A stretch of DNA of 36,793 nucleotides from Syntrophothermus sp. DTU052 (lineage in GTDB: Bacteria; Bacillota; Syntrophomonadia; Syntrophomonadales; DTU052). The notes beneath the pieces are model-generated. The model did not search any database. It was not told the DNA's origin and saw nothing but the letters and a program-made list of their open reading frames with translations. Made by a program: the position numbers and the translations under genes. Where the stretch lies: positions 624 to 37,416 of the forward strand of contig LFRU01000032.1 in NCBI GenBank assembly GCA_001512495.1. Reading direction: 5' to 3'. Below are positions 1 to 36,793 of this stretch, one piece after another. The stretch's first letter is position 1, and every line of letters starts with the position of its first letter.

Positions 1-777
1 AACCCGACCTGGACCTTCTTATACCGCAAATTCATACCCATCCTGGTGGAGGCGGGGTACCGGGTGGTGAGTCCGGACTTGATCGGGCTGGGTATGTCGG
101 AAAAGCCCTGTAATGACTATTACAATTCCCTGCTGCATCATACCTCCAATCTGGATCAGCTCGTGACCAAGCTGGGCCTCAAGAATGTCACCCTGGTTAT
201 GCAGGACTGGGCGGGGCCGATTGGACTGGGCTATGCGATAAGGAGGCGGGAAAACGTGAAAGCCATGCTGCTTATGAGCACCTGGGCCTGGACGGATGTT
301 TCCCCCTTTCACAGCTCGATATTTCCGTGGCGGATGATGCACGCGCCAGTAGTGGGACCCTATTTCCTGCAGCGCCGTAATGCCCTAACCGAGAGAGGTC
401 TTTGGTTAAGCGTGGTGAACCGGGAACGGATGACGGACGAGGTCATTGATGGTTATCGCTTTCATATGCAGTCCTACGATGAGCGCGGAGCCTTTCTGCG
501 TTTCCCGAGGATGATACCCCTGGGGGAACAGAACAAGGAGAATACCGGCTACGACATAATCAAGCAGATCGAAGAGCAGCTGCCCGGGTTGGACATTCCT
601 GCGCTCATAATCTGGGGAGAGCCGGACGATGTCTTCCCCAAAGAGTGGGCACAACGATTTTATGAAATCCTTCCTCGAGCCGAAAAACCCATCTATGTCA
701 AGGCCAAGCATTTTATCCAGGAGGACGAACCCGAGTTCATCTGCCAGGAATTGATCCGGTTTTTAAGAAGCCTGTGA
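1..777 (+). CDS. Haloalkane dehalogenase-like alpha/beta hydrolase (5' truncated by window edge)
   Basis: Frame is open from base 1 (NPTWTFLYRKFIPILVEAGYRVVSPDLIGLGMSEKP). NPTW oxyanion-type motif, QDWAGPIG with Asp in the nucleophile-elbow position followed by Trp, acid region GEPDDVFP, and C-terminal KHFIQEDEPE His region. Confidence 0.85.
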   Translation, partial: NPTWTFLYRKFIPILVEAGYRVVSPDLIGLGMSEKPCNDYYNSLLHHTSNLDQLVTKLGLKNVTLVMQDWAGPIGLGYAIRRRENVKAMLLMSTWAWTDVSPFHSSIFPWRMMHAPVVGPYFLQRRNALTERGLWLSVVNRERMTDEVIDGYRFHMQSYDERGAFLRFPRMIPLGEQNKENTGYDIIKQIEEQLPGLDIPALIIWGEPDDVFPKEWAQRFYEILPRAEKPIYVKAKHFIQEDEPEFICQELIRFLRSL

Positions 778-781
778 AGGA

Positions 782-1201
782 GTGAAGTCTGTGCGTTGGA
801 TTAATTTTGCTGATAAATTGCCGGGTTATCGTCGGGAACTGGTACTGGCGGAAACCAGGCTGGATCACTATGATGAGTTTCGCCGGTTCTTTCGCCAGGA
901 ACTGCAACTGCAGCCCGGAGACGTGGATGGAGGTAACAACCATTACTTCCAGGCAGACAGCGGAAGGATTTACGAGGTCGTATTTGTCGGGAAAACCGGG
1001 CGTCCTTTCCCCTGCGGGCTGGAGATTCTGCTGCTGGTAGAGGATATAGACCCGCTGCCGGAAGACGATGAGATCGATAAGGACCTGTGGGAATTCCTGC
1101 GGTGGATTATTGCCGGAGTCGGCGGGGAATGGACATTGGAAGCCCTGGAATCGACCGGATATCTTTACCGGGTACCGTTCGCCCGGCGACCGGTGAAGTA
1201 A
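782..1201 (+). CDS. Hypothetical protein
   Basis: GTG start 4 nt after the upstream stop; 139 aa ORF co-directional with the dehalogenase-like gene; no family recognised. Confidence 0.65.
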   Translation: MKSVRWINFADKLPGYRRELVLAETRLDHYDEFRRFFRQELQLQPGDVDGGNNHYFQADSGRIYEVVFVGKTGRPFPCGLEILLLVEDIDPLPEDDEIDKDLWEFLRWIIAGVGGEWTLEALESTGYLYRVPFARRPVK

Positions 1202-1288
1202 TAACATCAGCGGTGATAAGACTCAAACCTGGTTATTAAATAACCGGAGCAGTGAAACATTCCCTCATCTCCGGTAGAGCTTGTGTTG

Positions 1289-1732
1289 TCACGGACTAAC
1301 GGGGCCGGCGTTGGCAAAACAACCCTGGGCTGTAGCCACAATACGGTCCTCCCAGGTTACAGTAGCCCTGGTAAAACCCAACCGGGACCCGATGGAAACC
1401 ACCTCCGCCTCGACCACAACCTGAGCCCCCACCGAGGGTGAACTGACAAGATGCAGGGTGAGTTCTGCGGTTAGAGGTCTTATGCCCATCGTAGCAAGGG
1501 CATTGCCCATGGCGGTATCTACCATAGTGGCGATGACTCCTCCGTGGGGGTTACCCTGGGCATTGCAGTGCCGGTGGTCGAGCGTGAGGGCGTACCGAGC
1601 CCATCCCCGGCCCAAACCGCTGGGTTTAAGGCCAAGCATATTATAGAAAGGGGCTTGCAGGTTATGCTCGATTAGCGTATTAAAGAGTTCTTCGTCCAGA
1701 CCTTGGTTTTCAATCTCGGACACCACCGACAC
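1289..1732 (-). CDS. PaaI-family hotdog-fold thioesterase
   Basis: HCNAQGNPHGGVIATMVDTAMGNAL matches the PaaI/HGG hotdog signature; 147 aa. Confidence 0.85.
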   Translation of the reverse strand: MSVVSEIENQGLDEELFNTLIEHNLQAPFYNMLGLKPSGLGRGWARYALTLDHRHCNAQGNPHGGVIATMVDTAMGNALATMGIRPLTAELTLHLVSSPSVGAQVVVEAEVVSIGSRLGFTRATVTWEDRIVATAQGCFANAGPVSP

Positions 1733-1786
1733 TCCTTTACAATAAGGTATTCCCTGATTCGAAATTCGAAGGTCCAGAAATCCCCG

Positions 1787-3154
1787 TTATTCATTCCTTA
1801 TCGCTTCCAGTGCCGAGAGGTTCATGGCCCGCCGTGCCGGGAGATAGCCGGAGATAACACCGATCAACGTGGCAAATACTACGGCGGCGATTGCAAGCTG
1901 CGGGGGTATTATGGACATGGCATTCACCCCGCCGGGGGAAAACTGCCCGGCAAAGTGTGCGTACCCTTTATTCAATCCGAAAGAGGTCAGGTAGCTTAAT
2001 GCCAGCCCAATTATCCCGCCCCCCAGGCCGATCATGGCTGCTTCCAGCAAAAACAGTTTCTGAATATCGGAGATATCAGCCCCCAGGACCTTGATGATAC
2101 CAATCTCTTTGGTTCTTTCATAGATACTCATCATCATGGTGTTGGCAATTCCTATGGCAGCCACCAGGAGGCTGACGGCTCCAATGGCCCCCAGGATGGC
2201 CATGATGGTTCGGGACTGCTTCTGCATTGATTCCAGTATGTCGGAGAGGCTGGAGGTCTGGTATCCCATATCTTTGATCTGCTGCTGGATCGATTCGACC
2301 TGGTTGATGTCCCGGGCTTTGACTCGTATCGACGAATACTGGTCTTCCTGCCCGTTCCGGGACGGTCTCTGGCCGGTTGCACGCTGGTCTTCCTTAATGA
2401 TTTCCTCCAGGGCCTTCAGGTTCATATAGGCGTTGTAATCCTTTTCATTGTTTGATTGTTCAAGAATTCCGACCCCTTTGGCTTCGTGAGGTTCAGGAGG
2501 ATTATAATCCGGGTCCGGGTTGGAACGACGAGGCTCTCCATAATTGTGATCAGTGCTTATCATGAGTTTGCCGCTCAAGAGGTCTACAGGCGGTTCCGGC
2601 TGTGGTTCATTGGGGTCTCCCCGAAAGTACATCCGCATCATCCCCTGATCACCTCTTGCTCTGGGATTGTAGAAGTTAAAGGCCACCATCTTACCGAACA
2701 CTATGGCGTTCTTATCGGAGTTCAGCAGCAGGCGGCCGGTTTCTACTTTAAAATCAAAATCGTCCATAACCTCGGGGTCAATACCGATTATGGATACCCC
2801 GGCTACCATCCTGCCGGAAACTATCTTCATGTAGCTGTGTTTCTCCGCCATAACCGCCTGAACGCCGGGAATTCTTTTGAATGCGGCTACTGCCTCCTCG
2901 TCCAGGCGGGCCTGCTGGGTCGTCTGCTGCGATCCTTCGCTGTACCACTGATACGAGGAGTAGACCTGGATAACATTAAGGCTGCCCATGCCGGAGAGAC
3001 TCTCTTTCATGGCTTTATCCATCGCCAGACCGAGCGAGAGCATTACCACGATAGAAGCGGTGCCGATTACTACTCCCAGCACCGTAAGGATGGCTCGGGT
3101 TTTCCTTCGCATCAGATTTCTATAGCTCATGGAAATGAGGTCCAGATTATTCAT
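1787..3154 (-). CDS. ABC transporter permease, MacB/FtsX-like
   Basis: N-terminal RKTRAILTVLGVVIGTASIV helix, large extracytoplasmic domain, three C-terminal helices, ERTKEIGIIKVLGA motif and C-terminal GYLPARRAMNLSALEAIRNE. Confidence 0.9.
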   Translation of the reverse strand: MNNLDLISMSYRNLMRRKTRAILTVLGVVIGTASIVVMLSLGLAMDKAMKESLSGMGSLNVIQVYSSYQWYSEGSQQTTQQARLDEEAVAAFKRIPGVQAVMAEKHSYMKIVSGRMVAGVSIIGIDPEVMDDFDFKVETGRLLLNSDKNAIVFGKMVAFNFYNPRARGDQGMMRMYFRGDPNEPQPEPPVDLLSGKLMISTDHNYGEPRRSNPDPDYNPPEPHEAKGVGILEQSNNEKDYNAYMNLKALEEIIKEDQRATGQRPSRNGQEDQYSSIRVKARDINQVESIQQQIKDMGYQTSSLSDILESMQKQSRTIMAILGAIGAVSLLVAAIGIANTMMMSIYERTKEIGIIKVLGADISDIQKLFLLEAAMIGLGGGIIGLALSYLTSFGLNKGYAHFAGQFSPGGVNAMSIIPPQLAIAAVVFATLIGVISGYLPARRAMNLSALEAIRNE

Positions 3155-4817
3155 CTAAGAACATTGCCTCTTTTGCTTTTTTCTTCTTACGGTAGATCAA
3201 AAATCCGATTGCAGCCAGCAGCACCAGTAGGCCGGGGATCATCCACCACTTAAAAACAGACTGGTTGGTGGGGACCATCGGCGGCTCCATGTCGCCCGGG
3301 GTCGGCACCGGCATGGGTTCACCGACTACCAGTGTGAACTCTTTCTCCGTTTGATAGTGCCGGCCGCCGTCGTCATCATACTCAAAAATGATCTTCCCCG
3401 GGAGTTCACCGGTTTCGCCGGGAATTACGGTAACATCATAGTAATCGCTTTTCCCGGTTTCCAGAGTCCCCAAAAACAAATAGCCGTCATTGATCTGAAA
3501 ATCGCCGGCAGTGTATATCTGCAGGTTGCGGATGGTGGCCCGACCGGTATTATAAAAGTCCACGGAAACGGTGGCCGGACTGCCGGAGAAGGCCGGGGAA
3601 ACCACGGGGTCGGTTATCAGCAGCTTAACGGCCTGCATGACCGGGATGCTGATGACCTCCTTTTCAGATAGCTTGTTTCCCTCGGAGTCCTGAAACTCGA
3701 TATCAGCGGAAATGCTGTAGGTCTGAGATTCTGCATTCTCTTTCGGCTTTAGTCTGATGCCAGCGTCCACCGTTTCTCCCGGTCCGATTTCCCGTATGTA
3801 AAGGGTACTGCCGCTGCCTACCGGGACAAAGGCCTGTCCGTCCGAATTCAGACTTATCTTGATGTTTTTGACTGCCGTCTTTTGGCTGGTATTGGTGAAG
3901 GACATATTCAGGGCAAATACCTGCCCGGGAACGGCGAAATCGCCGCTTCCGTAACTGTAGTTGCCAATCAGGATCCGGGGGATCAGGTCATCCTGGCTCC
4001 CTTTGCCGGCTACCGGTAGATAAACCTTGGTCTCGGTTTTGTACTCCTGATCATACTCATCCTTGCAGTTGATGGTGAGATCCAGGATATAGGTTCCGGT
4101 CTTGGTCTCCGGGTCCACATGGATCCGGAAGGTTACCGGTTTGATTTCCCGGGATTTCATTTCACCCAGTTTCTGGGTGTCCGACCAGTTGTCCAGAGTC
4201 AGTCCGCTGTTAAAGCCGGTAAGGCTGACCCTCACGTCTGTAACCGGCAGATCTCCTTCGTTGTTGAGGACCAGCGTAACCAGAGTTGATTTGCCGGCTG
4301 GGAGACGCTCATCCGGCAGGCGGACATTCATCAGGCTTACGGCCGGCTGGCGGTAATCATTAACAATTTCCACGTATAGGGTGCCGCTTATCTGCCCCCC
4401 GCCATAATCGGAGTCATATTTGACGCTGACGTCGACGGGGTAGACTCCCGGCTTGGTGTTGGCGGGCACGGTCAGCTTGAAGCCTGCTACGACCGTGCCG
4501 GAGGTAATCGAGGATATGTGTTTGGTAAAGGTCATTTTCTCAGACTTAAAGGGAAACTTGGACAGATCACCAACCACCAATGATACCTCCACGTTTTTGG
4601 CCGTACCGTTCGTGGTGTTTTCTATGGGAACGTCGAGCGAAACCGTCTCCCCGGCTTTGAAAACCGGCATCCATCTGTCCCCGGGGATTATTAGATGCGG
4701 GGCTTCGCGTATCACCTCACCTGCATCGAGGCCATTACTGGCTGCTGCCACCGGCAGGCACCCAAAGACCAGTATGAGTACTAAACCGCATAATTGTACT
4801 AGACGTCCAATTCTCAT
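3147..4817 (-). CDS. COG1361/NEW3-CARDB-like Ig-fold secreted, membrane-anchored protein
   Basis: Signal peptide at N-terminus, repeated Ig-like segments (ENTTNGTAKNVEVSL, NNEGDLPVTDVRVSL, TNTSQKTAVKNIKISL, YNTGRATIRNLQIYT), C-terminal TM helix plus KKKKAK. Overlaps the permease start by 8 nt. Confidence 0.8.
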   Translation of the reverse strand: MRIGRLVQLCGLVLILVFGCLPVAAASNGLDAGEVIREAPHLIIPGDRWMPVFKAGETVSLDVPIENTTNGTAKNVEVSLVVGDLSKFPFKSEKMTFTKHISSITSGTVVAGFKLTVPANTKPGVYPVDVSVKYDSDYGGGQISGTLYVEIVNDYRQPAVSLMNVRLPDERLPAGKSTLVTLVLNNEGDLPVTDVRVSLTGFNSGLTLDNWSDTQKLGEMKSREIKPVTFRIHVDPETKTGTYILDLTINCKDEYDQEYKTETKVYLPVAGKGSQDDLIPRILIGNYSYGSGDFAVPGQVFALNMSFTNTSQKTAVKNIKISLNSDGQAFVPVGSGSTLYIREIGPGETVDAGIRLKPKENAESQTYSISADIEFQDSEGNKLSEKEVISIPVMQAVKLLITDPVVSPAFSGSPATVSVDFYNTGRATIRNLQIYTAGDFQINDGYLFLGTLETGKSDYYDVTVIPGETGELPGKIIFEYDDDGGRHYQTEKEFTLVVGEPMPVPTPGDMEPPMVPTNQSVFKWWMIPGLLVLLAAIGFLIYRKKKKAKEAMFLDE

Positions 4818-4821
4818 CGTA

Positions 4822-5526
4822 TCAACCCTCGCTTATAAAATTATCTTCAATTTTTTCTATGGAGCCGTCCAGAATATGGACTGTCTTGTCTGCAATACTG
4901 GCCACGTCACTATCATGGCTGACAATGATTAGGGTTTGCCGGTTTTCACGTGCCAGTTTCAGGATCAGCTCTTTAATCTCCCGGGTGGTTTTAGAGTCCA
5001 GGTTTCCGGTGGGTTCATCGGCCAGCATCAAGGTGGGCTTGCACACGAAAGCCCGGGCGATTCCAACCCTCTGCTGCTGTCCCCCGCTCATCTGGGTCGG
5101 CAGGTGGTTCATATGGGTCTTCAAGCCCACGGCGTCCAGCATGCGGGCGGCTTCTCTCTCCCGGATATTTCTTTTGATCCCGCGGAAAGTCAGGGGCAGG
5201 GATACATTTTCCAGAGCAGTCAGGGTGGGCAGCAGGTTATACGACTGAAAGACAAAACCGATAAACCGCTGCCGGAACAGGGCCAGCTGGCGCTCATTCA
5301 TTTTCTCAATCCGGTTGCCGTTTATTTTGATGGTACCGCGGGTGGGTTTCTCTAACCCCGCTATGAGGTGGAGCAGGGTGGACTTTCCAGACCCTGAAGT
5401 GCCAAGAATACAGCAGATTTCACCGGATCTGATGTTGAGGGAGACGTTGTCAAGGGCCACCACCTTTTCATCTCCCACCCGATAAACCTTGCGGAGGTTT
5501 TCAATTTCGACGGTGTATTTATCCAC
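4822..5526 (-). CDS. ABC transporter ATP-binding protein (MacB/LolD-like)
   Basis: Walker A GTSGSGKS, signature MSGGQQQRVGIARAF, Walker B LMLADEPTGNLDS. GTG at 5526 preceded by GAGGAGC is a better start than the ORF-track start at 5589. Confidence 0.92.
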   Translation of the reverse strand: MDKYTVEIENLRKVYRVGDEKVVALDNVSLNIRSGEICCILGTSGSGKSTLLHLIAGLEKPTRGTIKINGNRIEKMNERQLALFRQRFIGFVFQSYNLLPTLTALENVSLPLTFRGIKRNIREREAARMLDAVGLKTHMNHLPTQMSGGQQQRVGIARAFVCKPTLMLADEPTGNLDSKTTREIKELILKLARENRQTLIIVSHDSDVASIADKTVHILDGSIEKIEDNFISEG

Positions 5527-5727
5527 ATTTAAGCTCCTCGATCTGGTGCTCGTCTTTAATACGAGTGTTTTGCAGAATTCTTTCACCAAATTATACCATG
5601 AAAGACGGAAGGGGTGGCTCGAAAAATCACTGTATCATTCGAGATTTTCGGATTCTATTGTTGTTCCCCGCCTATCATTTTCACATGTAGTAGTATAAAA
5701 TGGAGTCAGCCTAAAAAATTGTATAAC

Positions 5728-5900
5728 GTGAACAGGTGCCCCACCGGGGATAATAGGGAAGCCGGGAGCTTTATGAGCTCACAGAAGCCGGCGCGGTCCC
5801 GCCACTGTGACGGGGAGCGAGCCTACGATTAAAACCACTGGATTCTGCCGGGAAGGTGTAGGTAAGCCATGAACCGGAGCCAGGAGACCTGCCTGTTCAC
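5728..5900 (+). promoter_or_regulatory. Cobalamin riboswitch
   Basis: P1 GTGAACAGG (5728-5736) pairs with CCTGTTCAC (5892-5900). Conserved core GGGAAGCCGG..., GCGCGGTCCCGCCACTGTGACGGGGAGCGA..., GTAAGCCATGAACCGGAGCCAGGAGACCTGCC; upstream of B12 genes. Confidence 0.93.
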
Positions 5901-5953
5901 CTGGCAACCTGCCTTCGAGGAAAGGGGGGAACAGCAGCGTGTTGAGTACTACG

Positions 5954-5992
5954 GGTTCTCGTCCAATCGTTCATTGGCCGGGGACCTTTTTT
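5954..5992 (+). terminator. Riboswitch-controlled intrinsic terminator
   Basis: GGTTCTCGTCCAAT-cgttc-ATTGGCCGGGGACC followed by TTTTTT. Confidence 0.85.
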
Positions 5993-6125
5993 CTTGGCAC
6001 CATGATGGTATGTCCGCGCGGGGGAGGGTATGTATTGATAAAAGACCTATCCGCGTGCGGATAGTGGAGGATGATGCTTTACACGGAGTTGTAATCCATG
6101 TACGGATATGGGGGTCGGTATTGTC

Positions 6126-7169
6126 ATGAATGATCTGGGACTTGCTATAACCTCACTGGACCAAAAGGCTATGGTTCTGGCCAGGGAGCGGCTCGACCGC
6201 CTGGCCAAACCACCGGGGAGCCTGGGAGTTTTGGAGGAGATTGCCATCCGGCTTTCCGGGATTACCGGAAGGGTGCCTCCGGTGGTGCAGAATAAGGCCA
6301 TCATCATTATGGCGGGGGATCACGGGATAGCAGACGAAGGGGTGAGCAGCTATCCGCAGTCTCTAACCCGGCTTATGGTCTATACTATTCTTCGAGGAGG
6401 TGCAGCCGTCAACGTCCTGGCGCGGCAGGCGGGTGCCAGGACTCTGGTGGTGGATATGGGAGTGAAGGGCAGGATTGAACACCCCGGAATCCTGGACCGC
6501 AAGATCCGGGATGGGACCGCCAACATACTCCAGGGTCCGGCCATGACCGAGGAAGAGGCGAGGCGGGCGGTGATGGCCGGTCGTGATATTGCTTGCGCGG
6601 CCATTGATCAGGGAATCGAACTGCTCGGAACCGGGGAGATGGGTATTGGCAATACCACGGCCAGTTCTGCCATTCTGTCAGTGTTATGCGGTTTTCCTCC
6701 GGAGTTGGTGGTGGGACGCGGCACCGGCTGTGACGAGCGGCGCCTGCAACACAAGCGTGATATTATAAGCCGGGTACTGGAGAAGCATCAGCCCGATCCC
6801 CGGAACCCGGTGGAGGTTCTGGCCAAAGTTGGAGGTCTGGAGATCGCCGGTCTGGCTGGGTGTATCCTGGGGGCAGCCTCAAGAAGAGTACCGGTGGTAA
6901 TCGACGGTTTTATCTCTTCGGCTGCGGCCCTGGTTGCCAGTCGGTTCGATGCAGGGGTTAAGGATTTTATCTTCGCTTCGCACCTGTCCGAGGAGACCGG
7001 ACACGATATCATGCTCAACATGCTGGGAGTCAGGCCGATGCTGCATATGCGCATGCGCCTGGGAGAGGGCACCGGTGCGGCTCTGGCTTTCGGCCTGATA
7101 GACGCAAGTGTCAGGATTCTGCAGGAGATGGACACCCTGGATGCGGTAATGGACCTTGATGATCGATAA
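6126..7169 (+). CDS. cobT: Nicotinate-nucleotide--dimethylbenzimidazole phosphoribosyltransferase
   Basis: RLAKPPGSLGVLEEIAIRLSGITG, MAGDHGIADEGVSSYPQ and GTGEMGIGNTT motifs. ATG at 6126 has a GGGGGT upstream. Confidence 0.95.
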   Translation: MNDLGLAITSLDQKAMVLARERLDRLAKPPGSLGVLEEIAIRLSGITGRVPPVVQNKAIIIMAGDHGIADEGVSSYPQSLTRLMVYTILRGGAAVNVLARQAGARTLVVDMGVKGRIEHPGILDRKIRDGTANILQGPAMTEEEARRAVMAGRDIACAAIDQGIELLGTGEMGIGNTTASSAILSVLCGFPPELVVGRGTGCDERRLQHKRDIISRVLEKHQPDPRNPVEVLAKVGGLEIAGLAGCILGAASRRVPVVIDGFISSAAALVASRFDAGVKDFIFASHLSEETGHDIMLNMLGVRPMLHMRMRLGEGTGAALAFGLIDASVRILQEMDTLDAVMDLDDR

Positions 7170-7218
7170 CCGCCAAACCGGGTTTACATAATCAGGAAAT
7201 CTAGTGAAGGAGGCCGTG

Positions 7219-8148
7219 ATGTATAAGTCACGAAAAATACCGGTTCTGGTTCTGCTGATGGGGCTGGCGTTGATCAGCGGCTGCAGCACCCAGCCCTCTG
7301 TGCCGCCGGCGGTTAAGGAGGAGCCCGGATATCCGGTAACCATCCACGATGACCTGGGACGCCGGGTATCTATCGCCAGAGAACCGCAGCGGATAGTTTC
7401 ATTATCACCCAGCAATACCGAGATTCTCTACGCTCTCGGATTGGAGTCACGGATTAAAGGAGTTACAACGTACTGCAACTACCCGGAAGTCGCACGGCAG
7501 TGTGAGAAGATCGGGGGATTCAGTGATCCCAACCTCGAGATGATAATAGCTGTGGAACCCGACCTGGTGGTGGCGGAGAGCATACACGGCCAGGTGATAC
7601 CATCCCTGGAGAAGGCCGGAATCCCGGTGCTGGTGGTGGAGCCCCGGCGGCTGCCGGATATTAGCGGAGCCGTGGAGGTGATCGGCCGGGCTACCGGAAA
7701 CCGCGCCGAGGCCGAGCGTCTGGCTGGACAGATCAGGGACAAGATGGAACAGGTTCAGTCGAGGGTTGACCGGGCCTCGGCTCGTCCCCTGGTTTACTTT
7801 GAAATCTGGCACCAGCCGCCGATGACTGCGGGACCGGGTACTTTGATTGACGACCTGATCACCGTATGCGGAGGGATTAACCTGGCCGCAGATGCCGCCA
7901 CCTCGTATCCGGAGATAAGTGAAGAGGTGATTTTCCTGCGCAATCCGGAAGTGATCATTTACCAGCAAAGCCATGGAGATGCGGCGATCAATCCCATGAA
8001 CCGCAAGGGAGGGTGGCAGAAGCTCAAAGCCGTTCAGTCCGGGCGGGTTGAACCCATAAATCCGGATATCGTCAGCCGGGCGGGTCCAAGGGTAATCGAG
8101 GCCATGGATGCTCTGCTGCCCATAATCCACCCGGAACTGGTATTGTGA
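7219..8148 (+). CDS. btuF: Cobalamin ABC transporter substrate-binding lipoprotein (BtuF-like)
   Basis: Lipobox LISGCS, RIVSLSPSNTEILYALGLESRIKGVTTYCNYP typical of BtuF; SD AAGGAGG before ATG 7219. Confidence 0.88.
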   Translation: MYKSRKIPVLVLLMGLALISGCSTQPSVPPAVKEEPGYPVTIHDDLGRRVSIAREPQRIVSLSPSNTEILYALGLESRIKGVTTYCNYPEVARQCEKIGGFSDPNLEMIIAVEPDLVVAESIHGQVIPSLEKAGIPVLVVEPRRLPDISGAVEVIGRATGNRAEAERLAGQIRDKMEQVQSRVDRASARPLVYFEIWHQPPMTAGPGTLIDDLITVCGGINLAADAATSYPEISEEVIFLRNPEVIIYQQSHGDAAINPMNRKGGWQKLKAVQSGRVEPINPDIVSRAGPRVIEAMDALLPIIHPELVL

Positions 8149-8149
8149 G

Positions 8150-9205
8150 GTGATCGAAATAGTTTTTTTCAAGCGCCATGCCCTTTGGCTGTTAACGGTT
8201 GCCCTCCTATTATTGGTGCTGCTGGCAGCAGCCATCGGGAGCGTCTACATATCACCCCTCCGGGTCTTGGAGATTTTGCTTCATCGCTTGCCGGAGTTCT
8301 CCGCGCAGATGGTTCCGGACTGGCCGGAGAGCTATGAGACGATAATCCTTTTAATCAGACTGCCGCGGGTGGTCCTGGCCCTGGTGGTGGGTTCGGCCCT
8401 GGCCCTGGCGGGGACCATCTTCCAGGGGCTGTTCAAAAATCCTATGGCCGATCCCCACATTATTGGAGCCTCGGCCGGAGCCGGCCTGGGAGCGGCCATC
8501 GCCATCTCCCTGGGATTGAGTGTAAGCTGGAAAGGCCTGGGAGCCGTACCCTTACTGGCTTCGGCCGGGGCGTTCTTGGCCGTGATTCTGGTATACAGAT
8601 TGGCCAGAAGCAGGGGGGTGGTGCCTATTCCCAACCTCCTCCTGGCCGGGTTGGCTCTGAACTCTTTGCTCTCTGCCCTCATCTCCCTGTTGATCTATTT
8701 CGGACAGGATCAGATGCACACCATTGTCTTCTGGCTGATGGGCGGGCTTTCCGGTCGTTACTGGAATTATGTGTTTTATACCCTGCCGTACCTGTTGGCC
8801 GGCCTGGCGGTGGCGGTTTATTACGCCCGAGATCTCAATCTGATGCTGCTGGGGGAGGAAACGGCCCACAACTTGGGAGTTGAGGTGGAGAAGGTCAAAG
8901 CCGTTCTTCTGCTGGTGGCTTCTGTACTGACCGGAGCCGCGGTGGCTGCCAGCGGCATGATCGGGTTTGTTGGCCTCATCGTTCCTCATGTGGCGAGAAT
9001 CTTGGTCGGTCCGGATCACCGCCTGCTGGTCCCGGTTTCCATCCTGTCGGGGGCTATTCTTCTGCTGGGGGCCGACATCCTGGCGCGCACGGTTCTGGCT
9101 CCGGTAGAACTGCCGTTGGGAGTGGTTACGGCTTTGTTCGGGGCTCCGTTTTTTATTATGCTGCTGCGGCGTACCGGGAGTCATTTTACAGAGGCAGGTG
9201 ATTGA
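8150..9205 (+). CDS. btuC: FecCD-family permease, cobalamin transport (BtuC-like)
   Basis: RLPRVVLALVVGSALALAGTIFQGLFKNPMADPHIIGASAGAGLGAA and GMIGFVGLIVPHVAR signatures. Confidence 0.9.
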   Translation: MIEIVFFKRHALWLLTVALLLLVLLAAAIGSVYISPLRVLEILLHRLPEFSAQMVPDWPESYETIILLIRLPRVVLALVVGSALALAGTIFQGLFKNPMADPHIIGASAGAGLGAAIAISLGLSVSWKGLGAVPLLASAGAFLAVILVYRLARSRGVVPIPNLLLAGLALNSLLSALISLLIYFGQDQMHTIVFWLMGGLSGRYWNYVFYTLPYLLAGLAVAVYYARDLNLMLLGEETAHNLGVEVEKVKAVLLLVASVLTGAAVAASGMIGFVGLIVPHVARILVGPDHRLLVPVSILSGAILLLGADILARTVLAPVELPLGVVTALFGAPFFIMLLRRTGSHFTEAGD

Positions 9206-10452
9206 CAGTGCCGGATTTTCTTGCTGTCCGGGATCTAACGTGCGGATATGCGGCGCCGGTTTTGGAAGACCTGAATTTCCAGATCGGGCAGGGAGCTCTG
9301 GTTGGAATAATCGGACCCAATGCCTCGGGCAAGACCACCTTGCTCAAAACCCTGTGCGGGCTATTGCGGCCCCGGAGCGGTCTGGTTTTGCTGGAGGGAC
9401 AGATTCTCCATAACCTGAAACCGGCCATCAGATCCCGACAGGTAGCAGTGGTGGGGCAGGGGGTACGCATTGCCTTTGCCTTTTCTGTAGCCGAGGTGGT
9501 GATGATGGGACGCCACCCTTATATACCCAGGATGGGATCGCCATCTTCGCAGGATTGGGAAAAGGTGGAATGGGCTATGGAGGTTACCGGAATTTCGCAC
9601 CTCGCCCATCGCCCGGTCAGCAATCTGAGCGGAGGAGAACAACAGAGGGTCTTTATCGCCAGGGCTTTGGCACAGGAACCGGAACTTCTGCTGCTGGACG
9701 AACCCACCTCATTCCTGGATATCGGCCACCAGGTGGAGATACTTGATCTGCTTAAACAGCTGAACCGCCGGCAGCAAATTGCTGTAGTGATGGCCATCCA
9801 TGATCTCAATCTGGCGGCACAATACTGTGACCGACTGCTGCTGGTGCACGAGAACCGGGTATTTGCCTGGGGCACGGTTGATGAGGTAATTACCCTAGAT
9901 AATATCAGAGAGGTATATGGGCAGCCCGTCCTGATCGAGCGCCACCCGGTTTACCGGTGCCCGCAGGTGGTGCTCCTCTCCCGGTTGTCACCTCTTTTTG
10001 ACCGGGCCAAAAAGGTGCATATAGTAGCCGGCGGAGGTATGGGCAGCGACATCCTGCTTAACCTTGGTCGCTGCGGCCACCGGGTTAGCACCGGGGTTCT
10101 GAACCGGGGGGACGGCGACTGGCAAACCGCACAGGATTTGCAGCTGGAAATAGTGGATGTGCCGCCTTTTACTCCGGTAAGCCCGGAAAGCTGCCGTATA
10201 AACCTGGAAATGATGCTTCGCTCCGATGCGGTCATACTCGCCAGCGTACCATTTGGACCGGCCAATCTCCCCAATCTGAAGACCCTGCTGGCGGCAGTCG
10301 AACGGGAAATACCGGTTATTGTGGTGGAACAGGAGCCGATTGCGAACCGCGACTACACCGGAGGAGCGGCCACCCGGATGTACCGGAAGCTGGTGGGGTC
10401 TTCACTGGCAGTGGTGCAGGAACCGGAGGAAATCATGCAGGTCTTGGGATAG
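9202..10452 (+). CDS. btuD: Cobalamin ABC transporter ATP-binding protein with ~150 aa C-terminal extension
   Basis: Walker A GPNASGKTT, LSGGEQQRVFIARALAQEPELLLLDEPTSFLD; C-terminal Rossmann-like stretch VHIVAGGGMGSDILLNLGRCGH. Confidence 0.88.
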   Translation: MTVPDFLAVRDLTCGYAAPVLEDLNFQIGQGALVGIIGPNASGKTTLLKTLCGLLRPRSGLVLLEGQILHNLKPAIRSRQVAVVGQGVRIAFAFSVAEVVMMGRHPYIPRMGSPSSQDWEKVEWAMEVTGISHLAHRPVSNLSGGEQQRVFIARALAQEPELLLLDEPTSFLDIGHQVEILDLLKQLNRRQQIAVVMAIHDLNLAAQYCDRLLLVHENRVFAWGTVDEVITLDNIREVYGQPVLIERHPVYRCPQVVLLSRLSPLFDRAKKVHIVAGGGMGSDILLNLGRCGHRVSTGVLNRGDGDWQTAQDLQLEIVDVPPFTPVSPESCRINLEMMLRSDAVILASVPFGPANLPNLKTLLAAVEREIPVIVVEQEPIANRDYTGGAATRMYRKLVGSSLAVVQEPEEIMQVLG

Positions 10453-10474
10453 ATTGAGAAAGGGAGGTCGGTGG

Positions 10475-11143
10475 ATGGGTGAGAGATTGATAATGGTTAC
10501 CGGAGGGGCCCGCAGCGGGAAAAGCCGGTGGGCGGAGAAAATGGCCGCCGATCTGGGTCACGGCCACCCCGTTTTGTATATCGCCACCTGTATGCCCCGG
10601 GATGAGGAGATGAAACAGAGGGTGCGCCGACACCGGCAGCGTCGCCCTCCGGACTGGATAACGGTGGAGGAGGAATTCAACCCGGCGGAAAAGGTGAGAA
10701 GCCCGGCACCGGGGATCGGGGTCATCCTTATCGACTGCCTGACCATGTGGATCAGCAACCTGCTGCTGCGGGAGCACCAGGAGGGCAGGGAGGATAGTTT
10801 TTACTATGAAAAAGTCATTCCGGCGGTGGAGGAGCTGGCGTTAGCGGCCGGTGCGGCTCCCTGTCCGGTGATTTGCGTGACCAATGAGGTAGGCTGCGGG
10901 ATCGTTCCCGAAAACCATCTGAGCCGTATATATCGTGATCTGGTGGGATGGAGCAATCAGGCTCTGGCCCGTTATGCTTCCGAAGTCTACCTGGTTTGCG
11001 CCGGACTGGCAGTCGACTTAAAACGGCTGGCGGCAGCGTATGGTTGGGACCCGGTTCAGCAGGAGGCGGGAACAGACGGCTTTAACCCGGCACCAGGAAG
11101 GGCTGCGGTGCAGAAGGGGTTGGTCGCACGAAGAAACACTTGA
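10475..11143 (+). CDS. cobU: Adenosylcobinamide kinase / adenosylcobinamide-phosphate guanylyltransferase
   Basis: MVTGGARSGKSRWAEKM P-loop, IDCLTMWISNLL, VTNEVGCGIVPENHLSRIYRDLVGWSNQ. ATG 10475 with upstream GGGAGG preferred over ORF-track start 10319. Confidence 0.92.
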   Translation: MGERLIMVTGGARSGKSRWAEKMAADLGHGHPVLYIATCMPRDEEMKQRVRRHRQRRPPDWITVEEEFNPAEKVRSPAPGIGVILIDCLTMWISNLLLREHQEGREDSFYYEKVIPAVEELALAAGAAPCPVICVTNEVGCGIVPENHLSRIYRDLVGWSNQALARYASEVYLVCAGLAVDLKRLAAAYGWDPVQQEAGTDGFNPAPGRAAVQKGLVARRNT

Positions 11144-11155
11144 AGTCTCTGACTT

Positions 11156-11908
11156 ATGAGGTGCGGAGGTGGACGTTTGCGCAGCTTTTTGTTGGCCGTA
11201 CAGCTGCTGACCCGGATTCCGGTAAGAATTAGGGGCGAAGTTCATAAGCGGGAGATGGTCCTGTCCGTGACCATGTTTCCCCTGGTGGGACTGCTGGTTG
11301 GTGGAGCGATGGGTCTGGTCCATTACCTGGCATCGTTGGTCCTGCCCGGAACACTACCTGCGTTGCTGGCGGTGCTGGCAGCACTGCTGTTGACCGGGGG
11401 CCTGCACCTGGACGGGCTGATGGATACGGCGGACGGGGTGTTCGGCAGCCATACCCGGGAGAAGGCTCTGGCAATAATGAAAGACAGCCGGGCGGGAGCC
11501 ATGGGGGTGATGGCCTGTGTGGTGGTTCTGGGGATTAAGACGGCGGCCATAAGTTCCTTAATCGGGTACAAAATCTATCCCGTGCTGCTCTTAACACCGG
11601 TTGCTGCGCGGACGGCTATGGTGCCGGCGATGCGATACCCTTATGCCCGGCAGGGGGAAGGGACCGGCTCTCCTTATGCCGGACAGGTTGGTAAGGAACA
11701 TATTATGTTCTCTGTTCTCCTGGCACTGGCAGTGTCGGCTTTGATCATGAGGACCGAGGGGGTTGTCCTGGTTATGGGAGCCTGGCTGGTTTCAGCGGTC
11801 ACGACCTGGTGGCTGGCGAAAAGACTGGGAGGAATGACGGGAGATACCTATGGTTTCATCAATGAGGTTGCCGAGATATCCTTCCTGTTACTGGCACTGA
11901 TGGTTTGA
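11156..11908 (+). CDS. cobS: Adenosylcobinamide-GDP ribazoletransferase (cobalamin synthase)
   Basis: LLAVQLLTRIPV, GGLHLDGLMDTADGVFGSHTREKALAIMKDSRAGAMGVMA. True start may be TTG at 11177. Confidence 0.93.
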   Translation: MRCGGGRLRSFLLAVQLLTRIPVRIRGEVHKREMVLSVTMFPLVGLLVGGAMGLVHYLASLVLPGTLPALLAVLAALLLTGGLHLDGLMDTADGVFGSHTREKALAIMKDSRAGAMGVMACVVVLGIKTAAISSLIGYKIYPVLLLTPVAARTAMVPAMRYPYARQGEGTGSPYAGQVGKEHIMFSVLLALAVSALIMRTEGVVLVMGAWLVSAVTTWWLAKRLGGMTGDTYGFINEVAEISFLLLALMV

Positions 11909-12333
11909 CTCGACGATTAAGGGGGATACCTGAAATATTACCGTGCATTTGCCCATGATCCCGCCGCCCGGCTGGTTGGTTTTCTCCGCCGAGAAATGAC
12001 CATTTGGACAGCAGCTTGTGGGTTACCGGAATGCATAAGTTGATTGTATAATGTCATAGGGTGGGTACTCTCCTTTCAGGTTTGGTTTTTCCCACAACCA
12101 TAATACCTTAGGGATACCCATCCTTTTCAATGCCCTTGTTAAACCGAATAAAGTGCTGTGAACCAAAGTCTGGTCTCCACGGAGAGTTGCAGGTATATCT
12201 TGACTGGCCGGGGCCTGGCATGTTAACCTTTTGTTGTTGGTTGCACATTTTTGCAACCGCATGATCCGGGTATTAAAGCGGCCTTCGGCCCACCTGCGAT
12301 CAGCGAGTCTCTAAAATGTGGAGGTGTAGACTG

Positions 12334-12645
12334 TTGTACGCTGTTATTAGAACCGGAGGCAAGCAGTACAAGGTTCAGGAGGGAGATGTCCTGAAGCTGG
12401 AGAAACTAGCGGCCGAGATCGGTGAAACCGTTGAATTTGACCAGGTTCTGGCCGTTAAGACCGACGGGGAGTTGAAGATTGGTGCCCCCTATGTCGAAGG
12501 AGCCAGGGTTACGGCCAAGGTCCTGGGACAGGGCAAGGGCAAAAAGATTGTAGTGTTTAAGTACAAGCCCAAAAAGAATTATCGCAAGAAGCAGGGACAT
12601 CGCCAGCCTTTTACCAGCGTTCGTATTGAAAAGATTGTTTTCTGA
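12334..12645 (+). CDS. rplU: 50S ribosomal protein L21
   Basis: (L)[17 protein letters not shown]... [17 protein letters not shown] start at 12334 with SD GTGGAGGTG. Confidence 0.96.
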
Positions 12646-12648
12646 ATC

Positions 12649-12981
12649 ATGGTTACGGTTGAGCTGTACAAAGATGACCGAGATATGATAAAGTCTTTTC
12701 GTGTAGAAGGGCATACCGGTTATGCAGATCGCGGGCAGGATATAATCTGTGCCGGGATTTCCGCCGTAACGCAGACCGCCCTCATCGGGCTCATGAATTA
12801 CCTGCGACAGAAACCGGTATACGAAAAAGATGACGGACTGTTAATCTGCAAGCTGCCGCCCGATTTAAGCGGCGATGATGTATTGAAAGCACAGACGATA
12901 CTGGGTACCATGGAAAAGGGATTGAGAGAAATCGAGTTGCAGTATCGGGATTTTCTTCAGATAAGAGTCAGGAGGTGTTAG
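12649..12981 (+). CDS. prp: Ribosomal-processing cysteine protease Prp
   Basis: [24 protein letters not shown], catalytic His and Cys context; located between rplU and rpmA. Confidence 0.93.
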
Positions 12982-12983
12982 GA

Positions 12984-13277
12984 ATGTTTCGTATAGATTT
13001 GCAGTTGTTTGCTCATAAAAAAGGTGTTGGTAGTTCTCGGAATGGTCGGGACAGCGAATCCAAACGCCTGGGAGTCAAGAAGTATGACGGGCAAATGGTT
13101 ACTGCCGGGAATATCATTGTCAGGCAGAGAGGAACCAAAATCCACCCGGGGAACAATGTCGGCCTGGGTGGTGATGATACCATTTTTGCCACCATTGACG
13201 GACTGGTTAAATACGAGCGCAAGGGCAGGAACAAAAAACAGGTTAGCGTTTACCCTGTTGCTGACCTTACCATGTAG
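12984..13277 (+). CDS. rpmA: 50S ribosomal protein L27 with cleavable N-terminal extension
   Basis: [40 protein letters not shown] 12984. Confidence 0.96.
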
Positions 13278-13340
13278 CAGCTTTTTGTACAAGAGATGAG
13301 GCTATTTTAACAACACGTAGAAAATATGCAGGAGAAGCTG

Positions 13341-13370
13341 ACCCCTGGCAAAAGCCCAGGGGTTGTTTTT
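13341..13370 (+). terminator. Intrinsic terminator after rpmA
   Basis: ACCCCTGG-caaaagc-CCAGGGGT followed by TGTTTTT. Confidence 0.8.
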
Positions 13371-13383
13371 ACTGGAGGAGAAC

Positions 13384-13839
13384 ATGAATAGCGGAAAAGC
13401 GGCTCAACTGTTAAGCCGCCAGCGGCATGACTATGCCAATCACATACAGGTTATTAAAGGTTACATGGAGCTGGGGATGCCGGAGCGGGCTCTGGAGTAT
13501 GTGGATTCGGTAGTCCAGGAATTAGCCCGAGAAAGTTACCTGTTCCATGCGACGCCCCCTGAGATAGCGGTCAAGTTATATGAAATGCTGTTGTGGGCGC
13601 GGGACCGGGGTATAAGATTGCGATTCGGCCTTCTGGAGTGTGAACATTCGGTTGGGGTCATGCTGTCCCAGGGGTTGGCAGACATCTATCAGGTTTTACA
13701 GGATTTGAAGGTTCCGGCCGACGAGGAAGAGTTTGAGGTCCGGCTGGATTTGATGGAAACTAATAACCAGACAAATATCCGGCTTTCAGGGCCGGGAGAA
13801 TCAGGGCCGGTAATCCGGGAGATAGTAATGGCGAGGTGA
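13384..13839 (+). CDS. Spo0B-like phosphotransferase (sensor kinase SpoOB-type dimerisation domain)
   Basis: LSRQRHDYANHIQVIKGYMELGMPERALEYV resembles the SPOB_a RHDxxNHLQ phosphoacceptor helix; directly upstream of obg as in Bacillus spo0B-obg. ATG 13384 with SD TGGAGGAG. Confidence 0.75.
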   Translation: MNSGKAAQLLSRQRHDYANHIQVIKGYMELGMPERALEYVDSVVQELARESYLFHATPPEIAVKLYEMLLWARDRGIRLRFGLLECEHSVGVMLSQGLADIYQVLQDLKVPADEEEFEVRLDLMETNNQTNIRLSGPGESGPVIREIVMAR

Positions 13840-13843
13840 TTCC

Positions 13844-15106
13844 ATGTTTGTGGATCAAGCTCGAATCTACGTTAAGGGCGGCGACGGTGGTAACGGGGCG
13901 GTCGCTTTTCGCCGTGAGAAATACGTTTCCCAGGGAGGGCCGTCGGGAGGAGACGGCGGGAGAGGGGCTAACGTAGTTTTTCAAGCGGAAGCGGGACTGC
14001 GTACTTTGATGGATTTTCGCTACCGCAGGCATTATAAGGGCCGGCGGGGCGAACATGGAAAGGGCAAGAATATGCACGGGGCCGGTGCCTCTGATTTGGT
14101 CATCAAGGTGCCGGTGGGGACGGTCATCAAGGATGCTGAAACCGGTGCAGTTCTTGCGGATCTGGTGGAAAGCGGCCAGACTTTCATTGGAGCGAAAGGA
14201 GGCCGTGGCGGCCGGGGCAATGCGCGTTTTGCCACTTCCACCCACCGCGCGCCGGCTTTTGCAGAAAAGGGGGAACCAGGTGCCGAGCGCTGGCTGGTTT
14301 TGGAGCTAAAACTCCTGGCTGATGTCGGACTGGTTGGGTTCCCCAATGCCGGAAAATCGACTCTCATTGCCAGGGTATCCGCGGCTCGTCCCAAAATAGC
14401 CGATTATCCTTTTACCACTCTGGTTCCCAACCTGGGGGTGGTTGAGGTAGCCCCGGGAGAAAGCTTCGTAATGGCCGATATTCCCGGCCTGATCTCCGGT
14501 GCTCACCGCGGGGCCGGACTGGGTCACGAGTTCCTGCGTCATATTGAGCGTACCCGGGTTCTGATATTTATACTGGATTGTTCGGGCTTTGAAGGAAGGG
14601 ACCCGGTTGATGATTATGAAACACTCCTGGAAGAATTAAGGCTTTACCGCCCGGATCTTCTGGAGCGGCCCCGTATTATTGCCGCCAACAAGGTGGATGT
14701 TCCAGGGGCAATGGAGGTCGTAAGCAGTCTGCAGAAGCGGGTTGAGGGTATTGAGATTTTTCCAATTTCCGCTCTCACCGGCGAGGGGGTAGACCCACTG
14801 GTGAACAAGGCGTACCAGACTCTTTTGCAATTGCCTGAGGTTTTCGCAACTACGGGAGACCTGGTGGTAACCCGTTTTGACGATGAACCTCCCTTCACCA
14901 TAAAGAAAGTTAACGGGGGCTACGAGATCAAGGGTGAGCGCATCGAGAAACTAGTGGCGATGACTGACTTTGACAACGAAGAAGCCCTGCCGAGATTTCA
15001 ACATATTATTGAAAAGATGGGGATTAATCAGGCCTTACGAGAAAACGGCATCAAAAACGGCGATTTGGTCCGTATACTGGATCTGGAGTTCGAGTATCAG
15101 GAATAA
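13844..15106 (+). CDS. obgE: GTPase Obg/CgtA
   Basis: MFVDQARIYVKGGDGGNGAVAFRREKYV, GFPNAGKSTLI, DIPGLI; C-terminal OCT domain. Confidence 0.97.
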   Translation: MFVDQARIYVKGGDGGNGAVAFRREKYVSQGGPSGGDGGRGANVVFQAEAGLRTLMDFRYRRHYKGRRGEHGKGKNMHGAGASDLVIKVPVGTVIKDAETGAVLADLVESGQTFIGAKGGRGGRGNARFATSTHRAPAFAEKGEPGAERWLVLELKLLADVGLVGFPNAGKSTLIARVSAARPKIADYPFTTLVPNLGVVEVAPGESFVMADIPGLISGAHRGAGLGHEFLRHIERTRVLIFILDCSGFEGRDPVDDYETLLEELRLYRPDLLERPRIIAANKVDVPGAMEVVSSLQKRVEGIEIFPISALTGEGVDPLVNKAYQTLLQLPEVFATTGDLVVTRFDDEPPFTIKKVNGGYEIKGERIEKLVAMTDFDNEEALPRFQHIIEKMGINQALRENGIKNGDLVRILDLEFEYQE

Positions 15107-15156
15107 CAGGCGGTTGTAGAACCAAAAAGCCTGACTGCAGGCAAGGGGGAGGAAGC

Positions 15157-16284
15157 TTGGAAGCCAGAAAAAACCTGAAAAACTGCCACCGTATTGTGGT
15201 CAAGGTCGGCAGCAGCACTATTACCCACGATAGCGGGCTCATTAACATATCGCGATTGGAGAAGCTGGCCCGGGAATTGGCCGATCTGCATAACGAAGGT
15301 CGGGAAGTATTACTGGTTACTTCGGGTGCAGTGGCGGCCGGGGTTGGACGTTTGGGACGCCGAGACTATCCCAAGACCCTGCCTCTGAAGCAGGCTCTGG
15401 CAGCAGTAGGCCAGGGAACACTTCTGCACCTGTACGAAAAATTCTTTGCCGAGTACGGCAAGGATATCGCCCAGGTTCTGCTGACCAAGGATGATTTTGA
15501 CGAGAGGCTCAGATATCTGAATGCGCGTAACACCTTGACTACGCTGCTCCAACTAGGTGTTCTCCCGGTTATCAACGAGAACGACACCGTGGCGGTGGAA
15601 GAGATCCGATTTGGAGACAATGATACCCTATCCGCGCTGGTAGCGGAGATAGTTGACGCCGATCTCCTGGTTATACTCACGGATATTGAGGGTTTGTACA
15701 GTGATGACCCCCATGTTAACCCCCAGGCCGAGCAGTATTGGGAACTGGACGAGATACCCGATATGCTGGAAAAAGGTCTGAAAGGGAAGGGCAACAGGTT
15801 TTCCAGTGGGGGCATGTATACCAAGCTGCTGGCGGCTCGCACCGCCATGGCCTCGGGTATTCCCATGGTTGTGGCTGATGGCCGGAAGCCGGGGGCGGTT
15901 CGCGCAATAATTGACGGCCGGCGGGTCGGTACTCTGTTTAAGCCCAAGGTCGGCCGGATGCAGGCCCGTAAACGCTGGATTGCTTTTGGCAGCCAGACTC
16001 ATGGGGTATTATCCGTCGATAACGGAGCAGCCGATGCCTTGCTCAAGAAAGGCAAGAGCCTTCTGCCCTCGGGGATAGTTTGTGTAGAGGGTGAATTTGA
16101 TCGTGGCATTGTGGTTTCAGTTCAGACGATCGAAGGCCGGGAAATCGGGAGGGGAATGGTGAACTATTCTGCGGATGAGATCAGGGCGATAATGGGTAGA
16201 AAAACTACGGAGATAGCCCGTATCCTCGGCAGCAAGGATTATGATGAGGTGATTCACCGGAACAATTTAAGCCTTATTACCTGA
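15157..16284 (+). CDS. proB: Glutamate 5-kinase with C-terminal PUA domain
   Basis: RIVVKVGSSTIT, VTSGAVAAGVGRLG, NENDTVAVEEIRFGDND, GTGGMYTKLLAA-type motif (SSGGMYTKLLAARTAM). Confidence 0.96.
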   Translation: MEARKNLKNCHRIVVKVGSSTITHDSGLINISRLEKLARELADLHNEGREVLLVTSGAVAAGVGRLGRRDYPKTLPLKQALAAVGQGTLLHLYEKFFAEYGKDIAQVLLTKDDFDERLRYLNARNTLTTLLQLGVLPVINENDTVAVEEIRFGDNDTLSALVAEIVDADLLVILTDIEGLYSDDPHVNPQAEQYWELDEIPDMLEKGLKGKGNRFSSGGMYTKLLAARTAMASGIPMVVADGRKPGAVRAIIDGRRVGTLFKPKVGRMQARKRWIAFGSQTHGVLSVDNGAADALLKKGKSLLPSGIVCVEGEFDRGIVVSVQTIEGREIGRGMVNYSADEIRAIMGRKTTEIARILGSKDYDEVIHRNNLSLIT

Positions 16285-16428
16285 TGCTGAGGTTCAAAGC
16301 TGGGACTGGCTGATTTGGTATAACCCAAAGCTGTGAAATGGACTGTACTATGAAACCCGCCAGGTTGCAGTCAATTAAATGACAATAAGGCCTATATGGT
16401 TTACTAATCATAAAGGGGGAGATATTGA

Positions 16429-17682
16429 TTGATTCAAGCCCGAATGGAACAGATGGGAAGAAAGGCCAAAGAGGCGGCCCGTCTTTTAATGCTGGCGTCC
16501 ACAGAACAGAAAAACCGAGCCTTGCAGCAGATGGCCGGGGCTCTGGTAGCCGAGGCTGAAGCAATTTTAGAGGCCAACCGTAGCGACATGGAGGAAGGCC
16601 GACGTAAAGGCCTGACCAGTACCCTGCTTGACCGGCTGATGCTAAGTAAAAAGCGGATTGAGGAAATGGCGGAAGGGCTGATGGCAGTGGCAGCTCTGCC
16701 GGACCCGGTGGGGGAGGTAGTTGAGATGTACCGGCGTCCCAACGGTCTGGAGGTGGGCCGGGTCCGCGTACCCCTGGGAGTAGTCGGGATCATTTACGAA
16801 GCCCGTCCCAATGTTACCGCCGATGCCGCCGGACTGTGTCTTAAAACCGGGAATGCCATCATCCTACGCGGCGGCAGTGAGGCCTTCAATTCCAACCGGG
16901 CAATTGCGGGGGTTCTTGCCCGGGCGGCTGCTGAGGCTGGAATCCATGAAGGGGCCATCCAACTGGTAGATACTACTGATAGAGAAGCTGCCAACATACT
17001 CATGAGAATGAATCAGTATGTAGATGTCCTGATCCCCCGCGGCGGAGCCGGACTTATTCAAACGGTGGTAAACAACGCCACTGTTCCCGTGATTGAAACC
17101 GGGGTTGGCAACTGCCATACCTATGTTGATGAGGATGCCGACCTGGATATGGCCCTGGAAATAACAGTAAATGCCAAGTGCCAGCGGCCATCGGTCTGCA
17201 ATGCCATGGAGTCGCTGCTGGTTCACGAGGCGGTGGCGGCAGAGTTCCTCCCACGGCTGTCCAGAGTTATGGGGGACCAAGGGGTGGAGATAAGGGGCTG
17301 CGAAAGGTACAGGGAGATTGTTCCGGACGTCAAAGCCGCAGTGGAGGCGGACTGGGAGACCGAGTTTCTGGATCTGATCCTGGCGGTCAAAGTGGTTAAG
17401 GACCTGGATGCGGCTATGGAGCACATAAACCGGTATGGGTCCGGTCATTCAGAAGCCATAGTGACCTCCAATTACGAAAGAGCCAGACGCTTTCTGAGCG
17501 GGGTCGATGCGGCCGCAGTCTTCGTCAATGCATCAACCCGGTTTACTGATGGGTTCCAGTTCGGCCTGGGGGCGGAGATCGGCATTAGTACTCAGAAACT
17601 GCACGCCCGCGGCCCTATGGGACTCAAGGAGCTTACTTCCACCAAGTATATTATCTACGGCAGCGGACAGGTTAGGAGATAA
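16429..17682 (+). CDS. proA: Glutamate-5-semialdehyde dehydrogenase
   Basis: VPLGVVGIIYEARPNVTADAAGLCLKTGNAIILRGGSEA, VNAKCQRPSVCNAMESLLVH; TTG start after AAGGGGGAG. Confidence 0.96.
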   Translation: MIQARMEQMGRKAKEAARLLMLASTEQKNRALQQMAGALVAEAEAILEANRSDMEEGRRKGLTSTLLDRLMLSKKRIEEMAEGLMAVAALPDPVGEVVEMYRRPNGLEVGRVRVPLGVVGIIYEARPNVTADAAGLCLKTGNAIILRGGSEAFNSNRAIAGVLARAAAEAGIHEGAIQLVDTTDREAANILMRMNQYVDVLIPRGGAGLIQTVVNNATVPVIETGVGNCHTYVDEDADLDMALEITVNAKCQRPSVCNAMESLLVHEAVAAEFLPRLSRVMGDQGVEIRGCERYREIVPDVKAAVEADWETEFLDLILAVKVVKDLDAAMEHINRYGSGHSEAIVTSNYERARRFLSGVDAAAVFVNASTRFTDGFQFGLGAEIGISTQKLHARGPMGLKELTSTKYIIYGSGQVRR

Positions 17683-17691
17683 TAATAACAA

Positions 17692-17738
17692 GGGAACAGG
17701 CGATGCGCGGGTAAGATCCCGTCGCTTGTTCCCTTTCT
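17692..17738 (+). terminator. Intrinsic terminator after proA
   Basis: GGGAACAGGCGATG...CGTCGCTTGTTCCC followed by TTTCTT. Confidence 0.75.
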
Positions 17739-17927
17739 TCTATACTGCCGCTTATCACCTGTTGCATACCAATCCCAAAGGTATGGAAATAAATACAAGC
17801 CGGTTTATCGTGATCAACCCCCATAACCTTCCCGGGCATAATTCGATTGCCGGTACTGTCCAATGTTGATTCCATATCCTTTCGAGACCCGAAGGGGTGT
17901 AAGGACCGGATCCCTGGCACCGGAATC

Positions 17928-18959
17928 CTAGATTATAAGGAAATCCCTGGCCTTTAATCGTGCCTGATCCTCCGGGGAGACAACGTACTCACGTTCCAGA
18001 AGCTTACGCTCTTTCACGTTGCCGCATAGCTCGGTGGATAAATAACGGAGGCCATTGTCATTAATCACGGTTACTATTCTTCGCGCCTGCGGGAAGCGGC
18101 GGGCTGTTTTCAGAGCTGCCGCCACATTGCATCCTGAAGAGATGCCGCAGAATATGCCCTCTTTGCGGGCCATTTCCCGGGCCATTCTTATGGCTTCATC
18201 CGATTCAACCTGGACTATACCGTCGATGTAATCCAAATCCAGTATTTCCGGGATCAAGCCGTCGGCGATCCCCTGGACCTTGTGCGGGCCGATCTTGCCC
18301 TGGGCCAGAATCGGTGACTCCAGGGGTTCGGAAATCAGGATCTTGATATTGGGATTCTTCTCCTTCAAGTAGCGAGCAGTCCCGGTTACCGTACCTCCGG
18401 TTCCCTGACACATGATGAAGAAATCTACCTCGCCGCCGGTTTGTTCCCAGATTTCCGGTCCGGTAGTGAAATAGTGAGCATCAACGTTTTCCGGTCTCAC
18501 AAACTGACCAACTTCAAAGATCTGATCCCCGTATTTTTTCTTTTGTCGAGCCACCTCTTCCAAAACCAGGTCCACATCTGTTTCCGATCCGGGGGTAAGT
18601 ACCAGCTCGGCTCCGTAGGCTTCGATAGTTCTCTTGCGCTCTTCGCTCATGCCTTCCGGCATTACTATGATAACCCGGTACCCCTTGACTGCGCCTACCA
18701 TACAGGTAGAGATGCCGGTATTACCGGTGGTTCCTTCCATCAAGATCATCCCTGGCTTAAGGTCGCCCCTTTTTTCCGCTTCCACCACGATCCGGTAGGC
18801 CACTCGGTCCTTTAAGCTCCCGCTGGGGTTGGTGTATTCGAGTTTTACCAGGATCTCAGGCGATAAACCTTCCGCCAGACGGTTCAAACGGATCATCGGA
18901 GTAAAGCCTATACTTTCCAGAACATTTTGCATTACTCTTCTGCTGCGTTCCCAGTTCAT
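17928..18959 (-). CDS. PLP-dependent cysteine synthase family protein
   Basis: KLEYTNPSGSLKDRVAYRI, EGTTGNTGIS, CQGTGGTVTGTARYLKE, GISSGCNVAAAL. ATG 18959 with SD GGAGG preferred over ORF-track start 19127. Confidence 0.92.
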   Translation of the reverse strand: MNWERSRRVMQNVLESIGFTPMIRLNRLAEGLSPEILVKLEYTNPSGSLKDRVAYRIVVEAEKRGDLKPGMILMEGTTGNTGISTCMVGAVKGYRVIIVMPEGMSEERKRTIEAYGAELVLTPGSETDVDLVLEEVARQKKKYGDQIFEVGQFVRPENVDAHYFTTGPEIWEQTGGEVDFFIMCQGTGGTVTGTARYLKEKNPNIKILISEPLESPILAQGKIGPHKVQGIADGLIPEILDLDYIDGIVQVESDEAIRMAREMARKEGIFCGISSGCNVAAALKTARRFPQARRIVTVINDNGLRYLSTELCGNVKERKLLEREYVVSPEDQARLKARDFLII

Positions 18960-19032
18960 CCAGTTAACCTCCAGTGTGACATAATAGGTGACAGATTCCA
19001 TTCGCTGTGGCTTGCTGAAAAGTGCAACGGGT

Positions 19033-19656
19033 TTATAAAGGCCATTCTGATCCAAAGCAGATGGGACGTACAATTTGTACCGTTTCTCTTCGGGGTAAAT
19101 GGCATCCCGGTTCTTCTTTTTCGGCAAGTACCTGGCCCATAACGGTTTCCAGCACTGCTAAAATGGGATCCCAATCACCCGGCCGACGCAGGGAAAGATT
19201 TTCCTGGCTTATACGGGCAGCCAAATAATTATTCAAATCAATCTCGTAGTCTTCCAAAAGGCCAAAGTACTCTTTCCAATGAGCAAGCCTGCTCTCTCTG
19301 TCCCAGGAAATACCCGGACAGACAAAATGGCGGCAAACCGATTCCCGAAGCTCCATCGGCAAGAGGCATCCTTTTTCAGTGCTGTGGAACTGGCAGCGGG
19401 AGGAACCATCCTCGTCCGGGAGACTGTTTACCGTAATCGAGGCATCCAGAACTGTCAAACAGGGAAGTCGGGCGATGCAGTCAATCAACTGCGGACGCTG
19501 CTTGGCAATGAAGTAGAGGTCTGTAAGATAGAAAACCGGCGAGTAATGCCCGCAGCAGCCCTTGTGGTCCCGGCGCGGACAATCGGCACACAGATCAACT
19601 TCAATGAAACTCCGTAATCCCCGGCGATGGAAAACCAGATTGATCTCCTTCAACAT
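19033..19656 (-). CDS. YkgJ-like cysteine-cluster protein
   Basis: CADCPRRDHKGCCG...CQFHSTEKGCLLPMELRESVCRHFVCPG Cys-rich pattern; immediately upstream of and co-directional with the cysteine synthase. Confidence 0.65.
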   Translation of the reverse strand: MLKEINLVFHRRGLRSFIEVDLCADCPRRDHKGCCGHYSPVFYLTDLYFIAKQRPQLIDCIARLPCLTVLDASITVNSLPDEDGSSRCQFHSTEKGCLLPMELRESVCRHFVCPGISWDRESRLAHWKEYFGLLEDYEIDLNNYLAARISQENLSLRRPGDWDPILAVLETVMGQVLAEKEEPGCHLPRRETVQIVRPICFGSEWPL

Positions 19657-19919
19657 ATAAATTTTCGCCCCTCAGCTCGCTTGTTGGTTTGCACATGCCG
19701 ACCCCTATCATTATAGCCATTTTGATGTTATAACCCAAGCTTTTAATAAATATAGGAAAACATAAACGGCACGGAATTTGGCATAACTGCGCCAACTAAG
19801 ATTTCTCGGAATGACTGGCTGGAATTATAGTATGCGGGAAAACACGGCCTTGATTGCTGCCGGCTTATTAGGGAGCGGAAAATATCTGACTTTGTCAACT
19901 GGGAAGAAAAACGTGTTGG

Positions 19920-22541
19920 TTAGGCCAGGGGAGGCAGACGCAGAACCTTGGCCCCGAAGGTGACGGCTCCTCTGGTCTGAGCCAACATATCAGAGATGCA
20001 GTGGGCTGGTTGAGGCTTGGAAACCAGATACCCTTGAATCTGGTCACACTGTAAACCTGCCAGTAATTCAGCCTGCTCGGGCCTTTCTACCCCTTCGGCA
20101 GTAACCCGGAGATCCAGAAATCTTGCCAAAGAGATTAGTGCATGCGGTATGGCCATGCCAGTGCTTTCCTTGCTCAGATCGCAAATGAAAGACTGGTCGA
20201 TCTTGAGTGAGTCAAGGGGTAAACTCCTGAGATAACTGAGTGATAAATGGCCGGTTCCAAAATCGTCCAGGGCAATCTTTATCCCAAGACTGCGTAGTTC
20301 CTTTAGCAGATTATTTATTCGTTCTGAAGTGCGGAGGGCTACGTTCTCCGTGATCTCCAACTCCAGGTATTCCGGAGCCAACCCGGTTTCTTCGAGCACC
20401 TGGACGATGGTTTCCACCAGGTCCTGCTGCCAGAAGTGGCGCCCTGATATATTTACGGAAACCCTTATCGCTGCCAAACCCTGTTCCTGCCAGGTCTTGT
20501 TCTGCCGACAAGCGGTTCGCAAAACCCATTTTTCAATGGGAATAATTAGGCCATTTTCTTCGGCGATATGTATAAATTTCGAAGGCATTATAAGGCCTTT
20601 ATCGGGATGATGCCATCGTACCAGAGCTTCTACACTGACTATTTGCTTGGTTTTGATATCAATTAAAGGCTGGTAGTAAAGAACAAATTCCTCATTCTCC
20701 AGGGCCCGGCGCAGCTCTTTGGCCAGGGTGAGACGTTCCATATAAATCTGATTCATGGCTGGGGTGTATACCTGATAACTGTTGCCGCCTCGTTCTTTGG
20801 CTCGATAGAGAGCGCTGTCCGCGTTCTTAATAAGGGATTCGCCATCCAGTCCATCGTTGGGGAAAACGCTAATACCGATACTGGCAGTAACGTGAATCTC
20901 CTGCCCCTCAACGATAAAGGGCTGTGAAAAACTACGCAGAATCTTCTCGGCAATAATCCCCGCATCTCTGGTATCCTTTATGCCGGGAAAGAGGAACATA
21001 AACTCATCGCCGCCCATGCGGGCAATAGTGTCCCCCTGTCTTACCAGGGATTTCAAACGCTTGGACACCTCTTTCAGCAGCAGATCGCCGACCATATGGC
21101 CCAAGGTATCGTTGATCATCTTGAAATTATCCAGGTCAAGATATATCAGAGCCAGCATCTGGTTTTGGCGTTTGGCCTGAGGAAGGGCTATTGAAATCCG
21201 ATCCTGGATAAGAAGCCGGTTAGGAAGACCGGTGAGCGCATCATGATAAGCCATGTGGCGGATGGTTTCCTCATAACGGTTGCGCTCTGTTATGTCTGAT
21301 ACAATGGCAACTCCGCCCAGGGGGTAACCGTCCTTGGACATCATCGGAGCAACATGGGCCTCAATCGGGATCGTTTTTTCGGAAATAGCGGAATAAAATT
21401 CTCCTTGGAAGGAGGATTTTTGGCCGTTAAGCGCTTGTTTTATCGCTCTTACCAGGTTATCCTGCGGCAATTCCAGGAGATTGAACCCGATCAGGACATC
21501 TTTTTCATGAGCCCCCAGGATTTGAGCCAGACTTTCATTATAGGCGGTAATACAGCCCTGGCTGTCAAAATGAAGTATTCCCAGAGGGGTATTCTCAAAA
21601 ACCAGGCGATATTTTAATTCACTCTGCCGCAGATCCTCTTCGGCCTTTTTATGGGCGGTCATGTCCCTTAATGTTTCTATTGCTCCCATCAACTCGCCGT
21701 TTCTGTCAAATAAAGGAGAAGCCTTTGCCCATACGTAAACGCCATTAACATTTAACGCCGGGCAGAAGTTTTCCGCTACCAGGGTTACGTGTTCTTTTTT
21801 GTAATAGGGATAGTCTGGACATCCAGGGTTTGTGCCCAGAGCCAGATCGATAAGCATGGGACGGCGGTGGCCGTAAAAGGGCAGAGCGTATTCATAGTTG
21901 TTCTTACCAATCATGTCCTCAGCCTTGATTCCGGTCATTTCTGCCATAGCCCGATTCCAGCGAATAACTCGACCCGAAGCGTCTATGACAAAGGTCGGAT
22001 CCGGTAAAAAATCGATTATATCGGCCAGTTGTTGCTCCAACTCTCTCCGGGCATCCTCCGCCCTTTTTCTAGTGCTTATATCGGTGACGAAAGAATAGTA
22101 AAGGGGTTTGCCGCTATCTTTGTCAATGAACTGATGTACCAGCAGTTCTACTGCGATCCGCCGGCCGCCTTTCGTAAGGTATTCCTTTTCATAGCGGACC
22201 GGCAATCCGGTTTTGCGCAACAGATTCAGGTAATGGTCATGAACAAAGTGCCATTCTTCAGGCGTGAGATCCTTGTCCCAACTGGTAGTGGATAGTTCCT
22301 CCCAGGTATATCCCAACATATTTAAAAAGGACGGATTACAATACACAATCCTTCCCTCTGAGGTGACCAGGCAGAAGGGCTGAGAAGAGTACTCCAGCAT
22401 CTGGGCCAGATAACTAATCCGCTTGAGGTATGCGTTTAAGTAGTCCGGGTTATCAAGGGTTAATGCATCGGGTGTGGGGAGGGTAAGTCTTGAGTTGCCG
22501 CTCCCATTCTGCGATGCTTTTTTGAATGTTCTTTCGTCCAC
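19920..22541 (-). CDS. Multi-PAS diguanylate cyclase/phosphodiesterase (PAS-GGDEF-EAL)
   Basis: Three PAS-like segments, RMGGDEFMF, EALVRWHHP, DDFGTG, KIDQSF, AEGVE, QGYLVSKP. Confidence 0.95.
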   Translation of the reverse strand: MDERTFKKASQNGSGNSRLTLPTPDALTLDNPDYLNAYLKRISYLAQMLEYSSQPFCLVTSEGRIVYCNPSFLNMLGYTWEELSTTSWDKDLTPEEWHFVHDHYLNLLRKTGLPVRYEKEYLTKGGRRIAVELLVHQFIDKDSGKPLYYSFVTDISTRKRAEDARRELEQQLADIIDFLPDPTFVIDASGRVIRWNRAMAEMTGIKAEDMIGKNNYEYALPFYGHRRPMLIDLALGTNPGCPDYPYYKKEHVTLVAENFCPALNVNGVYVWAKASPLFDRNGELMGAIETLRDMTAHKKAEEDLRQSELKYRLVFENTPLGILHFDSQGCITAYNESLAQILGAHEKDVLIGFNLLELPQDNLVRAIKQALNGQKSSFQGEFYSAISEKTIPIEAHVAPMMSKDGYPLGGVAIVSDITERNRYEETIRHMAYHDALTGLPNRLLIQDRISIALPQAKRQNQMLALIYLDLDNFKMINDTLGHMVGDLLLKEVSKRLKSLVRQGDTIARMGGDEFMFLFPGIKDTRDAGIIAEKILRSFSQPFIVEGQEIHVTASIGISVFPNDGLDGESLIKNADSALYRAKERGGNSYQVYTPAMNQIYMERLTLAKELRRALENEEFVLYYQPLIDIKTKQIVSVEALVRWHHPDKGLIMPSKFIHIAEENGLIIPIEKWVLRTACRQNKTWQEQGLAAIRVSVNISGRHFWQQDLVETIVQVLEETGLAPEYLELEITENVALRTSERINNLLKELRSLGIKIALDDFGTGHLSLSYLRSLPLDSLKIDQSFICDLSKESTGMAIPHALISLARFLDLRVTAEGVERPEQAELLAGLQCDQIQGYLVSKPQPAHCISDMLAQTRGAVTFGAKVLRLPPLA

Positions 22542-22974
22542 TGCATTTGTCCTCCGGCTTCAACTACCGCTAACACTGAGCAATTATATAATTGCCTCCT
22601 ATTGAGTTTAACTCTATCCAGGTTAACATGCCAGAAAAAAATGGCGATGGAGGAAAAAATAATTCCAGAAATATGAAAGGAAAAACATGGACAAATGCCC
22701 TCGAAAAGGGCAATAACAAACTTTTTCCTAATTTAGACATTATACTATTAATCCAAGAAAACCATCGACAAGTTTTGCACGAGGCATTTTATTTAACATA
22801 GACTGTTTGAAAAGTCAGCCTTATCACTGTGTATTTAAGGGCATCGGCAGGAGCAAAACGTATTTGGAATTATTGCTCTCTGTCTGGAAACCGATTCGCA
22901 GTAAGGTTATAATTAACTTGTGATAAAGCGTACATGGCTTCGTTTCTAAAAGAAATGATTGCTTAGAGGGTGGA

Positions 22975-23580
22975 ATGCTGTTGAAAACCGGGGTTTTTGG
23001 CGGTACCTTTGACCCGGTCCATATCGGTCACCTGGCAGTTGCGGAGAGGGTTTACTGTGACTTGGGCTTGGACCGGATAGTTTTTGTACCCGCCAGCACA
23101 TCACCTTTCAAGCTGGGGGAGGTTAGCACATCAGGTGAACACCGCCTCACAATGTTGAAGTTGGCGGTTCGGGATAATTCTCATTTTGCGGTTAGTGATA
23201 TTGAGCTGCAGAGAGGCGGAACCAGCTATACGGTAGATACCATGGAAATACTTAAAGACCGGTACCCAGGGGATGAGTTTTATTTTATCATGGGAATGGA
23301 TTCCTTTCTGGAGTTAAGCGGTTGGAAAGGCGTCGAACGGCTGGTTGAGCTGTCTCAACTGGTGGTAGTGTCCCGACCGGGGTATGAGCTGCCGCAGGAA
23401 CAAAAACAGCTGCTAACCTTGCCACCGGCTGTCTGGCAGCGAACACATTTCCTGGAGATGCCGGGACTTGATATTGCGGCTACTGAAATCAGGGAAAGGG
23501 TCAAAAAGGGCAGGTCCGTCCGCTACCTTTTGACTCCCGAAGTCGAGACTTATATTCATGAGAACGGTATTTACCGCTGA
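22975..23580 (+). CDS. nadD: Nicotinate-nucleotide adenylyltransferase
   Basis: GVFGGTFDPVHIGHLAVAE, IMGMDSFLELSGWKG, ISATEIR-type motif (IAATEIRERVKKGRSVRYLLT). Confidence 0.95.
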   Translation: MLLKTGVFGGTFDPVHIGHLAVAERVYCDLGLDRIVFVPASTSPFKLGEVSTSGEHRLTMLKLAVRDNSHFAVSDIELQRGGTSYTVDTMEILKDRYPGDEFYFIMGMDSFLELSGWKGVERLVELSQLVVVSRPGYELPQEQKQLLTLPPAVWQRTHFLEMPGLDIAATEIRERVKKGRSVRYLLTPEVETYIHENGIYR

Positions 23581-23672
23581 TATGCGCGCAGCGGGACCGA
23601 TAAGCCCCGGGGTTAATGAGCTTGATCTTGCTGCGGGTATATTAGGGGTTCGTATCGTCACCGGAGATATCG

Positions 23673-24245
23673 ATGGACGAGATAAGAGCTCAAGAAATAA
23701 TAAGAGCAAGACTGTCTGAGAACCGTTATCAGCACTCGATGCGGGTGGCAATGGTAGCCCGAGAAATGGCACGATCGTTCGGATTGGACGAAAGCAAAGC
23801 AGGTTTGGCCGGTATTGTTCATGACTACGCCAGGGACATGCCCGGGTACGAGTTGCTGTCTCTGGCCAAAGAGTATAACCTGTTGGAAGATGAGGTGGAG
23901 GAAAATTCGCCTGATCTTCTGCATGCTACGGTAGGAGCTTTTCTCCTCTACCGGGACCATGGGGTGGATGATGAGGAGGTCTTAAATGCAGTCAGGAGCC
24001 ATACCCTGGGCAGAGTGGGGATGACTGATTTGGAAAAGGTTTTATTCCTGGCTGACCTGATAGAGCCCGGACGTGATTTTCCGGGAATTGATAGTTTGCG
24101 ATGTCTGGTCAGGCGCAATTTGGACCGGGGGATGGTACGAGCTATAGAATTGACCCTGCACTACTGTATGGATCAGGGTCGATTGATTCATCCCCGAACC
24201 GTACTGGTTCGAAATTACCTGCTCTCATCTTTGCCAAGTGATTGA
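23673..24245 (+). CDS. yqeK: YqeK-type HD-domain nucleotide hydrolase
   Basis: RYQHSMRVAMVAREMARSFGLD, GIVHDYARDMP, HATVGAFLLYRDHGV; between nadD and rsfS. Confidence 0.93.
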   Translation: MDEIRAQEIIRARLSENRYQHSMRVAMVAREMARSFGLDESKAGLAGIVHDYARDMPGYELLSLAKEYNLLEDEVEENSPDLLHATVGAFLLYRDHGVDDEEVLNAVRSHTLGRVGMTDLEKVLFLADLIEPGRDFPGIDSLRCLVRRNLDRGMVRAIELTLHYCMDQGRLIHPRTVLVRNYLLSSLPSD

Positions 24246-24288
24246 ACCCTGTGGTAGAATGTTCGTGGATCAACAAAGGGGGACTGAC

Positions 24289-24657
24289 ATGTCGACAGGT
24301 ATCAGCACAGATCTAACCTCTAAAATCGTGGAATCTGCTCAGGAGGCAAACGCTACCGATATTGTAGTCCTGGATCTGCGCGGTTTGACAATTCTGGCCG
24401 ATTATTTTGTAATCGCCAGCGGTCGCAGCACCATACAGGTGAAAAGCATTGCCGAAAGAATTGAGGATCAGCTTCTGGAACAGGGAGAAAAACCGCTCCG
24501 AAGAGAAGGGTTTAATGAAGGACGCTGGATTATCCTGGATTATTCAGGGGTTATGGTTCATATTTTCCGCCAGGAAGAGAGAGAATTTTACCAGTTGGAA
24601 CGTCTATGGGGCGACGCTCCGTTGCTCAATGTAGGGAACAGTCAGGCTTGGCGATAG
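24289..24657 (+). CDS. rsfS: Ribosome silencing factor
   Basis: DIVVLDLRGLTILADYFVIASGRSTIQVKSIAERI, WIILDYSGVMVHIFRQEEREFYQLERLWGDAP. Confidence 0.95.
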   Translation: MSTGISTDLTSKIVESAQEANATDIVVLDLRGLTILADYFVIASGRSTIQVKSIAERIEDQLLEQGEKPLRREGFNEGRWIILDYSGVMVHIFRQEEREFYQLERLWGDAPLLNVGNSQAWR

Positions 24658-24715
24658 TAATCGATGCATCGTGAAGCCGAGATATGGCCTTCCTCAATTA
24701 TGGGGGGGCCATTGT

Positions 24716-25240
24716 TTATTGCTGTTCCAACCGGTTAAGGGAACCCTCCAACTTGAGGAGGGCCTTCTTGGTATGCAGTGCCCCCGGTGCCGTGAAGCCA
24801 CCAAGCCCAACGGCGGCTACCACCCGGTGGCAGGGGATTATTAACGGCAGGGGATTTCTTTTTAATGCCTGCCCCACCGCCCTGGCCCCTTGACAGCATC
24901 CTGCTTGGCGGGCGAGCATACCGTAAGTCTGCACGGTTCCGTAGGGAATAAGAGCCGCAGCCAGCAGTACCCGGCGGGTAAAATGAGAGCAACCGTCGAG
25001 ATCAGGTTCACAATCCCACTGCTCAATACGGTGGCCGGCAAAATAGGCCTTTACCTGTTCCTGGAGGCGGGTTAGGAGCCGGGAGTTCTCTATCTGCTTC
25101 CCTCCCCATACCTGGTTTATGTTTTGAATAACCAAGGTCGGTTCGGGAAGGGGCAGTATCAGAGAACTAACCCGGCGGTTATTTCCCACCAGACCAACGA
25201 ATCCCCAATCTGTTTCAAAAACACAGTACTCCAGACTCAT
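24716..25240 (-). CDS. ogt: Methylated-DNA--[protein]-cysteine S-methyltransferase
   Basis: [17 protein letters not shown], active site [16 protein letters not shown]. Confidence 0.93.
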
Positions 25241-27717
25241 TTGACCACGATATTAACCAGTTTTCTGGGCACGGTAATCACCTTGACTACCTGCTTCTTG
25301 CCGATGCTCTTTCTGACTTGGGCTAAGGCCAGTTCTTCCAGGTCCTCTCTGGGGATATCCACCGGTACCATAATACGATCCCTTACCTTGCCGTTCACCT
25401 GAATCACTATTTCTATCTCACTCCGCTTGAGGGCGGTCTCGTCCCAGGAAGGCCACGGCTGCTGGTGAACACTGCCCTGGTGTCCGGTACCTTCCCACAA
25501 TTCCTCGGCGATATGGGGTGCGAACGGGGCCAGGAGCAGGATCAGAGATTCCATGGATTCCTTTACCACCTGGGGATTCATTTTATCCCCCATGCTGTCC
25601 CGGTACTGGTACATGGTATTGACCAGTTCCATAATAGCGCTGATGGCCGTGTTGAAATTAAAGCGCTTCTCAATATCTTCGGTCACCTTGTGGATGGTGT
25701 AATGGACCTTATAGCGCAGGTCCCGGTCACTTGCACTTAATCCCGGGCTTGCTTCATCTACCTGATCCTGCCATCTTACCAGATCGACCACCAGCCTCCA
25801 TACCCGGTTGAGGAAGCGGTGGCAGCCTTCAACCCCCTGTTCACTCCATTCCAGATCACGCTCGGGAGGGGAAGCGAACAGGATGAAAAGCCGAGTGGTA
25901 TCCGCACCGTACTTCTCAATTGTATCTTCGGGACTTACCACATTCCCTTTGGATTTGGACATCTTGGCGCCGTCTTTCAGAACCATGCCCTGAGTGAGCA
26001 GGTTGGTAAAGGGCTCAAGGCAGGAAAGCATACCTGCGTCATAGAGCGCCTTGGTAAAGAAACGGGCGTACATAAGATGAAGAATAGCGTGTTCTACTCC
26101 CCCAATGTACTGGTCTACCGGCATCCAGTAGTCCACTGCCGGCTTGAGAAACGGGCGGTTGGCCGTGTGGGGACTGGCAAAACGCATAAAATACCAGGAG
26201 GAACACACAAAGGTATCCATGGTATCTGTCTCCCGTCGGGCTGATTTACCACAACTGGGACATTCGGTCTTGACGAATTCATCTACATATTTAAGCGGAG
26301 ACTCCCCGGTAGGCCGGAATTCAACATCCTCCGGCAGGATAACCGGGAGGTCTTCAAAGGGAACCGGAACCATGCCGCACTCATCGCAGTAGACAATAGG
26401 AATAGGCGCACCCCAGTAACGCTGCCGGGAAATCAGCCAGTCCCGCAGCCGGTAGTTCACAGTTCCCCGGCCAATCTTGTTGGCTTCCATAAATTTGATG
26501 ATCGCGCTTTGACCCTCTTTAGTGGAGAGTCCGTTGAACTTTCCGGAATTGACCATTACACCGTCGCCGCTATAGGCTTCCGTCATAGTACCGTCTAACG
26601 GCAGTTCGTTCTCAGGATTCTGAATCACTACCCGGATTTCCAGGTTGTACTTTTTGGCAAACTCAAAGTCCCGCTGATCATGGGCGGGAACTGCCATGAT
26701 AGCGCCGGTACCGTAATCCATAACTACGTAGTTGGCCAGCCATATGGGGACCTCTTGGCCGTTGACCGGATTTACTGCATACCTGCCGGTAAATATGCCG
26801 AGTTTTTCGGCTTCTGCTGAAGTCCGGGCCTGCTCATTGAGTTTTTTCATATTTTCCACAAACTCACGAATACCGGCTTCGTATTCAGTACCCGCTACCA
26901 GGGTATTTACCAGCGGGTGTTCGGGAGCCAGGACCATGTAAGTCACCCCGAAGACTGTATCCGGCCGGGTAGTAAACACTGGGATCTTTTCGCCCGAACC
27001 CTTAACCGTAAAACTGAATTCACAGCCTTCACTGCGTCCAATCCAGTTGCGCTGCATGGACTTAACCTTATCAGGCCAGCCGGGAAGCTGATCCAGATCA
27101 TTCAGGAGACGATCCGCGTAATCGGTGATCTTGAAAAACCACTGTTCCAGATTCCTTCTTTCCACTGCGGTCTCACATCGTTCGCAGGCACCGTCCACCA
27201 CCTGCTCATTGGCCAAAACGGTAGCACACGACGGGCACCAGTTTACGGCCGCTTCTCTCTTGTAAGCCAGACCCATGTGATAAAGGTGCAGGAAGAGCCA
27301 CTGCGTAAATTTATAGTAATCGGGGCTGCAGGTAGCAACCTCCCGGTTCCAATCATAACTTATGCCCAGTGTTTGTAACTGTTTTCTCATATTCTCAATG
27401 TTGGCATAGGTCCATTTAGCAGGGGGGATACCATGCTTGATGGCTGCATTTTCTGCCGGTAAACCAAATGCATCCCATCCCATTGGATGTAAAACATTAA
27501 AACCCTGCATGCTTTTGAAGCGGGCCACCACATCCCCAATCGCGTAATTCCTGACATGTCCCATATGCAGGGCTCCGGAAGGATAGGGAAACATCTCCAA
27601 GCAGTAATATTTCGGTTTATACGGGTCTTCCTCTACCAAATAGAAGCCGTTTTCTTCCCAGAAACGCTGCCACTTGGCTTCAATTTTCTTGAAATCATAT
27701 CGGCCCTCCACAGCCAT
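25237..27717 (-). CDS. leuS: Leucyl-tRNA synthetase
   Basis: [23 protein letters not shown] (HIGH), [13 protein letters not shown] (KMSKS), 826 aa. Confidence 0.98.
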
Positions 27718-27844
27718 CCCCCTTATTAATATTTTATAATTCTACACTCCATGAATTCAGATTTGAGTTATATGAGTGGTAGCAATCCTGTTTCAACCTG
27801 TTTGCGGTACCGGGTGTGAGATGTGAAATAGAAGGTGCCGCTAA

Positions 27845-27877
27845 CAAAAAACCTCTCCATCCCAAAGGACGAGAGGT
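27845..27877 (-). terminator. T-box intrinsic terminator
   Basis: Minus strand ACCTCTCGTCCTTTGGGATGGAGAGGTTTTTTG; the standard T-box terminator form overlapping the antiterminator 3' side. Confidence 0.88.
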
Positions 27878-27909
27878 CTCCCGCGGTACCACCTTACTTG
27901 GCAAATATC

Positions 27910-27984
27910 TGGTGGAGCTGGCGGGACTCGAACCCGCGGCCTCTTCCATGCCAAGGAAGCGCGCTCCCTCTGCGCCACAGCCCC
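27910..27984 (-). tRNA. tRNA-Ala (anticodon GGC), CCA encoded
   Basis: GGGGCTG-TG-GCGC-AGAGGGA-GCGC-G-CTTCC-TTGGCAT-GGAAG-AGGCC-GCGGG-TTCGAGT-CCCGC-CAGCTCC-ACCA. All arms pair; G3:U70 Ala identity pair present. Confidence 0.96.
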
Positions 27985-28190
27985 ATGTTTTGCCCCCTTA
28001 GGATTATAACGTGATCAACGGTGCCGGCTATATGGATTTCTTCAGGATAAAACCCGATCCCTTCACCGGCACGGCTCCCCGGCGAGATTCAACCTGCTAC
28101 CTGCTGCCTCACACCAACCGGCAGCTCGCTTAAAGGATTGCCAAGCTTACTGCTCCGGTTCCTCACCATAATCTATAATTGACATTGCAC

Positions 28191-28220
28191 ATTATATGAT
28201 ACCTTTGACCTAAAAGTCAA
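28191..28220 (-). promoter_or_regulatory. Sigma-A-type promoter of the leuS leader
   Basis: Minus strand TTGACT - 18 nt - TATAAT. Confidence 0.75.
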
Positions 28221-28576
28221 CCTGGCCGGTTCAAGGATTGTTGTAGTTCTGTGATATTGTCACCCTATAACAGTTTTGAGATTAGGCCCCCATGAGAGGG
28301 GAATACATAGCTTTGTCAACAACGAATTGAAGAGACTGCACTTAATCCAAAAACACCTTGAAGGCCTCATTACGATAAATGAGGTCGCCTCGGCTCTGCG
28401 CCAGGCCACGAGAATAAAAAAGGAAGTTGGTTTCCGTCTGTTGAATGTTCAATGAAGAAAAATGCCATAAACTTTCAGCGGATACAGGAATGTTACAATG
28501 ATGCCGCCAAGGATTAACGGAAAATACCGTACTATCGAAGTATGGTAGGTGACGAAGCCTAATGGGGGATGGTGAA

Positions 28577-29851
28577 ATGAAACCAGCGGACGTAGCGGTG
28601 ATCGGCGGAGGTCCGGGAGGGATGGCAGCTGCCATAGCTGCAAAAAGAGCCGGAGCTAAGCGGGTGTTGATCCTGGAACGGGACTCTGACCTGGGCGGTA
28701 TACTACCACAGTGTATTCATGACGGATTTGGAACCTTTATTATGAGGGAGAGGCTTACCGGCCCTGAATACGCTGACCATTACAAATACCTGGTTGCTGA
28801 CAGCGGGGTGGAATGCCTTCTCAATACCACGGTCCTGGAGATAGATGAAGATCGTACCATCCTGGCGGTTAACCCGGATGAGGGCATGTTGACAGTCAAA
28901 TCCCAGGCGGTAATTCTGGCTATGGGCTGCCGCGAAAGAACCCGCTTTCAACTCTTGATCCCCGGAACCCGTCCGGCCGGGGTTTTTACTGCCGGAGCCG
29001 TGCAGCGGCTGGTTAATATTGAGGGATATCTGCCGGGGAAACGAGCGGTTATCCTGGGCAGCGGAGACATTGGTTTGATAATGGCTCGCCGCTTGAAACT
29101 GGAAGGGGTTGAAGTCGAGGGGGTTTATGAGATCCTGCCCCAACCCAGCGGCCTTACCCGGAATGTTGTTCAATGCCTACATGATTATGACATACCCCTT
29201 TACTTGGAGCATACCATCACCATGATCCATGGGAAAAAACGGGTTGAGGGGGTGACAGTCAGCCGGGTTGATGCGGGGCGTAAACCGATTCCCGGCAGTC
29301 AACGTTTTGTTTCCTGCGATACCGTGGTATTATCAGTAGGATTGATTCCTGAAAACGAGCTATCTGAAAAAATCGGGATCATGATGGACCCGGTTACCGG
29401 GGGCCCGCTGGTTGACGAATGGATGGAAACCAGTAATGCCGGGATTTTTGCCTGCGGCAATGTGCTCAATGTTTATGACCTGGTGGATTATGTTACCTAT
29501 ACGGGGGAGACTGCAGGTCAGGGTGCGGCACGATATATAAAAGGACAGCTCCCGGAGCGACACCCGGTTAGGGTCAATGCAGGACCGGGAATAAGGTTGG
29601 TGGTGCCACAGCAGGTAACACCCGCGAGGGTAGTTGACCCCTTCAGTCTCTACCTGCGGGTAGAAGAGGCCAGATCGAATGTGAGGATCGCAGTTAAGAG
29701 CGGGGATATGATTATAGCCCGCCGCCGGGAGCGGGCGGTTAAACCCCCGGAGATGATTAGGCTCATCATTTCACCTGAGAGGCTGAAAGAGGCAGCAGAG
29801 GGTGAGGGCCTTTTAGTTGAGCTTGTGGACGAGGGAGGCGCAGCACGGTGA
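28577..29851 (+). CDS. FAD/NAD(P)-dependent oxidoreductase
   Basis: VAVIGGGPGGMAAAIAAKRAGAKRVLILERD, AVILGSGDIGLIMARRLKLEG, NAGIFACGNVLNVYDLVDYV. Start 28562 or 28577. Confidence 0.9.
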   Translation: MKPADVAVIGGGPGGMAAAIAAKRAGAKRVLILERDSDLGGILPQCIHDGFGTFIMRERLTGPEYADHYKYLVADSGVECLLNTTVLEIDEDRTILAVNPDEGMLTVKSQAVILAMGCRERTRFQLLIPGTRPAGVFTAGAVQRLVNIEGYLPGKRAVILGSGDIGLIMARRLKLEGVEVEGVYEILPQPSGLTRNVVQCLHDYDIPLYLEHTITMIHGKKRVEGVTVSRVDAGRKPIPGSQRFVSCDTVVLSVGLIPENELSEKIGIMMDPVTGGPLVDEWMETSNAGIFACGNVLNVYDLVDYVTYTGETAGQGAARYIKGQLPERHPVRVNAGPGIRLVVPQQVTPARVVDPFSLYLRVEEARSNVRIAVKSGDMIIARRRERAVKPPEMIRLIISPERLKEAAEGEGLLVELVDEGGAAR

Positions 29852-30213
29852 GTAAAAGGAATACCAGCCTGACCTGCATCCTCTGTCCCATGAGCTGTAT
29901 GCTCGAGCTTACAATGGAGGATGAACGGGTTATACAGGTATCCGGCAATAACTGCAAGTTAGGTCCGGCTTATGCGGAAAAGGAAATGATCAATCCGACC
30001 CGAATCCTGACAACTACTGTGGAGATCGAGGGGGCGAGAATCTCCAGGTTACCGGTAAAGACCCAGGAGGAGATTCCCAAATCAATGATCCTCGCATGTA
30101 TGCGAGAGATCAGCAGGATCAAGGTTAAAGCTCCGATCCGCAGCGGCGAAGTTGTACTGGAGAATGTGGCTGGAACCGGGGTTAACGTTGTGGCAACCCG
30201 GGATTTGCACTAG
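29848..30213 (+). CDS. DUF1667-domain protein
   Basis: CILCPMSCMLEL...NNCKLGPAYAEKEMINPTRILTTTVEIEGA; adjacent to and overlapping the FAD oxidoreductase, the usual DUF1667 context. Confidence 0.85.
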   Translation: MSKRNTSLTCILCPMSCMLELTMEDERVIQVSGNNCKLGPAYAEKEMINPTRILTTTVEIEGARISRLPVKTQEEIPKSMILACMREISRIKVKAPIRSGEVVLENVAGTGVNVVATRDLH

Positions 30214-30314
30214 CGGGATTCTGCAGCACTGTTGCCGGTTGGATTATCTCTTTCCAGAGCCGGAAGCGAGCAGATTATGGAATACAATTTGTAATTATTG
30301 AGGAGGACAGCGGG

Positions 30315-31241
30315 TTGGAGAAAAGCATGGTGATAGTAAATCCGGTTTCTGCCAATGGTAGGACCGGACGCAATTGGCCGCGTATTGCCGAAGAGCTAAA
30401 GAATGCCGGGGTGGAATTTGATGTGCAGATCACATCAAGGAGCAGAGAAGCCGTCCAGTTAACCAGAAAAGCCCTTCAGGAGGGTTACCTGACCGTAATT
30501 GCAGTGGGTGGTGATGGTACCCTGAATGAGGTCTTGAACGGCTTTTTTGAGTCGGACAACGCCCATCCCATCAATTCCGAGGCTCGCTTGGGGTTGATAC
30601 CCAGCGGTACCGGCCGGGACTTTATCAAGACCATCAATTACTCCAAGGATCTCAGGCATGCCTGCCGTACCCTGGCTCGAAATCAGACCAGGACCATCGA
30701 CATTGGTCAGGTCTGGTATAGGGATGCGGAGGGAAGACAGACCTTCAGCTATTATATCAACATTGCCGGCATGGGTATGGATGGGGAGACGGTTGACCGG
30801 GTTAACCGGACTACCAAGATCTTTGGCGGTAAAATCTCTTTCTTGTGGGGAACCATAGCAACGCTGGTCCAGTACCGCAACCGGGAATTAACGTTGGAGA
30901 TTGACGGGGCTGTCCGCTATCATGGGGAAGCCACTGTGGTGGCGGTTGCTAACGGCCAGTATTTTGGCGGCGGTATGCGGATTGCTCCTGAAGCCAGCCT
31001 GGATAGCGGCCATTTCGATATTGTGGTGGTTGATGGCATGACCAAGCCTGAAATCTTAGCCAACCTGTACCGGATCTACCAGGGCACCCACCTGAGTTAT
31101 CCCAAGGTACATCTAATGCGGGGAAAGCATGTGCGGGCAACCTCATTACAGAGGGTGCTCCTGAATGTTGACGGCGAGCAGCCCGGGGTGCTTGACGCAG
31201 AATTTCAACTGCTGCCGCAAAAGCTGCAGCTGATCTATTAA
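30315..31241 (+). CDS. Diacylglycerol kinase-family lipid kinase (YegS/BmrU-like)
   Basis: MVIVNPVSANGRTGRNWPRI, VGGDGTLNEVLNGF, IPSGTGRDFIKTI. Confidence 0.92.
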   Translation: MEKSMVIVNPVSANGRTGRNWPRIAEELKNAGVEFDVQITSRSREAVQLTRKALQEGYLTVIAVGGDGTLNEVLNGFFESDNAHPINSEARLGLIPSGTGRDFIKTINYSKDLRHACRTLARNQTRTIDIGQVWYRDAEGRQTFSYYINIAGMGMDGETVDRVNRTTKIFGGKISFLWGTIATLVQYRNRELTLEIDGAVRYHGEATVVAVANGQYFGGGMRIAPEASLDSGHFDIVVVDGMTKPEILANLYRIYQGTHLSYPKVHLMRGKHVRATSLQRVLLNVDGEQPGVLDAEFQLLPQKLQLIY

Positions 31242-31284
31242 GGCGTAAGATGTAAAGGTCGTTGAAACATCCGTAATTATGGTC

Positions 31285-31314
31285 AAAATCACCCCCGGGG
31301 TGATTTCTTTTTTT
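31285..31314 (+). terminator. Intrinsic terminator
   Basis: AAATCACCCC-CGGGGTGATTT followed by a T-rich run. Confidence 0.85.
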
Positions 31315-31761
31315 CGGGGACATATACAATCAAACATAAATAAGTGTGAGTTGGCCTGGTGTAACATGGGATGATTTAAGAATCGACAGATTCCCCCGCC
31401 TCCTGGATGCCGGGAAAGAGAATCAACTGAAAGGAGGCTTGCAAATCATAAGCCAGGACAGGAGTCGGGGTAAAATCCCAATGTTTCCGGCATATAATTC
31501 TATTGCTTGCGAAAAAGGGCATGGCCAGGGAGTGCCCCGGACCCAATTAAAGAGGAGGATTTTAGTTGCGATAAGCCCATGAAATTGATTGGCGGATCTG
31601 TGGAGATGACATGCAGTTGGCGGGGATTTCCCTGGATCCGGGAGAATCCGTGGCGGCTATTAAACCCTGGCATTACATAGCCGCAATTAATCCAGGCGGT
31701 ATGCTTATTATTTGAGCAGCTTAATTAATCAATTCATGGTTTCAAGGGAGGTTGTATTATC

Positions 31762-32571
31762 TTGAAAAAATTATTGGCTGTTGTTATCTGTTTGCTTCTG
31801 GCCTTTTCTATGGTGGGCTGCGGCGGTGCCGAGACGGCCCAGCAATCAGAGCAATCCAAATCGGCTGACGAAGCGGGCGTTCCTGCTGCTTCCGGTGACC
31901 GGCAGGCGCTCATATGTGACAATTACGAGGCCTTTAACAATGCCAAACACGCATATGAAAATCATATAATGGACGCCAGTGAGGACCATGAGGTGGTATC
32001 TATTCACCGGACTCAGGTCATTGTACTTGGGAACACGATTTTTCACTACCTTCTGCCCTTGAGCTTGTTGGGTCAATCAGTAAACATCACCGGGAATTTT
32101 GATGTGAGTATGGAAAAAACAATGCTCGAGCAGGGGTGGGCTGATAATGTAAGTCTGGTTGACAATGGGGATGGCAGCTATCAGATTACCGGCGAAAAAG
32201 ATGGAGACAAGTGGAAGCTGGATGTTGCCTACGATGCAGCCACAGACTCCCTAAGATTGGTCGGTTACGAGAACGACAAGCTGGGGCTTGTTTTTGAATA
32301 CTGCAAACTTGGAAAGGGGTATGCAGCCCAGTACTATTTTGAGGATGTCACCAGCTATGAGCAGGCCCAACCGGTTTATCAGTGGTGCAACTATCGGCTC
32401 GTCTTTGAAGGCAACAATGGGTCCTCGGCTCGTTTTGAAGGGGTAGAATCCGAACCGGCCAGCATCTTCAAGAATCCGCCCGATCCGGACACATGGTTCA
32501 GCGGAGCCACCCAATGGCTGACCATTACTGATGGAAGCTTTACCGGCAAACTGAGCGGTACGGAATTCTAA
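31762..32571 (+). CDS. Putative lipoprotein, unknown function
   Basis: Signal peptide MKKLLAVVICLLLAFSMVGCGG with lipobox; TTG start after GGGAGG. Confidence 0.75.
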   Translation: MKKLLAVVICLLLAFSMVGCGGAETAQQSEQSKSADEAGVPAASGDRQALICDNYEAFNNAKHAYENHIMDASEDHEVVSIHRTQVIVLGNTIFHYLLPLSLLGQSVNITGNFDVSMEKTMLEQGWADNVSLVDNGDGSYQITGEKDGDKWKLDVAYDAATDSLRLVGYENDKLGLVFEYCKLGKGYAAQYYFEDVTSYEQAQPVYQWCNYRLVFEGNNGSSARFEGVESEPASIFKNPPDPDTWFSGATQWLTITDGSFTGKLSGTEF

Positions 32572-32706
32572 TTGAACCGGGCCTAATGGACACCGTACCG
32601 ATATGACATTAATACTTATTGCTCGGAGGGGACTATTCTGTCGTGCGGCGGAATAGTCCCTCAAACTTTATCGCGGGTTATTATCAATACTAAATGTTTT
32701 TCAAGG

Positions 32707-32732
32707 TGAAACTTATTTAATGAGAAAGTGTA
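32707..32732 (+). promoter_or_regulatory. Putative ECF-sigma (autoregulatory) promoter
   Basis: TGAAAC - 16 nt - TGTA, close to the SigW-type TGAAAC-N16-CGTA consensus, 35 nt upstream of the sigma factor start. Confidence 0.45.
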
Positions 32733-32766
32733 TAGAGAAATGAAATCCTCCAGGAGGAATTAATTA

Positions 32767-33348
32767 ATGGATACCCGGGATGACCGCCAACTGGTCCTGG
32801 CATGCCGGAAGGGAGATGAGTACGCTTACCGGGTGTTGCTCTCCCGCTACGAAAGCTATATCTACAGCCTGTGTTTCCGGCTGACCGGGCGGCGGGAAGA
32901 CGCCCTGGAGTTGGCACAGGAGGCCATGGTCAAAATAGTAATGGGCCTGGACAGCTACCAGATCAACCAGCCGTTTAAGCCGTGGCTCCGTCGGTTGGTG
33001 ATCAACACCGGGATTAATTTCCTGCGTCGGCGGTCGCCGGATTTGCTGTCACTCGACCAGGATATCGCGGACGGTCTAACCCTGGGGGATTCGCTGGCCG
33101 CCGGCAACAGCGGAAATCCCCAGATGCGGTTGGAATGGATGGAAACCAGGCAAGCCCTGGAAAAGGCCATGGAGGAATTGCCACCGGAATATCGGCTGGT
33201 GCTCACCCTGCGTCACCAGGAAGGGATGAGTTACAAAGAGATTGCTGATTCGATCGGTATACCGGTTGGTACAGTCAAAACCTATCTCTTCCGGGCTCGT
33301 AATCGGCTGCGGCAAATGTTGAAAGACGTTTATGGATGGGAGGATTAG
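32767..33348 (+). CDS. ECF-type RNA polymerase sigma factor
   Basis: DALELAQEAMVKIVMGLDSYQ, PFKPWLRRLVINTGINFLRRR (region 2), ELPPEYRLVLTLRHQEGMSYKEIADSIGIPVGTVKTYLFRARNRLRQML (region 4). Confidence 0.95.
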   Translation: MDTRDDRQLVLACRKGDEYAYRVLLSRYESYIYSLCFRLTGRREDALELAQEAMVKIVMGLDSYQINQPFKPWLRRLVINTGINFLRRRSPDLLSLDQDIADGLTLGDSLAAGNSGNPQMRLEWMETRQALEKAMEELPPEYRLVLTLRHQEGMSYKEIADSIGIPVGTVKTYLFRARNRLRQMLKDVYGWED

Positions 33349-33773
33349 CCACATTGGAATGTAATCACGAGATGCTGCAACTCTTTCTGGACCGGGAATT
33401 GGAGCCTGAACAGGCCAAAGAACTGAAAAAGCACCTTGCTCGATGTCGTGAATGCCGGCAGGAGCTTTCCCGGCTTAAACTGATGTGGCTGGAACTGGAG
33501 CAGGAGGAGGAATTGGACCTGCCGCCGGAGCTGCCCTTCCTGCGGCAGCAGGCGATAACCGCCGCCAGGACACTGTCACAAATGTCCGCCGGCGAGTTCT
33601 CCTACTGGCAGTCTCAAAAACTGGCATGGGAGCCGGTTACGACTGCAATCACCCTGATTCCGGGAACCCGAACGCTTAGCAGAGCAGCGAGGGCTATTGG
33701 CAGCAGGATTCCGTCGGCTCTGGAGGTTGTGGGGAAAAAGGGGTTAAAACTGGTGTTTCGGGGGCGCAGTTAA
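33336..33773 (+). CDS. Zinc-finger (zf-HC2-like) anti-sigma factor
   Basis: KKHLARCRECRQEL (HxxxCxxC), overlaps the sigma gene; start could be TTG 33354. Confidence 0.85.
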   Translation: MGGLATLECNHEMLQLFLDRELEPEQAKELKKHLARCRECRQELSRLKLMWLELEQEEELDLPPELPFLRQQAITAARTLSQMSAGEFSYWQSQKLAWEPVTTAITLIPGTRTLSRAARAIGSRIPSALEVVGKKGLKLVFRGRS

Positions 33774-34408
33774 TGAGTGTTCTTGCAGTTACATTATTAG
33801 TAATCCTGGGCTTACTCCTGATTCCTATGGTGCTTCCGGTCAGTTTCCATGGTCAGGTACAAATCAAAAATGCTTTTCGCGGTTATGGAGAAGTGTCCGG
33901 ACTCGGAGGTTGGATTAAGTTGTATGTATCAAAGGAACCGGGAGCCGGAACCTGCCAGTACCTAAGGCTGTTTTGCTGGGGAAAAAACCTCGCTACCGGA
34001 AAAGACAAAGCAACATCGAAAAAACAAAAGCCGGGGGCGGGCCAGTTTTTAGCAGTACTTAAACTGGATCTGATGAATGCAGTCTACCGCTACCTGATAA
34101 GACTGGTACCATGTCTCCACCTGGAAGCCCGACTGGACGGCGAGTATGGTACCGGTGATCCGGCCTTAACCGGGATGTTGTCCGGTGTAATTGCGGCCCT
34201 GGCTGCTGAACAACCCTGGGTACGCTTGAATCCAAACTTCATGGAGGCCTGTTTGGATATCGAAGGGGAAGTAAAGGGCAGGCTTTTCCCCATTGTGGTC
34301 TTGTGGCACACTTTAGCCCTGCTTCTTTCATCTCCGGTTCGTTCCCTGTGGTGGCCAAAGTTTAATATCAAAAAATTTAGAGTACGGGAGGTCGTTAAAG
34401 GTGTTTAA
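33773..34408 (+). CDS. DUF2953-like (YtfI-like) protein
   Basis: N-terminal TM segment, Trp-rich C-terminus, overlaps the start of a ytfJ homologue as in Bacillus ytfI-ytfJ. Confidence 0.7.
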   Translation: MSVLAVTLLVILGLLLIPMVLPVSFHGQVQIKNAFRGYGEVSGLGGWIKLYVSKEPGAGTCQYLRLFCWGKNLATGKDKATSKKQKPGAGQFLAVLKLDLMNAVYRYLIRLVPCLHLEARLDGEYGTGDPALTGMLSGVIAALAAEQPWVRLNPNFMEACLDIEGEVKGRLFPIVVLWHTLALLLSSPVRSLWWPKFNIKKFRVREVVKGV

Positions 34409-34751
34409 GGAGAACATCGAAACCATCACATCCCAGTTGGAGAACCTGGTGTCGACCAAAACCATGGTTGGCTCCCCCATCGTCAGCGGCAATGTTACGA
34501 TCATACCCATCCTGTCCGCTTGTTTTGGGTTTGGGACCGGAGTCGGCGAAGGCGGTGAAAAATCAGGTCCGCATCACGGCAAAGGGTCCGGCGGGGGTGG
34601 CGGAGCCAAGGTCGATCCAACTGCCATGGTGGTAATTCAGGATGGTGAGGTAAAGGTATACTCTTTGGGCAAAAAGGGCACCCTGGATAAGCTGGCCGAA
34701 CTCATCCCCACGGTGCTGGAAAATGTGAAGGGCAGTAAATGCGAACAATAA
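34401..34751 (+). CDS. ytfJ: GerW/YtfJ-family sporulation protein
   Basis: VGSPIVSGNVTIIPILSACFGFGTG...GGGGGAKVDPTAMVVIQDGEVKVYSL. Confidence 0.93.
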   Translation: MFKENIETITSQLENLVSTKTMVGSPIVSGNVTIIPILSACFGFGTGVGEGGEKSGPHHGKGSGGGGGAKVDPTAMVVIQDGEVKVYSLGKKGTLDKLAELIPTVLENVKGSKCEQ

Positions 34752-34790
34752 TCAGGCAAAACAAAAAGTGATACCCAAACAGAACGATAT

Positions 34791-34831
34791 CACCGTTCTG
34801 CCTGTGCGACCAGGCAGAACGGTGTTTTTTT
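34791..34831 (+). terminator. Intrinsic terminator after ytfJ
   Basis: CACCGTTCTGCCTG-tgcgac-CAGGCAGAACGGTG followed by TTTTTTT; 14-bp perfect stem. Confidence 0.95.
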
Positions 34832-34884
34832 GGCGTAAGCGCGACTGCTCGTCTGCAGGGGAATAAGCTGTATCCCGTAACCGG

Positions 34885-36793
34885 CTACACTCCAATTACC
34901 GCCGTCCCCGTGCGGGGATCGTACATCCAGCGTATGGTACCGCCGGCTTCCGGTTTTTCCACCAGCAGCTTCTCACCTGCCCAGTAAGCGTTCATAGCAT
35001 TATCCAGGAACGGCGCGTCGACAAAGGTTTTTTTCAGAACATCAAAAAGCTTTATTTTATGGTGGGAATCGCCGTAGTAGCGAATGGCTGCGTATTGATG
35101 GCTGCCGTCAAAGCTAAGATCCAAAACCACCGCCCCTTCATCCGTTATCTGCTGCGAGAACAACTCTTTATTCTGCTTCAGATCGTGAGCAATTACTATA
35201 AAGGACTCAAGTTCCTGGATGGTGTAGAGCAAGATCTGTTTCTCCGGGCTGTAAGCCAGGGAAGACAGCCTTCTCATATCCGGGGTTCCCGCTTGGGTTA
35301 TGCCCTTTACCTGCAGGAGGAGATCCTCGTGCTCTTCACCAATCTTGCGGATGTAGATGCCGTCCTGCCGCCCCAGGACCTCAATTCCGCCTTCACGGTC
35401 AACGATACGCTCAATCTTGTATCCCTCTTTACCCTTTACAAGATACAGGCGGATATGGTTCAGCCTGTAGTAGGCATCGGTATTGTAGGCCTCGGTTTGC
35501 CAGGCGTCAATATAGGTCCGACCGTTTTCCTCGCCGCTGCCGGTTATGGAGTAGGCTACCGGATGCGGGTTGGAAATGGTGAGGTAACCCTGTGGATCGG
35601 TGAGGAGGCTGCGGGCAAAGTCGTCATCCCGGGTAATACCGGCCTCCAGGTAGCGGGCTACGGTCTCTTCAGCCGCCAGGGCTTTGGGACCTAAATTGAT
35701 GCGGGTGATCCGCGTGGGTATGTTTTCGCTGTTGCCTCCCTTTAGGACATAGAGGGTGTTGGGGTCGGTGCCCCAGACAGGGTTATAAAAGTCATACATG
35801 CCGCTGAAAACCAGGCTCTGCTCGCCGTGGGCAGGATTCAGCCCCTCGGCCCACTCCTCTTCGTTGATGTATCGGTAGGGATAGTTGGCCGTAAGCTTGC
35901 GGCCGTCGGCAAAGTTGTTCACTGAACAGATATAGACATCGGAGAGGTCTGTTATCACCCTGGCGGTTTCACTGATCTTTTTCTCCTCCCGAATTGACTT
36001 AACATAAGCGATATACAACCCATCCGGAGATGCTGCGGGAAACCGTCCCACATCAACCAGATGTTCCTCACCGGATGGTTCCCTGACAAATATCTTGCCG
36101 TCACGTTCAAAAAGGATGTTCCGGCTTCCGGGAATGTAGGAAGCGTAAGAACCGGACGTGATTTTCCGCAGGTTCTTCCCGTTGCGGTCAATCTCATAAA
36201 TACCAAGGCTCCTTACTTTATGGCCGTGTTCCAGCCATTCGACCTGTTTGCGGGTGACAAGCAGGCTCTTGTCATCCGCACTCCAGGAGGGTTCTTCGTA
36301 AAAGAGATCGTAGTCATTGCCCTCGATCAGGGCATTGCTTTTTCCGCTTTCCAGATCGTACAAGTATATCCCCCGGCTATTGACACAAGCCGCGGTTTTG
36401 CCATCGTGGGACAGAGAAGAAAAGAGTATTGTGCTGTCGGTGACCCTTTTGATTGTGGCCCCTTTCCCGGACTGGATAGGAACACTGAAGGTTCCTTGAT
36501 CCGCTACCGGGATATAAATCTTATCGTTGCCTATTACCGGCGGCAGATTGCTTCCCGAGGCAATATCGACCAGGGATACCTGATCGACAATTTTTAGATC
36601 AGCGGCCAGGACAGGGTTCACAATACCGTTTTCGCGGTTTCCGAGACCCAACCACAGAGCAAGAGCCATCGCGGCTGTCAATACCGCTACCAGAGCCAAG
36701 GTCGGTTTCCTCCGAGATGCAGTCGGACTAGACTCAAATTCGGCCCGCAACCGCAGTTTCAAGTCCCGGTTTACCGGAATTTCATCGCGCAGA
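34885..36793 (-). CDS. Membrane-anchored beta-propeller-like (TolB/WD40-like) protein, 5' truncated by window edge
   Basis: Frame remains open upstream of the called start (LRDEIPVNRDLKLRLRAEFESS) to the window end. TM helix LALVAVLTAAMALALWLGLG followed by repeats such as FSSLSHDGKTAACVNSRGIYLYDLESGK and PSWSADDKSLLVTRKQ. Confidence 0.75.
   Translation of the reverse strand, partial: LRDEIPVNRDLKLRLRAEFESSPTASRRKPTLALVAVLTAAMALALWLGLGNRENGIVNPVLAADLKIVDQVSLVDIASGSNLPPVIGNDKIYIPVADQGTFSVPIQSGKGATIKRVTDSTILFSSLSHDGKTAACVNSRGIYLYDLESGKSNALIEGNDYDLFYEEPSWSADDKSLLVTRKQVEWLEHGHKVRSLGIYEIDRNGKNLRKITSGSYASYIPGSRNILFERDGKIFVREPSGEEHLVDVGRFPAASPDGLYIAYVKSIREEKKISETARVITDLSDVYICSVNNFADGRKLTANYPYRYINEEEWAEGLNPAHGEQSLVFSGMYDFYNPVWGTDPNTLYVLKGGNSENIPTRITRINLGPKALAAEETVARYLEAGITRDDDFARSLLTDPQGYLTISNPHPVAYSITGSGEENGRTYIDAWQTEAYNTDAYYRLNHIRLYLVKGKEGYKIERIVDREGGIEVLGRQDGIYIRKIGEEHEDLLLQVKGITQAGTPDMRRLSSLAYSPEKQILLYTIQELESFIVIAHDLKQNKELFSQQITDEGAVVLDLSFDGSHQYAAIRYYGDSHHKIKLFDVLKKTFVDAPFLDNAMNAYWAGEKLLVEKPEAGGTIRWMYDPRTGTAVIGV

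Follow-up and report, generated by a model that had tools for sequence, protein, structure and literature searches.

Genes for tRNAs can be co-transcribed with mRNAs, as in the E. coli tufB operon with thrU-tyrU-glyT-thrT and in metY-nusA, where the tRNA lies beside the leader and is cut from the 5' region of the mRNA by processing enzymes. In T-box leaders, Stem III is needed for the sensing of charging and is set in the flanking motif RRRxG-StemIII-AA (PMC7583486, PMC7778990), and lineage-specific insertions whose function is unexplained occur in every T-box domain (PMC7583486). In the leuS, valS and serS leaders of Staphylococcus aureus, RNase Y cuts between Stem I and the T-box sequence, which starts the decay of a waste RNA (PMC4608709).

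We analysed a stretch of 36,793 nucleotides from Syntrophothermus sp. DTU052 (the window), whose minus strand carries a leader of the leucyl-tRNA synthetase gene leuS. Like the leuS T-boxes of Bacillota (RF00230), this leader has the same modules in the same order, the CUC specifier, RRRxG-StemIII-AA, an antiterminator/terminator switch and leuS as target, but the Stem III loop, which is a few nucleotides there, is here a complete and apparently functional tRNA gene. Like the tRNAs of E. coli tufB and metY-nusA, the tRNA would be cut from the 5' region of an mRNA by processing enzymes; unlike them, it lies inside a helix of a regulatory RNA that senses another tRNA. As in S. aureus, an endonuclease cut is expected in the interval between Stem I and the T-box of a synthetase leader, but the expected RNase P cut would yield tRNA-Ala instead of starting decay. 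Like the lineage-specific insertions it is extra sequence within a T-box domain; in contrast to them, the insert is a tRNA gene, always of the same isoacceptor, in several phyla. Open-access full texts, among them the T-box database paper and a major review (PMC7778990, PMC7583486, PMC2494555, PMC4919913, PMC4608709), yielded no account of a tRNA gene nested in a T-box or in any other riboswitch. The nesting seems to have gone unnoticed in the open-access T-box literature. Within the open-access papers searched, this is consistent with the preliminary description, in which the arrangement was taken to be new.

All features of the leader are on the minus strand. A sigma-A type promoter (TTGACT-18-TATAAT, 28220-28191) is seen in the sequence before Stem I. 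Rfam cmscan matched RF00230 over the whole model (1-219) at 28172-27862(-) with 118.9 bits (E 6e-26), the Rfam gathering score for this family being 93 bits. In the cmscan alignment, Stem I, the sensor of the tRNA-Leu anticodon and elbow, occupies 28172-28073 and presents the specifier codon CUC (Leu) at 28086-28084; it is followed by Stem II (GUGCCGG/CCGGCAC, 28072-28021) and by the Stem IIA/B region with the conserved CGUUA (28020-28007). The specifier fits the leuS target, and a tRNA-Leu(GAG) gene was found in the same genome (G000:C4). The purine string AAGGG (27999-27995), corresponding to RRRxG, stands 5' of Stem III in the sequence. The Stem III arms GGCAAA (27994-27989) and TTTGCC (27905-27900) were placed by the cmscan alignment, by pairing tests and by folding, and the 3' arm is followed by the conserved AA (27899-27898). 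Within Stem III the RF00230 alignment opens an 81-nt insert, which is a tRNA-Ala(GGC) at 27984-27910(-) with encoded CCA, G3:U70 and U at -1 (ARAGORN; RF00005, 67.7 bits), joined to the arms by the linkers ACAT on the 5' side and GATA on the 3' side. The antiterminator AAGGTGGTACCGCGG (27895-27862 in the cmscan alignment) starts at 27895 and contains the T-box bulge UGGU (27891-27888) within AAGGUGGUACCGCGG. It is mutually exclusive with an intrinsic terminator, ACCTCTC...GAGAGGT plus a T tract (27877-27846, ending at about 27846), which was recognised from sequence and fold. The leader is followed by leuS (27717-25237), encoding a leucyl-tRNA synthetase of 826 aa with the LeuS editing domain (PF13603, 9e-77). 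In the minimum-free-energy fold of the leader, GGCAAA/UUUGCC closes around the full cloverleaf and the terminator is also formed.

Judged by its sequence, the nested leader is a T-box (RF00230) in every feature by which membership can be checked. The preliminary description had given the order promoter, Stem I, Stem II, GGCAAA/TTTGCC helix, antiterminator and terminator, with a tRNA-Ala(GGC) nested in a tRNA-sensing T-box; all of these anatomical statements were verified with the sequence, RF00230 and ARAGORN, the tRNA being functional-looking and the T-box complete. Stem I upstream of the tRNA, on whose recognition by a covariance model that reading had been staked, was recognised by RF00230 at full length. 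Elsewhere in the window there are a cobalamin riboswitch at 5717-5910(+) (RF00174, 109.5 bits) and a ribosomal protein L21 leader at 12245-12320(+) (RF00559, 43.5 bits). The DTU052 genome also has a second unusually long T-box of 346 nt (L003 1501-1846; G000:C88:32362-32707), in which ARAGORN found no tRNA.

We searched 40 relatives, from 24 genera of the order including Syntrophomonas and Thermosyntropha, with the leader DNA; of the 30 loci retrieved, 28 have tRNA-Ala(GGC) in the same place. The other two are a locus with an assembly gap within the tRNA (L043), hence without an ARAGORN match, and a locus with a broken tRNA. A comparison of the tRNA position in relatives had been proposed beforehand: the same place was kept, and a Stem III elsewhere was not encountered. 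We then defined the nesting as a pattern of tRNA T-arm, CCA, 4-34 nt and T-box core. This pattern was present in 37 of 40 near-complete genomes of the class of DTU052 and, with encoded CCA, in 74 of 399 sampled genomes of the phylum; when tRNAs lacking CCA were also allowed, the number rose to 81 of 399, in 57 of 271 genera. The reversed pattern, used as a control, gave 0 matches in the 399 genomes. Since the nesting recurs in many loci against none for this control, it is far beyond chance.

A scan of GTDB with one genome per species gave at least 120 stretches with the pattern, and at least 71 distinct nested leaders among the matches listed; in those listed, the genuine nested leaders all have tRNA-Ala(GGC). 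Wherever a genuine locus was checked and its contig reached far enough, leuS follows; in L087, L118 and L142 it begins about 2 kb further downstream. The specifier was CUC in 10 of 10 nested leaders whose alignments were inspected. RF00230 scored 93-131 bits in eight diverse loci, 70-91 bits over the full model in nine more and 31 bits in one. In Bacillota the scores were 130.7 bits in Desulfotruncus (L075), 124.6 in L100 and 119.7 in Desulfofundulus (L087); in Chloroflexota they were 100.7 in Tengunoibacter (L096), 93.7 in L083 and 85.5 in L072; in Thermomicrobiota, 91.5 in Sphaerobacter (L105) and 70.9 in L121; and in Armatimonadetes (Armatimonadota), 70.4 in L134. Other MAGs, whose labels are possibly wrong, are Atribacteria (L148, 90.9 bits), Actinomycetota (L141, 90.3), Caldisericota (L133, 73.2) and Coprothermobacterota (L102, 70.4). 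Rfam's high gathering score (93) thus misses many nested leaders, several of which score 70-91 bits. Named isolates with the nesting are Desulfofundulus thermosubterraneus DSM 16057, Thermosyntropha lipolytica DSM 11003 and Tengunoibacter tsumagoiensis.

Stem III or T-box scores are weak or irregular in some nested loci, e.g. L136, L094 and L116. Two Chloroflexi MAGs (L116 and L092) have a nested tRNA-Ala before leuS and a clear antiterminator core, but RF00230 matches very weakly (31 bits in L116); from the sequence their T-box appears divergent or shortened. In Ktedonobacteria, the nested T-box is preceded on the same strand, at a distance of about 100 nt, by a second tRNA gene, tRNA-Ala(CGC) (L072 2780-2855 and L096 4012-4085), which is possibly co-transcribed with it. 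Pattern matches with other tRNAs (tRNA-Ser in Paraburkholderia, tRNA-Trp in Variovorax, and Pro, Tyr, Lys, Leu and Gln) had no T-box and were set aside as chance. In L113, L135 and L076 the pattern matched coincidental T-arm-like sequences in ordinary T-boxes, with no tRNA, and Rfam tmRNA matches on the nested tRNA reflect the shared acceptor and T-arm only.

The helix that encloses the tRNA has the features of a working Stem III. Among 124 distinct nested leaders, RRRxG is directly 5' of Stem III in 83, against a background of 5.6%, and AA is directly 3' of it in 113. The arms covary, with pairs such as GGCAAA/TTTGCC, GGACA/TGTC, GGTAA/TTACC, GACCGAT/ATCGGTC and ACGATG/CATCGT. Covariation of the arms in relatives had been suggested as a check, and own partners paired better in three tests, in all of which kinship is ignored. 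The duplex energy was -9.58 kcal/mol with the own partner vs -6.55 kcal/mol with swapped partners (SD 0.24; 0 of 20000 permutations), and the helix length was 5.53 bp vs 3.91 bp for swapped arms (maximum 4.41; 0 of 10000 permutations). When the arms were anchored on the motifs and so placed without regard to pairing, 62.6% of cells were paired, vs 53.2 +- 2.3% for shuffled and 31-53% for slid arms. The linkers between Stem III and the tRNA range from 0 to 18 nt on both sides, which argues against a rigid stack of the tRNA on Stem III.

We examined 29 genomes of the phylum without the pattern. In 12 of them the corresponding place in the leuS T-box is taken by a short Stem III of the ordinary kind, such as GAGTG-GGTAA-TTTA-TTACC-AA in L267. 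Two turned out to be nested after all, one with a variant core (L281) and one without CCA (L286); a motif search found no T-box in the remaining genomes. It had been claimed that taking the tRNA out of the DTU052 leader leaves a normal Stem III. Natural empty leuS T-boxes show exactly such a helix, so this thought experiment is realised in nature.

Broken loci were also found. In genome G024, one contig (C109; L250) has Stem I through the Stem III 5' arm and an intact tRNA, then a terminator-like hairpin; the next ORF matches the phage-integrase N-terminal domain PF13495 (E 2.3e-5, just below the Pfam score cut-off). Another contig of the same genome (C41; L256) repeats the final 49 nt of the tRNA region identically and continues with the Stem III 3' arm, the antiterminator and leuS. 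From these sequences, an element appears to have integrated into the tRNA gene, restoring the tRNA and parting the sensor from leuS, and we infer that the two contigs flank one element. IS66 remnants occur near the C41 locus. Genome G004 has a decayed 3' tRNA remnant and the antiterminator before leuS, with no Stem I (L252 6347-6427; G004:C9), and no intact tRNA-Ala(GGC) was found in its assembly. The leuS of G025 is not preceded by a T-box, and the assembly yielded no Ala-GGC; the best leader match there is a different T-box, before an ORF read as ilvD.

A quick LeuS tree was built from 72 rows; on it the nested state is explained by 12 changes, against 22.4 when shuffled, and gain and loss are not separable by this tree. 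The nested rows of Chloroflexota, Thermomicrobiota and Armatimonadota are mostly close together, and in Bacillota nested, empty and T-box-less leaders are interspersed. The same tRNA occupies the same helix in every case, which makes repeated insertion less likely than a single ancient gain with subsequent losses and transfers.

The nested gene has the sequence of a functional tRNA, with a cloverleaf, a GGC anticodon and G3:U70. This base pair, the identity pair for alanine, is present in 124 of the 124 distinct nested leaders, and U is at -1 in 110 of them. Ala-GGC genes were counted from matches with a complementary anticodon stem only. In the fragmented draft assembly of DTU052, the nested gene is the only detectable Ala-GGC among 38 tRNA matches, and the nested copy is likewise the only Ala-GGC in 36 of 37 nested genomes of the order (draft assemblies). 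Of 64 further nested genomes, judged by eye, about 59 have the nested copy only, four have extra copies and one is ambiguous at contig ends. As the nested gene is usually the sole detectable copy, its excision would be needed for translation. In six ORFs of the window, 90 of 150 Ala codons are GCC or GCT, the codons read by tRNA-Ala(GGC). The CCA is encoded in most nested tRNAs; the six genomes without it (G054 with L286, G096, G132, G209, G161 and G295) have nested tRNAs that would have to be excised and given a CCA end before they could function. No tRNA-Ala(UGC) turned up in the DTU052 draft assembly; its gene probably lies in an rRNA operon that was not assembled.

Over 112 nested loci, the promoter score 170-400 nt before the tRNA was 8.90 vs 6.95 in shuffles, and the typical conserved promoter is TTGACt-17-TATAAT, 175-210 nt before the tRNA and just before Stem I. 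The score in the 75 nt before the tRNA was at chance in the same loci (6.16 vs 5.89 shuffled). Because the only conserved promoter precedes Stem I, transcription of the tRNA is most likely driven by the T-box promoter.

We therefore regard the locus, with good confidence, as an ordinary leucine T-box (CUC, for tRNA-Leu(GAG)) in which a complete tRNA-Ala(GGC) takes the place of the Stem III loop, and whose transcript would be both regulator and tRNA precursor. This model is built on the anatomy, conservation, covariation, promoter position and single copy observed, from which we infer a single transcript, the excision of the tRNA, its timing and the response to leucine. One promoter upstream of Stem I would drive both the T-box and the tRNA. 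RNA polymerase would transcribe first Stem I and Stem II, next the 5' arm of Stem III and the tRNA, and last the 3' arm and the antiterminator. The Stem III arms would close around the folded tRNA and loop it out, so that RRRxG-StemIII-AA and the antiterminator domain would form as if the tRNA were the loop. Uncharged tRNA-Leu would give read-through into leuS and charged tRNA-Leu termination. This decision would fall about 60 nt after the tRNA, within seconds, and with so short a gap it would probably precede processing. Since the terminator is downstream of the tRNA, terminated and read-through transcripts would both contain it, as the preliminary description had foreseen when it stated that tRNA-Ala would also be made on attenuated transcripts. 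From both kinds of transcript, tRNA-Ala would then be released through RNase P and trimming of the 3' end. The terminated leader, which is waste elsewhere, would be a precursor of the only tRNA-Ala(GGC) of the genome, and the supply of this tRNA would then follow promoter activity and not leucine status.

Processing could itself be part of the regulation, with the RNase P cut competing with antitermination in a race, or with the Stem III arms clamping a split T-box together. The preliminary description had suggested such a race, or a coupling of tRNA-Ala release to leucine sensing, and the 5'-monophosphate of the cut mRNA is a further route by which excision might act back on leuS. The expected cut sites do lie exactly between sensor and antiterminator, the pairing of the Stem III arms is kept by selection, and T-box leaders of S. 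aureus are cut in the same interval by RNase Y (PMC4608709). Nevertheless, with only about 60 nt from tRNA to terminator the decision probably precedes RNase P, and ordinary T-boxes with no tRNA need Stem III too (PMC7583486), so that its conservation does not require a role as a clamp; we consider such a race or clamp quite unlikely. A wider form, which we would call unlikely, makes the tRNA part of a circuit: excision by RNase P would leave two pieces clamped by Stem III, leucine starvation, tRNA-Ala supply and RNase P capacity would be read jointly at leuS, and the device would predate the split of several phyla. The tRNA might instead have a promoter of its own inside the T-box, around CGTTATAAT of Stem IIA/B, and be transcribed separately with a mere physical overlap. 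A TATAAT 18 nt before the tRNA is indeed found in DTU052 and several other members, but its -35 is poor, the -10-like motif is missing in many members, the region is at chance over the 112 loci, and the TTA of the motif is there because the conserved CGUUA element of the T-box supplies it. Separate transcription is accordingly highly unlikely.

Retention of the tRNA as a structural module of the T-box, e.g. with its acceptor stem stacked on Stem III, instead of as a working cellular tRNA, had been raised in the preliminary description. In its favour, the tRNA is in the discriminator domain in all cases. Against it stand the linkers of 0-18 nt on both sides, the full alanine identity (G3:U70 in 124 of 124) and GGC anticodon that are kept, the nested gene being the only Ala-GGC in most genomes and the commonness of leuS T-boxes without a tRNA; we give it very little probability. 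Equally improbable is a T-box that is a non-functional relic and now merely a leader for the tRNA. The 5' half and tRNA that G024 keeps after separation from leuS would fit such a relic, whereas conservation across phyla extends to the specifier, the purine strings, the covarying Stem III, the antiterminator and the terminator. An assembly artefact or a one-off insertion has practically no probability, given independent finds in 37 of 40 genomes of the class, in 81 of 399 genomes of the phylum and in named isolates.

With tRNA-Ala(GGC) in the Stem III loop of an ordinary leucine T-box, a core regulatory RNA and an essential tRNA would be transcribed and folded together in several phyla. This suggests that not every terminated T-box leader is waste. 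Nature also offers here T-boxes that carry a domain of 80 nt within Stem III, the part recently shown to be essential for the sensing of charging, and with them one can ask directly whether antitermination or RNase P processing comes first. The finding raises the question why the linkage of tRNA-Ala(GGC) to leuS has been kept for so long.
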